This document shows positions 1-64,000 of a stretch of 64,000 nucleotides of DNA, piece after piece; the stretch's first letter is position 1; each line of letters opens with the position of its first letter. Source of the stretch: Chrysophaeum taylorii (taxonomy: Eukaryota > Sar > Pelagophyceae > Pelagomonadales > Pelagomonadaceae); the NCBI GenBank assembly GCA_029834535.1, contig JAQMWT010000159.1, positions 1 through 64,000 of the forward strand, in the 5' to 3' direction. The notes below the pieces were generated by a model that ran no database searches, had not been told where the DNA came from, and saw nothing but the letters and a program-made list of their open reading frames with translations. A program made the position numbers and the translations under genes.

Positions 1-299
1 ACGATTACAATATGCTTCTAGGCACGACCGCAGTAGTTCTCGCCAATCGCCAAACCAATGGTCTCTTGTCACTGCTCTCCCATCCAAAGCAAACATTCCG
101 CGCTGTGATCAGTTTCCACACCGGAACCAAAATGTCCCTCAAGGATGAACTTGCAAACATAACTCAGAACGTAACAAAGACGCGCTCGCAATCTCACCTC
201 CTCGATTTCGTCAAACTGCAAAACCATTCTGCATTCCTGACGGACTTAATAGGACTGCCGCGTAATGTCGTCCAATATGCTTTCACTGGCACAGCGGAC

Positions 300-2000
300 C
301 TCTCTGTGCAAGCACAGCCCCCTCCGCTACATACAGCCATTATTGCAGGTGGACTCCACCAAGAGGGTTTCGCCTCTTTTCGCAAACGTTTCGCCTCTTT
401 TCGCAAACGCTTCGACCAACGCATCATTGTCGTTGCCACTGTAAAATAAACCCCATTACGCGCGCCCGCGCGCAGCAACTGTTCCCGCATGCTCTGCATT
501 ATAAGGATCTCAGAAAGCTCACTGCCGCACCGCAAGCCGGCAAAATGCGACTACCTCAACTTGACCTGGCTGTTTTCACCTTGCCTTGTCAACACCTGAG
601 CGTAATGAAAGACTATGACGGCTATGCCACTCCGGCAGCCGCCGATCTCTTCGTCAAAGAACACATACAATTTGTTCGTTGCACGCTCCCGACATACACC
701 ATTGTCGAGAATGTACCACCAAACCCGCAAACCCACCACGAGTACGCCCAGCTCGCCAAATGCTATCAAAGCATGGGCTACTTCCAGCATGGGTTACTTC
801 CGACACTTCGGTGTCTATAATGCCTCCGCCTTTGGCGAGGTCATAAGCAAGAACCGCTACCTCGCTGTCTTCGCACGACACCCGCTAAACGGCTACAACC
901 TCGAGAAAACCGCTTCTCCCTGGTTAATATCTCCTCCGAGCATGGTTCCCCTCCTGGACCCAAGTCACACTATCCCCGACGATCTCTGGATAGCCAACCC
1001 CGCTCTTCGCGGCACAGTGACCCGCTCCACCTTGGATTACTATCAGAACAAAGCCACTTTCTCATATGCACCCGCCAATGCTGCTCAACTCTCGATTTCC
1101 GAGAATGCACGCATCTGCCAAATGCTTGCACGCCGGAAGAAGCCCTTCACGGATCTAGGACTGGACGCCGACGGCACCCCCTATGCCTCGATGACCACCA
1201 TCCCACATCTCTTGGTATTTACATTGCTGCACAATCATTTGTCGCAACACCCTACTCTCGCCACATGGAACACACTCCGCTGCTTTCACGCCTCAGAGTC
1301 TCAATGTGCTTACCACCTGGATGGAGCCATCTCCGGCACTGCCGCCACTGAGGTCGCATGTGGCTACTTCCCGCGCGCATCCCTCACCTTGCATTCGCGC
1401 CCCCCTCAGATATTGGACTGCTCACACCAACCCGCAGTCTTCTCCCCAACGCACACCTTCTCCCTGGATGTTCCCAAGGGCACCGCCTTTCTGGTCGTCG
1501 CCTACACCAACTCCTTAGCAGCCGCTCACAGCTGCTCGCGCCCCTCCACGTGGGTCCACTACATGAATCGCCTGCATCCTGGATTTGCTGCGATCAACTC
1601 ACAAGGGCGGATAATCCTCGATGACCCCACGGGACTCATAATGTCCGAAGCACGTCCCACCTACGCGGACTATGTTGGCCACATCGGCGACACACTCCAG
1701 AAAAGCACCAAGTGCTACTCGGTCACTGGCTCGTACCCAACCAACACGAGCTACTCCAACGCACTACTGCTGATCTCTCCCGACCACATCCGATACGCGA
1801 CTCTCAACGAAATCGCAAAGTTTGGACACCACTCGGACCCGGAATTGCTTCGCTTGTTCCAACAGCACCCGCCGTACTTACCGTCTAAGGCACTTGCCAA
1901 CGCCGTCCCGCACAACATGCTGCATGCTAAGTACAGCACTGTCCTCGCACTCCACGAATCGCATCACCGCGTGAATCTTCACATCGAATGGGCAACCATA
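300..2000 (+). mobile_element. Cytosine-5 DNA methyltransferase module inside the copia element
   Basis: Recognisable motifs of the C5-methyltransferase family appear in the correct order: a glycine-rich motif I-like stretch (AGGLHQEGF), the catalytic motif IV (LPCQHLS, with the PCQ cysteine nucleophile), motif VI (ENV), a motif VIII-like stretch (SKNRYLAVFARH) and a motif X-like ANAVP near the end. Much of the module shares one reading frame with the integrase downstream, so it was probably made as part of the polyprotein. Family knowledge: such enzymes transfer a methyl group from S-adenosylmethionine to C5 of cytosine. The suggestion that the element methylated its own copies is inference. 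Fossil; coordinates rounded. Confidence 0.75.
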
Positions 2001-2289
2001 CGCAACGGCATCCCCAGTCCCGGAGACATCGCTCGGGTTGCAGAATTCTTCTTGAACATCTCCAGCCGTCTCTTAGCAGTGGAGGACCTCCACCTCACCT
2101 CCTTCTTCAATGCTGTTGCAGATGCCCACCATGCTGCGATCCGCAAGCCACGCAAATCGAAAAACCTCGAGACGCTACTTGCCGAGGCCACAGTTGCTAA
2201 AGTCAGAGTCGACAAGCGACCCAGCCCAACAAGCGCTTCGACTGCCGCTCTGCCCCCCTTGCACAAGCCCGGCACCACTCAGCACGCAA

Positions 2290-3200
2290 AAAGAGTGCTT
2301 TTGGTCACTCGCTGGCACCGCATACACCACCAACAACCCGAGATTCTTCGCCGCACGATTGCCGCTAACGTAACGAATCTCCGCCCAGGTGATTATCGGT
2401 ATCTGCAAGACTGCAGCGAATGCAAGCGCTGTCGATCGCATGTCAGCTTCAGTCACAAGAACACTTCCTGGTCACAGGATGAACTGGCCTACGCTCCTGG
2501 CCAACATCCACACATGGATGTATCCTACCCGAGCATCAGTAAATGCTATGATGGATTCCGCAACATCATGCACTTCGTGTGTGTTATTTCGGCACACAAA
2601 TGGGTATACTTCCTGAGGAAACTGGACGCGCAGGACGTTCTGGCTGGCATCCTCTACGTGCTCAACGTGATTATTGTCGAATTCGATGTAAGTGTGGAAT
2701 CATCTCATCTGATGCTTTTTCCACATTCCGCTCCGAAGCTTTTCACCCGCCCAGGGTGCAACTCGGTATCCAGTTTCAAATCATTGGTCGCCACCTAGAC
2801 CAGCGGAATTTCGCGGAAAACATCATGAAAGAAAATACTCGAGGCACTGTCGTTCGCCTCCTTAACCTGCGCAGCGTCCGCATCGAAGGAAAGCCTATTA
2901 GCGCCGAGTATTACCACCCGTTTGCTCGGCTGCATAAGATCCAAGCAGACAGTCCGCGCTCTCATGGATTGCCCTCGCGCACTCACATGCCCTGCACCGT
3001 CCCCCGGCGCATTATGTCACCCACGGCACCACTCTTGAAGCTCCTCCCCTTTGGCGAACCTGTCACATTCGCCTATCCGCAAAGCCAAGAAGTAGAACCC
3101 TCCAGTGTCTCCGCCTCTTATTTCCACAGCAACAACTATCTACCGAATCTCCCTGGCACGGACCGATTTATCCGCGATGTTAACAGCTCTATCCTGCTTG
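2290..3200 (+). mobile_element. Copia integrase part of the element
   Basis: An HHCC-type zinc-binding region with a CSECKRC cysteine pair is followed by an HMDVSYPS stretch that fits the first catalytic Asp of the DDE core and by a hydrophobic strand typical of retroviral-type integrases. It sits between the methyltransferase motifs and the reverse transcriptase, as expected for copia. Fossil; coordinates rounded. Confidence 0.7.
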
Positions 3201-4399
3201 TACATCAAGGGCGATATGGAAAAATCGTCACCTCGAACGACTTCCACGTTGATGCGGACATGGTAGTCAATCGCAACAAGGAAATTGAGCGGATTAAAGC
3301 ACAGGCGCAGTTTCCAGCAGAAGCACGGCAAGAGGACCCGCTCCCAGCTATAAGCGATCAGCCAATGCCGGAACTTAGACAGGAGTCGCAAAATGAGGGC
3401 GAGACTCATGATAACAACCATGATGACGAACCCGATGACGAAGGCAAGAACAAGGAACCAGATCAAACCTCTGCTACTGGTCCAAGTCCCGTCAGCGACG
3501 AGGCACCTGAACAGGACTTTTCGTTCCTCAACAGGTCACCTTCGCCGGATGGAAGCATTCCGATGCCCAAGCGAAAAGATCGCCTAGAGGTAGTTCTCGA
3601 CGATCCAGGTTTTACTCCAGTCTTCGTGCATCGCAACCAGAGTGACAAACTCAAGGCAGATCTCAATGACGAGCGCGGATTCCGCATTCCCAAAGATCAA
3701 CTCTACATCGTAAAACGCGTTGACGATGGACAACTATTCAGCAGACGCATTATCGCATCAGCGTATGGTCGCAACTGGAAATACCAACAGGAGCAACCCC
3801 CGGCTCGCGCCACAGCCAACATGTCCAGCACATTGATGTTTCTCATCAGTGTCAGCGCTCTGCACCAGGGCCATGCCGCCAGCATCGCATCTGATCTCAA
3901 CATTAGAAGGGACGCTAAGCCGCCAGATGATGTCCCGACAGGATGCCTCCTCGCAAATACCACTCAAGACTATGGTATCATGGGCGGCACTGCACTGGAT
4001 CTGCAGAGAGAAACCGACGCAGAACTCTTGTACGTTGACTTCCCACGGAAGCCGTACCATTCGTCTGTCCTGGTCGACCACCTGGACAACGACAATTCTG
4101 TTCTCGAGAACTATGTATGCCATGGCGAATTGTCACCGGCAGAGTACTATGCGCGTCAATGGAACCAAGAATTCTGTTGTATGAGTTCCTCTCTCTTATG
4201 GGACATCTCAGCGCATCAGCACTACCACCTAGCTTCTCGTCACAGACACGCCATCACCCATGATTCTGGCGAACTCGGACACCTTTTTCAAAGTCAAAGT
4301 GATCCGAATTTGACACTCTCCAAGAAGTTATGGACTATGACTTACAGCACATCGACCATGTCGTGTTACAACTCGTGACTGCTGATGACATTGTCTATG

Positions 4400-6190
4400 A
4401 GCCCGAGAAGATTGTCGAACTCAAAGGACTCAGCGAAGAAGATAAGCTTAAGCACATTGCTTCGATTCGCAAGGAAATTGAAGGCTTGTGCTCCAACGGC
4501 GTCTTCAAGCTTGAACCTTTACCGCCAGACCGTTCGTCTATCTCGACGAAACTCGTGCTGAAGATCAAGTATTTTGCTGACGGCACCCCAGACCGCTACA
4601 AGGCTCGTCTAGTTGCCCGAGGTTTCTTGGCACGCGTCGGCATCGACTTTTATGCCACATCTTCACCGACCGCGATGCTCGCCACTAACCGGTTATTGCT
4701 CGCCATCGCTGTGAAGCACAAGCTTCCCGTCGCGCACGCGGACATTCCCCAGTCATTCATCCAATCGGCACTTGATCGCCCGGTACGGATAGACTTACCT
4801 CGAGGGATTCATGTCTCGCAAAACCTTGTCCAGCAGATACAGAAGAACCACCCAGAGTCCAAGCTAGCTCTCCGACTCGTCAAGGCTCTCTATGGTCTCA
4901 AACACTCAGCTTTGTTGTGGAACATTAAGCTCGACTCGCTTCTTCGACAACATGAGTTCGAACGCTCACAAGTCGACAGTTGCCTCTATATCAGTTGGGA
5001 TAGATCTATTAACAGAAGGGTTCTTCTATCCGTCTCTGTCGATGATCTCTTGATCACTGGTACCAACACCGCCAAAATCACATCTCTTCGCACCGCTTTG
5101 GAGAAGGAATATGGCAAATGTACATGGCACGATAACATCCGATCCTTTCTTGGTATCAATGTGCACTACAATGTCTCCGCTGGCCACCTCACTATGAATG
5201 TAGCAGCGAATATAAACAAGATGCTCGCCGAGCATAAACTCAATCTCCGTACTACTGACGTCCCCTACTCTGACATTCTCACTTAGAAACCTTCTGCTAA
5301 GTTTCTTTCCGACTTGGCTCCTACTTTGGAACTATTACGCAAGCATTTTCCCCGTTACTATGGCACTAGTATCTACTTGTCTGTCACATGTTGTCCAGAT
5401 ATCACCACTCTGCGCAACAAACGCTGCAAAGGTATGCACAACCCCGAGCAGACCCATCTTCTACATTTGTATGTTTTACTTCGCTATTTGAAGGGTACCG
5501 CGAATGATTCACTAGACTGTTTATCCGACAGTCCCTCTATTAGGCCCTTTATTCAGCATCTTATCAGCAACTACCCCTAATTGCATCATCCTAGTTCGCC
5601 TATTATTTGTTTCACTGATGCCAGTTTCGCTGACAGTTCTGACCCTCGCTTACGATCTCGTTCTGGTGTATGTATTTTCGTATTTGGCAACCTCGTATTC
5701 TGGTCTAGCAAACGCCAAACTCTTACTGCCAAAAGCACCATGGAAGCCGAACTCATCGCCGCTAGCGCAGCCGCGGATGAATGCCAATGGTTTCATAAGA
5801 TCTTCTCTTCTCATCCTTATCTGTTTTCACGTGATCAAGCTCACGCTATCCCCCTGCTTATTGACAACGCTAGCGCATTACATGTCGCTAATCACCCTAA
5901 AGTCAGTGCTCCCTCTCGTCATATTAATTTACGAGAATTTCGCATTCGAGACTACCAGGCCAACTCGGTCATTCGTCCCCTCTGGTGTCCTACTCACTAC
6001 CAGATCGCTGATCATTTTTCAAAACTTCTTTCCCGCAACTTGTTCCACAAGGTCAAGAACGCCTACGGTGTTCATTCCACCTCTTCTTCACCACCATCTC
6101 ATCAAGTTACTCTTTCCGCAACTCTTCCACCGTACAATTCCGCCCAGAACACTCTCAACATCCTTGTGGATGGAAAATCGCTTCCCGCTT
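4400..6190 (+). mobile_element. Copia reverse transcriptase and RNase H part of the element
   Basis: The reverse transcriptase shows the copia landmarks YKARLVARGF, a LVKALYGLKHSALLWN stretch and the catalytic VDDLLITG. The RNase H portion shows CFTDASFADSSD, a SSKRQTLTAKSTMEAELIA stretch and a DHFSKLL end. These are highly characteristic of Ty1/copia. An acidic, low-complexity linker (about 3.3-3.6 kb) lies between integrase and RT. Fossil; coordinates rounded. Confidence 0.92.
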
Positions 6191-6519
6191 AGTTTGATCC
6201 AGATTTCGCTCACCGAGTTTTCAATTTGTGAGGACGTAGAGATAGACAATTTGATTTAGGTTAGGACCCCACTATCCTAGGGTTAGCTCTCTTACTTCTA
6301 GCACCTTTTAGAAAAACGCTGTGTTATTTACACCGTGCTGTCCTCGTTGTTAGAGGCAGAACGAGGGTAGACTACCACTCTCGCACGCTCGCTACATCGG
6401 TTACCTCAAGAATAGCGACCGTTGCTAAGGTTTCAAAAATCATTCCATGCGCTCTAAAAATCATTCCACGCGAGCTCCGCTGCCAACTATTCGTGATTAC
6501 TTCAATATGATCATCCTCG

Positions 6520-7480
6520 ATGGTCCGCAACGGCAAACTGCGTTACGCTACTCGTCCAGAGCTCATTCGAGCTAACAACCCTACGAAGGAACAAGAGTCC
6601 TTATTGCTCTCTCCTTGTGCCGATCTGTGTTGCGACATTATCAGTAATGCCTTACCTGCTGGTACGTACAGTCTCTTGTACACCAAACTTGTGCCGCATT
6701 TTTACTGACGTGAAACTTTCAATGATCGTGCAATTCGGCTTAACAGCTAGGAATCAACCTTTACTACACTCGAGTTTCCGCGAAGACGTTCTCTCCATCG
6801 TCTCCCACGCTGCTGGCGTCGAGCGCATCAACAAGAATCACGGCATGGTCTATTCACAGGCGCGAGCAAGCATGGGCAACGTCAAAGCGAGACGTGCCCT
6901 CTTCGTCTTCACCAATGAGATCTTGCTCTACAAGTCGGAGAGTCCGGTCATCGTCTCGTTCGAAAGATCGTCAAAGCCACCACGAGCCATGAGCGAGCAG
7001 CATGCCGACTTGATTCTGGGCGATCTTTAGCGCATGGACATCAAGGACCATCTACCGGCCAAGAACCAGGCAATCGAGAACACCAAGGACGATTGCGAAG
7101 ACGAGGATGACGGCGAAGACGACAGAGACGGTCTCCTCTACTTCGAAGAGCTTGCAATCCCGCCGGGTTTCACGTTCGTCGAGAAACCGGCTACCTTCCT
7201 ACGCGAGAACGAACGTGAGCCGCTCTATTTGTTGCTGTGCTACGAAGACACCTCCGTGAGCTTAAGGAGCCAGCTAGCTGTGGTGGTTCGGCAAAATTCA
7301 CAAGTACAAGCCAAGGGCGCGAGTTTACAATTACGACGCTCAATGGGACAACACCGCGCCTCGGCAACAGGGACTCAAACTCGACGACTACGTCGACGAC
7401 CCTCAATACCCGATGGTCGCAGCCGGACGCTGGTGTTATCTGAAGAGGAGCGTCACTCCTTCAAAGCGAGGCCGCCCTTC
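6520..7480 (+). pseudogene. hAT transposase C-terminal remnant
   Basis: The stretch AAGVERINKNHGMVYSQARA followed by RRALFVFTNEILLYKS matches the hAT dimerisation region (xERxxSxxxxxxSxxRxxLxxxxxxxLxFxxxNxxLL pattern). An acidic tail (DDCEDEDDGEDDRDG) follows after a stop at 7,028-7,030, and a basic region shifts frame around 7.25 kb. No terminal inverted repeats were found. hAT elements are cut-and-paste DNA transposons. The N-terminal catalytic parts are not visible, so this is a fragment abutting the copia element. Confidence 0.6.
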
Positions 7481-7594
7481 TAGTGATGACGAGAACGACC
7501 GCCCTCTTTCTCGTCGCCGCATCGACGATGACCTCGACGTAGGTTCGACCGGACGCACGCTGCTGTCAATTCTAGCCCCCCTTACACCCACCCA

Positions 7595-8590
7595 CCCCAC
7601 TCTCTTTAAAGACACACCCACCCCACTCTCATTTCAGCTCGACGCTCTCACCCCCGCCAATCTAAGCTGCCTTGATAAGCGCACGTTCGCTAACCTTTGA
7701 GTTTACTCCTAAGCCCCCCTGTGGCTTACTACTGCTTTATATAGCGAAAAAGCGTATGGTCAAATAGGCTAATCCGGATAAGCCGCCCACACACTTTTAT
7801 GCCGCTATACCCCCTTCCACGCCCGCTCTGCCTTTGTAATTAGGCTTTAACCTTTGAGTTTACTCCTAAACAGGGTCGGACAAGTCTCATAATCATAAGA
7901 AAGTTCGTACGAGCCGTTAACTATGTTTCAGTTTGTACTAAGACATACTCAACGGATCGCTGAGATATGTTCATTTGTACTCAAGCAGTATGTGCCGCCA
8001 CGCCGCGAGATCGTCGCGATGGAACTAGTCCCCATAGTGAAGTCGGCATCCTTTCGTCCCCTCACGCAAAAAAAGGAAAAAGCCCACGCGTTGTAGGACC
8101 CGTCGTTGCGGCGCGGGCTAGTCTCGTTTTCTTATCCGACCCTATCCTAAACCCCACTCTCCAGCAACGGCATTACGCGCAGGCGCACTTCAGGGAGCGC
8201 CAAGACGCTTACAGAAACGCCAACGGCCCCTACGTCTCTCGGCCGCCGGGTCCTGGCGGCGCCCGGACGGTTAGGCTAACGCCTTGCCGTCCCCCTTACA
8301 CCCACTCACCCCACTCTCATTTCAGCTCGACGCTCTCACCCCCGCCAATCTAAGCTGCTTTGATCAGCGCACGTTCGCTAACCTTTGAGTTTGCTCCTAA
8401 CCCCACTCTCCTTTCAGCTCGACACTCTCACCCCCGCCAATATAAGCTGCTTTGATCAGCGCACGTTCGCTAACCTTTGAGTTTACTCCTAAACCCACTC
8501 TCCTTTCAGCTCGACGCTCTCAACCGTCAATCTAAGCTGCTTTGATCAGCGCACGTTCGCTAACCTTTGAGTTTACTCCCAAACCCTGCA
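7595..8590 (+). repeat. Cluster of ~92-bp repeats (CCAATCTAAGCTGCTTTGATC module)
   Basis: Three head-to-tail units begin near 8,309, 8,401 and 8,493 and run to about 8,584; a further unit lies at 7,622-7,708. Each reads CCACTCTC..TTTCAGCTCGACGCTCTC, then CCAATCTAAGCTGCTTTGATC, then CGCTAACCTTTGAGTTTACTC. The end of the module recurs alone near 7,850. The same module occurs inside the Helitron-like copies at 30.4, 56.0 and 57.9 kb, so this cluster is probably debris of that family. No gene was seen here. Confidence 0.8.
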
Positions 8591-8750
8591 ACAACACCGG
8601 CTCCAACACCGACACCAGGTGTATGGACGTAAATACCGACACCAACGGCGGAACCTCGTTGTGCGGGCCGCGTATCGACGGACCCTTTCGACGTCATTTC
8701 GAACACTTTTGGCCGCACCCGCCACGCGTCTCAAAAATCTCCTCCCTCGT
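8590..8750. other. Short non-coding stretch with repeated ACCGGTAATTACC words
   Basis: Between 8,745 and 8,822 the words TACCGGCAATTAC, TACCGGTAATTACC and TTACCGGTAATG recur in direct and inverted form. Nothing else is supportable. Confidence 0.4.
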
Positions 8751-10225
8751 TACCGGCAATTACTAGGGTAATGGAAAATACCGGTAATTACCACCCTCTC
8801 TGTCGGCATTACCGGTAATGTAGGAGTCATAGCCTTTTCCACTTCTTCTTTCGTCGGAAGCTTCACTTGCCGCACTTTCATAGCCTCGTTGTCCTTCACT
8901 TGCTCCGGAGTTTGCGGTAAAGGCGCGCCATCTTCATCATCACGCGGAGCGTCTTTCCAAGGCACATCGAACTTTCCCTCCTGTTTGAACCTGACTTCTG
9001 GCTTGCTTTTGTTTATCTTCTCTCCTTTGACTCGTACTCCGGGTTCACTCTTCGTTTTTGTTTCTCTGTTCCCATCCTAATCTGGCGAAAAAAGGTCTTC
9101 TGCGGTCCACCGGGGGGGTGGGAGGCTGCCAAAGAAGCATGCGACGACCACGTCGCGCTTGTTTTGGGCGGAAATAATGGCACTTCGTGAGGTTTCCATT
9201 CGGTAGGATCCTGTAAATCCTGCTGTGACACCCACTTGACCACGCGCGTTTGAGTGTTGATCTGCAATGCGAGTGTGCAAATAATGCTCACGTTCAGTGC
9301 AGTCACTTTCAAACGAACTTGGGATGGCTGGCCGGCGGGGCATAGGGCGTCCTCACGGACTTCGGCGACCTGGCGGCAGAGCGTTGTGAAGATCGCTGGC
9401 CGGCATAGCAACCGAATTGGCTGAGATGACAGAAGCCAACTGTTTGAACGTCGCTGTTTTCGTCAATCTAGCCCAATCAAGTGCGGAATGCACGCACGGA
9501 GGTGTGGCAATTAACATAGACGATGACCATTCCTCGCGCGGCAAATAGTCGTTGATCAACAGTAAAGTAGTAACATAGCGTCCTCCGCCTTTGGAATATC
9601 GAGGAAGTTGGCGCGATGAATCTTGTTTGCTGCAGGCTCAGATATATGGCGAACACGACGCGAAGAGAAGTGTCATACAACTCGTAAGTTCGTTGAATCC
9701 CCAAAGTGCTACCTCCAGCGCCGCGAAACTGCGTGACCACCTTCACATTAGTGTGCGAAATCCATCCATTGGACTTTTTCGTATAAATCTCACACTCGGT
9801 GGCGTCGCTACACTTTTGCTCTTCTTCTTTGGACCGACGATGAAGATAAGAAAATTGCCATCGACGTCTGACGGGTTCAGCGTCATATCAAGAGGCTGCG
9901 GCGAATAGTTTGGTATGCCCGGCTAGCCCGCCTTGGTACAAAGTTGAATCGACTCGGGAGAGTCTTCGACATGATTGAGATGACTCTTCTTCGAGATGGT
10001 GAGCAGAACGCGACGGACAGGTCGATTGTTCGTGGACCAACACGTCCGCGGCCTGCGACGCTATTGCACGACCTCGCACAAAACCGCGCGCAGTGGCGGT
10101 CCGCCATCAACAAGTCCGTCCTCGTCCCTCGCCTCTGCCCTAACTGCGTGATTTTCCTCTGTGATTCCGTACCGGCTCCTGCCTGGCTCCCGTGCTCTGG
10201 CTCCCATGCCTCGGGAGAGGTCTGA

Positions 10226-10259
<34 letters not shown>

Positions 10260-13200
10260 CATCACTGTGGTCGGAGCATTCTGTATTGGCGACACCGCTA
10301 CTATAGCTGAAGACTGGTCGTTGACATCGCACGAAGAACACGTACCAACGACAACTCCCGGCTGCTGCTCATATCTGGAAGACGTACCCACGAAATTTTG
10401 CCTGAACTCTGAGGGCTGCGAGACAGGAGTGTTGTATGTCATTCCAGCTTCGGCAAGCTGGGTGCGAGCTGCATAAGGGAGAACATTCAGGCTTGGATTC
10501 CAGCGACATATGCCTCGGTAATTCTTGCGGCACTCCAATCGTCATAGATGCCGACTGACGAATCGGCGGCGGCTTCCTTCCTCAAGTCAGATGGTGTCCA
10601 CAATGGTGCGAACTTCCGCTTCTTCACAAAGATGAAACTTTGATCAAGGGCACTCCTCTTGTGACTGTAGATCGGCACGACCATAGGCTGGCGCCCACAA
10701 CCTGTCCGCTACGGCAAAGTCGGCGTAACGACGACTCGTTAGTTCAACGATCGACGCTCACACGCTACTCGAGTCCGATAAAATTATACTCTGTCGCGCG
10801 CGGATAATCCACCACGGCACCCAGAACTCGAATATCTCGCCCTCCCAACAAGAACAGCGTGTTCGTATCGGTGACGATGGCCATCAACGGCACTGCAAAT
10901 CCATCAGCAATAGCGACCCGCAAGTCAATCCACTCGTAAATCGTCGTCTGATTCAATCCTGATCGTTCAACAGGCAATTAATTCACCCTCATGTCATCCT
11001 GTATCAACCGCGCTGCTAACTCTTGGGCAAATGCAAGTGACGTCCGGCATACCATCGACCCCGATCGTCGTAGCAAAAGATCGTCTCAGCCTCCGTCTGT
11101 GAATTCGACATGGCATAAACGTCATTATACCCGGCGCGTTCCTTTCACAAGCCAATGATGACTTTGCCTTGAACATCAATGTGAAACTTGTTGTCGAGTC
11201 TGATGTTGCTCTTGCGAGAATGTTACGTCGATGGTTTCCGCGTGTGTTGATTTTCCAATCCCGTCGTTCATTAACCGCCTTCGCTCCATCACTGAGGAGG
11301 AGAGGCGTGTTTGGTTTAAACAACACTCGAGGTCTCTAATCCGCGCTCGATAATCCTCCGATCGCGCGGAGCGACTGCAGTGTGGTGGCACATCGCATCA
11401 GATTTCGCATCACCCGAGTCGGGCATAGACTCGTAAGCGTAACTCCAAAGGGACGATTGAGTTCTCGTCCACAGACTGGTACTATCCCCGACGATTCTCT
11501 TCGCGGGTTACCCATCTTCTCCGACGGCCGCTCATCCTCGCTCGTCGCCTCTTTCTCGGCTTCCTCTCGACAATTGGCCGACACATCTAGACCTTCCCGT
11601 ACTGTCTTCATCGAGTCATCCAAGCTCGACGCGTTCGTAGCCTCATCATTCTCTTGCCAAGATTCATGCCATACACCAACGAGACTATTCCTTGCAGACA
11701 GTGCTTTTCTGCTTTCGGAAGCGAGCCTCTTTCCTATCTGGTGGTTTCCTCGTAAAACTAAAAGTTCCTAGCGCGTATCCATCCATTTCTCCTGTAAACT
11801 CGTCTTTATCTTCTCAGCACCAATCATCATCCATTCCGGCATCTTCCTCGCGCTATGCTCCACCGAATCATCCATAGTCAGCTTCGATCCTTGCTCAGAC
11901 ATGCAGTGCTCCCATCGACGAGTAATGGCTGCCGAACTTCACTGAAAACCTCCATAGGTAACACAGCCTGATCTCTCTCGTCTGGCTCCAAAGGCGGCTC
12001 CTGGACAGTCCTCTCCACGATCTCTGGCAAAAACTCTATTTCATTTTCTCTCTGCCTTTATTCCCCCTCAATTGCGATTCATCGTTTAATAAATCCTGCG
12101 ATTCATCGTTCAAATCCTCATCCGGCTTCAGTTGCGACTCATCGCTGGGGGGCCCTGTAAAAGAAGAAGACGTCGTCCCCGATGTCAAAGTCGTGCATAA
12201 TTGCCCATCGGCTGCGCCGTCTTAGAAATCGATCGGCGCCGTTTGTGCAGTATCCTCTTCTGAGATCTCGCTCTCCGAGTCATCCACTATCAAGTCCGGG
12301 ACGGAATCATCCTCCCTGTCGACGCTGAAACCAATTGGTGTGTCGTCCTCAGGTTGGTCGGTCGAGATAATGTCGGGCGTATCATCAGAGTCGTCGTCCA
12401 CTCTAGATCTGGCACGTCGTCGAGGTCACCCCACTAGAGGTGATTCGATGCCCGACAGACAGTGTCTCATCCGTGAGGTAATCCGCATCAGCGAGGCGTT
12501 CCTGTTCAACGGCTTGTCGTAATGCAAACTCTAACTCGTCCCCCGTCAGCTCGTCAATAAATTGCACGGGGTCGAAAATGGCGGTCGGGTATCGCGTCCA
12601 CGAAGGACAGACACACTAGCCATCATCGACTGTTGCGGCGGCGGCGTACGGTCCGACACGTATAAACTCTAATAAAGTCTTCTTTTGTGGGATGGTCTGG
12701 GTTGTTGTTCATCTCTCGAAGTAGGCTGCTCCGTACATCATCATACGGGTTGGTCTTGAGACGATCTCACCGCAGAAGTGGAACTCGAGTGGCCCGAATG
12801 GTCTTCCTGATCGTGTATGATTTCTCGTTAATTTCTTTGCGCTGGTCAATCGACCGAGATCTTGTCGACCGCGATTTGGACGAAATCGTGCTCGACGTGG
12901 TACTCCTGGCCTTCTTCTTCCATTGATTGTACACTTTCAGCATACTCGTTTAATGAGTCGCCGAACGGATTTTGGTTCTGAGTTTCTATTGTCGCATCGA
13001 CCCGAGTGCCTTGGTTACTAGGGTCTCGGCGCTTGCCTCGGTCGGGAGGATCTGAAAGTTGCTCTTCCCCTTACTTCTTAACACGCGCGTACATTGCCAC
13101 TTGATACGGATCAGGTGCTCGATTGCAGACAATCGGCTTGCTGGTCATGTGGCCGGCTATGAAGAAACCGCCGTCTTTGCGCTAAAGGTCCACCCCTCGG

Positions 13201-15080
13201 GATCGTTTTCGAGTCGCGGCGGCAGCCTTCTCGTAGGTTTGGCCAACTGGCCGTGGGTCGTGGCCATAGCGCGGTGACGCTACCTCTGGCCGCGCGGCGG
13301 CTTTGGCAGTTTCGGTGCTCGCGCATTCCTTTCCTTTCTTTCACGGCAGCCCAATGGTCGTTGTCGTGGCGAATAATAATATCCATAGTCTTCGCGAAAG
13401 TAACGCACTCGTCGGGTTGGCCCTGCGCGTAGCACGCACCTTCTGCCTCAAATATTCGCTGCCCAGCCCCTTGATCCGCTGGCCCGTGACAATTTTCCAC
13501 ATCGTCGATATCGCGGCCTGTTCGCTTCATCCTGGAACGCAGCGCAGTACGTCTGCGCGTGATTTCGCCCGTCTTTCATCGGCGTTGACGATCGTAATAC
13601 GCACAACATCTCTTGCCGCGTCTGTGCAGTTGTCGACGCGTAGACCGCAGATAATTAATTAAAAATCTCCTTAACGTATTATTTCAAATTCAACACCCGA
13701 AACTTCCGCACGATCGCCCCGTACTCTTCACCATTCTCGTCGTGCTTCAAATAAAAGTGTTCGGACTGCGGGAACTTATTGCATAACTTGTCAAATTCGA
13801 GAGGTGCTGCTCGAAGAAGAACGGCACGACCGCATCTCGCGTAGATTGGCTCAGTCCGCAAACGCTCCATTCTATAATGATCTTCCGACAACGCGTTGAT
13901 GATGGTTCCCGCGTCGAGGTCAAACTGCTTCTGATCGCGACCGTCGACTCTGAGCTTGAGAGTCTCCGTCTTCATGCCACTGCTCGACTTAATTACTGCT
14001 CGCATTCACGGCCTTGGAAATAGCGCGTCCTAGAAAATCTTCCTCAAGTTTCGGTTCCTGAGGTCCTCCTCGTCGTCTTGCGAAACTGAGGATGTTACCG
14101 TTGCGTCTTCCTTCATCCTTCAGGATCTGGTATCACCTCACCTCTTCATCTTCTACGTCCCCTTCCTCTTTCTCATCTCGAGGTCGTCGCGCGTATCTTC
14201 GCGCATTCATGTCTCTTAAACGTTGGGCTTCTCGTGGTAGCTTTACAGTTTTTTCCTTCAATCTTCGGACTTCCTGGTCTTTCGCATCCTTCTGCCGACG
14301 TTGCTCGCGCTCTTCCTCCTCCTTCCGGCGTCGTTAGCTTCCTCTCTGAACGCTCTAAACTCGGGTCTCGTCGCCGAGTTGTCGTCGTCTTCCTCTTCTA
14401 CACTCGCGGTTCTCGTCCTGGAGCGACCGGGTGCATCCTCATCTCTTGTTTCGGATGGCCGCTCATGTTCTTCTTCATCATCATCAACATCATCGAAGCA
14501 TCGTATTCTCGGCTGTGTTTCTCTTCGTCTCGCTCAAGATCTCCTCTCACCAGACGTCCTTCTTCTGCTGGTCGGGTCCTCGTAGTCTCTTGATACGCTG
14601 TCTACTACTGCTGAGCGGCTCCTTGTCGCTCTTCTGCTCTCACCGAGCTTCTCCTAACTCAAACCGTGTCCTTCACGATACGATATACTTTAACTTGCGT
14701 GCCACAACGACTCGTGCACGCCCGTACGTCGAGCGTCAGCTCTTCCGCGCAAATTCCCAAACACGCGCGAAAACTCGGCCTCGACGCTCCGAACGGCCGC
14801 GTGCTTGATCCGAACACGCAGTCTTCTTTTGCGAGCGTCGATTCGCAAACAATCCGCTCATCGACGCGGAATATAAACTTGGCCGTCGGCGATCACGTCT
14901 TTTCGCCGAATCTCGTATATCTCCGCCACCTATGGCATTACGAAAGAAGTCTAGCTCACCGAACTTACCCCTGGCACGGACTCCACCCTCGGAAACCCGA
15001 GGCAGCCGGACAGGGAGGGGAGGACGCCAAAAGTTATCACGCACTCGCCAAGCCTTATTAACTTGAGGCTGGGAGATCAC
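8750..15080 (-). pseudogene. Long block of decayed minus-strand coding sequence, unrecognised
   Basis: Short runs of protein-like sequence appear on the minus strand throughout, with many interruptions. They include an acidic tail near 12.2-12.5 kb rich in Asp, Glu and Ser, a basic Ser/Arg-rich segment with KTNPYDDVRSSLLREMNNNP at about 12.65-12.9 kb, a 108-residue frame at 13,679-14,005 containing RTEPIYARCGRAVLLRAAP, and charged Glu/Arg coiled-coil-like sequence at 14.1-14.5 kb. I recognise no family. It could be one or more old mobile elements or decayed host genes. A short TTAG-tailed element is inserted at about 10 kb. Low confidence in any single boundary. Confidence 0.4.
9985..10260 (+). 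repeat. Short (TTAG)n-tailed repeat element, copy 1
   Basis: The sequence from GTGAGCAGAACGCGACGG to GAGAGGTCTGAAG followed by (TTAG)n at about 10,229-10,259 matches the copies at 36.2-36.5 kb (same orientation) and 56.8-57.1 kb (opposite). The tail of simple tetranucleotides at one fixed end suggests a SINE or the 3' end of a non-LTR element. Confidence 0.65.
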
Positions 15081-15265
15081 TCACACGATAGAAGACCCTC
15101 GTCGTCCTTGTAGTAGTATTAAACTCAAAAGCGGTTCTTAATTAAGCGCTAGGCAGGCAAAATAGAGTAGGGTAAGCGGCTTTTAAACAAAGTAGGATAA
15201 GCTCTAATGTGGCTTCGTCTTGAACTCAAAACAAAGATAATAAATAACCCTAGTGTTGGTCGACC
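15081..15265. other. Intergenic spacer upstream of the DUF177 gene
   Basis: AT-richer than its surroundings, with AATAAATAACC just before the next gene. No clear promoter element can be named. Confidence 0.4.
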
Positions 15266-15889
15266 ATGCTGTTGTTTGTCGTCGCCGGCCTGACGGCTGT
15301 CCGCACATCCATGATGATGGGCCGCAAAAAGAATCTGATGTCGGACATACTCGAGGAAGCTTACCGCGAGAAGCCGTCCAAAAGCCGCGAGACCGAAGCA
15401 ATTGTGGATTCTTCGCTCGAATTCTCTAGGTGTTTCGACCTGTCGTCGCTACTCGGCCGAGGAGGCAAGGATCGCATCGACGCGACCCTCCGTCCGACGC
15501 CGTCGGAACTGGACAAAATGGCGTCCCGCCTCGGCGTCGCCGCCCTAAGCGACGTCGTCGCCGTAGTCGAAATTCTTCGCGACGGCGACCGCGGCCTCGA
15601 GCTCGCGGGTCGTCTCGAGGCCGTTGCAACGCAGCCCTGCGTCGTAACGGCTCGCCCCGTCGAACAACCGATCGAACTCCGCTTCCTCGTCAAAATCCGC
15701 GAGGAAGACGCTAGCCTCGGCGATAAGGACGACGTCGTCCCGCTCCGAGATATATCCCGACCGGACGGCTCCGCCCTCCTCGACGTCGGCGAAATCGCCC
15801 TCCAGTACTTATGCCTCGAGGTCGACCCCTTCCCCCGCGCCGTCCCCCACTCCTCCGAGCCCCTTGCCGTGACTAACCCTACATCGTAA
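15266..15889 (+). CDS. DUF177/YceD-family protein, probably organellar
   Basis: The 207-residue product has a basic N-terminus (MLLFVVAGLTAVRTSMMMGR) that could be an organelle-targeting leader. Residues about 75-195 fit the DUF177/YceD family: an ELDKMASRLGV helix, a beta-rich part, CVVTARPVEQPIELRF at 125-140, and a LLDVGEIALQYLCLEVDPFP end at 171-190. In bacteria YceD affects 23S rRNA accumulation and is linked to the rpmF operon; plant DUF177 proteins act in plastid rRNA metabolism. The CVVT-PVEQ form resembles alphaproteobacterial versions, which suggests mitochondrial ancestry (inference). The ATG is the first in frame and follows AT-rich spacer. It lies 49 bp upstream of the GT29 start, same strand. 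Single exon, GC-rich third positions. Confidence 0.75.
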   Translation: MLLFVVAGLTAVRTSMMMGRKKNLMSDILEEAYREKPSKSRETEAIVDSSLEFSRCFDLSSLLGRGGKDRIDATLRPTPSELDKMASRLGVAALSDVVAVVEILRDGDRGLELAGRLEAVATQPCVVTARPVEQPIELRFLVKIREEDASLGDKDDVVPLRDISRPDGSALLDVGEIALQYLCLEVDPFPRAVPHSSEPLAVTNPTS

Positions 15890-15938
15890 GCCGTTGTCGG
15901 TACCTCCTAAACCCTACAACATCATCGAACCCCACATT

Positions 15939-16847
15939 ATGATGTTTGTGGCGTTCGCCATCGTCGAGTCGTGCGAACGCGTCCCCCCGGAGCGCGTCGT
16001 GGTGCGGGTATCGGGCCGGCCGTTGCCGTTCTTAGGATCCTGCGCGCTGGTAGGTGGGTCAAGAAATCTCGTCGGCGCTGGTCATGGCCCTCGAATCGAT
16101 GCTTTCGATTCAGTTATTCGCGTCAACCGCATGCCTAGCATTCGGACCCTAGATCTCGGCCGCCGCACGACGGTCTACTTCGCAAACCGCCTCAGCAAGT
16201 ATTCCCCCCGCGGAACAGTCCTCGAGTTGGAGAATGGGAGCGGGAGAAAAAGCGAATTTTGTGCTCGATCCGAGAACTGTTCGGCCGAGGCCGTTGTCTT
16301 CGAGGGTTATCCTCCGCCGGACTTCTGGCGCACCGGTCGCCAGGACAAAGCCTCGGCGCTCGTTGCGGCACAGCGGGCCGTGACCCGAGGCCCGAACACC
16401 ACCGTTGCCTCGCCTTTGGGGGAAAGAAGGAGTCACCCGGTCGTTCGTCAGAGCGACGCGCTCCATTTTTACGAACACAACTTGCCCGCCATACCCTATT
16501 CCTTCCGCTCCAAGTTGGATCGGAGAATCGCCGATCCCATTCAGCCCTGGGGCTACACCAGCAAACCTTCTGGGGGAATTAAGGCGCTCCTCACCTTTGT
16601 GCATTTTTGCGACGTTCTCCACCTCTTCGGCTTTGGTGGCTCGGGCTCCTTCGACGGCCACCCCGAGGTTGGCCACAGCTTCCGCGCCGAGCACAGGTTC
16701 CTCGATCGTTTGGCGCGCAACGCCAGCGTCCGCTCGATGTTTCCCACCGCCTTTAAATCTCCGCCTTTTTACGCCTCGGAATTCAAGGCCTTCACCGACC
16801 GGATCCTCTGCATGACCAACCAAACTCGAATCAAGCTCGTCAGATAA
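15939..16847 (+). CDS. Sialyltransferase-like GT29 glycosyltransferase
   Basis: A 302-residue product with the vertebrate-type sialyltransferase motifs. The L motif lies at about 34-82 (CALVGGSRNLVGAGHGPRID, then DSVIRVN and DLGRRTT). The S motif is at about 209-233 (KPSGGIKALLTFVHFCDVLHL then FGFG), and the VS motif is HSFRAE at 246-251. C35 in the L motif and C224 in the S motif are the expected disulphide pair. GT29 enzymes act in the Golgi lumen, usually as type II membrane proteins; here the N-terminus (MMFVAFAIVE) is too short for a convincing anchor, so an upstream exon may be missing. The open frame continues upstream only to a TTG; I chose the first ATG. Algae often have GT29 genes without proven sialic acid, so the acceptor and donor are unknown. 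Confidence 0.85.
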   Translation: MMFVAFAIVESCERVPPERVVVRVSGRPLPFLGSCALVGGSRNLVGAGHGPRIDAFDSVIRVNRMPSIRTLDLGRRTTVYFANRLSKYSPRGTVLELENGSGRKSEFCARSENCSAEAVVFEGYPPPDFWRTGRQDKASALVAAQRAVTRGPNTTVASPLGERRSHPVVRQSDALHFYEHNLPAIPYSFRSKLDRRIADPIQPWGYTSKPSGGIKALLTFVHFCDVLHLFGFGGSGSFDGHPEVGHSFRAEHRFLDRLARNASVRSMFPTAFKSPPFYASEFKAFTDRILCMTNQTRIKLVR

Positions 16848-16905
16848 TAAATAAATAAATAAATAAATAATTAATTAATTAATTAATTAAATAAATAAAT
16901 AAATA
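16845..16905. repeat. TAAA/TTAA simple repeat after the GT29 stop
   Basis: The stop codon runs into (TAAA)n, then (TTAA)n, then (TAAA)n again. It supplies several AATAAA-like words that could serve as polyadenylation signals for the GT29 gene; this role is inference. Confidence 0.8.
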
Positions 16906-17004
16906 ATCCTCTTGATGGAACGGAGTTCCCAGAGATCCCCCGTGGCCAAATATGCACTAGGCACCGGTACTCTGTCTATCATTCTGCTCACTGGCTCTGG
17001 TTTT

Positions 17005-19098
17005 ATAGCGCGACCTCTAGAAATTCTATTGTTTTGGTGTTGTGCGAAAAGACAGAAGAAGGAAGTTCGTCCTCGTCTCGACGCTCATGGGTCGACCTCG
17101 CACTCCCGCGCCCTATCTATAGCTTGCGCACTATGTATCTTCAGTCAATGCGGCAAGCGCGAGCATTACCACTAAGTGTCGCTCGTTGCGAGCGCATAAA
17201 TAAATAACCAGGCTGCGGGTAGCCATCTATGTACTGTGATGGCAGCCTGCTCAAGTTCGACGACGCTTACACAGGATGTGTAGTGAACTCTGTCGTCGTG
17301 CTCAAACACCAGGTCATCCAGACTCGGTGTCCAGCGACTGATCGGCACGTCTTCTTCGAAGGTCCCATCAGCGTTGAATCTCTGAACAGCGATGTCCGTC
17401 CAAAAGCGATGTCGAGTAAACAACATTGGCCTGGGACTAGACCTTCCATCGAGTCGGTGCCGCCGAACCAGCAGCGGCGGTCTACAGCAGGGCTGAGTGC
17501 AGTCGACGGGTCCACGAAGATCCGATGGCCTCCTTGCAACAACGTGCTCCGCAAAGTCGGGGTCGAGTGACAGCTTGACGATGGCGTCAGGGTTGTCCTC
17601 CAATCCTCTTGCAACCACATCGCGTGACATCTCGACGTGCGCAGCAGTGATTGAGTCGACGCAATTACCGCGCTTCAGGAGAACCTGCCGCACGCAACCG
17701 CGGTAGCCACAGTGCCCGTCGCCCACCTCTTGTGTTCTGCCGTCGGCGTGCGCATTCCGTCATTTGCTCGTCGTCGATAAGACTGCGCATCACGTCGTCG
17801 GCGAAATCTGCGTTGCGTACGATCCGAAACCAAGGGGGCGGTTCCGAAGCCGCGACGCTAAGCCCATCCCTGTAGTGCGACGGGGCCAACAAGAGGTCGA
17901 CTACCGAGTTGCCCATTCGCACATGCGAACAGAGATTCGTGTCGGCTTCCGCAGGACGGAGGACAATTCCTTGGGGCCAAGAGCGACTACAGTCAGCCGA
18001 AGAACGAGACATAATTGTCCATCCGCGCGGGAGCTCGCCCGGGACGACGCCTTCGCGATCGAGTGCTGTCGCTACAAAACCCGACGCTAGAGCTCTGTAC
18101 TCTTGCTGGTCGAAGGCGCCGAGTCCACACAAATTGCTTGGATTCTTAATATCGGTCGCGTCGACGTTGAGGTCACTCGGGTCGGTACTTCTGACAGGAG
18201 TTGGCCTGACCGGTTCTGCTTCTGACATCACCTCATTGTGTACGTCGTCCTCGTCGTCACGCACTCCACCGTTGTCCCTGACGGACTTGGCTCATTTCCT
18301 CGCACCTGGTCGCGGCTGGAAGAAGGCCCTTCGAGCCTCTGCAGCGTCGCCTTTGTTTCACACTACCTGCTGTTCCTCAGCACGCTTGTCGCGATGCGCT
18401 TTCGCTGCTGAAGGTCCCTCCCTCCCCCGAGGCGTCGTTCGGTCAGGGTCACTGTTCGGCCGATGTTGCTTGCTCGTTCAAAAATCTTGTGTCCCGGAAA
18501 ATGATGACGTATGATGACGACGCGTGACGACCTATTCTGGCCTCTCATTGGCTGTCTTTAAATGTCGACTGCTAAGAGGGGGGGGGGGTGTGTGGGGAGC
18601 ATGAAGGATGTGGGTGTCTTTAAATGTCGACTGCTAAGAGGGGGGGGTGCGTGTGGGGAGCATGAAGGATGTGGGTGGGTTTGTGGGGTATGAGGGATGT
18701 GCCTGACGGGCGGAGATAAGTACGCGGGACCTAGTCGGGGTCATCGCCGAGGCGTGGGGCAGGCGAAGAAAGGACGGGCCCCGCCCGTAGGTCGTACGTA
18801 TGCTGCCGCCGGACATATGTGCGACGAAGGGTGACGTCCTGCTGGGATCGGGCGGCCTGGGCGGGGTTCCCCGAGGCGGCGACATGGGTGAGGGCGGTGA
18901 GGGCACAGCGAGCCCGGCCTAATGCGTTGGCGATCCCCCACTCACGGTAGATGCGGCGAGTTTGGGCCGCCTTAGCCTCTGTGAAGTTGGCGCAGCCGCT
19001 TGTCACCCAGGTTCGCGCAGCGATGCGGGTGTCACTGCTGACGTGTGACTAGCTAAACGAACCAATCAGCGTTCAGATTAGCTAGTCATAGAGCTCGC
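17005..19098 (-). mobile_element. OTU-like-protease repeat element, copy 1, split by a LINE
   Basis: This is a ~1.6-kb repeat whose second, inverted copy lies at 34,465-36,083. One end is GCGACCTCTAG (near 17,006), the other TAGAGCTCGC (19,088-19,097), forming short inverted termini as in DNA transposons. On the minus strand a frame to 17,172 begins VGDGHCGYRGC, which fits the DGxC catalytic box of OTU cysteine proteases, and continues for about 180 residues. The frame before it (to about 18,228) contains NADFADDVMRSLIDDEQMT and joins only through a shift, so the gene is decayed. A LINE fragment interrupts the element at about 18,555-19,035. No transposase was recognised, so it may be non-autonomous. 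Confidence 0.6.
18555..19035 (-). mobile_element. LINE-like element (family E), 5'-truncated copy, nested
   Basis: On the minus strand this carries the C-terminal EWGIANALGRARCALTALTH region and the 3' end CTCTTAGCAGTCGACATTTAAAGACA, nearly identical to the copy at 31.4-32.5 kb. The 3' terminal 70 bp are duplicated in tandem (18,560-18,665). It sits inside the OTU element: the flanks CACACGTCAGCAG and GCCAATGAGAGG are contiguous (apart from CCA) in the uninterrupted copy at 34.5 kb. 5' truncation is typical of target-primed non-LTR insertion. Confidence 0.7.
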
Positions 19099-19149
19099 AG
19101 TACAAAATACTGCTTGGACCGCGCTAACACCGTCACGACCTTGATGAGT

Positions 19150-20420
19150 GTGTGGAGTCGCCGATGAGCAGGCTCAACGCTCGGCGAGACGCGCGTAAGC
19201 GCTCCAAGACACCTTCGCGCGCGCGCTGCCGCCGCCAGCGCTCTCTCTCTCGCTGTATCACAGCACCGACGCACGACGTGTTGCTACGCAGCCAACACCT
19301 CTACACACGACGCGCTGCTGCGCAGCCAGTTCACCAACATGTCAGACGCCCACGACGTCACCCCCACTCCCGCGGAACCGCTCATGACCTTAACGGATTT
19401 CTTGCATCTCTGGCGCGCCGATCACGACTTCAATCCCCCACCACAGACGAGGCCGCCAACGCCCGCGCCTTCCGCCACTATCGCGTCCGACTCGAGAGCA
19501 TGGTTCCCAGCATCTAGTGCATCACGCGCCCGCCGGCCTGTCCCGCAACGAGTCGTCGCTCTGACGCCGAGAACATACCGGCGCAGTTCCTCGCGCGCGT
19601 GCTCGGCCAGACGGTCCGCGGCGACGCGCTTGTGGTCATCTCTGAAATAGACGACGGGGCCGACAAATGGCGCGCGCTCGAACGCCTCATCGGTCAACGT
19701 CCACGGCCGTGGCCAAGCATGAAGCCCGTGCGAAACTGCGCGCGCTGTCCTGGGTCTCATCTCGCTCCGCTCTTTACCACCTTGATCTCCCCAGGCCTTG
19801 GTGATAAACACCGCATTCATTCTTTCGGACCATATGCTCTCGAGCGAGAAGGATATGACTGCCATACAATCCAAGCTCTCGACAATCACCCTCAACGAAT
19901 CTTGCGTCGCCGACACCACTGCTCTGCCCCCAACGGATCTTGTTTCGCCCTTTGTGGCATTTTCTGCGTCACACACACGTATTCACGACGCTGTCGCCTT
20001 TACCACCACAGTCTCCCCACGATCACAGCTGACCGTCGATCTTTGGCATGCTCGTCTTGGTCATTATAGCGAGGCCTACATACGTCGCCTCTCCACTTTA
20101 GCCGTTGGCGCGCCCGTCTTCCCGAGTACCACCGCATCTCCTTCGTTTTTTTTTGTGCTGCCTGCGCCTTAGGTAAATAATAATTGCACGCTACCCACGT
20201 TGGTCATCGTCATCGCGCCCCACGCGATGAAGACGACAGCAAAACCAAATTGACACGACCTCGCGCTGTTGCACCCTTCCTCATCGTACACACCGACCTC
20301 GTGTGTTCACAGGCATTCCGTCATACATTTACCACCAAGATCGTGCCGTTCTCTGTTTTGTCGATATGATTGCACTCGAAGGGGCACTCGCGACTTTCCC
20401 CCGCGACACGACTCGCTTAC
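19150..20420 (+). mobile_element. Second Ty1/copia fossil, gag to integrase part
   Basis: A gag-like start near 19.34 kb (MTLTDFLHLWRADHDF) is followed by the copia GAG-pre-integrase signature LWHARLGHYSEAYIRRLSTL near 20.05 kb and an integrase-core-like FLIVHTDLVCSQ near 20.28 kb. RT and RNase H are absent. It is broken, with several breaks, and truncated at its 3' side just before the next host gene. No methyltransferase motifs were seen in this one. Confidence 0.65.
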
Positions 20421-20630
20421 GAATGCGCGTCAGGAGGCAGCGAGCGTGTGGCACGGAAGAGAAAAGGAAGAGGAAATGTTCCCTGACTGACCACAAACTG
20501 GCGTCCTGTAACAACGTTTTCTGAGTGTTTCGGTGTCAACCGGGCGACGCGAGAATGAATATTCAACACCTTCTCTTCGAGAGGGCTAGTTTTTCAATAA
20601 AAGGAGAAGCTCAACGGATTGATTGATTGA

Positions 20631-22253
20631 TTGATTGGATTGTCAACGGAATACAACCCTGTTGGATTTCGTATCCTTATGATGATGATCATCTGCGAGG
20701 CGCCCGTGCCGGCGGCGCAGGTTATTAATTTTGACGACGACATTCTGTCGAAGAAGCCCCTGGAGGCTCCTGTTCCGGCCCCAGGTTCTTCGACGATCAT
20801 CTGCGAGGCGCCCGTGCCGGCGGCGCAGGTTATTAATTTTGACGACGACATTCTGTCGAAGAAGCCCCTGGAGGCTCCTGTTCCGGCCCCAGGTTCTTCG
20901 ACGATCATCTGCGAGGCGCCCGTGCCGGCGGCGCAGGTTATTAATTTTGACGACGACATTCTGTCGAAGAAGAAGCCCTTGTTGGAGGCTCCTCTTCCTG
21001 CCCCGGGTTCGGGGGTGTTTGCTGTCGATCGGGAGCCGGGGCTCGTCGTCCCGGCGGTGCTGTTGAGCGCGAGGAAGTGCCGGGCGCTGGTGCGAACAGG
21101 CGACGAGTTTCACGTACCGACGACGGTCGTCGGGGCAAGAAGAAGGGCGTGGGTCGCGGCGGAGGGCGTGGCCGCGCTCGCGAAGAAACCCGACCTCTGC
21201 GTCGCCGCGAGCTTTATCCGCGTAAGCGGCGCGTCGGTCGAGACCGTCGCCGCGTCAAAGCCGTCGTCGCGCGGCGGCCTCGCGCTTCGCGACGCCCGGC
21301 GGCGGCCCGAATTGACTTTCGCGGAGCCACCGTCGTCGTCGGGGGGTCCCGCGGCCATCGAGGTTCGTTGGGACAACGGGTGTCGCGCGATCGCCCTCGA
21401 CGACGAGAGCCTGAGCGAACGGCTCGACGTTTCTGTTTTCCCGAGAGGCGTGCTCGTGCAGCGGTACGTCGAGCCTCGGAGCGAGGACCACCACCTCCGG
21501 GTCGCGTGGGACCGCGGTCGCGTCGAGATCAAGCGAGTGGCCGCGCCCTCGTTGGGAGAGGAGAGAAAAGTCGACGAAGAGGTCGAAACACCGTGGCTTA
21601 GGGTCGCGCTCGAAAAGGCGACCGCGACGATTTTCTGCCGCGTCGCGCACGTCGGCGGCAGGACTCCGGTCCTCCTGCGACTGATCTTCAAGCTCGGCCG
21701 CTTCAACACGCTCTCCTTTTTGTATTGCGAAGAGTGCGTCTTCGAGGGAAGGCCAAACTCCCGCCTCCGGTTCCGCCTTCCGGCAACTCCTCGGTTTCCC
21801 TACCACTTGGCGACGACGACGACGACGACGACACCATCGCGCAAGGAGAGAGTCGCGACGGAAAAAGAAGCCGCCTCGAACAACAACAACAACAACAAGA
21901 ACAAACCCCGGCGGCCGCGCCAGCCGAGCGCGAGGAGCCCGGCGATGCCTTCAAAGCCGCCGCCCTCGATCCCGCCCCCGGTCAGTTTCTCGTGCGCTCG
22001 CCACTACGTCGCCGCCAAGGCGGCCTACTCGGCACCGCTCCCGAGGTCCTCGGCGGGTCGCGACGACGACATCTACGCCCCCGTCGCGCCCCGTTACTTC
22101 ACTTCCGGAAGCCGCGGCCTCCCGACGACCGACGCGACAACGCCAAAGCGGCGGCGGCGGCGGCCCAATCGCAACGAGTACGCCCGACGATCGATGGCTG
22201 GTACCGACTCGGCTCTGAGTAGGCTAGACCCGCCGTCTTTACGTGGTATCTAA
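20631..22253 (+). CDS. Unknown 540-aa protein with three 36-residue N-terminal repeats
   Basis: A single uninterrupted frame with very GC-rich third positions. Residues about 20-128 are three tandem copies of a 36-residue unit (IICEAPVPAAQVINFDDDIL plus SKKPLEAPVPAPGSST). A middle part (about 130-385) looks globular, alternating hydrophobic and charged, with HVGGRTPVLLRLIFKLGRFN near 345. The C-terminal third is low-complexity: poly-Thr, poly-Asn, Pro/Ser and basic (RRRRRP) runs, suggesting a disordered, possibly nuclear, tail. I recognise no family. The start could also be one of the three ATGs at 20,679-20,687, just before the first repeat. Its TAA overlaps the stop of the convergent P450 gene. 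A pair of overlapping frames was judged against: third-position GC favours this one to the end. Confidence 0.7.
   Translation: MIGLSTEYNPVGFRILMMMIICEAPVPAAQVINFDDDILSKKPLEAPVPAPGSSTIICEAPVPAAQVINFDDDILSKKPLEAPVPAPGSSTIICEAPVPAAQVINFDDDILSKKKPLLEAPLPAPGSGVFAVDREPGLVVPAVLLSARKCRALVRTGDEFHVPTTVVGARRRAWVAAEGVAALAKKPDLCVAASFIRVSGASVETVAASKPSSRGGLALRDARRRPELTFAEPPSSSGGPAAIEVRWDNGCRAIALDDESLSERLDVSVFPRGVLVQRYVEPRSEDHHLRVAWDRGRVEIKRVAAPSLGEERKVDEEVETPWLRVALEKATATIFCRVAHVGGRTPVLLRLIFKLGRFNTLSFLYCEECVFEGRPNSRLRFRLPATPRFPYHLATTTTTTTPSRKERVATEKEAASNNNNNNKNKPRRPRQPSARSPAMPSKPPPSIPPPVSFSCARHYVAAKAAYSAPLPRSSAGRDDDIYAPVAPRYFTSGSRGLPTTDATTPKRRRRRPNRNEYARRSMAGTDSALSRLDPPSLRGI
20691..21014 (+). repeat. Three 108-bp tandem repeats within the coding sequence
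   Basis: Units start at 20,691, 20,799 and 20,907. The first two are identical over almost their whole length; the third diverges at its 3' end (extra Lys codon, Leu for Pro changes). The length is a multiple of three, so the frame is kept. Confidence 0.95.
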
Positions 22254-23275
22254 AAAATACGCTCGATCAGGAGGAGGTTATCGTCGGAGGTCCGAGCGAC
22301 GTGGAACCGGTCGAGGATGCGGCGCGCGGTGGCGGAGACGAGAGCGAGCGCGACGGACCGGCCGACGCAGGACCGTTGCCCCCCCCCAAACGGAAAGCCC
22401 GCGCCTTTCAGCGGCAAGACGACGCACGCGCCTCGCTCGACGAACGTCCCGGCGAGCGTCGCGTCCCGCGACGCTATTCGAAACGCCAGGCGAGCGAAGG
22501 CATTCTCCTCGAAGGCTCTCTGGACGGCGGTATCAGGGTCGCCGCTCGCGAGCCCCCTGAGCGTTGCCGCGAGGGCCTCTGCCGTGGTCTGCGACCCGGC
22601 GACGAGCACGTCGCGAGCCGTCGCGGCAACTTGTTCGTCGTCGAACCCCTTCAACGCCGCGAGCAGCGTTTGGTCTTCCTCGGGAAAAACAACCAGCTCC
22701 GACACCACGGCGCGCTTCGAGCGTCTTTTTAGCTTGGCGTCGATGTTGGTAAAAGCGTCGACGACGCCGAAGAGGTCGTCGGCCGCCAGCGCGCCAACTT
22801 GAGTAGCGGCAATTTCGAGCCGCGGCCACACGGCAGCCTCCCGCACGTGACCCGCGGTCTCCTCGCACTTCCCGAACACGAGCCGTCGTAGCGTGGCGTC
22901 AGCGACGCGCTGCGAGTATGCTCTCGCGTCGAGGACGCCTTCGGCCGGGAGCTCGGCGCTGGCGCAGATGTGACGCACGGCTTCCGACCCAAAGAAGGAT
23001 GCCGTCGCCGCCCGCGCGGCTCTGTACGCCTCGGTGTCGCGGCTCCGCGTCAGCCCCACCCCCGCGCCCCCGCCGCGGTCAACGAACGCGGGGTTCGAGA
23101 ACACTTCGCCGGCGATACCCGCGGTGCCTACGTAGATTAACCGCCCGCTCGGCAAAGTCAGCCGCCGGAGCCCCTCTTTCGGCGCCACTTTTTCCAAGTC
23201 GCCGTGCCACAGCAACTCCACCGTGTCCGCGACTCTCCCTACGAAAAACGCCAACGATGCGCACGCTGCTACCAT
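22250..23275 (-). CDS. Cytochrome P450, short form
   Basis: A 341-residue product. The heme-binding loop FPFGGGQRSCVG (about 294-305, axial Cys at 303) and the I-helix oxygen-activation motif LVAGSQTTAEAL (about 224-235) identify a P450. The open frame extends six codons further to a TTG at 23,293; the first ATG (MVAACASLAFF) is preferred and gives a short hydrophobic N-terminus that could be a membrane anchor. It is shorter than the usual 450-500 residues: between the GACVVLPLKG strand and the heme loop about 30-40 residues (the meander region) are absent, and a clean ExxR in the K-helix is not evident (EENAFAR stands in its place). It may be a degenerate or specialised P450. Substrate unknown. 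Confidence 0.8.
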   Translation of the reverse strand: MVAACASLAFFVGRVADTVELLWHGDLEKVAPKEGLRRLTLPSGRLIYVGTAGIAGEVFSNPAFVDRGGGAGVGLTRSRDTEAYRAARAATASFFGSEAVRHICASAELPAEGVLDARAYSQRVADATLRRLVFGKCEETAGHVREAAVWPRLEIAATQVGALAADDLFGVVDAFTNIDAKLKRRSKRAVVSELVVFPEEDQTLLAALKGFDDEQVAATARDVLVAGSQTTAEALAATLRGLASGDPDTAVQRAFEENAFARLAFRIASRDATLAGTFVERGACVVLPLKGAGFPFGGGQRSCVGRSVALALVSATARRILDRFHVARTSDDNLLLIERIF

Positions 23276-23293
23276 CTTTGTGGCAGAATTCAA

Positions 23294-23304
23294 ATATATA
23301 TAAA
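23294..23304 (-). promoter_or_regulatory. Possible TATA box of the P450 gene
   Basis: TTTATATATAT on the minus strand lies 19-29 bp upstream of the chosen ATG. The spacing would give an extremely short leader, so transcription may start elsewhere. Confidence 0.3.
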
Positions 23305-23852
23305 GGCGTTTGTGCTTTGAATGATGTTATTACTTTTTGTCAGGACGACCGATTATTATATTGCCTTTGGGGTCCATTTCATTTTCATTTCATTTCTCAT
23401 TTCATTCATTCACAAGGCAGCACGCGCCGCCGACGCGGGCGATTCTGCTTTTGGCGGCGGCGCATTATTACACCCACATTTCCGCCACGTGAGAAACATC
23501 AGAGATAGATGTACCGACGAGGGACGCGTGGGCTGTACGATTTTCCAACAAACAACCACCGGAGGCGGGCATTTATTCATTTATCTGTGAGCGGCAGCAC
23601 GAGATCTTGCTGCTATAATATACCCGGTCCTATCGACCTTAATACATATATAATAAAAAAAAAAGAAAAGCACCGCGAGAAGAAGAAGAAGCCATCACGA
23701 TAAATAATAATAATAATAACGGGGCAGGCAGGGGCCTCTTTTTTTGACCTAGCTGTCGTTCGCCCGCTTCTCTCTCTCTCTTTACATAAACGCGCCCAAC
23801 AAGGTCGGAGACAGAAAGAGTTTTTTTACTGATTGGATCGAGATTTTGCCCG
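23305..23852. other. Intergenic region between P450 and FTR variable chain genes
   Basis: Holds pyrimidine-rich (TTCATTTCATTTC near 23,375-23,410), poly-A/GAA (23,650-23,690) and (TAA)n (23,702-23,718) simple sequence. No ORF with coding character; it should contain the 3' end of the FTR gene and the promoter of the P450 gene. Confidence 0.6.
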
Positions 23853-24191
23853 TTATGATGACTCACTACCAGTTTCTAGGGCGAGCTCTTCCGGCTCGAA
23901 GTGACAGTGAATTTTTGGGTCGTCGAGCTGGACGCAGATGGGTCTGTTCGCCGAGATGGGGGTGGCGCCGCCGTCGCGAGCAACTGTGGCGATCCGTTTG
24001 ACGACCCCCGCCTTTCCCTCGGGATTGAAGCCATCCTTGGCTTTAGAGTAATGATAAAAGACGATGTTGTCGGCGACCACCCGCACGCGCGTCCCGATCT
24101 CGTAGGCCGCGGGCGCTTCGACGGCCGCGCGGAGGGCGTGTCGCACCACGAGGGCGCGTCCAAGCGCGACGAGGAGCAGGCACCACCTCAT
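23853..24191 (-). CDS. Ferredoxin-thioredoxin reductase variable chain
   Basis: A 112-residue product. Residues 31-105 match the SH3-like variable chain of ferredoxin-thioredoxin reductase: EIGTRVRVVADNIVFYHYS, then GKAGVVKRIATV, PISANRPICVQLDDP and HFEPEEL. In the stroma this subunit packs on the catalytic [4Fe-4S] chain, which passes electrons from ferredoxin to thioredoxins that switch photosynthetic enzymes in light. The first ~22 residues (MRWCLLLVALGRALVVRHAL) look like a signal peptide followed by a short basic stretch, consistent with bipartite import into a complex plastid (inference). Start: ATG at 24,191, 51 bp from the divergent TraB gene, so the two may share a promoter region. 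Length fits the family. Confidence 0.85.
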   Translation of the reverse strand: MRWCLLLVALGRALVVRHALRAAVEAPAAYEIGTRVRVVADNIVFYHYSKAKDGFNPEGKAGVVKRIATVARDGGATPISANRPICVQLDDPKIHCHFEPEELALETGSESS

Positions 24192-24242
24192 TATTTTGGA
24201 GGGTAAGCAAAGCGTATGTCAGGAGTAGGGGTAAAATAAATA

Positions 24243-25100
24243 ATGCTCCTGCTTGTGACACTGTCGGCGGCGGCAGCAGGCTTGTCGCCGCTCGCCGTCG
24301 TGGAGCGCGTGGGGCGGTCTACGGTGGTGATTCAGGGCGTGCTGCACGGGTCGGCGTCCTCGGCGGCCGACGTGCGACGGGCCCTCGTCGAACGTCCCCC
24401 CGACGTGATCGTCCTCGAGCTCTGCGACGCGCGATGGAAGTCACTGTCGTCAAGACCGCGCAACCAAACGGCGCTCGACGACCTCCGGAGGCTCAAGGGG
24501 TCCGTCTCGAGGACAGCGAGTGCCGTTGGGCCGGTGCCCGCGGCGTTCGCGGGTGTGGTGGGCGTTTTATACGCCGTCGCGCGAGCGGCGGGCTTCGACC
24601 CGGGAATCGAGTTCACTATTCCCCTCGAATTCGCGCGGACTCGGGGGGTCGACGTGGTCCTCGGCGACCGCGACGTGATCGCCACCTTCAGCTCGAAAGG
24701 CGGCGACGTCGCGCGAGGGTATCAGACTCTGTGGCGCGCGGTTCGAGACTCGCGCGGGGGCATTAACCTCGCGGCCGCGGTCGCCGAACCGGGTCGTTTA
24801 ACGGAATTCTTGCGCCTCTTCGCCGCCGTCTCCCTCGTCGTCTCCCCCGTCGCGGCCGCAACTCCCACGCTCGACCATTTTTTGCCTCTCGTGGACGTCC
24901 TGGCCGCCCTCTCGGCTATCCTGCTTTTCGGGAACGTAGGCGCGCTCCTCGTCGACGCGCGGGACGAAGTCCTCGCCGCCTCGATCCGGTCCGCCCTCGA
25001 GCTGGCCGAGGCCTCGGCAAAAACCGGGTCTCCCACTATCCTCGTGGTGGTGGGGGGGCTCCACGTCAACGGCGTCCGCGCCCGCCTCCTCCGAGATTGA
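24243..25100 (+). CDS. TraB/PrgY/GumN-domain protein
   Basis: A 285-residue product with the TraB family landmarks: GVLHGS at 32-37 (the family's GTxHxS box), PPDVIVLELCDARW at 52-65, GIEF at 121-124, LGDRDVIATF at 140-149, and the C-terminal VVVGGLHVNGVRARLL (268-283) with its conserved GxxH. Two hydrophobic segments (about 192-208 and 216-237) suggest C-terminal membrane insertion, and the N-terminus (MLLLVTLSAAAAGLS) looks like a signal sequence. TraB proteins are thought to be membrane-linked metalloprotease-like proteins; eukaryotic ones sit in organelle membranes. Divergent from the FTR gene. Function here is not established. Confidence 0.8.
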   Translation: MLLLVTLSAAAAGLSPLAVVERVGRSTVVIQGVLHGSASSAADVRRALVERPPDVIVLELCDARWKSLSSRPRNQTALDDLRRLKGSVSRTASAVGPVPAAFAGVVGVLYAVARAAGFDPGIEFTIPLEFARTRGVDVVLGDRDVIATFSSKGGDVARGYQTLWRAVRDSRGGINLAAAVAEPGRLTEFLRLFAAVSLVVSPVAAATPTLDHFLPLVDVLAALSAILLFGNVGALLVDARDEVLAASIRSALELAEASAKTGSPTILVVVGGLHVNGVRARLLRD

Positions 25101-25132
25101 TCACTTTACTCCTCCTCCGTTTTTAATTACCG

Positions 25133-25654
25133 TCAATCGTCCTCTTCTTCTTCTTCGAGACACGTCTGAAAGACGCCAGCGACGATAATTTTCGGCGAGT
25201 GTCGTTTCTTCTTCTTTGGTTTGCGCTGGTCGCGGCGCTTCGTCACGAGATTCGTGTGATGCTGGAGCATCTCGGCCTCTGACGACAACTCGGCCGCGCG
25301 AATTTTTACCCGGACCAACTCGGCCGTTAGCTCGGCGACGGTCGCGTCGCGCCTCGCGCGCGCCGCCTCGACCCCGCGCCTCAACCGATCTCTCTCCCCG
25401 CACGCCGCGTTCACCTCGGACCGCAGCCGACTCACCTGTTCTTCGGAATCTCTCACAATTTTCTCCCACATCTCACGTTGCGACACGATCGACTCCCGCG
25501 TTTCGCTGATCTCCTTACGATACCGGGCCTCGCGCTTGTTCCGCGCGGCCTCGCGCTCGGGGTCCAACGGGTCCTTCGCCTCCTCGAATTTTTCCTCTTC
25601 CTCATCCTCGAACACGTTCAGATCAATTGCTTCGTTCCGACGTCCACGCCACAT
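25133..25654 (-). CDS. Unknown coiled-coil protein
   Basis: A 173-residue, highly charged product. After an acidic start (NVFEDEEEEKFEEAKDP) residues about 35-130 are an unbroken heptad-type Glu/Arg/Leu coiled coil, followed by a basic KPKKKKRH stretch that could be a nuclear signal and an acidic end. Starts at the ATG at 25,654 and ends 32 bp from the convergent TraB gene. No family recognised. Confidence 0.6.
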   Translation of the reverse strand: MWRGRRNEAIDLNVFEDEEEEKFEEAKDPLDPEREAARNKREARYRKEISETRESIVSQREMWEKIVRDSEEQVSRLRSEVNAACGERDRLRRGVEAARARRDATVAELTAELVRVKIRAAELSSEAEMLQHHTNLVTKRRDQRKPKKKKRHSPKIIVAGVFQTCLEEEEEDD

Positions 25655-26234
25655 TGACGATGGATGATGTCGAATTTTTTAGCGTTGTTGTCCATGGGAT
25701 ACAACAACAACCCTGCCTTGCGAATTTTACCCCTAATCTTTTTTTCTAGGCCAGTAGAAGAGATCTACAACTAAGAACCATGACCTAATAATTTAGCAGC
25801 ACCAGCAGCCTTTTTGTGCATTTACTAAATAAATCTCAGTTTAGTAATAATGGAACAACGACCATTATCTTTACCACACCTTTTTGAGTAAAGTAATTCT
25901 TCGTAAAGTAAAAGTGTTGAGCATTATTACAGCCGGGGTGGCGCGTAAAGTAAAGGTAAAGGCTGCTGCTCGGGCTGAATTTTTTTTTAATTTTGCCGTA
26001 TTTCTATTCTGGCAATGAAGACTCTCTCGAGCAGGGACGACGACGACGACGGAGCACAACGCAGCAGCGATGTGATGAGCGGACTCGCTTGCTCTTAAAA
26101 TGGTTAATCTTCGTGTGGTTAATCGTCTCGTCTCCTTTGTTTTTTTCTTCGAGGGGAATGAATGAATGATCTCGGACTTCTTGCACTCGAACTTCTTGAG
26201 GATCCATGTGGCCGCACTTGTCGCGAGCCAAAAC
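25655..26234. other. AT-rich intergenic region
   Basis: Homopolymer-rich, with GTAAAGTAAAG words around 25,900-25,960 that recur at 26,945-27,025. A 75-codon minus-strand frame at 26,004-26,231 has no recognisable content. Nothing else supportable. Confidence 0.5.
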
Positions 26235-26890
26235 TTAATAAATAAACTCCTTGTTCGTGCGCAGGGTCACGAGCTTGTCCAGCTCCGAGGAGGGTGTTGC
26301 AGCACCCTCAGTCATGACAGCGTTGGCAGCGGAGATGATGCGCTCGCAGAACCACCTCTCAGCAGGCCAGGCAGCGCGCCGATATTGCCGTTCGAGCCTC
26401 GTGCGACGTCTGGAAGGTAGCCGTACTCCTGGATGCCTTCTATTCGCGCGAAGAGCTTGCCGACGACGTTGAGCAACATCATGTCCAAGAGCTTGGAATC
26501 CTGGAGGTGTCCGAGGAATCCGAGAGGTCGTCAGGAAATAATAAATTCCTTGAGCCACTCGATGGTGCGAGCGTACTGGACCCGCTTCATGAAGACGCGT
26601 TCGAACTCCACCTTGAAGTCCGGCATCGCCTCCTCCGATTAATCAGGTTGCTGCTGTTCTTCGGGCTGAGGAATGGCTTCGGCCCAGCAGTCGGGTTCGA
26701 TGTCGCCATCGTCATCTGAGTCGGACGCCGGCGCAGTCGCATGAAGGCGTTGCCGTCCTCCTCCTCCTCCCCGTCGTCATTAGTACCACCCTCGATCTCA
26801 TCCTCCACGTTGTGGCATGCCATCGGAGGCGACTGCTCCGCTTCGGCCGGCTTGGCTTTCGCATGCGGGGTTCGTAACGCAGACATAGTC
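26235..26890 (-). pseudogene. hAT-type transposase C-terminal remnant
   Basis: The minus strand ends with WFCERIISAANAVMTEG, then ELDKLVTLRTNKEFIY and a stop, which fits the Ac-like hAT dimerisation region. Upstream pieces in other frames (DMMLLNVVGKLFARIEGIQE; FERVFMKRVQYARTIEWLKE) read like transposase helices, and an acidic EEEEDGN stretch lies near 26,750. At least two frameshifts separate them. The GTAAAGTAAAG words on both sides (25.9 and 27.0 kb) could be remains of element ends, which is inference. Confidence 0.5.
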
Positions 26891-26899
26891 TACAAGACC

Positions 26900-27480
26900 C
26901 CGCGACATCGCTCAACTCGACTCGTTCGACACATGTAGTACTGTAATGTAAAAAAGTTACTTTACCATCATTTTGAAACGACTGTAAAGTAATGGTAAAG
27001 TAAAGTAAAACAGGTAAAGTAAAGAAATTTCGTAATAGTTTTTTAGAGATCGATAAAGCTTGGTCAATAAGTTTGGTCAATTCCTTTCAAGTTTTTTGCT
27101 CGATTTTGATGTATGTTTGAGGGAAAATTCGCAAGTTTGGTCACTTTCAATAGAAGTTTGATCAGCTAAGTTTGGTCACTCCGCAGTTGCATTTTTGTTT
27201 GATCAATCAACAATTCAAGTTTGATTAATAATCTTGTAAGTTTGGTCAACAAGTTTTTTGATCACTACTCCTCAAACTTCCACAGTATTGACCAAACATT
27301 GGCTTTTAAAATCAAACTTAAGAAGGCTTTTCAAGGGGGCGCGCGAGTTTTATCACTAATCCTCAAACTTCCACAGTATTGACCAAACTTTGGCTTTTAA
27401 AATCAAACTTAAGAAGGCTTTTCACGGGGGCGCGTGAGCGCTTCTAGTGCGAAAATGCTGTAAAAACGAGAGCTAGGTGC
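26900..27480. repeat. AT-rich stretch with a 91-bp tandem duplication
   Basis: Many AGTTTGGTCA words occur from 27,060 to 27,260. Two 91-bp units start at 27,271 and 27,362 (CTCAAACTTCCACAG through GGCTTTTCA), differing at a few sites. No coding sequence seen. Confidence 0.75.
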
Positions 27481-29280
27481 TGCAGCCACGCAGAATCTAC
27501 CGTGGCGTTACACGCGCGGCATGCCCCCCCCCCCCCATGACCGCCCGCCTTAGAAGGAGGTCCATCCTAAGACAGCGCGGCGATACGCAAGGAGAGCGGG
27601 CAGCGACGCGCGGCCTCGAGAGCAGATTCCCACGGCTTGGCGCATTTAAGCTGGGTCCATTCTCGTACCTTCCATCGTTCGTAGAAGCCACCCAAACCGC
27701 GACTCACCACGGTGGTGTTGCCGTGGTCGTACGTCATTCTTCAGCAACAAGCGGACATCGCACACCAGACTTATTACATGGTCGGCGTGAGACGGATCAC
27801 CCCATTCTGCATCCCAAAATCTCTCCGAGAGGGAGCGCGTCTTTGATAATCGTCTCGGGTTCGAGAACGCGAAACTCGACGACCTCGAGAAACTGCGCGA
27901 GCAACACCCCTGGAGCACCAAAAGATTGTAGTCTCACACTTGTGCGGGACCGTACAGGACCACGTTCAGGAGTTCCTCACTATCGCGTACCCGATCCGGA
28001 ATTAGCTGTCCAGCTTGATCATGGGACGGCAACGCGAGCACGTGCCGTTACGCCAGCATAAACAACTCGCACGACCGTCCGTAAGCGAACACCTCCTTAT
28101 CCTCCTCCTCCTAGCGCATCTCGACACCCCCGCCCTGCCGCAAGATCTCCCGCTGCTGCTGCACCGTCGAGCACTGTACGAGAGAGTCGGCAAATACAAG
28201 CTGCGGCGCGAAGGGATGTCAAGACGTCGACAGCCTCGCTCCAGAAGATCGCTGACACCACCCCTGTACTTCTAACCCAGTCATCAGTACGAGTCTAAAA
28301 TATGACAAGTTTGATGTGATTGTTCGAAATTTGATCACACCAAATTGAATGAATGCCTCCAAGTTTGACCATACACACGCATCAACATGCGAATACTCGC
28401 AGAACAACATCCACAAACAAGGCGTGCGTAAGACAACGCTGATACCACGCTGTTTCGTCGCCCAAGATTATTCGGATGCGCCTTAATAATTCGATGTGTA
28501 TGACAGACTACAGCGAACGATCCCGGTTAGTCATCTCGTGCCTTTAGCGGATGACATTGTTGCAGATGTCTATCAAACGCATATGCCGAGAAGAGCCGCC
28601 TGACTTGCCCTCCATAAAGCCCTTGATGAGGACCGACACGGCCTCGCAGAAGTGCTTCGCGCGATAGCCGGATCTTTGTCGGCAAGAAGGTTCGGAGCAG
28701 GCGTGCCTTTTAGCACACGTGACGGTATTGTCTACTTGCACATCACAACGAGCAGCACGCACATAAACGCTGCATCTTGCATATAGCACTTGAACGACAG
28801 CGCTGTCGCACTTTAGACCATGTTGTTGTACGCGCCGTCAACTTGCCGCCCGTGTCGAACATCAACTGCTGCAAGTCGGCCTCGAGAACACACATGCTGA
28901 ACTTGGCATCTTGGTTAGATCGAGTAAAGTGGACTACCCTCGTATTTGCGCGCTGCTCTGAGCTGCGACAGCGTACTCGGCGATCTCTCATAGTCGTTTA
29001 CCTTCGTCTGGGCACGAGACTTCTTGTTTTCTTTCTCGGCGTCGTGGTCAACCGACGTCGGCGTGTTACCACCACGCTCCCGCTCGACCTGAGCGAAGCC
29101 CGCATCGATACCGCCCTCCTCGTCGTTCGTTTCGAAGTCGAAGGACGCTCCGGAGTCACAGCGCGACATGCAGAACCGTTGAAAGCTTGATCACGGCGGG
29201 CCTTGTTTTGTCAGCGAACTGTATGTTTGCTCTCTAAGAGTACAAGTTCAGTCAACCAAGATACGGATTGACTTAAGAAC
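27480..29280. other. Unassigned region with minus-strand coding-like fragments
   Basis: Minus-strand pieces at 28,544-28,789 (ALSVLIKGFMEGKSGG-like context), 28,743-28,991 (KFSMCVLEADLQQLMFDTGG) and 28,915-29,169 (acidic start SGASFDFETNDEEGG) look like parts of one decayed gene. The left half has open plus-strand frames without clear coding character. No family recognised. Confidence 0.3.
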
Positions 29281-29284
29281 CGGC

Positions 29285-29824
29285 CTATTTTTTCGCCGTT
29301 ATCGTTGTCGTCAGACTCGGCGTCCGGGCCGAGCGGGCGTCGTGGGCGGCGGCGCGGCGTTGGTGTTCGGCAGCGCGTCGTTCGCGACGGCTTCTGCGGT
29401 TGTAAGCGGCCTGCCGCGCTTCGACTTCTTCGTCGTCGACCCCTTCGGACGACCTAGCTTGATCTTGAAAAAAGCTCGTAATCAACGAGTTACCGAAGGC
29501 CTTCGCGGCGCTCGCGCTTTTGAACTTCTTCGACGGTATGCCTACTTTGCGCGCCTCGGCCAGCGTGTCGTCGTCGTCGTCTGAGTCGTCGTCGAGGCTA
29601 TTGGTGTCTTCCTCGCCTCTAATCACCTCTTCGTCGTCGTCGCCGGCCGCAGCGCGAGTGGACCCGTCGATATGCGCGGCCTGGACGACGACGAGATCAG
29701 CGTCCGACGGGATCGGGCGCTGGAGCAACACGAAACCACCCTTCTCCATGTCTGTTATAGTTCGCACGCAGCGCTTTCCTCCGCGCACCTCCGCTCGAAA
29801 TGCCGAATAAAGCGCTGCGCGCAT
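29285..29824 (-). CDS. Unknown acidic protein
   Basis: A 179-residue frame from the first ATG (MRAALYSAFRAEVRGG; the frame opens two codons earlier at a TTG). The middle is strongly acidic (a DDDSDDDDD run), followed by a SKKFKSASAAKAFGNSLITS stretch and a basic Arg-rich, probably helical, C-terminus (RRSRRERRAAEHQRRAAA). An alternative start is the internal ATG of MEKGGFVLLQRP (about residue 26). A separate in-register ATG (MNRYMSSALD) lies upstream in another frame and might be an earlier exon, but no convincing splice pair was found. Function unknown. Confidence 0.45.
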   Translation of the reverse strand: MRAALYSAFRAEVRGGKRCVRTITDMEKGGFVLLQRPIPSDADLVVVQAAHIDGSTRAAAGDDDEEVIRGEEDTNSLDDDSDDDDDTLAEARKVGIPSKKFKSASAAKAFGNSLITSFFQDQARSSEGVDDEEVEARQAAYNRRSRRERRAAEHQRRAAAHDARSARTPSLTTTITAKK

Positions 29825-30072
29825 CCACAAACGGCGCCGTCATTGTCCCGCACTTCCGGCATCCGCTTTGCGCGCGCAGCGACGATGTCCAGAGCAGAAG
29901 ACATGTACCGATTCATGATTCAAAATTATTACAACGTCCGCACCGTCTGTCCTGGGGCGGGTGGGGGGTTGGTATGAAAAAAAGGTCCAAGATCGCCCTG
30001 GGAGCTGCCGCCTGTGTGGCGGCGGCATGGGGACCTCACGGACGAGTCTGTGATGGTCTTCTCACCTCTTGA

Positions 30073-30332
30073 AGTCATTATTAAGGAGAGTTCTTAATTG
30101 AGTCTATAATTAATTAATTAATTACTTAATTAATTTCTGACAAGGTGAATTTAGTCGTGCTCTAGAAACTTTTACACAATGGATCTTCGCGACTTTTCTG
30201 CGCGTAGAGGGGCCCAAGACGCGTCGTTTGCGCACATAAAAACCACATGTTGCTCACACATCCCGGCCCCTGAATTTCGGCGCGCTTAGGTGGTTCTTCT
30301 TAATTGTAGATCTATTCTAGATAATAATAACA
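30073..30332. other. Intergenic region with TTAA repeats
   Basis: TAATTAATTAATTAATTAC near 30,104-30,135, otherwise featureless. Confidence 0.5.
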
Positions 30333-31240
30333 AGTGCAGGCCAGTAAGTTCACCTAGTCCCAATCTCTAACCCCAGTAAGTTCACCTGGTCCCAGTAAGT
30401 TTCATATAAGTTCACCTGGTCAGTAAGTTCACCTAGCTCACACCAACTCCTTTGAGCTCGTCGCTCTCGCCTCCGCCAATCTAAGCTGCTTTGATCCGCA
30501 CGCGCCGCCAACCTTTGAGTTTACTCTAAAAGCCCTTTACTCTAAAAACCCCAGTATGTTCACCTGGTCCCAGTTTCACCTGGTCACTCAGTTCACCTAA
30601 ACCCCAGTAAGTTCACCTGGACCCAGTAAGTTCACCTACAGTGCGCGTGTAGACGCCGGGAGGGGGCTTATCGGTATTGCGGAGAACGTGTGAGGTAGGG
30701 TGGAGTCGTCGACTCAGAAGAGCATATTCTCGGGGATGCCGATCGACAGAGAGCCACGTAGAGCTGGACGTGGCAGAAGACGGGCTTGTGGGCAAGAGGA
30801 CGCCGACCTCGCGGGGCGTCTGGCCCTGGCTCTTGTTGATCGTTTGGCGTAGGCGGACCTTAAGCGATACAGGTTGGAGGAGCCTCGGTGACAACGACAC
30901 GATCGATCATGTATCTGGTATCGTTGCAGTGGCCGTGCGACGGGTCGAGGTTGCGAAGACATTAAGCTCGCGATCAAAGTCAGCATGCCGTTGGTTGTCA
31001 GGGAGTTGAAAACTCTACTGTAAAGAGCGAGGCGTCGTCTTCGGACCCAGCCTAGTCAGCCGAAAAGAACTCCGACGCCTCGTCTCCGGGAAAAAAAGGC
31101 CGCGGTCATGCGCGCGTTGTCAGCATCGACAACATCATTTCGACGGGGCGTGAGAATGGCGCGCTGAAAGACCCGCCGCGGGTCGTGGAAATAGTCTGCG
31201 AGGTCGCCGTAGACGGCTTGGAGGATCACTGTCTGGCTCT
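30333..31240 (-). mobile_element. Helitron-like helicase fragment, copy A
   Basis: On the minus strand the C-terminal part of a PIF1/Helitron-type helicase is readable in pieces: GDLADYFHDPRRVFQRAILT, then TINKSQGQTPREVGVLLP (helicase motif VI region). It is followed by a noncoding tail made of short GTGAACTTACTGG repeats and one copy of the CCAATCTAAGCTGCTTTGATC module. Frameshifts break the reading frame. The tail ends in GGCCTGCACTTGT (minus strand), shared by copies B and C; a canonical CTRR end was not seen. Confidence 0.75.
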
Positions 31241-31303
31241 CGCGCCGACCTGATCCTTACTCTCGCTCCTACCTGATCCTTACCCTAAATCGAGGGACAA
31301 AAC

Positions 31304-31375
31304 TTCATGCTCCCCACACACACCCCCCCCTCTTAGCAGTCGACATTTAAAGACAAACAGACAAACAACCGCTGC
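31304..31375 (+). repeat. LINE family E, isolated 3' terminus
   Basis: CTTCATGCTCCCCACACAC through CTCTTAGCAGTCGACATTTAAAGACAAACAGACAAAC repeats the 3' end of the adjacent copy (32,376-32,462), so the full copy is flanked by direct repeats of about 70 bp. It is most simply a severely truncated earlier insertion. Confidence 0.75.
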
Positions 31376-31379
31376 TGGG

Positions 31380-32462
31380 CTGAGATGTGTGCCCAGTACT
31401 TTGGCTACCCCTCTCCAGCTTGTTTGGGCCTCGTGGGCACTCTGGGCACTGACGTCGTTCTCGACGCTCACGGCAAGGTGCTTCTCACGCAGGCCAACCT
31501 TGTCAACCGCGGAGGAGCGCGGACCACCTGGCATGACGGCCAGCTCGACTGCGTCCACGGCAGCGTCAAAGAGGCCGGCATCCCAGCCCTGTCCGAGGTT
31601 TTCGGCATCTTTGCTGACGTCGTCGCCCCTACCATTCGCACGCGCCTCTACGGCCGGTACCGAGGCAATCTCGCCCGACGTCAAGTCGTCCCAGACATCC
31701 TCACCACGCTGGACAACAAGGAGCAACTCTACGACATCAAAACCCTCGCTTGGGGTTCGTTGTACACCGCCCACGCCCTCCATCCCTCCCACCCGTCGCC
31801 TGTCGATCGGCGCGCAGCGCAAGTCCACTCCGAATACCTCGCTCACGCCCGCGGCATCGACGCCATCATCCCCCAGCCGGGTACAGCACCACCGCCTGGC
31901 TTCTTGGGCCCTGTCGAACAGCGGCTACGTAGCTACGGCACCGTCGCCGGCCTCGTCTTCGGTGCCTTCGGTGAGGCCAGCGCGGCGTGCCACGCTCGCC
32001 CAAACATGCGCAGAGCGCATCGCTGCGCGAACCTGGGTGACAAGCGGCTGCGCCAACTTCACAGAGGCAAAGGCGGCCCAAACTCGCCGCATCTACCGTG
32101 AGTGGGGGATCGCCAACGCCTTAGGCCGGGCTCGCTGTGCCCTCACCGCCCTCACCCATGTCGCCGCCTCGGGGAACCCCGCCCAGGCCGCCCGATCCCA
32201 ACAGGACGTCACCCTTCGTCGCACATACGTCCGGCGGCAGCATGCGTACGACCTACGGGCGGGGCCCGTCCTCTCTTCGCCTGCCCCACGCCTCGGCGAT
32301 GACCCCGACTAGGTCCCGCGTACTTATCTCCGCCCGTCAGGCACATCCCTCATACCCCACAAACCCACCCACATCCTTCATGCTCCCCACACACACCCCC
32401 CCCTCTTAGCAGTCGACATTTAAAGACAAACAAACAAACAAACAAACAAACAGACAAACATC
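31380..32462 (+). mobile_element. LINE-like element (family E), longest copy, with PD-(D/E)XK-type nuclease region
   Basis: A frame from the ATG at 31,385 carries PDILTTLDNKEQLYDIK (31,700-31,750), which has the PD...DxK spacing of restriction-like endonucleases, then LRSYGTVAGLVFGAFGEASA. A frameshift near 31,990 moves the remaining C-terminus (EWGIANALGRARCALTALTH, ending GDDPD at 32,312) into the frame that is open from 31,389. The 3' end is CTCTTAGCAGTCGACATTTAAAG followed by (ACAA)n. Restriction-like endonucleases sit C-terminal to RT in R2/CRE-type LINEs; no RT is visible here, so the copy is 5'-truncated or the assignment is wrong. At least five partial copies lie in the window. Confidence 0.6.
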
Positions 32463-32477
32463 TGTCGATTAGTAGTT

Positions 32478-32480
32478 AGG

Positions 32481-32515
<35 letters not shown>

Positions 32516-32523
32516 TAACTAAC
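32478..32523. repeat. (TAA)n microsatellite joined to (CTAA)n
   Basis: About eleven ATA/TAA units followed by CTAACTAACTTCAGACC, the tail of the TTAG-type short element that starts here. Confidence 0.9.
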
Positions 32524-32760
32524 TTCAGACCGACAGGAGCCAGTCCGGAATCACGGGCCTGTAGACGAGGAGCGCCGAAAGGTCGGTCGGCGGAGAGTGA
32601 CTATCAATCGCCATGCGACGAGGAGACCGCGATGTGACTGACAACCAACTCGTCGATAACCTTCCGTCTTCGCCCCCCGGCCATACACCGTCCCACTGCG
32701 AACGTTCCGGCTGCCAACCGGCCCGCCCGGGAGGCGAACAGGTGCCAACCTACGCCGGGA
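32513..32760 (-). repeat. Short (TTAG)n-tailed repeat element, diverged partial copy
   Basis: Begins CTAACTAACTTCAGACC and ends near GCCAACCGGCCCGCCCGGGAGG, matching both ends of the copy at 56.8-57.1 kb with an altered middle. Confidence 0.55.
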
Positions 32761-32831
32761 GGACGGATGCCCTCGCAAGGCTCAGGATTCATGAGGCACC
32801 GTCCTCCATCGCAACCGCAGTCGGCGATCAG

Positions 32832-32834
<3 letters not shown>

Positions 32835-32875
<41 letters not shown>
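32835..32875. repeat. (TAA)n microsatellite
   Basis: About thirteen TAA units. Confidence 0.95.
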
Positions 32876-32877
<2 letters not shown>

Positions 32878-33039
32878 CAAGTTCGTTTATTACTTGGTCC
32901 CGAATCTCAAACTCCACTCTTAATCCCAAGTCTCAAACCCCACAATTTGGCATGCGCCGTCCTTCTCCCCTTCGCCCTTTGCTCAACACGCATGAGTCGG
33001 TGCTGCGGCCTGCTGGGCTCGACGACGCTGCTGTGGGCT

Positions 33040-33815
33040 AGAGGGCGGGCGGCTACCCGAGACCTCGCAGTAGGCGATATGGCGTGTGTAGATAGAAATG
33101 CCCGTGGGCGTTGTCGGTATCGCGCAGCACGTGCGGGTTAGAGTCGTCGATCCAGAAGATTCTGTTCTCGTGAGAGCCACGTTGAGCTGGCCGCGGCTGA
33201 AGACGGGCAAGAGGACGCCGACCTTGCGGAACGTCTGACCCTGGCTCTTGTTGCTATGGCGAAGACGGGCTGCTGCAAGGGAAACTGGCGCCGGCGCAGC
33301 TCGAAGGGGAGCTTGCCCTGCTTCGTGGTGAGGGTGACGCGCGGGACACGAAGGACCGAACGAACGAACTAGCTAACTATAGGCCAGCCCAGTGCATGGG
33401 GCGTAGGCCTATCTCACGCGCCGTGGCGCGTGAGATCAGAAGTCACGGGACAACGAAGGTTTTTTGTCTCACCGTTCGCCCAATAGGCGAGTTAGATTCG
33501 AATTGGAGAAGCCTCGGCGGGACTATACGATCGATGATGTATCGGGTGCCGTTGCAGTGGCCGTACGACGCGTCGAGACTGCGAAGACTTTGAGCTCGCG
33601 ATTAAAGTCGGCATGCAGCAGACTCTAAGGGAGTTGAGAAAACTCGGCGACTGGAAAGAGCGAGGCGTTGGTCTCCGGGAAAAAAAAGCCGCGGCGCGTT
33701 CACAGCATCGACTACATCGTTTTGGCGGGGCGCGAGAATGCCGCGCTGGAAGAGCCACCGCGAGTCGTGGAAATTGTCTGCGAGGTCGCCGTAGACGGCT
33801 TGGAGGATCAGCCTA
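33040..33815 (-). mobile_element. Helitron-like helicase fragment, older copy D
   Basis: More diverged than the other copies but retains LILQAVYGDLADNFHDSRWL, then RVTLTTKQGKLPFELRRRQF (the strand before motif VI in Helitron helicases) and VFSRGQLNVALTR (motif VI end). An insertion of roughly 110 bp with a perfect hairpin lies at about 33,370-33,480. Lacks the GTGAACTTACTGG tail. Confidence 0.7.
33411..33436. repeat. Perfect 12-bp inverted repeat (hairpin)
   Basis: ATCTCACGCGCC, loop GT, GGCGCGTGAGAT. Located inside the insertion within Helitron-like copy D. Confidence 0.9.
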
Positions 33816-33854
33816 CCTGAGCTCAAACCCTTACTCGCCAAAGACAAACAGAGC

Positions 33855-34020
33855 CCGTCCTCTCTCTCTTCGCCTGCCCCACGGCTCGGCGATGACCCCG
33901 ACTTGGTCCCGCACACCTCTCTACGCCCGTCAGGCACATCCTTCCTACCCCACAAAACCACGCACATCCTTCATGCACTACGCATACCCTCCCCTCTTAG
34001 TAGTCGACCTTTTAAAGAAA
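33855..34020 (+). mobile_element. LINE family E, 3' end fragment
   Basis: From CGTCCTCTC..TTCGCCTGCCCCACGG to CTCTTAGTAGTCGACCTTTTAAAG; corresponds to the last ~190 bp of the copy ending at 32,462, with substitutions. Confidence 0.7.
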
Positions 34021-34464
34021 AACGGATATTTGCGGAAGGAAGCCGCGGTACCGCCCGAAAAGGTTCCGGCGGAGCCTTTGGCGCCTCCGCGCCGGCACCG
34101 TCTGCCGTCAGCCGTACGCGTACGCCGCGCGTCCGGTAATGGCGGCCGCGGTGTGGCACCCCGGACTTCCCGCGCCGCGTAGAAGGGCGATTCCGCGGCC
34201 TTCCGGCTCGAGGCTACGAGGTCGGACGCAAACCGGCCTCGGCGGGGTATGCTTTCTTACTTCTTTAATCTCAACTTGTTCCTGCGGCCGCGGACGGCAG
34301 GCGGCTTAGGGCCTGGGCTCGCAGGTATCCGGATTAGTCGGCGCTCGCGATGCGCGGCCGTTAGGCATCGGGGTCGAACTTGGTGTCGATCTGCGTTCGG
34401 AATTTGTGGAACTTTGGTCGCGTGATTGCAAAAGTCCACTTCTTGATTCCGTCGAGTTAAAACA
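34021..34464. other. GC-rich region without recognisable gene
   Basis: Open frames are short and lack protein character; nothing identified. Confidence 0.4.
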
Positions 34465-36083
34465 GCGAGCTCTATGACGAGCTAATCTGAACGCGCTGAT
34501 TGGTTCGTTTAGCTAGTCACACGTCGGCACCAGCCAATGAGAGGCCAGAATAGCTCGTCGCACGTCAGCATTTTGCGGCGCGTTGCTCGAGACTTTACGA
34601 CGATCAAGCGACATCGACTCACAACTGACCGAACGATGCCTCGGGGGAGGGATCTTCAGCAGCGAAAGCGCCGTACCAACAACGAAGAGATTGATCGCGA
34701 CGAGCGTGCCGAGGAGGAGCGGGTAGCTCAAGCAACGCGACGCCGCGGAGGCTCGAAGGGGGGCCTTTTTCCAGCGGCGACCAGCCGCGAGGAAAGAGAG
34801 CCAAGTCCGTCAGGGACAACGGTGGAGTGCGTGACGAGGAGGACCAAGAGGACGACACGTACACAAAGAGGTGATGTCAGAAGAAGAGCCGGTCAGGCCA
34901 ACTCCTGGAAGTATCGACCGGGTTGACCTCTAAGGCGACGTGACCGACGTGAATCCGAGTAATTTGTGTGGACTCGGCGCCTTCGACCTGCAAGAGTACA
35001 GAGCTCTGGCATCGGGTTTTGTACCAACAGCACTCGATCGCGAAGGCGTCATCCCGGGCGAGCGAGCTCCTGCGCGGATGGACAATTATGTCTCGTTCTT
35101 CGGCTGACGGCGGTCGCTCTTGGCGCGCCCCAAGGAACTGTCCTCGGTCCTGCGGAAGCCGACACGACGCTCTGTTCGGTGCGAATGGGCGACTCGGTAG
35201 TCGACCTCTTGTTGGCCCTGTCGCACTACTGGGATGGGCTTTGCGTCGCGGCTTCGGAACCGCCCCCTTGGTTTCGGATCGTACGCCGTGCGGATTTCGC
35301 CGACGACGTGATGCGCAGTCTTATCGACGACGAGCAAATGACGTAATGCGCACGCCGACGGCAGAACGAGGTGGGCGACGGGCACTGTGGCTACCGTACC
35401 GTAGCGTGCGGCCGGTTCTCCTGAAGCGCGGTTTATTTTTGCGTCGACTCAATCACTGCCGCGCAAATACGTCGAGATGGCCCGGTTGCAAGATGATTGG
35501 AGGACAACCCTGACGCCATCGTCAAGCTGTCACTCGACCCCAAATTTGCGGAGCACCTTGCAAGGAGGCTGTCGGATCTTCGTGGACCCGTCGCGACTGC
35601 ACTCAGCCCTGCTGTAGACCGCCACTACTGGTTTGGCGGTACCGACTCGATGGACGGTCTAGTCCCAGGCCAATGTTTTTTACTCGACTTCGCTTTTGGA
35701 CATCACTGTTCGGAGATTCGACGCTGATGGGACCTTCGAAGACATGCCGTACAGTCGCTGCACACCGAGTCGGGAAGACCTGATATTTGAACACGACGGC
35801 TGAGTTCATTACGCATCCTGGGTAAGCGTCGTCGAACTCGAGCAGGCTGCCATCACAGTACATAGATGATGCTACCCGCAGCCTGGTTATTTATTTATGC
35901 GCTCGCAACGACCGACACTTAGTGCTAATTCTCGCGCTTGCCGCATTGGCTGGAGACAGATAGTGCGCAAGCTAGATAGGGCACGAGAAAGCGAGGTACG
36001 AGCTCGACCCATCAGCGTCGAGGACGAACTTCCTTCTCCTTTCTTTTTGCATACCAAAACTATAAGATTTTTCTAGAGCTCGC
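34465..36083 (+). mobile_element. OTU-like-protease repeat element, copy 2
   Basis: Uninterrupted counterpart of 17,005-19,098, in the opposite orientation. It starts GCGAGCTCTA and ends TAGAGCTCGC, a perfect 10-bp inverted terminal match. Coding remnants on the plus strand follow the same order as copy 1: a charged N-terminal region (MPRGRDLQQRKRR near 34,636), NLCGLGAFD-like sequence, ADFADDVMRSLIDDEQMT (ending with a stop at 35,344) and EDNPDAIVKLSLDP. The OTU DGHC box is spoiled here. No transposase seen. Confidence 0.6.
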
Positions 36084-36219
36084 GCTATAAAATAAAAGCC
36101 GAGTCGCCCTTCGATGTAGTTGGCTTTCATGCCCTTCGCCGGTTCGAAGGTCCTGGGCATCGGACTCGATGGGCTCTTTTGCTTTGTGTAGACTACTTGC
36201 TCCAGCTGCGGCTTGGACG

Positions 36220-36492
36220 CGGCCGTCCCGGAGTGAGACGGTGCCTGCTCGCCACCCGGACTGGCCGGTTAGCACCGGAAAGTCTGCGCTGGGATGGGGT
36301 TCGCTCGGTTGTTGGGTAGAACGCGACGGACGGGCCGATTATTCGTGGACCACCAAAACGTACTCGTCCCAATAACTGTGTGATTTTGAACAAAAGAAGA
36401 TTTTCCTCTTGTGATCCTGGACCGGCACCTGCCGGTCCAGCCTGGCTCCGTTGCTCAGGAGAGGCCTGAACCTACTTTAGTTAGTTAGTTGT
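36220..36492 (+). repeat. Short (TTAG)n-tailed repeat element, copy 2
   Basis: From GTGAGACGGTGCCTGCTCGCC to CTTTAGTTAGTTAGTTG. It contains a perfect inverted repeat GGACCGGCA-CC-TGCCGGTCC near 36,420, just before the tail. Same orientation as the copy at 10 kb. Confidence 0.65.
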
Positions 36493-36499
36493 AGACCGC

Positions 36500-39400
36500 C
36501 GCGAGGTACCGGCGTGTGAGGCCGAGAAGACCTGTTGGCGAGGGCGCGTTTTTTTGGCTAGTTTCCGCGTCCAACGATTCCATTCCTTTGATTTCGGCAT
36601 TTTCCATTAAAAATCTGACCCACTTGAGCTGGCAACGTGTCCTGTCCTGGCGTTTCACGGTGGAAGGCGAGGATTTTCCCCAGCCACCCGACGACGACTT
36701 CCACGGCGGTGTCGCCACTGAGGTTGTCGAGGGCTGATGAGGGTGTTTGACCGGAAGACACGAGCTCGTCGTCGACTGTGATCGGCGTTGGAAGAGCGAG
36801 CGACCGCGGGGGTGCAAGCCGCGACGACGTAGGGTGGGAGAGGGCTTGGAGATTGCATGACCAAAGGCGGCATGAGTGCCGAAAGCGCGGGCGGGGGCAT
36901 GACAACGACGGTGTGGTGCGGGGGCTGGTACGTTCACGATCGGCTCGGGCTGAGGCACGACAGGGGCCGGGAACGACGCCATTGCCTTCGCGGGAGGCAG
37001 CGGCGGAGGCGGCGGCGGCGGAACGATGGGGCTGTGCGCTGCTGGAGGCTGCAGGAGTGGCTGCTCCGGTGGCTGGATTGGCTGCAGCTGCGGTGGTTGG
37101 GCCGGCTGCGCGACTCCTACGCGATCGAGCAGGCTTTCAACCGTCGTCGTCAGCTGATCGACCGTTCGACAGAGGTCGCGGACTTCGTCGCGGTGACGAT
37201 TCATCTCACTATCCTCGTCGCCTGGGACCCAGCACGGCCTGTGAGGTGAAGGTTGGCCTCGTCGAATGCAGCGCGAATTTTTTTTTCGCGGCTCCGTTGG
37301 CGGAGGACGGGCGCGCCGTACAGCGTAGGAAAGACATGCTTGACGGCGTCTCAGAGCTCTAAGTTAACGAACGGGAAATAAAAGCCTTCCTGCCGCTCGG
37401 TGTAGTACGTGACGATGCCGGCGAAGGCGGCCGTGATGAGGCTCCCGAGCTTTCCGTCGCGCCGGTAGCTCGTCGGGGTCGACGCCAAAAGCGAGGATGA
37501 CGTCGACGGATACCGGCGCGGGACCGCGGGGTATTTGGCCCCACTCGGCTCGCGCCAGCCCGCGAGGATGATTGCGCGGGCATATGATATGGCAGTGCAA
37601 ATTGCGGCAGTATTCGAAGAATGCTGATTCAGAGCAAAGCTCACCTTTTTTGTTTTCGCAGTGCTCGAAGACCAAAGAGCTCGTCTCGCGGAGGACACCG
37701 TTGCGGAAGCTAGCCGTGGAGACGCCGTCGGGAAGCTGGTCGTCGTCGCCAACAATGGCGACGTCAGCGAAGCTGCGTACACGTTGGGTCGCCGTCGGGG
37801 AACGCGGCAACAGGTCCTTGACGTAGCGCCCGATCCTCTTCGCGTCGGTGCAGAGGAGGTCGGGGGAGAGCCAACGAGCGCCGCCGTCCTCCTGGATCTC
37901 GAGGCGATTAAGGACCACGTTGTCCGCGAAGGACGTAAGAATGCAGTGGTCCCACCCGTTCCCCGCAATCCAGGCAGTGAACTTGCTCTCGGAGAGTGCG
38001 GCAACGTGATGAACCACGAACCTTGAACCCGACGTCGAAGCGCCGCACGCTTCCTAGCGCCATCCACCTTAGCTCGCTCGATCAAGCCTATCCAGAGGGG
38101 CCGTGGATCACGTGGAAACATCCATACCGCCGAAGGGTCCGGCCACCTTTGCCGAAAAGCATTGAAACGCCTGTTCGCTCGATCTCGATCCGCAGACATT
38201 CCTGAGCTCCCGATGTTTCGGGCGCCGCTCATGATTTGATCTACTACGCGTCTCTCTCGCTCTCTGCCCTCGGACCGTCGCGCGCGCAGTTATGAAGGTG
38301 TTGTGACGTCGTCGACGACTTGCGACCAAGTCATCGCGAGCAGAGGGGCTCGACCAGAAACCCGCGGGTCAGCCACGAGCGGCAAGTACTTCGCGCGGGC
38401 GGTGGAGCACGGGCACTTCTTTCCCATCATCGAGTGCTGCGAGCAGAATGGCTCGGCGGACGCCAACTTCTTCTTGCCCGGGACTCCGCCATCATCTGCG
38501 CTGGGCATCAAGTCGAATGTCGGGCCGAGGAGGCCCTTCGTAACGACATCTGCGCCGGTGGCTTCCGGCCCGGCGCCATCAACATAATCGCGTCGAAGAT
38601 TCCCGAGTACTTCGTCGCCGGCAATACCAGAATCAGCGCCCACAGCAGCTCGTACGACCCCGAGAAGTTGGTGTTATCATGACGCCGTGGCTGGCTGGCT
38701 CGCTGTTTTTTACCCCTGGGGCCATCTCGGGAATCGTCCCGCCCCCGCGGACTTTGAGGGCCTCTGCGTGTTGGTCGGCGGTTTTCGAGCTCGGCCAAGG
38801 ATCGGCGAGCACTTCTACGTCATCGCGCCATACATACCAGCGAGGAGGCTTCTGTCTGCCGGCGATCCAAGCCGCGTTCGCGAGCATCATCACGTACTAC
38901 GAGGGTCGGCGAGTCTGGCGAGAACTACGCTCCTGGTGGATTGGATAGCCCCCTTCGACCGCGGGCCCGGCAGCCGACGCGATATTCCGAGCCTAGCGGT
39001 CCACCAACTAAGCGCGGCATTGACGACTCGAAGCCCGTCGTCCAGGCTAACCGGCGGTTTCGAGCACAAACCATCGCTGAAGGAGGTGGTGACGTCGCGC
39101 CGGGAGATGGGAAACTCGGAAGAGCGCTTTTAAGACGCGACGCGTCGTCTAGGGTTAGCTCGCGCAGCGGCGGTGGCAGTGGACGTGGCTCGCCTGGAGG
39201 CGGCGGCTCAGCACGGTCGTGTCTTGAACCCCGCTCCGGCACCTGCAATGGACATCTCGCAGGTGAGCGTTCCGCCTCTCGCCCGCGCTTGCTGTCTCTC
39301 CGCCTCGGATCGAGACTCGGGCATCGAAAGGCCGACGACGCGGGTTCGGGAATGCGACAAGAATGGCAACAAGCAGCGGAGCGCCAGGCCATGGAGGTTG

Positions 39401-39520
39401 GCAGCATCATCTGCGAGCAGCTGGAGTCGCTTCTTCCTAAGATGCAAGACCTCGAGAGAGCGCCTGCTCGGTCAAAGACGCGTCAAAAGAAACGATCCCG
39501 CACACTGGCCTTGACCTGAC
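36500..39520 (-). pseudogene. Decayed minus-strand coding block, unrecognised
   Basis: A 239-codon frame ending at 36,485 begins RDEVRDLCRTVDQLTTTVE, has a long Pro/Gln-rich stretch and then shifts frame. Overlapping frames at 37,351-38,232 contain ITAAFAGIVTYYTERQEGFY and ARWLSPDLLCTDAKRIGRYV; 38,290-38,893 contains DLMPSADDGGVPGKKKLASA. Plus-strand frame at 38,941-39,519 ends in a helical EWQQAAERQAMEVGS stretch. The pieces read like protein but belong to no family I know; mobile-element origin is likely given the surroundings. Confidence 0.35.
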
Positions 39521-39952
39521 TTCCTTCCAGAAGACTTCCGGGAACGTGGCGCGCCGCGAAGTATTCTTGCTCGGCCCGCTCCAGAGCCGCGGCGCTCGGG
39601 ATCCTCGGCGTCATCCTTCTCTCCCTCCCTCCCTCCTCCGAGGCGGAGCGAACCCCCGTCGAGCAAGAGCCCGAGGAGTCTTTACGTTAGTTATAGGGGG
39701 GTGGTGGTTGTGTTGGCACTGGAGGGAGGGAGGCTCCCGTTGATATTGGTCTGACCTCGGCAGAGTACATGGTGGAGCGAGCGACAAGAGAGCCAAACGC
39801 CCGCCCGGCCTAGTAGCCGGCGGCCTGGGATCAGGGCAGTGAGAGCAGCCACCGCCGCGAGTCCCATCCTCGAGGCCTCTGTTTCTTCACCTGGAGCCTC
39901 GCATTGGGAAGCGGGATTACGATTTTGAGTGAATTAATTATTTGTACATTGG
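39521..39952. other. Intergenic region downstream of the SNARE gene
   Basis: Contains CTCCCTCCCTCC and GGAGGGAGGG stretches; presumably 3' flank of the SNARE gene. No gene seen. Confidence 0.5.
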
Positions 39953-40670
39953 CTACCCGATGGACGGGTTGTCTTTTTTGGAGTCGTTCGTATTGATCCC
40001 CTTGCCGGTAAAAACGACGTAGACGATAACGACGAAGAATGCGACAAAGTTGAGAAAGGCAAGGATCTGTATCATTCTATCCCCGAGCATCCGCTTCGTG
40101 AAGTTCCTGATGAGTTTGTCGGCCCTCGCCAGGTTGTCCTCGATGCGAGTCACGTCGTCGGAAATTTTTGTCAGTTGCTCGCGTTGCCTTTGCTGCTCGG
40201 ACAGCGTCGATTCGCCGACCTCTCGAGACGCCTCCACAAGCTTCAAGGTCCGCCCGAGGGATTCCTCCGTCTGGTCCTGAAGCCGGTCGGCTGCCTCTAA
40301 GTAATCGAGGTTTCCATTTCCGGAGGAGACTTCGTGAGCCGCCGCCCCCTCGAGCAGCCTTGCCCGCGAGATCGCCGCCTCCACCTCCTCGCACTGCGCG
40401 TCGAGCGCTGCCATCTTCGACCCGTACTGCGCCTTGACCTCCCTGTCGCGCACCAGCCGCAGCTCCAAAGCGAACGACTTCTTTTTCGTCCTGGATTCGA
40501 CAAGTCGCGCGTCCAAAGTCACTCGCTCGCTCGCTCACTCACCGAGCATTCTTCAACGCGCTCTCGCACCTCTCGATCCCTTCTGCCCCTGTCGATTTCT
40601 CGAGGCTCTTCGCCTCCTGCACAGCCTCGCTGTACCTCTCGCACCAATAATCCACGTCCGAAGATGCCAT
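39953..40670 (-). CDS. Qb-SNARE (Vti1/NPSN type), two exons
   Basis: Exon 1 is 40,670-40,543 and exon 2 is 40,490-39,953; joined they give 221 residues, the usual length of Vti1. The 52-nt intron has GTGAGT at its 5' end and CAG at its 3' end, and joining restores one frame (KNAR then TKKKSF). Residues 1-95 form the N-terminal helices, about 113-175 the SNARE heptads (SREVGESTLSEQQRQREQLT, with the zero-layer Gln at about 145), and 184-203 the transmembrane anchor (LAFLNFVAFFVVIVYVVF), followed by a short luminal tail. Qb-SNAREs form four-helix bundles that fuse transport vesicles at Golgi and endosome. An upstream in-frame ATG at 40,721 is possible; the second ATG (MASSDV) matches the family's start better. 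Vti1 versus plant NPSN type is unresolved. Confidence 0.88.
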
Positions 40671-40751
40671 CTTTGACGATGGATGGTTGGTTGGTTGTGT
40701 TTGACCCAAGCCGACCTTCATTACCCTCGCCTTTTCCCAACAATGGGCTGG

Positions 40752-40826
40752 GTGACGTCACGTGACGTGACGTGACGTGACGTGACGTGACGTGACGTGA
40801 CGTGACGTGACGTGACGTGACGTGAC
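40752..40826. repeat. (TGACG)15 pentanucleotide array upstream of the SNARE gene
   Basis: Fifteen 5-bp units of GTGAC, starting GTGACGTCAC. It lies 82-156 bp upstream of the SNARE ATG. TGACG/ACGTCA is the core bound by many bZIP factors; a regulatory role is inference. Confidence 0.9.
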
Positions 40827-40859
40827 TCTAGAGCGTTAATAGCCCTTGAGACATCGACG

Positions 40860-42960
40860 GACGGATGGCAACTACGACAACGTGAAATGCCACGAGTCGG
40901 CAGGCCCGTGCGTGCGTGCCACCGTCCGGTTGGAGAATCGCGACGCAGCAACAGTTCCATCTGTTGGATACCACAACCACCACCAACCGCCAACAACAAC
41001 AACAACAACAACAACAACGGCGAGCCTGGCTAGCACTTTGACGAAAGCAGCGCTCAAAGGGAGAACCTCGAGGACTACCACGTCCTCGACAACACGTGGC
41101 ATCTGCGAGTGTTGTTGTTGGTTGGACACTTCGCTGCTGTCGATGCTCGCCAGGACTCTTTTACGCGCCCAGCGTGCCTCGCGGATGTGTGAGGACTTCT
41201 TCTTCTTCTCGGATTGAAAAAATCAAATCCGCGCAGATCCGAAGGAAGTTTCGCGTCCACGACAGCTCCTCGAGACTTGGCTGCACACTGCAAGACCCAC
41301 GGTGGACTGCGAGCCCGCAGCGACTGCCCCAAGGTTGCGGCCGGTCCCGACCGAGCGCGTGCCCTGGAGTCCGCGATTCGACACCACGTCGACGCGCTCG
41401 AGCAAGAGACACCGGGGCCTTCTTCAAAGGAAAGCGCTTTTATTTGGTCCCGCTTCAACCAATCCGACCCTGCTGTCTGGAGCCTTTTTTCGAAAGCCCG
41501 CGCTGCGCAATACCCAGTCGGGCTCGCGGCGATGTGGAGGCTCGAGGTCGAACCTTTGAACGAACGAACAGGCTCCCTGCGGCGAAGACGAAGCAGCATC
41601 TCGTGTCGATGAATAACCATTTTTTTGGGGGGTATTTTGGACGCGAGCGGTGGTGTAGCAATCGGCGAACGCGCGAGCACTCGTACAAGACGACGCGATC
41701 ATCGAGATCTTTGCGCCATTCGGCAAAATCCAAAACACGATTAATTGCCTGTGACTAATCTCGACATCGCACATGACGCTCGAAGGCGAGGCCACTTCGA
41801 GCCGGCCAACTCGCGCGTCAAGAACCGTTCCGTCCTCGGGATGCGCGTAGCACTCCCGACGAGCCTCTGGATTGTGAGACTGCCGACCACGTCAGTGGGC
41901 CAAAGAGCGTCATGGCCATCATCGAGGATCCCGTGAATGGCAAGGTGTCGGCCAAGGTCACGCCCCTCTTCAACTGGTGCCTACGTTGCCGCGGTCCGAG
42001 CTGTCGCTAAAGGCGCAGACACCAATTTTCTCGCAATGGACGGATCCCCCTAGAGCATGCGCGGCGTGCACCGCGTGCGCACGGCGTTGAGTGCCGGGAC
42101 CTCTTCGAACTGCGGGTGGTCCGTCAGAAGACGCGGGTCGTTTGCCGCTCTGCCTTCAGCGTTCCGTCCATCTCGCGGTCGCGTCGCGCGCTTCAAGTTC
42201 GCGTGCACCTTGGATCACCTCGGCAGCACCTTGGACGAGGCCCCAAATTCTCCGTCTAACCACCCTGAACAACCGAAGGCTCCTCCTTCGGCAGCTAAGC
42301 TCCTGGATGGCGACCTCCACTCGGCCCCCGACGCGCACGATCTGCCGCCGCGGTTGCCCGAGTATCGGGGCGAGGACATCGGCGAGAGCAGCTGCTTTGT
42401 CGCCCGCAACAACGAGTCCGAGTTCATCGCCAAGAAGACATCGTCTTCGGGTAGCGAATATGATGTGTGTCGGCGACTGCTCGAGCTCCAAGATGTCGGC
42501 GTGAATTCGGGCTGTCCTCGGCATCGTTCCCAACCGCGAACGCGACGCCCCTGAAGTTTGTTGCGTGATTTCAACCGTATCCAGCTCGTCGCGGGCGGTC
42601 GCGTTCGAACAGCTCCGGACACAACGAAACGATTGTCTGATACAAAGCAAGTTTTTGCAGCTCGACACCGAAGTCAAAGAGGCCGGCGCTTCGTAGGTGC
42701 AACTCTTGGTCGAGGCAATTTTACTTTGCAAAAAGGACGAAGTGCTCGTGACGAAGAACCGTAGGGAGCCGTACGTGTCAATGTCGTGCACGCGCATCGT
42801 CACGACGCTGCGTGTTGTTGGCCGCGACATCGCTGCAGAGTACCGGGAGATCGCTCGCTCGCTCGCTCGCTGACTACGACGAGAAACCTCTCGAACATAT
42901 CTCATCACGCCGAGCGCTTCGGAAGCTGCGTGACGCGAGCCTTTCCACCCTTGTTTTTCT
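40860..42960 (+). pseudogene. Coding-like plus-strand fragments, unrecognised
   Basis: Protein-like runs on the plus strand include RARALESAIRHHVDALEQET (41,365-41,420), DDAIIEIFAPFGKIQNTI (about 41,690-41,740, reminiscent of an RRM core but too short to call), a 165-codon frame from an ATG at 42,057 with GEDIGESSCFVARNNESEF, and ISTVSSSSRAVAFEQLRTQR (about 42,570-42,630) in another frame. At least two frame changes separate them. A (CAA)n run at 40,997-41,020 and (CTCG)n at 42,850-42,870 are simple repeats. No family assigned. Confidence 0.3.
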
Positions 42961-42969
42961 CAGCAACTT

Positions 42970-43960
42970 GCCCCTACTCCTCCCTCTGCGATATTGATCT
43001 TGATGTCCTATGTATCGAATAAAAGTCGGGACGCGGCGCGAGCACCTTAACATCAACAAAAACAAGAGCCTCACCGCGCTCTAAGGAGAAAACAATTTCG
43101 CGTGGGTCCGTCGAAGTAGATCTCTCGCCGACGTTGTCGTCGTGGCCCAAGACGTCGAGTTTTTTTTTTCTCGACGGTGAAGCTCGCGACTTAGAGGCGG
43201 GCAAAATGGAAATACCGTGCGGCGTTCAAAACATGCTTGGCTTGACACCATACATCGGAGGAAGGACGCGGGGGAGTCCAGTTTCTGATTGCCGGCTCAT
43301 TAATTAATGACGCGCCGATTATATTTGCGCTTTGTAATCCGGCCCTCCGCCTTAAGAACCCACTCTCGAGCGACTGGGTCTCGCGCGGGCTTGGCCGACA
43401 GCCGTCATCCAATGCGGGAGCGTCGCAGGATCGAGGAAAACACCATGCGCCATAACGTGGTCCGCCAGCGAGGTCACATTGATCTTCTCGAAGACGATGT
43501 GGACACACCCCCTCGGCTTGCACATGCCATGGTGCGACTCGTCGAGTCTCGAGTGTGCGCGCGCCTGGCAGATCGGTCGACGCGGACGCCGGACAGCACG
43601 CGGGTCGGGACACACGAGGCCAACGCACTTCTCGAGTCCGAGGCACCCGTCAATTGCCTGCTCGGCATACATCGTGCATTGCCCGCGGAATGGCGGGGGC
43701 GTGATGCAGAAGCGGTCGTCGCTCGGCAAATCACTCGAGACGCTGTGCGGATTCGTCGCGACGACGGCGCGGTACGACACTGCAGACACACACCAAGAGG
43801 GCCACAGAACAGCAGACAACCAACGCATCGCAAAGCCTACAACGCTGGCTCGACACCGAACGCCCGACCAAAAGACTCCATCAAGCTCGAGGGTAAGTAT
43901 CGAAACGCGGCCGTGGTCTCTATTTGACATTCACATCAAAAAGCAGCACCCGACGACCTC
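42970..43960 (-). pseudogene. Coding-like minus-strand fragments, unrecognised
   Basis: On the minus strand: VFEKINVTSLADHVMAHGVF (about 43,440-43,500), IGASLINEPAIRNWTPPRP (about 43,250-43,310), then PREIVFSLERGEALVFVDVK (about 43,050-43,110). Order and wording vaguely resemble a SET-type fold, but the defining NHxxxPN box is absent, so no call is made. Interrupted by stops. Confidence 0.25.
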
Positions 43961-44534
43961 ATCTCCGACAGCATATAGGGCACCTCGGACGATGTCATGA
44001 AGCACAGCGAGCTTGCGGTCGCACGGTGTTTATCTGGCCTCGAGTCGACCCCTCGATACATGCAGTCGCTCGTGTGCCTTCTCTGACTGCACCGGAGCCT
44101 CCTGTCTCTACACAATGTCAATCACCAATTGGACACCATCTCACGCCAATAGCAGGGTCGCTCTGCCCGCCGCGTCGGCAGTCTCGTTGGCCTGCCGGCG
44201 AGGACGACGACCTCCCCACTGCCGGCCTGTCGATTTCGGCTGCGTCACCTCCCCTCCGCGTGACGTGGTTTTCAAGACCACCAAGAACAAAATAAAGGAC
44301 AAAGGCATGGCAGGCGTCCTCCTAGGAAACATCTCCAACATTCAATTTTGGGCTTGTCGTCACCAACGGATCGGAGCGTCGTCGCGATAGGGTCTTTGAT
44401 TTATAGCCAAGTGCTTAGTGGGAGGTGATTATTAGGGTCGCTCGATTTGAAGGGAGCACGTTCAAAATTTCAAATACATCACAACACCACCCAAACTCAG
44501 CTTTAAGTGTTTGAACGTCAACACCAAGCACACG

Positions 44535-45113
44535 ATGTCGGCCTACTCGCAGACGATGAACGTCGACGATGTGCCCACCACGGTCGCACGCGTCTTCGCG
44601 ATGACCGCGCTTTGCGCCTTGAACGGCATGGCGGAGCTCGCTGCATCGGGAATGGCAAGCAAGGCGGCCCCGTTGATGATGCCAAGGAGTCGTCTGGACG
44701 ATGACGACAACGGCGCCGACCGCGCCTACCACGAGGCTGATGCCCAAGGCGAGCTCGACGAGCCCGCCGCCCTCCTCGACCTCGGTCGCTCGGCCCAAGG
44801 CCCTGGCGACTTCACGTCCAGCGTCAAGACCCGAGGCTCAAACAGAGAGTTCTGCCTGCCAGCTCGCGTCGAGTGCGAGAGCGACGCCCGAGAGGCGGCC
44901 GACGAGGACAACAACACCGCAGTATCGCCGGTCGCGCGCCACTCTCCGAGCGCGCTGAGCACCAAAATCAAGGGCGACTTCTTTATCGCCTACACGAGGA
45001 GAGGAGTCAGACAATTGCGAAATCGCCACGCCCACCCGGCGTTTAGCTTTGCCCTCTCCTTTGATTGTGCTGATGACGACGACGTCGACTCGCATTCACC
45101 AAGTGCAAAGTGA
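44535..45113 (+). CDS. Array gene copy 1, unknown 192-aa protein
   Basis: Starts at ATG in a CACGATGTCG context (the frame opens eight codons earlier at TTG). The product begins MSAYSQTMNVDDVPTTVARV, has an Ala/Met-rich hydrophobic stretch at about 14-49, then an acidic middle (LDDDDNGAD; GELDEPAALLDLG), and ends in a part with GDFFIAYTRRGVRQLRNRH and an acidic DCADDDDVDSH tail. Codon third positions are strongly G/C throughout, supporting coding. No family recognised; the hydrophobic start could be an amphipathic or membrane-contacting helix. Preceded by an A/C-rich leader (ACATCACAACACCACCC). Confidence 0.6.
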   Translation: MSAYSQTMNVDDVPTTVARVFAMTALCALNGMAELAASGMASKAAPLMMPRSRLDDDDNGADRAYHEADAQGELDEPAALLDLGRSAQGPGDFTSSVKTRGSNREFCLPARVECESDAREAADEDNNTAVSPVARHSPSALSTKIKGDFFIAYTRRGVRQLRNRHAHPAFSFALSFDCADDDDVDSHSPSAK

Positions 45114-45907
45114 TCGGATCGAGTCGAAAACAAGTTGTGTGCGAGATCTTGTGGTCATAATAATAGAGGCGACCGAGCCGGTACTATATTAAGCGATCAC
45201 CCCGCTTCTAGCATTGTAGTTGTAGGTGTCCTCCGAGCACCAGGAGCGGGACTCGAGGTCGCTTCATATTAGAGGCACACACTGGTGTGATCTGAGGTTG
45301 TCTGCTCGCACCACGGGTATGGCGCCATCCGGCCTCCGACAGCATATAGGGCACCTCGGACGATGTCATGAAGCACAGCGAGCTTGCGGTCGCACGGTGT
45401 TTATCTGGCCTCGAGTTGGCCCCTCGATACATGCAGTCGCTCGTGTGCCTTCTCTGACTGCACCGGAGCCTCCTGTCTCTACACAATGTCAATCACCAAT
45501 TGGACACCATCTCACGCCAATAGCAGGGTCGCTCTGCCCGCCGCGTCGGCAGTCTCGTTGGCCTGCCGGCGAGGACGACGACCTCCCCACTGCCGGCCTG
45601 TCGATTTCGGCTGCGTCACCTCCCCTCCGCGTGACGTGGTTTTCAAGACCACCAAGGACAAAATAAAAGACAAAGGCATGGCAGGCGTCCTCCTAGGAAA
45701 CATCTCCACCATTCGATTTTGGGCTTGTCGTCACCAACGGATCGGAGCGTCGTCGCGATAGGGTCTTTGATTTATAGCCAAGTGCTTAAAGTGGGAGGTG
45801 ATTATTAGGGTCGCTCGATTTGAAGGGAGCACGTTCAAAATTTCAAATACATCACAACACCACCCAAACTCAGCTTTAAGTGTTTGAACGTCAACACCAA
45901 GCACACG

Positions 45908-46486
45908 ATGTCGGCCTACTCGCAGACGATGAACGTCGACGATGTGCCCACCACGGTCGCACGCGTCTTCGCGATGACCGCGCTTTGCGCCTTGAACGGC
46001 ATGGCGGAGCTCGCTGCATCGGGAATGGCAAGCAAGGCGGCCCCGTTGATGATGCCAAGGAGTCGTCTGGACGATGACGACAACGGCGCCGACCGCGCCT
46101 ACCACGAGGCTGATGCCCAAGGCGAGCTCGACGAGCCCGCCGCCCTCCTCGACCTCGGTCGCTCGGCCCAAGGCCCTGGCGACTTCGCGTCCAGCGTCAA
46201 GACCCGAGGCTCAAACAGAGAGTTCTGCCTGCCAGCTCGCGTCGAGTGCGAGAGCGACGCCCGAGAGGCGGCCGACGAGGACAACAACACCGCAGTATCG
46301 CCGGTCGCGCGCCACTCTCCGAGCGCGCTGAGCACCAAAATCAAGGGCGACTTCTTTATCGCCTACACGAGGAGAGGAGTCAGACAATTGCGAAATCGCC
46401 ACGCCCACCCGGCGTTTAGCTTTGCCCTCTCCTTTGATTGTGCTGATGACGACGATCTCGACTCGCATTCACCAAGTGCAACGTGA
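45908..46486 (+). CDS. Array gene copy 2
   Basis: Same 192-residue product as copy 1 except for a few substitutions (Thr to Ala near 94; Val to Leu near 184; last residue Thr instead of Lys). Confidence 0.6.
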   Translation: MSAYSQTMNVDDVPTTVARVFAMTALCALNGMAELAASGMASKAAPLMMPRSRLDDDDNGADRAYHEADAQGELDEPAALLDLGRSAQGPGDFASSVKTRGSNREFCLPARVECESDAREAADEDNNTAVSPVARHSPSALSTKIKGDFFIAYTRRGVRQLRNRHAHPAFSFALSFDCADDDDLDSHSPSAT

Positions 46487-47280
46487 TCGGATCGAGTCGA
46501 AAACAAGTTGTGTGCGAGATCTTGTGGTCATAATAATAGAGGCGACCGAGCCGGTACTATATTAAGCGATGACTCCGCTTCTAGCAGTGTAGTTGTAGGT
46601 GTCCTCCGAGCACCAGGAGCGGAACTCGAGGTCGCTTCTTATTAGAGGCACACACTGCTGTGATCTGAGGTTGTCTGCTCGCACCACGGGTATGGCGCCA
46701 GCCGGCCTCCGACAGCATATAGGGCACCTCGGACGATGTCATGAAGCACAGCGAGCTTGCGGTCGCACGGTGTTTATCTGGCCTCGAGTTGACCCCTCGA
46801 TTCATGCAGTCGCTCGTGTGCCTTTTCTGACTGCACCGGAGCCTCCTGTCTCTACACAATGTCAATCACCAAATGGACACCATCTCACGCCAATAGCAGG
46901 GTCGCTCTGCCCGCCGCGTCGGCAGTCTCGTTGGCCTGCCGGCGAGGACGACGACCCCCCCACTGCCGGCCTGTCGATTTCGGCTGCGTCACCTCCCCTC
47001 CGCGTGACGTGGTTTTCAAGACCACCAAGAACAAAATAAAGGACAAAGGCATGGCAGGCGTCCTCCTAGGCAACATCTCCACCATTCGATTTTGGGCTTG
47101 TCGTCACTAACGGATCGGAGCGTCGTCGCGATAGGGTCTTTGATTTATAGCCAAGTGCTTAGAGTGGGAGGTGATTATTAGGGTCGCTCGATTTGAAGGG
47201 AGCACGTTCAAAATTTCAAATACATCACAACACCACCCAAACTCAGCTTTAAGTGTTTGAACGTCAACACCAAGCACACG

Positions 47281-47862
47281 ATGTCGGCCTACTCGCAGAC
47301 GATGAACGTCGACGATGTGCCCACCACGGTCGCACGCGTCTTCGCGATGACCGCGCTTTGCGCCTTGAACGGCATGGCGGAGCTCGCTGCATCGGGAATG
47401 GCAAGCAAGGCGGCCCCGTTGATGATGCCAAGGAGTCGTCTGGACGATGACGACAACGGCGCCGACCGCGCCTACCACGAGGCTGATGCCCAAGGCGAGC
47501 TCGACGAGCCCGCCGCCCTCCTCGACCTCGGTCGCTCGGCCCAAGGCCCTGGCGACTTCGCGTCCAGCGTCAAGACCCGAGGCTCAAACAGAGAGTTCTG
47601 CCTGCCAGCTCGCGTCGAGTGCGAGAGCGACGCCCCCCAAGAGGCGGCCGACGAGGACAACAACACCGCAGTATCGCCGGTCGCGCGCCACTCTCCGAGC
47701 GCGCTGAGCACCAAAATCAAGGGCGACTTCTTTATCGCCTACACGAGGAGAGGAGTCAGACAATTGCGAAATCGCCACGCCCACCCGGCGTTTAGCTTTG
47801 CCCTCTCCTTTGATTGTGCTGATGACGACGACGTCGACTCGCACTCACCAAGTGCAAAGTGA
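47281..47862 (+). CDS. Array gene copy 3
   Basis: 193 residues; one extra codon where SDAREAAD becomes SDAPQEAAD. The indel is a multiple of three and keeps the frame. Confidence 0.6.
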   Translation: MSAYSQTMNVDDVPTTVARVFAMTALCALNGMAELAASGMASKAAPLMMPRSRLDDDDNGADRAYHEADAQGELDEPAALLDLGRSAQGPGDFASSVKTRGSNREFCLPARVECESDAPQEAADEDNNTAVSPVARHSPSALSTKIKGDFFIAYTRRGVRQLRNRHAHPAFSFALSFDCADDDDVDSHSPSAK

Positions 47863-48665
47863 TCGGATCGAGTCGAAAACAAGTTGTGTGCGTGATCTTG
47901 TGGTCATAATAATAGAGGCGACAGAGCCGGTACTATATTAAGCGATGACTCCGCTTCTAGCAGTGTAGTTGTAGGTGTCCTCCGAGCACCAGGAGCGGGA
48001 CTCGAGGTCGCTTCTTATTAGAGGCACACACTGCTGTGATCTGAGGTTGTCTGCTCGCACCACGGGTATGACGCCAGCCGGCCTCCGACAGCATATACGG
48101 CACCTCGGACGATGTCATGAAGCACAGCGGGCTTGCGGTCGCACGGTGTTTATCTGGCCTCGAGTCGACCCCTCGATACATGCAGTCGCTCGTGTGCCTT
48201 TTCTGACTGCACCGGAGCCTCCTGTCTCTACACAATGTCAATCACCAATTGGACACCATCTCACGCCAATAGCAGGGTCGCTCTGCCCGCCGCGTCGGCA
48301 GCGTCGGCAGTCTCGTTGGCCTGCCGGCGAGGACGAAGACCCCCCCACTGCCGGCCTGTCGATTTCGGCTGCGTCACCTCCCCTCCGCGTGACGTGGTTT
48401 TCAAGACCACCAAGGACAAAATAAAAGACAAAGGCATGGCAGGCGTCCTCCTAGGAAACATCTCCACCATTCGATTTTGGGCTTGTCTTCACTAACGGAT
48501 CGGAGCGTCGTCGCGATAGGGTCTTTGATTTATAGCCAAGTGCTTAAAGTGGGAGGTGATTATTAGGGTCGCTCGATTTGAAGGGAGCACGTTCAAAATT
48601 TCAAATACATCACAACACCACCCAAACTCAGCTTTAAGTGTTTGAACGTCAACACCAAGCACACG

Positions 48666-49181
48666 ATGTCGGCCTACTCGCAGACGATGAACGTCGACGA
48701 TGTGCCCACCACGGTCGCACGCGTCTTCGCGATGACCGCGCTTTGCGCCTTGAACGGCATGGCGGAGCTCGCTGCATCGGGAATGGCAAGCAAGGCGGCC
48801 CCGTTGATGATGCCAAGGAGTCGTCTGGACGATGACGACAACGGCGCCGACCGCGCCTACCACGAGGCTGATGCCCAAGGCGAGCTCGACGAGCCCGCCG
48901 CCCTCCTCGACCTCGGTCGCTCGGCCCAAGGCCCTGGCGACTTCGCGTCCAGCGTCAAGACCCGAGGCTCAAACAGAGAGTTCTGCCTGCCAGCTCGCGT
49001 CGAGTGCGAGAGCGACGCCCCCCCAAGAGGCGGCCGACGAGGACAACAACACCGCAGTATCGCCGGTCGCGCGCCACTCTCCGAGCGCGCTGAGCACCAA
49101 AATCAAGGGCGACTTCTTTATCGCCTACACGAGGAGAGGAGTCAGACAATTGCGAAATCGCCACGCCCACCCGGCGTTTAG
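48666..49181 (+). pseudogene. Array gene copy 4, frameshifted
   Basis: Identical to copy 3 up to ECESDAP, then an extra C in a homopolymer run (49,018-49,024) shifts the frame; the last ~50 residues are replaced by an Arg-rich tail (GGRRGQQHRSIAGRAPLSER). The downstream sequence that encodes the normal C-terminus is intact, so this is a single recent change. Confidence 0.65.
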
Positions 49182-50046
49182 CTTTGCCCTCTCCTTTGAT
49201 TGTGCTGATGACGACGACGTCGACTCGCACTCACCAAGTGCAAAGTGATCGGATCGAGTCGAAAACAAGTTGTGTGCGTGATCTTGTGGTCATAATAATA
49301 GAGGCGACAGAGCCGGTACTATATTAAGCGATGACTCCGCTTCTAGCAGTGTAGTTGTAGGTGTCCTCCGAGCACCAGGAGCGGGACTCGAGGTCGCTTC
49401 TTATTAGAGGCACACACTGCTGTGATCTGAGGTTGTCTGCTCGCACCACGGGTATGACGCCAGCCGGCCTCCGACAGCATATACGGCACCTCGGACGATG
49501 TCATGAAGCACAGCGGGCTTGCGGTCGCACGGTGTTTATCTGGCCTCGAGTCGACCCCTCGATACATGCAGTCGCTCGTGTGCCTTTTCTGACTGCACCG
49601 GAGCCTCCTGTCTCTACACAATGTCAATCACCAAATGGACACCATCTCACGCCAATAGCAGGGTCGCTCTGCCCGCCGCGTCGGCAGTCTCGTTGGCCTG
49701 CCGGCGAGGACGACGACCCCCCCCACTGCCGGCCTGTCGATTTCGGCTGCGTCACCTCCCCTCCGCGTGACGTGGTTTTCAAGACCACCAAGGACAAAAT
49801 AAAAGACAAAGGCATGGCAGGCGTCCTCCTAGGAAACATCTCCACCATTCGATTTTGGGCTTGTCTTCACTAACGGATCGGAGCGTCGTCGCGATAGGGT
49901 CTGCCTTGGATTTATAGCCAAGTGCTTAAAGTGGGAGGTGATTATTAGGGTCGCTCGAGTTGAAGGGAGCACGTTCAAAATTTCAATACATCACAACACC
50001 ACCCAAACTCAGCTTTAAGTGTTTGAACGTCAACACCAAGCACACG

Positions 50047-50628
50047 ATGTCGGCCTACTCGCAGACGATGAACGTCGACGATGTGCCCACCACGGTCGCA
50101 CGCGTCTTCGCGATGACCGCGCTTTGCGCCTTGAACGGCATGGCGGAGCTCGCTGCATCGGGAATGGCAAGCAAGGCGGCCCCGTTGATGATGCCAAGGA
50201 GTCGTCTGGACGATGACGACAACGGCGCCGACCGCGCCTACCACGAGGCTGATGCCCAAGGCGAGCTCGACGAGCCCGCCGCCCTCCTCGACCTCGGTCG
50301 CTCGGCCCAAGGCCCTGGCGACTTCGCGTCCAGCGTCAAGACCCGAGGCTCAAACAGAGAGTTCTGCCTGCCAGCTCGCGTCGAGTGCGAGAGCGACGCC
50401 CCCCAAGAGGCGGCCGACGAGGACAACAACACCGCAGTATCGCCGGTCGCGCGCCACTCTCCGAGCGCGCTGAGCACCAAAATCAAGGGCGACTTCTTTA
50501 TCGCCTACACGAGGAGAGGAGTCAGACAATTGCGAAATCGCCACGCCCACCCGGCGTTTAGCTTTGCCCTCTCCTTTGATTGTGCTGATGACGACGACGT
50601 CGACTCGCACTCACCAAGTGCAAAGTGA
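50047..50628 (+). CDS. Array gene copy 5
   Basis: 193 residues, same as copy 3. The upstream leader lost one A (TTTCAATACATC), which opens the frame 21 codons further upstream (to 49,960) but leaves the ATG context unchanged. Confidence 0.6.
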   Translation: MSAYSQTMNVDDVPTTVARVFAMTALCALNGMAELAASGMASKAAPLMMPRSRLDDDDNGADRAYHEADAQGELDEPAALLDLGRSAQGPGDFASSVKTRGSNREFCLPARVECESDAPQEAADEDNNTAVSPVARHSPSALSTKIKGDFFIAYTRRGVRQLRNRHAHPAFSFALSFDCADDDDVDSHSPSAK

Positions 50629-51423
50629 TCGGATCGAGTCGAAAACAAGTTGTGTGCGTGATCTTGTGGTCATAATAATAGAGGCGACCGAGCCGGTACT
50701 ATATTAAGCGATCCCCCCGCTTCTAGCATTGTAGTTGTAGGTGTCCTCCGAGCACCAGGAGCGGCACTCGAGGTCGCTTCATATTTGATGCACACACTGG
50801 TGTGATCTGAGGTTGTCTGCTCGCACCACGGGTATGACGCCATCCGGCCTCCGACAGCATATAGGGCACCTCGGACGATGTCATGAAGCACAGCGAGCTT
50901 GCGGTCGCACGGTGTTTATCTGGCCTCGAGTCGACCCCTCGATACATGCAGTCGCTCGTGTGCCTTCTCTGACTGCACCGGAGCCTCCTGTCTCTACACA
51001 ATGTCAATCACCAAATGGATACCATCTCACGCCAATAGCAGGGTCGCTCTGCCCGCCGCGTCGGCAGTCTCGTTGGCCTGCCGGCGAAGACGACGACCCC
51101 CCCCACTGCCGGCCTGTCGATTTCGGCTGCGTCACCTCCCCTCCGCGTGACGTGGTTTTCAAGACCACCAAGAACAAAATAATGGACAAAGGCATGGCAG
51201 GCGTCCTCCTAGGAAACATCTCCACCATTCGATTTTGGGCTTGTCTTCACTAACGGATCGGAGCGTCGTCGCGATAGGGTCTTTGATTTATAGCCAAGTG
51301 CTTAAAGTGGGAGGTGATTATTAGGGTCGCTCGATTTGAAGGGAGCACGTTCAAAATTTCAAATACATCACAACACCACCCAAACTCAGCTTTAAGTGTT
51401 TGAACGTCAACACCAAGCACACG

Positions 51424-51999
51424 ATGTCGGCCTACTCGCAGACGATGAACGTCGACGATGTGCCCACCACGGTCGCGCGCGTCTTCGCGATGACCGCGCT
51501 TTGCGCCTTGAACGGCATGGCGGAGCTCGCTGCATCGGGAATGGCAAGCAAGGCGGCCACTTTGATGCCAAGGAGTCGTCTGGACGATGACGACGGCGGC
51601 GCCGACCGCGCCTACCACGAGGCTGATGCCCAAGGCGAGCTCGACGAGCCCGCCGCCCTCCTCGACCTCGGTCGCTCGGCCCAAGGCCCTGGCGACTTCG
51701 CGTCCAGCGTCAAGACCCAAGGCTCAAACAGAGAGTTCTGCCTGCCAGCTCGCGTCGAGTGCGAGAGCGACGCCCAAGAGGCGGCCGACGAGGACAACAA
51801 CACCGCGGTATCGCCGGTCGCGCGCCACTCTCCGAGCGCGCTGAGCACCAAAATCAAGGGCGACTTCTTTATCGCCTACACGAGGAGAGGAGTCAGACAA
51901 TTGCGAAATCGCCACGCCCACCCGGCGTTTAGCTTTGCCCTCTCCTTTGATTGTGCTGATGACGACGATCTCGACTCGCATTCACCAAGTGCAAAGTGA
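51424..51999 (+). CDS. Array gene copy 6, most diverged
   Basis: 191 residues. Differs by an in-frame loss of one codon (APLMMP to ATLMP), Asn to Gly near 58, Arg to Gln near 98 and several silent changes. Again the only indel is a multiple of three. Confidence 0.6.
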   Translation: MSAYSQTMNVDDVPTTVARVFAMTALCALNGMAELAASGMASKAATLMPRSRLDDDDGGADRAYHEADAQGELDEPAALLDLGRSAQGPGDFASSVKTQGSNREFCLPARVECESDAQEAADEDNNTAVSPVARHSPSALSTKIKGDFFIAYTRRGVRQLRNRHAHPAFSFALSFDCADDDDLDSHSPSAK

Positions 52000-52682
52000 T
52001 CGGATCGAGTCGAAAACAAGTTGTGTGCGAGATCTAGTGGTCATAATAACAGATGCGACCGCGCAAATGCCCCCAGGCCGATACTATATTAAGCGATCAC
52101 CCCACTTCTAGCTTTGTAGTTGTGGGTGTCCTCCGAGCACCAGGAGCGGGACTCGAGGTCGCTTTTTATTAGAGGCACGCACTGGTGTGATCTGAGGTTG
52201 TCTGCTCGCACCACGGGTATGGCGCCAGCCGAACTCCGACAGCACAGGGCACCTCGGACGATGTCATGAAGCACAGCGAGCTTGCGGTCGCACGGTGTTT
52301 ATCTGGCCTCGAGTCGACCCCTCGATACATGCAGTCGCTCGTGTGTCTTCTCTGCCTACACCGGAGCCTCCTGTCTCTACACAAAGCCAATCGCCAAATG
52401 GAGACCATTTCACGCCAATAGCAGGGTCGCTCTTCCCGCCGCGTCGGCAGTCTCGTTGGATTGCCGGCGAGGACGACGACACCCCCACTGCCGGGCTTTC
52501 GGCTGTGTCACCTACCCTCCACTACACCATTCGATTTTGGGCGTGTCGTCACCACCAGATCGGAACGTCGTCGCGATAGGGTCTTTAAATTTTGCGATTG
52601 GTGTCATTTGGTTATCCGAAAAACATGATTTGGTCACATCTTCCCCCTGAAACACCGAAACCAAGGCGGCTCACGTTTAGCG

Positions 52683-53345
52683 AGTGGGGGATCGCTGGCG
52701 CCGTGGTCTGGGCGCGCTGTGCCCTCACCGCCCTCAGCGATGTCGCCGCCTCGTGCAGCCCCACCCAGGCCGCCCGCGCCCAGCAGGACGTCATACTTCG
52801 TCGCGCATACGTCCGTCGACAGTGTTGAGGCTCCCGAGACGCACCCCCCCCCGCTCGTTGCAGTCGACCTCAAAACCCTTTAGGCTTCGTCGCACATTCG
52901 TCCTCTCTTCGCCCGCCCCGCGGCTCGGCGATGACCCCGACTAGTCCCGGCCTTTCAGGCAGCCCCCACGTCGGTAACCCCTATCACCTGAGCCGTATAC
53001 CCAAGTCTGCCGGCCAGGCTTACTCCTCATGTCCTCTCACTGCGCACCAAAACCCTCGAGCCCCCGCACGCACCCTCCGAGCAGTCGACCCTCAAAAACG
53101 CTCGAGGCTGCCAAACAGAACGCACCAAAACCCTCAAGCCCTCACAAGCAACCCCCCCCCTCTTAGCAGTCGAGCTTTAAAAGCCCTTGAGGCACACGCA
53201 GCACCCCCCCACCCCCCCGCTCTTAGCAGGCGACCTTTAAAAACCCTGAAGCACCCACGCGCAGCCTTCATGCCCCCACACAACGCACCCGAAACCCTCA
53301 AGCACCCACACGCCCCCCCCCCTCTTAGCCGTCGACCTCTAAAAC
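52683..53345 (+). repeat. LINE family E remnant followed by a degenerate array of its 3' termini
   Basis: 52,683-52,828 reads EWGIAGAVVWARCALTALSD and aligns with the C-terminal part of family E. A GGCTCGGCGATGACCCCGAC piece follows at 52,922. Then TTAGCAGTCGACCTTTAAAA-like words recur near 52,860, 53,078, 53,165, 53,224 and 53,326, separated by Pro-codon-rich AACCCTCAAGCACCC filler and poly-C. Confidence 0.65.
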
Positions 53346-53889
53346 CCTTGAGGCTGGTGCCTGTGGCGAGTGCGAGGCCTACACAGTACATGGTTGCGCG
53401 AGATCGACCCCCCTTCCCCCGCTTCTTCTTCGAGTGCGTCGCCTTGGCCTCGTGCGCCGGCCCCTACTCCTCCTCCAAGGCCTCCTCGTCGCCGTGGTCT
53501 TCGCCATCTTCGGGCGCGGTGGCCGCAATAGCTCCTTCGCCAGGAGGTCAAGGGCGACTACAAGCGCGTTTGAGCATGAAGCCGGTTTCCCCCCGCAACT
53601 GCAGATCGACCGCCCCACCAACGCCGGCCCGGCTCCCATGCTCGGGAGACGTCTTAGAGACTGAAAATTTGATGTCACCTGGGCGGAGTCCTTTGTCGCA
53701 GTGGTAGAAGTGCGTGTCCTCTGTACGTCCTGTCTCCTTCGACGCAGGGACAGCACTTGACAGTATCAGGTGACGGGCTTCTTGAGCGTGTACGCAGTGT
53801 GTTAGCGATATAGAGAGAGGGGGGGGTGGGGGGTCATGGCGAAAATGAATTTTTCTACCTCTAGGTCTGAAATTAGTTAGTTAGTCACC
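53346..53889. other. Unassigned region
   Basis: A 125-codon minus-strand frame (53,756-53,379) is basic and low-complexity; plus-strand frames are no better. A poly-G tract (53,820-53,830) and AATTAGTTAGTTAG (53,872-53,885) are present. Part near 53,600-53,660 (CCGGCCCGGCTCCCATGCTC) resembles the TTAG-tailed element. Confidence 0.35.
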
Positions 53890-55190
53890 AACGCCGCCGC
53901 TAGACCACTTTCGAGTACGCATTCAACGGCGTCGATCGGTACCTGGAGGCCTGGCAAATGTCCCGATTAGCGAGTTTTAGGCAGCGCACTGGGTTTCGGG
54001 GGCAAGACCATCGAGTTTCGCGGGTCTCTTGGTGCCGATCGATAGCCCTTAGTCGACTTTTTTGGGGGCTTGCTTCGTCAGAACACGTTGGATGACGAGC
54101 TTCAGTTGCGGGAAGCTTTTTCGTCCAATTTGGGCGCACACACTCAAAAAGAGGATGCGACGGACCGACTTTCATTTGCCACCAGAAGTGGAGAAGCGTT
54201 GCGGCGTGTCTGACGCATGACGCGCCGTCCGAGCGCGCCGGACGATGCATCCACGCAGCCTGGTGGCTTTTGTCATCATGACTGCAGTCGGAGGTGAAGA
54301 GACACCAGAACCGTGCTCTTCTGGCCTCCAAAGGCACGGGAGGACTCTTTTGACCCACTCCTGCAGGGCGTGCGGCAGTACTCCAAGTTGCACAAGCACG
54401 CGGAGAAGTACTTCGTGTGCTTTGACTACCTCGAGCGAGGGCTAGAGCGAGGAAGGACCGAGATCGTCGAGGTGGGTGTCTACGACACTGTCGCAGAAGC
54501 CGTCCTGCTCGTCAACAAGCGTCGCCTCGCGCGCGAGCTCAAGCCCAACGCTGCCGGTCGCAAGAAGAAAACGAAAGAGGCCAAGGCGGACCCCGTTGCC
54601 GGTTCGCCAGTGAAGAAGGCGCGCGCGGCCTCGGCGGTTTCACTCGGAGCTCCCACTGGGTCTCGCCGCAGCTCTCGTAGCTCGCAGTTCGCTCGACCGC
54701 ACCAGTCCAAGCAGAATCACGACGGATCCTGGCGAACTGCACCGACTTCAAGGATGAAAAGAACCTCCTCCAACAGCTCTTCGAGAACTGCAGCCACCTC
54801 CATCTCTGATCCCCAAAGTTCCATCCCGAGCTCACTGGCGACGGCGTCAGTACGGGCGTGGCAAGTCCACGCAGTACTACCGTCGCCACAACGACGGCAC
54901 TGCGGCGCAGATGACTGCCAACCAACTCACCCTCATCTTCGAGTCCATTAGCGCTGCCATCCTGCCCGTCGCTCGCCTCGTGCGCTACTCGTGGAAGGCG
55001 CGCGAGTACAAGCTCGCGTACGCGAGCGAAAACCAAGGTGGCGCCGAAATGGACAACACCGCCATCGAGGCCGCCAGGCAAACCCAGAAACTCCGCCGGG
55101 AACACCACACGCATCGCTCTTTCCTGCAAAGTGAGCTTACTCGCCTCAACGAGGCGGGAACACGAGCACGACTTTAACAGCATCTGCCGC
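53890..55190 (+). pseudogene. DDE-type transposase-like remnant
   Basis: Plus-strand pieces in several frames: FNGVDRYLEAWQMSRL-like start (about 53.92 kb), SKLHKHAEKYFVCFDYLERG (54,380-54,440), DEKNLLQQLFENCSHLHL (about 54,755-54,810), SPKFHPELTGDGV, YYRRHNDGTAAQMTANQLTL (about 54,880-54,930) and VRYSWKAREYKLAYASENQG. The order 'lower helix, FHPEL, RRHND, RKAREYKLAY' resembles the end of Tc1/IS630-related DDE transposases (LNPIE..W region then helices), but the catalytic residues are not secured. At least three frameshifts. Assignment tentative. Confidence 0.4.
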
Positions 55191-55857
55191 GTTTTATGAT
55201 GCCACTTTCTCGAGGGTGATCGGGAGGGCATGTTGGCTGTCCCGCGCACGCGAATCCGCTTCGAGATCGGATGGCATCGAGGCGTTGTGTCTGCGAAAAA
55301 CCTCCCGAAGTCGCAAAATCGCCACCCCGGACGTAAAATACGATATCACCACGTTGCCGGGTCCGCCGAGCCCCATTCGAATCTTCAGGGACCGCCCAAG
55401 ACACCCCTTCCGACGACTCTGTCGGCCGCTTGTCCGGCCAGGTCCGGGGTGGGGGTGGGTGGCGTTCAGCGCGAACTGGAATCGGTTTTAAGCTCAAAAC
55501 TGGGTGTCAAAAGGCGTTTGTATGATTTCCATGTCAATCGAGCGTTATGTTTTTGCCACCTCATATCCACTACCGTTAAACCCGAGACTCGACCTCGTGT
55601 GACCAAATAACAATTGTTTTGAACATTTTATTGGGATCCTTACTACTAATCGGCAGATGTTTGTCAATTATTAGACAGTGTCACAAAAAAGAAGGTCCTT
55701 CCAAGGTATTGTCATCAATTAAAAGTATTTTGGTCGGGCGTGCCTAGAATTAAATTAATAATAGTGGCTGAAGGGGTTTTAAATGCCGGAGTTGGTGACA
55801 TGACCTACCTTCGAGAAAAAAGACCAAAAAAGTGTTGTATTGGTCTGTGTACACAAG
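55191..55857. other. Region without recognisable gene
   Basis: Left part GC-rich with short open frames, right part (55,600-55,850) AT-rich. Nothing identified. Confidence 0.45.
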
Positions 55858-56795
55858 TGCAGGCCAGTAAGTTCACCTAGTCCCAATCTCTAACCCCAGT
55901 AAGTTCACCTCGTCCCAGTAAGTTCACCTGGTCAGTAAGTTCACCTAGTCCAAATCTCTAACCCCAGTAAGTTCGGCGTGAACCCACTCGTGCTCACACC
56001 CACTCCTTCGAGCTCGTCGCTCTCGCCTCCGCCAATCTAAGTTGCCTTGATCCGCACACACCGCTAACCTTTGCGTTTACTCTAAAAACCCCTGTAAGTT
56101 CACCTGGTCCAAGTAAGCTCACCTGGTCACAAACTTCACCTAGTCCCAATCTCAAACCCCAGTAAGTTCACCTGGCCCCAGTAAGTTCACCTACAGTGCG
56201 CGTGTAGACGCCGGGTGGGGGCTTGTCGGTATTGCGCAGCACGTTTGGGGTAGGGTGGAGTCGTCGACCCAGAAGAGGACATCCTCGGGGTTGCCGACTC
56301 GACAGAGAACCACGTAGAGCTGGACGTGGCAGAAGACGGGCCTTGGGCAAGAGGACGCCGACCTTGCGGGGCGTCTGCCCCTGGCTCTTGTTGATCGTTT
56401 GGCGTCGGCAGGGCTTAAGGGATACAGGTTGGAGGAGCCTCGGTGACACGACACGATCGATCACGTATCTAGTACCGTTGCAGTGGCCGTGCGACGGGTC
56501 GAGGTTGCGAAGACCTTAAGCTCGCACTCAATGTCAGCATGCCGTTGGTTGTCAGGGAGTTGGAAACTCGACTGTAAAGAGCGAGGCGTCGTCTTCCGAC
56601 CCAACCTAGTCTGCCTAAAAGAACTCCGACGCCTCGTCTCCGGGAAAAAAAGGCCGCGGTCATGCGTGCGTTGTCAGCATCGACAACATCGTTTCGACGG
56701 GTCGTGAGAATGGCGCGCTGGCTAAAAGAGCCGCCGCGGGTCGTGGAAATAGTCTGCGAGGTCGCCGTAGACGGCTTGGAGGATCAATGTCCGGC
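55858..56795 (-). mobile_element. Helitron-like helicase fragment, copy B
   Basis: Nearly the same as copy A: tail of GTGAACTTACTGG repeats with one CCAATCTAAG-type module, then on the minus strand RRQTINKSQGQTPRKVGVLLP and LLGRRLHPTPNVLRNTDKPP pieces, with frameshifts. Its far end (GGATCAATGTCCGGCTCGCG) abuts the CTAA tail of the TTAG-type element. Confidence 0.75.
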
Positions 56796-56803
56796 TCGCG
56801 CGC

Positions 56804-57140
56804 CTAACTAACTAACTAACTTCAGACCTCTCCCGATCATGGGAGCCAGGCCGGACCGGCAGGAGCCGGTACGGAATCACAGAGGAAAATCACGCAGATG
56901 GGGCAGAGGCGAGGGACGAGGACGGACTTGTTGATGGTGGACCGCCACTGCGCGCGGTCTTGTGCGAGGTCGTGCAAAAGCGTCGCAGGCCGCGGACGTG
57001 TTGGTCCACGAACAATCGACCTGTCCGTCGCGTTCTGCCCAACCGAGCGAACCCCATCCCAGCGCGGACTTTCCGGGTGCTAACCGGCCAGCCCGGGAGG
57101 CGAGCAGGCACCGTCTCACTCTGGAACGGCCAGGGACGCT
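56804..57140 (-). repeat. Short (TTAG)n-tailed repeat element, copy 3
   Basis: (CTAA)4 then CTTCAGACCTCTCCCGATCATGGGAGCC, a GACCGGCAGGAGCCGGTAC hairpin, and a body ending in CCAGCCCGGGAGGCGAGCAGG. Read on the minus strand it contains TTAGCACCCGG and, about 30 nt later, GGTTCGCTCGG, which loosely resemble tRNA-type A and B boxes; this hint of a SINE is weak. Confidence 0.6.
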
Positions 57141-57239
57141 CGCGCGCTTACCTGAGCCTTACCCTCATTCGGTAAAGTGTCACCCTTCCGTATTCAGAGA
57201 AGTGATTCGAAAATGAGGAAGGTCAATAAGGAGATCATC

Positions 57240-58093
57240 CAAGCCGTCTACGGCGCCCTCGCAGACTATTTCCACGACCCGCGGCGGCTCTTTTAGCCAG
57301 CGCGCCATTCTCACGCCCCGTCGAAACAATGTTGTCGATGCTGACAACGCGCGCATGACCGCGGCCTTTTTTTCCCGGAGACGAGGCGTCGGAGTTCTTT
57401 TCGGCCGACTAGGTTGGGTCGGAAGACGACGCCTCGCTCTTTACAGTCGAGTTTCCAACTCCCTGACAACCAACGGCATGCTGACTTTGAGCGCGAGCTT
57501 AAGGTCTTCGCAACCTTGACCCGTCGCACAGCCACTGCAACGGTACCAGATACATGATCGATCGTGTTGTGTCACCGAGGCTCCTCCAACCTGTATGCCT
57601 TAAGGCCCGCCGACGCCAAACGATCAACAAGAGCCAGGGCCAGACGCCCCGCGAGGTCGGCGTCCTCTTTCCCAAGCCCGTCTTCTGCCACGTCCAGCTC
57701 TACGTGGCTCTCTGTCGAGTCGGCAACCCCGAGATTATCCTCTTCTGGGTCGACGACTCCACCCTACCCCAAACGTGCTGCGCAATACCGACAAGCCCCC
57801 ACCCGGCGTCTACACGCGCACTGTAGGTGAACTTACTGGGACCAGGTGAACTTACAGGGGTTTTTAGAGTAAACGCAAAGGTTAGCGGTGTGTGCGGATC
57901 GAAGCGCCTTAGATTGGCGGGGGAAAGAGCGACGAGCTCAAAGGAGAGTGAGTGGGTGTGAGCACGAGTGGGTTTACGCCGGGTTTGAGATTGGGACGAA
58001 GTGAACAAACTGACCAGGTGAACTTACTGGGACGAGGTGAACTTACTAGGATTAGAGATTTGGACTAGGTGAACTTACTGGCCTGCACTTGTT
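57240..58093 (+). mobile_element. Helitron-like helicase fragment, copy C, inverted relative to B
   Basis: Plus strand: ADYFHDPRRLF, RRQTINKSQGQTPREVGVLF, then VFCHVQLYVALCRVGNPE, the best-preserved motif VI region of the four copies, followed by the noncoding GTGAACTTACTGG tail and GGCCTGCACTTGT end. Broken by frameshifts. Confidence 0.8.
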
Positions 58094-58179
58094 AGTTAGA
58101 CTGATAAGGATGATAAGGATGATCCTCGTTGTGGCAAAAGGTAGGGCAAGGGAGTAGATAGAAAAAGTGCTCGGTTGGT

Positions 58180-61100
58180 ATGAGCCGCGGCGATATGGGC
58201 CGCGCGTCATCGTTCGACGACTCGTCCGGATGGTCGGACTCGTCGTACGCCTCGAGCACCAACGGCGAGGAGGAGGAGGAGCTCGAGACTATCGCCCCAG
58301 ACCACTTTCGATCATCCGTGATGCGGCGCGCGTTGGGGGGTGTCGTTGTCCCTGAGGAGGAAGAGTCACCCGAAGATTCGCCCGTTGAGGAGTCGTCCGT
58401 TCTCTTCGACGCGCTTCGCGCGGCCGAGTTGCGCCAGGACTCGACCGCCTTCTGGGAGAGCACCTGGGACAGCGATGAGTCGGGGGAAATAGAAACCGAT
58501 CTCTGGAACATGGGTCGAAGTATTTTTTTCTCTCGCTCGCGCCGCGAGCTCGCGCTGCCAAAGGAGGTGGCCGTCGCGGGTTCGACGCCGGAGAACCCCG
58601 CTAATCCCGCGGCGCACCTGGCTCATCGCGCCTCCCCCCGCGAATCGCAGTTTCTTGAAGCACCCGACGCGAGCCCTTCCCTCGAACCACTTCCCGACGA
58701 AAGATCTCGGTATTACGCGGACGAATCGGCCGAACGAACACCTCCGGAGTCTGATGAGCCGTCCAGAAGAGCGGAACAGCCTCCAGACCCGTGCGATTTG
58801 AGCGCGTCGTCGCCACCTCTCGAGCACCCCCCGAAGCAGTCGTCGCCCAAACCGCGCCGATCGCTTCCGCTCGTCGCCCGCTCTACGCTTCTCGGTCGCC
58901 ACTCTTCGGATCCAGCGCGACGGTCGACGGCGAGGGCACCCCCCGAGCAGCAACCTCGGCAGCAGCCAGGAGGAACGCCCGTTGCGCCGCCTTCCTCTCC
59001 TCGAGAATCTCGAAACGCCACCGCCGCGAGCTCGACGTTACGGGCGAGTAGTCGAGCCGAGTCCGAGTCCTCGACGGCTGCTGCCCAATTGACGCCAAAA
59101 AATCGGCGCTCGCTCGCCCAACGAATAGTCCCTGCCCGCACGACGCTCCTTGCTCGCCACGCTCCGACCTCAGATCGGGATCCAGCGCGACGTTCGACGT
59201 CGAGCTCGTCTCGGAAGCGGTTAGCACCGACGAGCAATCCATCAGCACGAGCGACGCCCGTTGCCCCGCCGTCCTCTCCTCGAGACTCTGTTGTTGCTGC
59301 CGCAAACGCGAGCGTTGTCGCTGATGAGCAGGCGGGTGCGGCGCCGACCAAACTTGTGTCAACATCACTAGCGAGCCCGCCCGCATCGTCGACGCCGAAC
59401 GAGTCGACGGCGAGGAGCTCTTCTTTTTCGAGGGCACCGCCCGAGGCGCGAGGGCGTCGAGATTCCCCAGCAACACACTCCACACCCGTCGTGCCGCCGT
59501 CCTCTCCTCGAGAATCTGCGTACGAGAGCACCGCTGATAATGAGCAGACGGGCGTGGTGCCGACCAAACCCGTGCCGACGTCGCCGGCGACCTCGACCAA
59601 ACAACCCGTGCCGCCAACGTCGCCAGCGACCTCGACCCCCAAACCCTGCGTGCCGCCAACGTCGCCAGCGAGACCGTCTCCGGCGTCATTGTCAGCTAAC
59701 GAGCAGCAGAACCCGAAACAACGACGCTCGCTTGCCCAGCGAATAATCCCGGCACGCACGACACTCCTTTCTCGTCACTCTCCGACTTCAGATCGGGATC
59801 CAGCACGACGGCCGACGTCGACCGCGAGCCCGTCGTCGCGGGCGCTCGAGCATAAAGCGCGGAGCGTTCCAACAACGCCCGTACACGCGACGCCCGTCGC
59901 GCCGCCTTCCTCTCCTCGAGAATCTTCAAACGCGAGCGCCGCTGATGATGAGCAGGTTGCGCCGACCAAACCCGTGCCAACGTCATTGGCGAGCCCGGAC
60001 GAGTCGTCGACAGCTTATTACGAGCAGCAGCAGCAACAGACCCCGAAAGAACGGCGCTCGCTCGCCCAACGAATAATCCCAGCCCGCACGACGCTTATTG
60101 CTCGCCAAACTCCGACCTCGGATCGGGATCCAGCGCGACAGCCGACGTCGCCCGCCAGCCATTCCCGGGTACCAAAGAAACAACTACAGAGCGATCCATC
60201 ACCCGTGCCCGCGACGCCCGTTTCGCCGCCTGCACCACCTCCTCGAGACTCTGCAAACACCAGCGACGTGCAGACAGGAGCACTGTTGGCCAAACCTATG
60301 CCAACATCGCCATCGAGCTCTCCCGGGTCGTCGTCGATAACCAACGAACAGACCCTGAAAGAACGGCGCTCGTTCGCCCAACGAATAATCCCGGCTCGCA
60401 CGACGCTGATTGCTCGCCACTCTCCGACTTCGGATCAGCCAGCGCGAAAGCAGCCAACGTCGCCGGCCAGGGTATCCAAGCAGCCAGGGCAGCGCGATCG
60501 ATCACCCATACCTGCGACGTTCGTTGCGCCGCCTCCCTCTCGTCGAGACTCTGCAAACGCGAGCGCCGACGAGCAGACGGGAGCACGGCCGACCAGCAGA
60601 CCGACGGCAACGTTTCCGGCGAGCTCTCCCGTGTCGTCGTCGACAGCTAACGAGCAGCAGACCCCGAAACAACGACGTTCGCTCGCCCAACGCATAATCC
60701 CGTCACGAACAACGCTTATTGCTCGCCACTCCTCGACCTCGGATAAGGCAGCGCGACAACCAGCGTCGCCCGCCAGCCCTCCGCGGGTACCCAAGCAGCC
60801 AGGGCATCGCGATCGATCACCCGTACACGCGACGCCCGTTGCGCCGCCTCCCTCTCCTCGAGAATCTTCAAACGCGAGCGCCGCTGCTGATGAGCAAGTA
60901 GGAGCAGTGCCGACCAAACCTATGCCAACGTCACCAGCGAGCTCTCCCGCGTCGTCGACAGTAAGTGCGCTTACCCCAAAACAACGACGCACGCTCGCCC
61001 AGCGCATAATCCCGGCACGCACGACGCTCCTTTCTCGTCACTCTCCGACCTCGGATCAGCCATCGCGACCTACGACATCGCTCGCCAGCCCTTCGCGGGT

Positions 61101-64000
61101 ACCCAAGCACCAAGGGCAGAGCGACCCATCAGCACCCATACATGCGACACCCATTGCGCCGCCTCCCTCTCCTCGAGAATCTTCGAACGCGAGCGCTGGT
61201 GACGAGCAAGCAGGTGCGGTACCGACGAACCTGCGGATCGCTCAACTGGCACCAGATCCATCGCCCGACGACACTGCGAAGCAGCATCCTTTTCGGCGGC
61301 CGTGGAGTGCCTTGCGAGGGCCATCGCGACGAATAGTGCCCGCGCACACGATTCTTACTGCTCGGTCTTCGCCCGAAATACCCTCCAAACAGCCAGTTGC
61401 CTCTCGCGAACCGGCGTCGCCTGCTACACCCAACGACCTTTCTCTTACGTCAGCAGACAAGGAGCTCTTTCAGCCGCAGAGTGCTTCGCCCGCAGTAGAG
61501 CAACCGACAGGGGCTAACTCGATGATGAGCACACGCCTCTCTCTCGTGGAACCATCACCCTCTAAAACTGGCACCTTCGAACAGCCGGGTGCATTGCTGC
61601 CGTTGCCGGTTCCCCGTCCTTCTCTCGCAGCAAGTGACAGTGCTGACTGGCCTTCAGAGCCGCGAAGTCCGTGGCAGGTAGCCGAGGGACCCGCAGCGGC
61701 GGCACCGGTGATGAACATTCGCCCTGCTCCTGAATCATCTTCGAACACCCGCAAAAAGACCAGCTCCCACGAGCAGCCAGGCACCCCGGAGCGACCTACG
61801 AAGCCGATAGCTCTGCCTGCTGTCGCATCATCAGGCGAAAGAGCGAAGGAGCTGAGGGCGTTGAAAGGTGTCCCAGGACCAACAATGCCCGCGCGCCCTA
61901 CTGCCGTTCCTCGCTCTACTTCGACGCCGCACGAACAACAAACACCACAACTTGTAGCAACACGATTGACGCAGCACCTCGAGCCCACGCGTGCATCAAG
62001 AGAGATCCCCAAGCATCAGTCACAAAGGCCACTGTTGGAAAGAGGGCTGCTGGAGGAGCCCGGAGTCATTGATTTTTCCATAGATTCGGAATCATCGGCC
62101 GCCAGTTATGGGCAACGAGACGCGGAGACGCAACCGGGGACTCCAATCCCACCGTCGCCAGGATGTCCAGACGGCGCGAACGTAGGACAGCCACGTGCGC
62201 GTTCAGGAGCACTGCAACCGATGCCACTCACACGTGTCACTCCTGTATCTCGCCCCGCATATCCTCCTGCGACTTCATCTCCTTCGAGGACGGATAAGCA
62301 GCAGCCGAATACCCCATCGAAACAATTGACTAGCCTGCCGTTGGCACCAAGAGATAAACAAACAGCGCCTGCGAACGCAACCGAGTTGCTAGACCCCATC
62401 GTCCCCATCGTTGAACAGGATACACGGTCACCGCCAACACCGGCGCAATCAAGGACAAGCCCTCCTGGCCTCGGCACTATGTCACCGCAAATTGATAGGT
62501 TGCCCGGTGTTACCGCGCTGCTTGGAGCTCGGTCTGCACTTGAACTCGAATCGGAGGAGCCGTTTGATCATCTCTCAAGTGTTGCGCAGCCGGTGGTCCC
62601 GGCGTCTGTCAAAGAGCCAATGTTTCGAGAGCATACTGAATCGTCAGCAACAAAATTTGAGCAGCCGTCGAAGCCACACATTGCAGTGGGTTCGCAACGC
62701 GTAAACGTGAAACTCTCTTCTTTAACGCCACCAATAAGGCGCAGCTCTGAAGAGCCAGTGAAAACATTGCAACCACCAGCACCGTCTTCTCACAGCAATC
62801 GTGCTGCTAACTCATCGTCGAGAGATGCTCCTGGTGGTAAAGAGCTTCGCGTTGCATCTCCGGTAACTGCTCTGTGCTCGACGATGTCATCACGCCCAAC
62901 CCCAATATCTCCATCGCCGCAAGCGTCGTCAAAGGTACCCGCGCGCACGACTCCGATTGCTCGCCCTTATTCAGCAGCAGGGTCGCCTGGCGTGCAGCTG
63001 CCGCAACAATTCTCATTGCCGCAAAAGATGCTAGCACCTGCTCAACGACCGGCATCGTCCACCCACGCGATGCCCATCACTCGACCCCCCGGGTTTGCAG
63101 CTGACGTCGATTCCGAGCACCCTCCCGAATATGCTTTGAGTAAAGTACAGCCTGAAATCCCGGCGTCCGCGAAAGAACCAATTTTTAAACCAACGTTGTC
63201 CGAGGACGCTGATTTGTCGGCAAACACGTTTGAGCAACCGTCAATGCCGCGAAGTGATGTGGATTTGCAACCTGCTAATGTGAAATTGTCCCCTCCAGCA
63301 CCTCCATTACGGCCCCGTTCCGAACAGCCAGTGGAGACGCCAATTCCGGCAGCGCCAGCTACCCCAGCTACCCCGTTCGATTGCGCCGTACCGTCTTCGT
63401 CGATTTGTGATCATGATGGAAAGCAGCCTGACGTTGGATTACCTGTAGCTTCTCGACGGTCGACAACACCCACACGCGTGGCTCCAGTGGCTAGTCCATC
63501 GCCACAGCACCAGCTGTCGATGGTACCCGCAAGTACGCCTTACATCGCTCACCCTTTTCCGCCGCGCCCAGATGCAGAAGGACAAGGCACGCTACTGCCG
63601 CAGCAGCTTTCACCGCATCGAAGTGCGCAACGCCCACCACAGCAGAGCATGTTACCTTCCGCTCAACGACCGACACCGCCTTCGCGCTTGACTCCTATAG
63701 CTTGCCCGCCGGGATTTCCTGCCGATGTCAAATCCAACCAGCTTTCCAAGCATCTGCTGCGTGATGCGCAGCCGAAGATCCCGGCATCTGTAAAGGAACC
63801 AACGTTTGGTGAGGACGTCGCAAGCACATTCGAGCAGCCGTCAAGGCCTCGTAGTGCTCTGGATTATCAACATGCTAACGCGAGATTTTCCTCTATGCCA
63901 CCACCATTTAGCCTTGATTCCGAACAGCCAGTGGAGACGTCAAGACCGGCATCGCCAGCTATCCCGATCGATTGTCCCGCAACGTCATCGTCGATTTGTA
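58180..64000 (+). CDS. Giant Pro/Ser/Thr-rich repeat protein, open at the right edge
   Basis: One frame without a stop from the ATG at 58,180 to the window end: at least 1,940 codons. An in-frame TAG lies 21 bp upstream, so this ATG is the first possible start. Residues 1-130 are acidic and Ser-rich (FDDSSGWSDSSYASS; EEEEELE). From about 226 to 1,070 a ~104-residue repeat recurs, marked by a basic RRSLAQRIIPARTTLIAR box and a PPSSPRES box. From about 1,470 a second repeat with a ~190-205-residue period begins (QPEIPASAKEP, then FEQPS, RSEQPVE). The composition predicts an almost wholly disordered protein; no catalytic domain, signal peptide or membrane segment is seen. Possibly a scaffold or cytoskeleton- or wall-associated protein; that is guesswork. 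Complete end and function unknown. Confidence 0.85.
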   Translation, partial: MSRGDMGRASSFDDSSGWSDSSYASSTNGEEEEELETIAPDHFRSSVMRRALGGVVVPEEEESPEDSPVEESSVLFDALRAAELRQDSTAFWESTWDSDESGEIETDLWNMGRSIFFSRSRRELALPKEVAVAGSTPENPANPAAHLAHRASPRESQFLEAPDASPSLEPLPDERSRYYADESAERTPPESDEPSRRAEQPPDPCDLSASSPPLEHPPKQSSPKPRRSLPLVARSTLLGRHSSDPARRSTARAPPEQQPRQQPGGTPVAPPSSPRESRNATAASSTLRASSRAESESSTAAAQLTPKNRRSLAQRIVPARTTLLARHAPTSDRDPARRSTSSSSRKRLAPTSNPSARATPVAPPSSPRDSVVAAANASVVADEQAGAAPTKLVSTSLASPPASSTPNESTARSSSFSRAPPEARGRRDSPATHSTPVVPPSSPRESAYESTADNEQTGVVPTKPVPTSPATSTKQPVPPTSPATSTPKPCVPPTSPARPSPASLSANEQQNPKQRRSLAQRIIPARTTLLSRHSPTSDRDPARRPTSTASPSSRALEHKARSVPTTPVHATPVAPPSSPRESSNASAADDEQVAPTKPVPTSLASPDESSTAYYEQQQQQTPKERRSLAQRIIPARTTLIARQTPTSDRDPARQPTSPASHSRVPKKQLQSDPSPVPATPVSPPAPPPRDSANTSDVQTGALLAKPMPTSPSSSPGSSSITNEQTLKERRSFAQRIIPARTTLIARHSPTSDQPARKQPTSPARVSKQPGQRDRSPIPATFVAPPPSRRDSANASADEQTGARPTSRPTATFPASSPVSSSTANEQQTPKQRRSLAQRIIPSRTTLIARHSSTSDKAARQPASPASPPRVPKQPGHRDRSPVHATPVAPPPSPRESSNASAAADEQVGAVPTKPMPTSPASSPASSTVSALTPKQRRTLAQRIIPARTTLLSRHSPTSDQPSRPTTSLASPSRVPKHQGQSDPSAPIHATPIAPPPSPRESSNASAGDEQAGAVPTNLRIAQLAPDPSPDDTAKQHPFRRPWSALRGPSRRIVPAHTILTARSSPEIPSKQPVASREPASPATPNDLSLTSADKELFQPQSASPAVEQPTGANSMMSTRLSLVEPSPSKTGTFEQPGALLPLPVPRPSLAASDSADWPSEPRSPWQVAEGPAAAAPVMNIRPAPESSSNTRKKTSSHEQPGTPERPTKPIALPAVASSGERAKELRALKGVPGPTMPARPTAVPRSTSTPHEQQTPQLVATRLTQHLEPTRASREIPKHQSQRPLLERGLLEEPGVIDFSIDSESSAASYGQRDAETQPGTPIPPSPGCPDGANVGQPRARSGALQPMPLTRVTPVSRPAYPPATSSPSRTDKQQPNTPSKQLTSLPLAPRDKQTAPANATELLDPIVPIVEQDTRSPPTPAQSRTSPPGLGTMSPQIDRLPGVTALLGARSALELESEEPFDHLSSVAQPVVPASVKEPMFREHTESSATKFEQPSKPHIAVGSQRVNVKLSSLTPPIRRSSEEPVKTLQPPAPSSHSNRAANSSSRDAPGGKELRVASPVTALCSTMSSRPTPISPSPQASSKVPARTTPIARPYSAAGSPGVQLPQQFSLPQKMLAPAQRPASSTHAMPITRPPGFAADVDSEHPPEYALSKVQPEIPASAKEPIFKPTLSEDADLSANTFEQPSMPRSDVDLQPANVKLSPPAPPLRPRSEQPVETPIPAAPATPATPFDCAVPSSSICDHDGKQPDVGLPVASRRSTTPTRVAPVASPSPQHQLSMVPASTPYIAHPFPPRPDAEGQGTLLPQQLSPHRSAQRPPQQSMLPSAQRPTPPSRLTPIACPPGFPADVKSNQLSKHLLRDAQPKIPASVKEPTFGEDVASTFEQPSRPRSALDYQHANARFSSMPPPFSLDSEQPVETSRPASPAIPIDCPATSSSIC
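58855..61380 (+). repeat. ~104-codon repeats within the giant ORF
   Basis: The basic box RRSLAQRIIPARTT or its variants starts at residues 226, 309, 515, 625, 729, 832, 936 and (degenerate, SRRIVPAHT) 1,050. Spacings of 110, 104, 103 and 104 in the best part show a regular unit; the 206 gap is two units with one box lost. Each unit also carries ATPVAPPSSPRESSNASA-like and VPTKPMPTSPASSP-like segments. Confidence 0.92.
62587..64000 (+). repeat. ~190-205-codon second-order repeats in the giant ORF
   Basis: QPVVPASVKEP, QPEIPASAKEP and QPKIPASVKEP start at residues 1,470, 1,657 and 1,864. Each is followed by FEQPSxP, a VKLSxxxPP stretch, and SEQPVET. More copies probably follow beyond the window. 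Confidence 0.88.

Follow-up and report, generated by a model that had tools for sequence, protein, structure and literature searches.

The start of the window (the whole stretch of 64,000 nucleotides analysed here) raises the question whether a Copia retrotransposon can carry a cytosine-5 DNA methyltransferase (MTase) as part of its own polyprotein and, if so, what such an enzyme would do for the element. The original prediction placed a fossil, broken Copia element at positions 300 to 6190, with C5-methyltransferase motifs directly upstream of the integrase and partly in the same reading frame.

The decayed copy in the window and the anatomy of the element

Bases 1–6393 of the window are a decayed copy of a Copia LTR retrotransposon on the + strand, truncated on its 5′ side at the contig start. 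Because window base 1 is also the first base of contig C159, gag, protease and the 5′ LTR are absent from this copy, and the pol stretch leading from protease to MTase (1–323, frame 3, open at 3–446) lacks its upstream part. The predicted extent lies within the element but misses its ends, where the element runs on into a degraded 3′ LTR (6235–6393). This LTR matches the 3′ LTR of another copy, L023 on contig C96, at 77%, and its last part is unrecognisable. L023 (3303–9651) matches window positions 15–6393 at 84.6%.

The MTase module occupies 324–1940 and passes from frame 3 to frame 2 and back to frame 3. It begins with a motif-I-like block, a degenerate AdoMet motif (TAIIAGGLHQEGF, 333–371, frame 3), followed in frame 2 by motif IV, with the PCQ and its catalytic Cys (TLPCQHLS, 578–601), and by motif VI, with the ENV (IVENVPP, 701–721). 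Motif VIII (YNASAFG..NRYLAV, 816–869) is again in frame 3, as are motifs IX and X (1773–1922), which were placed by alignment to HaeIII and by motif reading (IX at 1773–1826; X, ALANAVPHNML, at 1890–1922). The region between VIII and IX (870–1772) is presumed from its position to be the target-recognition region. The predicted order of motifs I, IV, VI, VIII and X on the + strand is borne out, with motif I being degenerate. Because motifs I and VIII–X stand in frame 3 but PCQ and ENV in frame 2, this copy is broken.

Downstream of the module, an HHCC block at 2313–2441, which we take to be the integrase zinc-binding motif, shares frame 3 with motifs VIII–X. The same holds for the first catalytic Asp of the integrase (2514–2534, in the open frame 609–2795), and the D, D, E core as a whole (2514–2833) continues from frame 3 into frame 2. 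Enzyme and integrase thus partly share a reading frame, as predicted, and the position ahead of the integrase is given more exactly as between protease and integrase. The Copia reverse transcriptase RVT_2 follows at 4498–5241 (frame 1; E = 7.6e-41 on the 4303–5283 frame). A further region at 5605–5970 (frame 1) has no Pfam match and is presumably the RNase H, named from its motifs ICFTDASFAD and STMEAEL.

The order of the element is gag / PR-MTase-IN-RT-RH, with the MTase in the pol frame and inside the LTRs. In L023, gag lies at 1000–2733, pol at 2697–8552 as an open frame of 1952 aa, and the RNase H part at 8556–9443, after the pol frame. Pfam recognises PF00145 (residues 349–475), rve (1016–1110; E = 0.006, below its cut-off) and RVT_2 (1686–1933; E = 1.6e-38) in this pol; gag, protease and RNase H of L023 each lack a Pfam match, and the protease was assigned by its motif, DGGA in L023 and DSGA in relatives. 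In both the window and L023 the integrase lies upstream of the reverse transcriptase, which is the Ty1/Copia (Pseudoviridae) order.

LTR pairs were found in 7 of 16 copies (L022, L023, L025 and L029, and partly L027, L033 and L035). A repeat in L036 was also considered and turned out on reading not to be an LTR pair. The LTRs are ~200 bp long and run from TAGAGATA to TTCTCTA in most of the four pairs read (L022, L023, L025, L029), with small variations. Ty1/Copia LTRs usually, not universally, end in TG...CA; these LTRs have other ends. All four are flanked by 5-bp target-site duplications, as judged by eye, and show 94.4–96.4% identity with gaps left out; BLAST, with gaps counted, gives 84.3% for L022 and 89.4% for L023. 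For the tRNA primer binding site, aragorn returned no tRNA for comparison. The RVT_2 match, the integrase ahead of the reverse transcriptase and the LTRs with 5-bp duplications in other copies uphold the prediction of a Copia element, and we are highly confident of the anatomy of the element and of its Copia assignment. One element copy, L023, has a 218-bp tandem duplication (557–991; 99.5%) upstream of gag.

Copies in the genome and relatives elsewhere

In the window's own genome (G000; 70.8 Mb, 697 contigs), the 609–2795 frame gave at least 75 matches (61 of 1081 candidates scored) at no fewer than 61 loci, and PF00145 at least 57 matches (123 of 474 candidates scored) at no fewer than 55 loci, where matches within 4 kb are grouped into one locus and two host MTase genes are set aside. 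The union of both searches amounts to at least 93 loci, which is not an insertion count because fragments are included and contigs C10 and C297 look duplicated. PF00145 alone detected 32 loci; three of these were fetched (L039, L040, L041), and each proved to be a copy of this element in which gag, MTase and pol are present. Over the main pol pieces L039 is close in protein identity, L040 is at about 64–84% and L041 at about 68%. The genome holds further copies with the same module order, the MTase lying inside the LTRs and in the pol frame.

Eight of 16 copies keep the MTase open in a single frame. Small deletions or altered stretches affect three of these eight: L030 is without motif I, L032 misses two ENV residues, and L033 is altered after motif VIII. 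The description as fossil and broken fits the window copy but not the family, since younger copies exist (open MTase in 8 of 16, LTRs 94–96% identical in the four pairs compared). As a separate observation, many reverse-transcriptase matches of other Copia families in G000 have identical RVT_2 scores (150 of 1670 candidates scored), which suggests recent Copia activity in this genome.

Relatives were collected with the IN-RT part of L023, which led to 11 proteins, and with a three-protein pol alignment, which led to 32. Three ENA proteins, P0001 (2396 aa), P0002 (2428 aa) and P0012 (2320 aa), have the same order as the element and are alignable through the MTase; they represent three distant sister families. 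By construction, a four-family MTase profile scores these three at 745–778 bits; among the 39 other proteins no passing score occurs, the best having E 2.3. Identity of the MTase-bearing relatives is 38–40% in the RT regions and 21–28% in the MTase regions. Viral contigs scanned with P0001 and P0002 yielded no confirmed relative.

The RT-RH set comprised 44 rows (42 proteins and two from G000). P0008 and P0033, dropped at extraction, and P0009 and P0010 were left out of the tree, which has 40 rows and an arbitrary root. The five MTase-bearing rows make up one side of a branch with support 100/99, found in 100% of 200 bootstrap trees. MTase-bearing reverse transcriptases thus appear to form one clade, with one apparent gain of the enzyme; the absence of MTase-less members from this clade is only as good as the sample, because the rows came from word-sharing searches. 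Outside the clade, the Copia-type polyproteins P0025 and P0028 contain a dUTPase domain (PF00692), and this predicted dUTPase is another captured enzyme.

Identity of the methyltransferase and constraint on its sequence

Pfam DNA_methylase (PF00145) matches the 266–817 frame of the window at 23.2 bits (E = 5e-5), above its curated cut-off of 22, and the 609–2795 frame has no Pfam match at E ≤ 1. The same profile scores L023 at 32.1, L025 at 26.4 and P0002 at 39.7 bits; P0001 and P0012 remain without a match at E ≤ 0.1. An MTase profile built solely from P0001, P0002 and P0012 matches both window frames (609–2795 at E = 3.2e-19; 266–817 at E = 1.6e-16). The best E among 400 shuffled sequences was 0.4 (200 from the 609–2795 frame and 200 from the host C634 enzyme, none from the 266–817 frame). 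Because the host's own two C5-MTases do not reach E 10 with it, this relatives-only profile recognises the branch specifically and is no general detector of MTases. Profile searches of the individual frames, a check proposed with the original prediction, came out in its favour.

The catalytic Pro-Cys, Glu and Arg of motifs IV, VI and VIII are invariant in all nine rows compared. A canonical motif I (FxGxG) is absent, this motif being degenerate in all four families; the Gln of PCQ is lost in two of the four, and the Asn of ENV in three. Motifs IV–VIII can be aligned with the catalytic domains of M.HaeIII, M.HhaI, DNMT1 and DNMT2, and motifs IX–X also with HaeIII. These proteins have a canonical motif I and, unlike the element MTase, are free-standing or host enzymes.

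C5-methyltransferases ranked top in sequence searches and fold searches with the element MTase, and HaeIII entries make up two of its best three sequence matches. The modelled structure has the class I MTase fold, and over model range 1–182 it aligns in fold with the catalytic domains named above. With relatives included, the model reached usable confidence for part of residues 1–150 only (121 residues at ≥50); a model from 8 near-identical copies (pLDDT 28.7) was not usable. In a viral fold library, phage, giant-virus and herpesvirus MTases were matched too weakly to name a donor. When the MTase region from G000 was the only query, no protein among 7992 scored candidates reached E 0.001. The sequence and fold matches support the assignment of the module as a C5-methyltransferase. 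No special link to DNMT3 was seen, and the family is not obviously DNMT3.

Comparison of copies from several subfamilies shows purifying selection on the MTase (dN/dS about 0.2, neutral = 1). Pairwise dN/dS over 20 loci (window, L021–L036, L039–L041) was 0.213 for the MTase (190 pairs), 0.191 for its catalytic part and 0.194 for the VIII-to-IX region. The other parts gave 0.169 for gag, 0.177 for the protease part, 0.116 for the integrase core, 0.179 for the integrase C-terminal part and 0.151 for RT (66 pairs); all pairs share copies, and the values include decay after insertion. Among pairs with dS > 0.35, dN/dS was 0.177 for the MTase, 0.152 for gag, 0.101 for IN and 0.081 for RT, with 0.159 for the MTase catalytic part (140 pairs) and 0.182 for the small IX–X block (91 pairs). 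Constraint on the MTase is thus roughly at the level of gag and protease, and weaker than on IN and RT. Values of up to 0.57 occur in single comparisons with the frameshifted L041; for the window copy, the catalytic part compared with L023 gives 0.41.

Possible role, known systems and the host setting

As part of Pol, the MTase would be produced together with reverse transcriptase and integrase and would enter the virus-like particle with them, a placement that would give it access to the cDNA. There it may introduce 5-methylcytosine into the cDNA of the element itself, either ahead of integration or as it takes place. A new copy would then arrive in the genome already marked, and might either pass as host DNA or influence the chromatin of the insertion site; the host has a DNMT5-like gene of its own. 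A Pol-borne, co-packaged MTase that pre-marks element cDNA is our best explanation overall, and we hold it with about even confidence; for cDNA methylation taken singly as the role of the predicted enzyme, the chances seem somewhat below even.

A separate gene of host or foreign origin, located beside a normal Copia element or nested in it, is an extremely improbable explanation of the MTase. No support for this reading was found. The MTase aligns within the element in 19 loci (L021–L036, L039–L041, picked by MTase-region matches, so that its presence there is by selection), stands in the same open frame as IN and RT in the L023 copy, and occupies the same position in P0001, P0002 and P0012. 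An unrelated flanking gene outside the element's ends had been named as the finding that would overturn the original prediction; other copies place the MTase within the LTRs instead.

An alternative explanation might be that the fold is kept for binding nucleic acids instead of for catalysis, so that this part of Pol would steer integrase or cDNA, with its AdoMet chemistry lost or fading. Such a function would agree with the degenerate motif I of all four families, two of which have lost the Gln of PCQ and three the Asn of ENV, but it is at odds with catalytic Cys, Glu and Arg residues invariant in nine of nine rows and with the dN/dS of 0.159 in the catalytic part, and we consider it unlikely. 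Slightly less probable again is a role on RNA, in which the domain would methylate the genomic RNA of the element or its tRNA primer and so aid packaging or priming. DNMT2 is an enzyme that methylates tRNA; however, ~300 residues separate motifs VIII and IX of the element enzyme (window 870–1772), a spacing seen in enzymes that have a DNA-recognition domain, and the HaeIII of its best matches is a DNA enzyme.

Across the papers covered (PMC5890265, PMC12344493, PMC6338049, PMC9998398, PMC3248453, PMC5445492, PMC12477816), retrotransposon DNMTs are described in LINE, DIRS and Gypsy elements. In the parts concerned, KnitGypsy-Dnmt3 of Klebsormidium nitens is described as a Gypsy element with a DNMT3 in Pol (de Mendoza et al. 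2018, PMC5890265). Like the window element, it is an LTR retrotransposon whose Pol polyprotein includes a C5-MTase, and selection is likewise purifying; it differs in being Gypsy rather than Copia, with a DNMT3 enzyme and a charophyte host. According to the same passages, SymbioDIRS-Dnmt3 and SymbioLINE-Dnmt of Symbiodinium are likewise multi-copy algal retroelements whose coding region includes a DNMT; unlike the window element, they are a DIRS element (tyrosine recombinase) and a LINE, respectively (PMC5890265). The abundant Copia elements of Symbiodinium are described there as having no DNMT domain, and DIRS-type retroelement DNMTs as able to methylate CG de novo (PMC5890265). For a Copia-borne DNMT, the open literature (subscription papers, Repbase notes and preprints being outside its scope) returned, in the portions covered, one passing sentence, which places some DNMT3s in 'LTR Copia' and DIRS elements (Mol Biol Evol 2025 msaf176, PMC12344493). 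This sentence cites the 2018 paper describing Gypsy, names DNMT3, and comes with no architecture or sequence in the passage concerned. The main text of two surveys on fungal LTR elements contains neither 'methyltransferase' nor 'methylase'.

The Copia superfamily would thereby join the retroelements with a captured cytosine methyltransferase, in a host probably outside the two described lineages, dinoflagellates and charophytes, and with an enzyme that is not obviously DNMT3 and whose position is fixed between protease and integrase. That a single clade, with one apparent gain, has retained the domain in diverged relatives suggests that it is useful to the element rather than a passing capture. 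More tentatively, a deep Copia lineage may have gained an orphan C5-methyltransferase once, fixed it between protease and integrase and carried it in several hosts, where it would methylate cDNA in the particle and pre-mark insertions in hosts that maintain methylation by DNMT5. The element offers a many-copy system for testing self-methylation of retroelement cDNA.

The two strongest PF00145 matches in G000, on C634 and C621, were considered as further elements and rejected, being a free-standing MTase and an MTase with SNF2. The C621 gene (L038, 2467–8727) joins MTase and SNF2 domains in one open frame of 2086 aa and is DNMT5-like. The C634 frame (L037, 1821–2903, + strand) encodes a free-standing C5-methyltransferase of 360 aa, presumably DNMT2-like by its pattern. 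Near it, at about 1317–1778 on the − strand, lies a match to red-lineage algal light-harvesting proteins (best VCPI-6, 6.7e-18). This match points to a host among the red-lineage algae, probably a stramenopile.

A CG deamination footprint was looked for among the element copies and not found. At third positions, C/T differences stood at 0.292 before G; the value before C was equal, and those before T and A were lower. G/A differences were 0.220 after C, below the 0.284 after A. These results are compatible with methylation, and host DNMT5 would confound any positive. By 4-kb block, CpG observed/expected was 1.02 and 1.12 in the window's first two blocks against 1.06–1.44 in the other 14, a small difference that carries no weight. 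Elsewhere in the window, a + strand frame at 15873–16844 matches glycosyltransferase family 29 (sialyltransferase; E = 4.4e-15). A + strand open frame of 1946 aa at 58162–63999 has no Pfam match at E ≤ 0.001 and includes, at 59655–61226, a 312-bp repeat in 5.0 copies with 73% matches.
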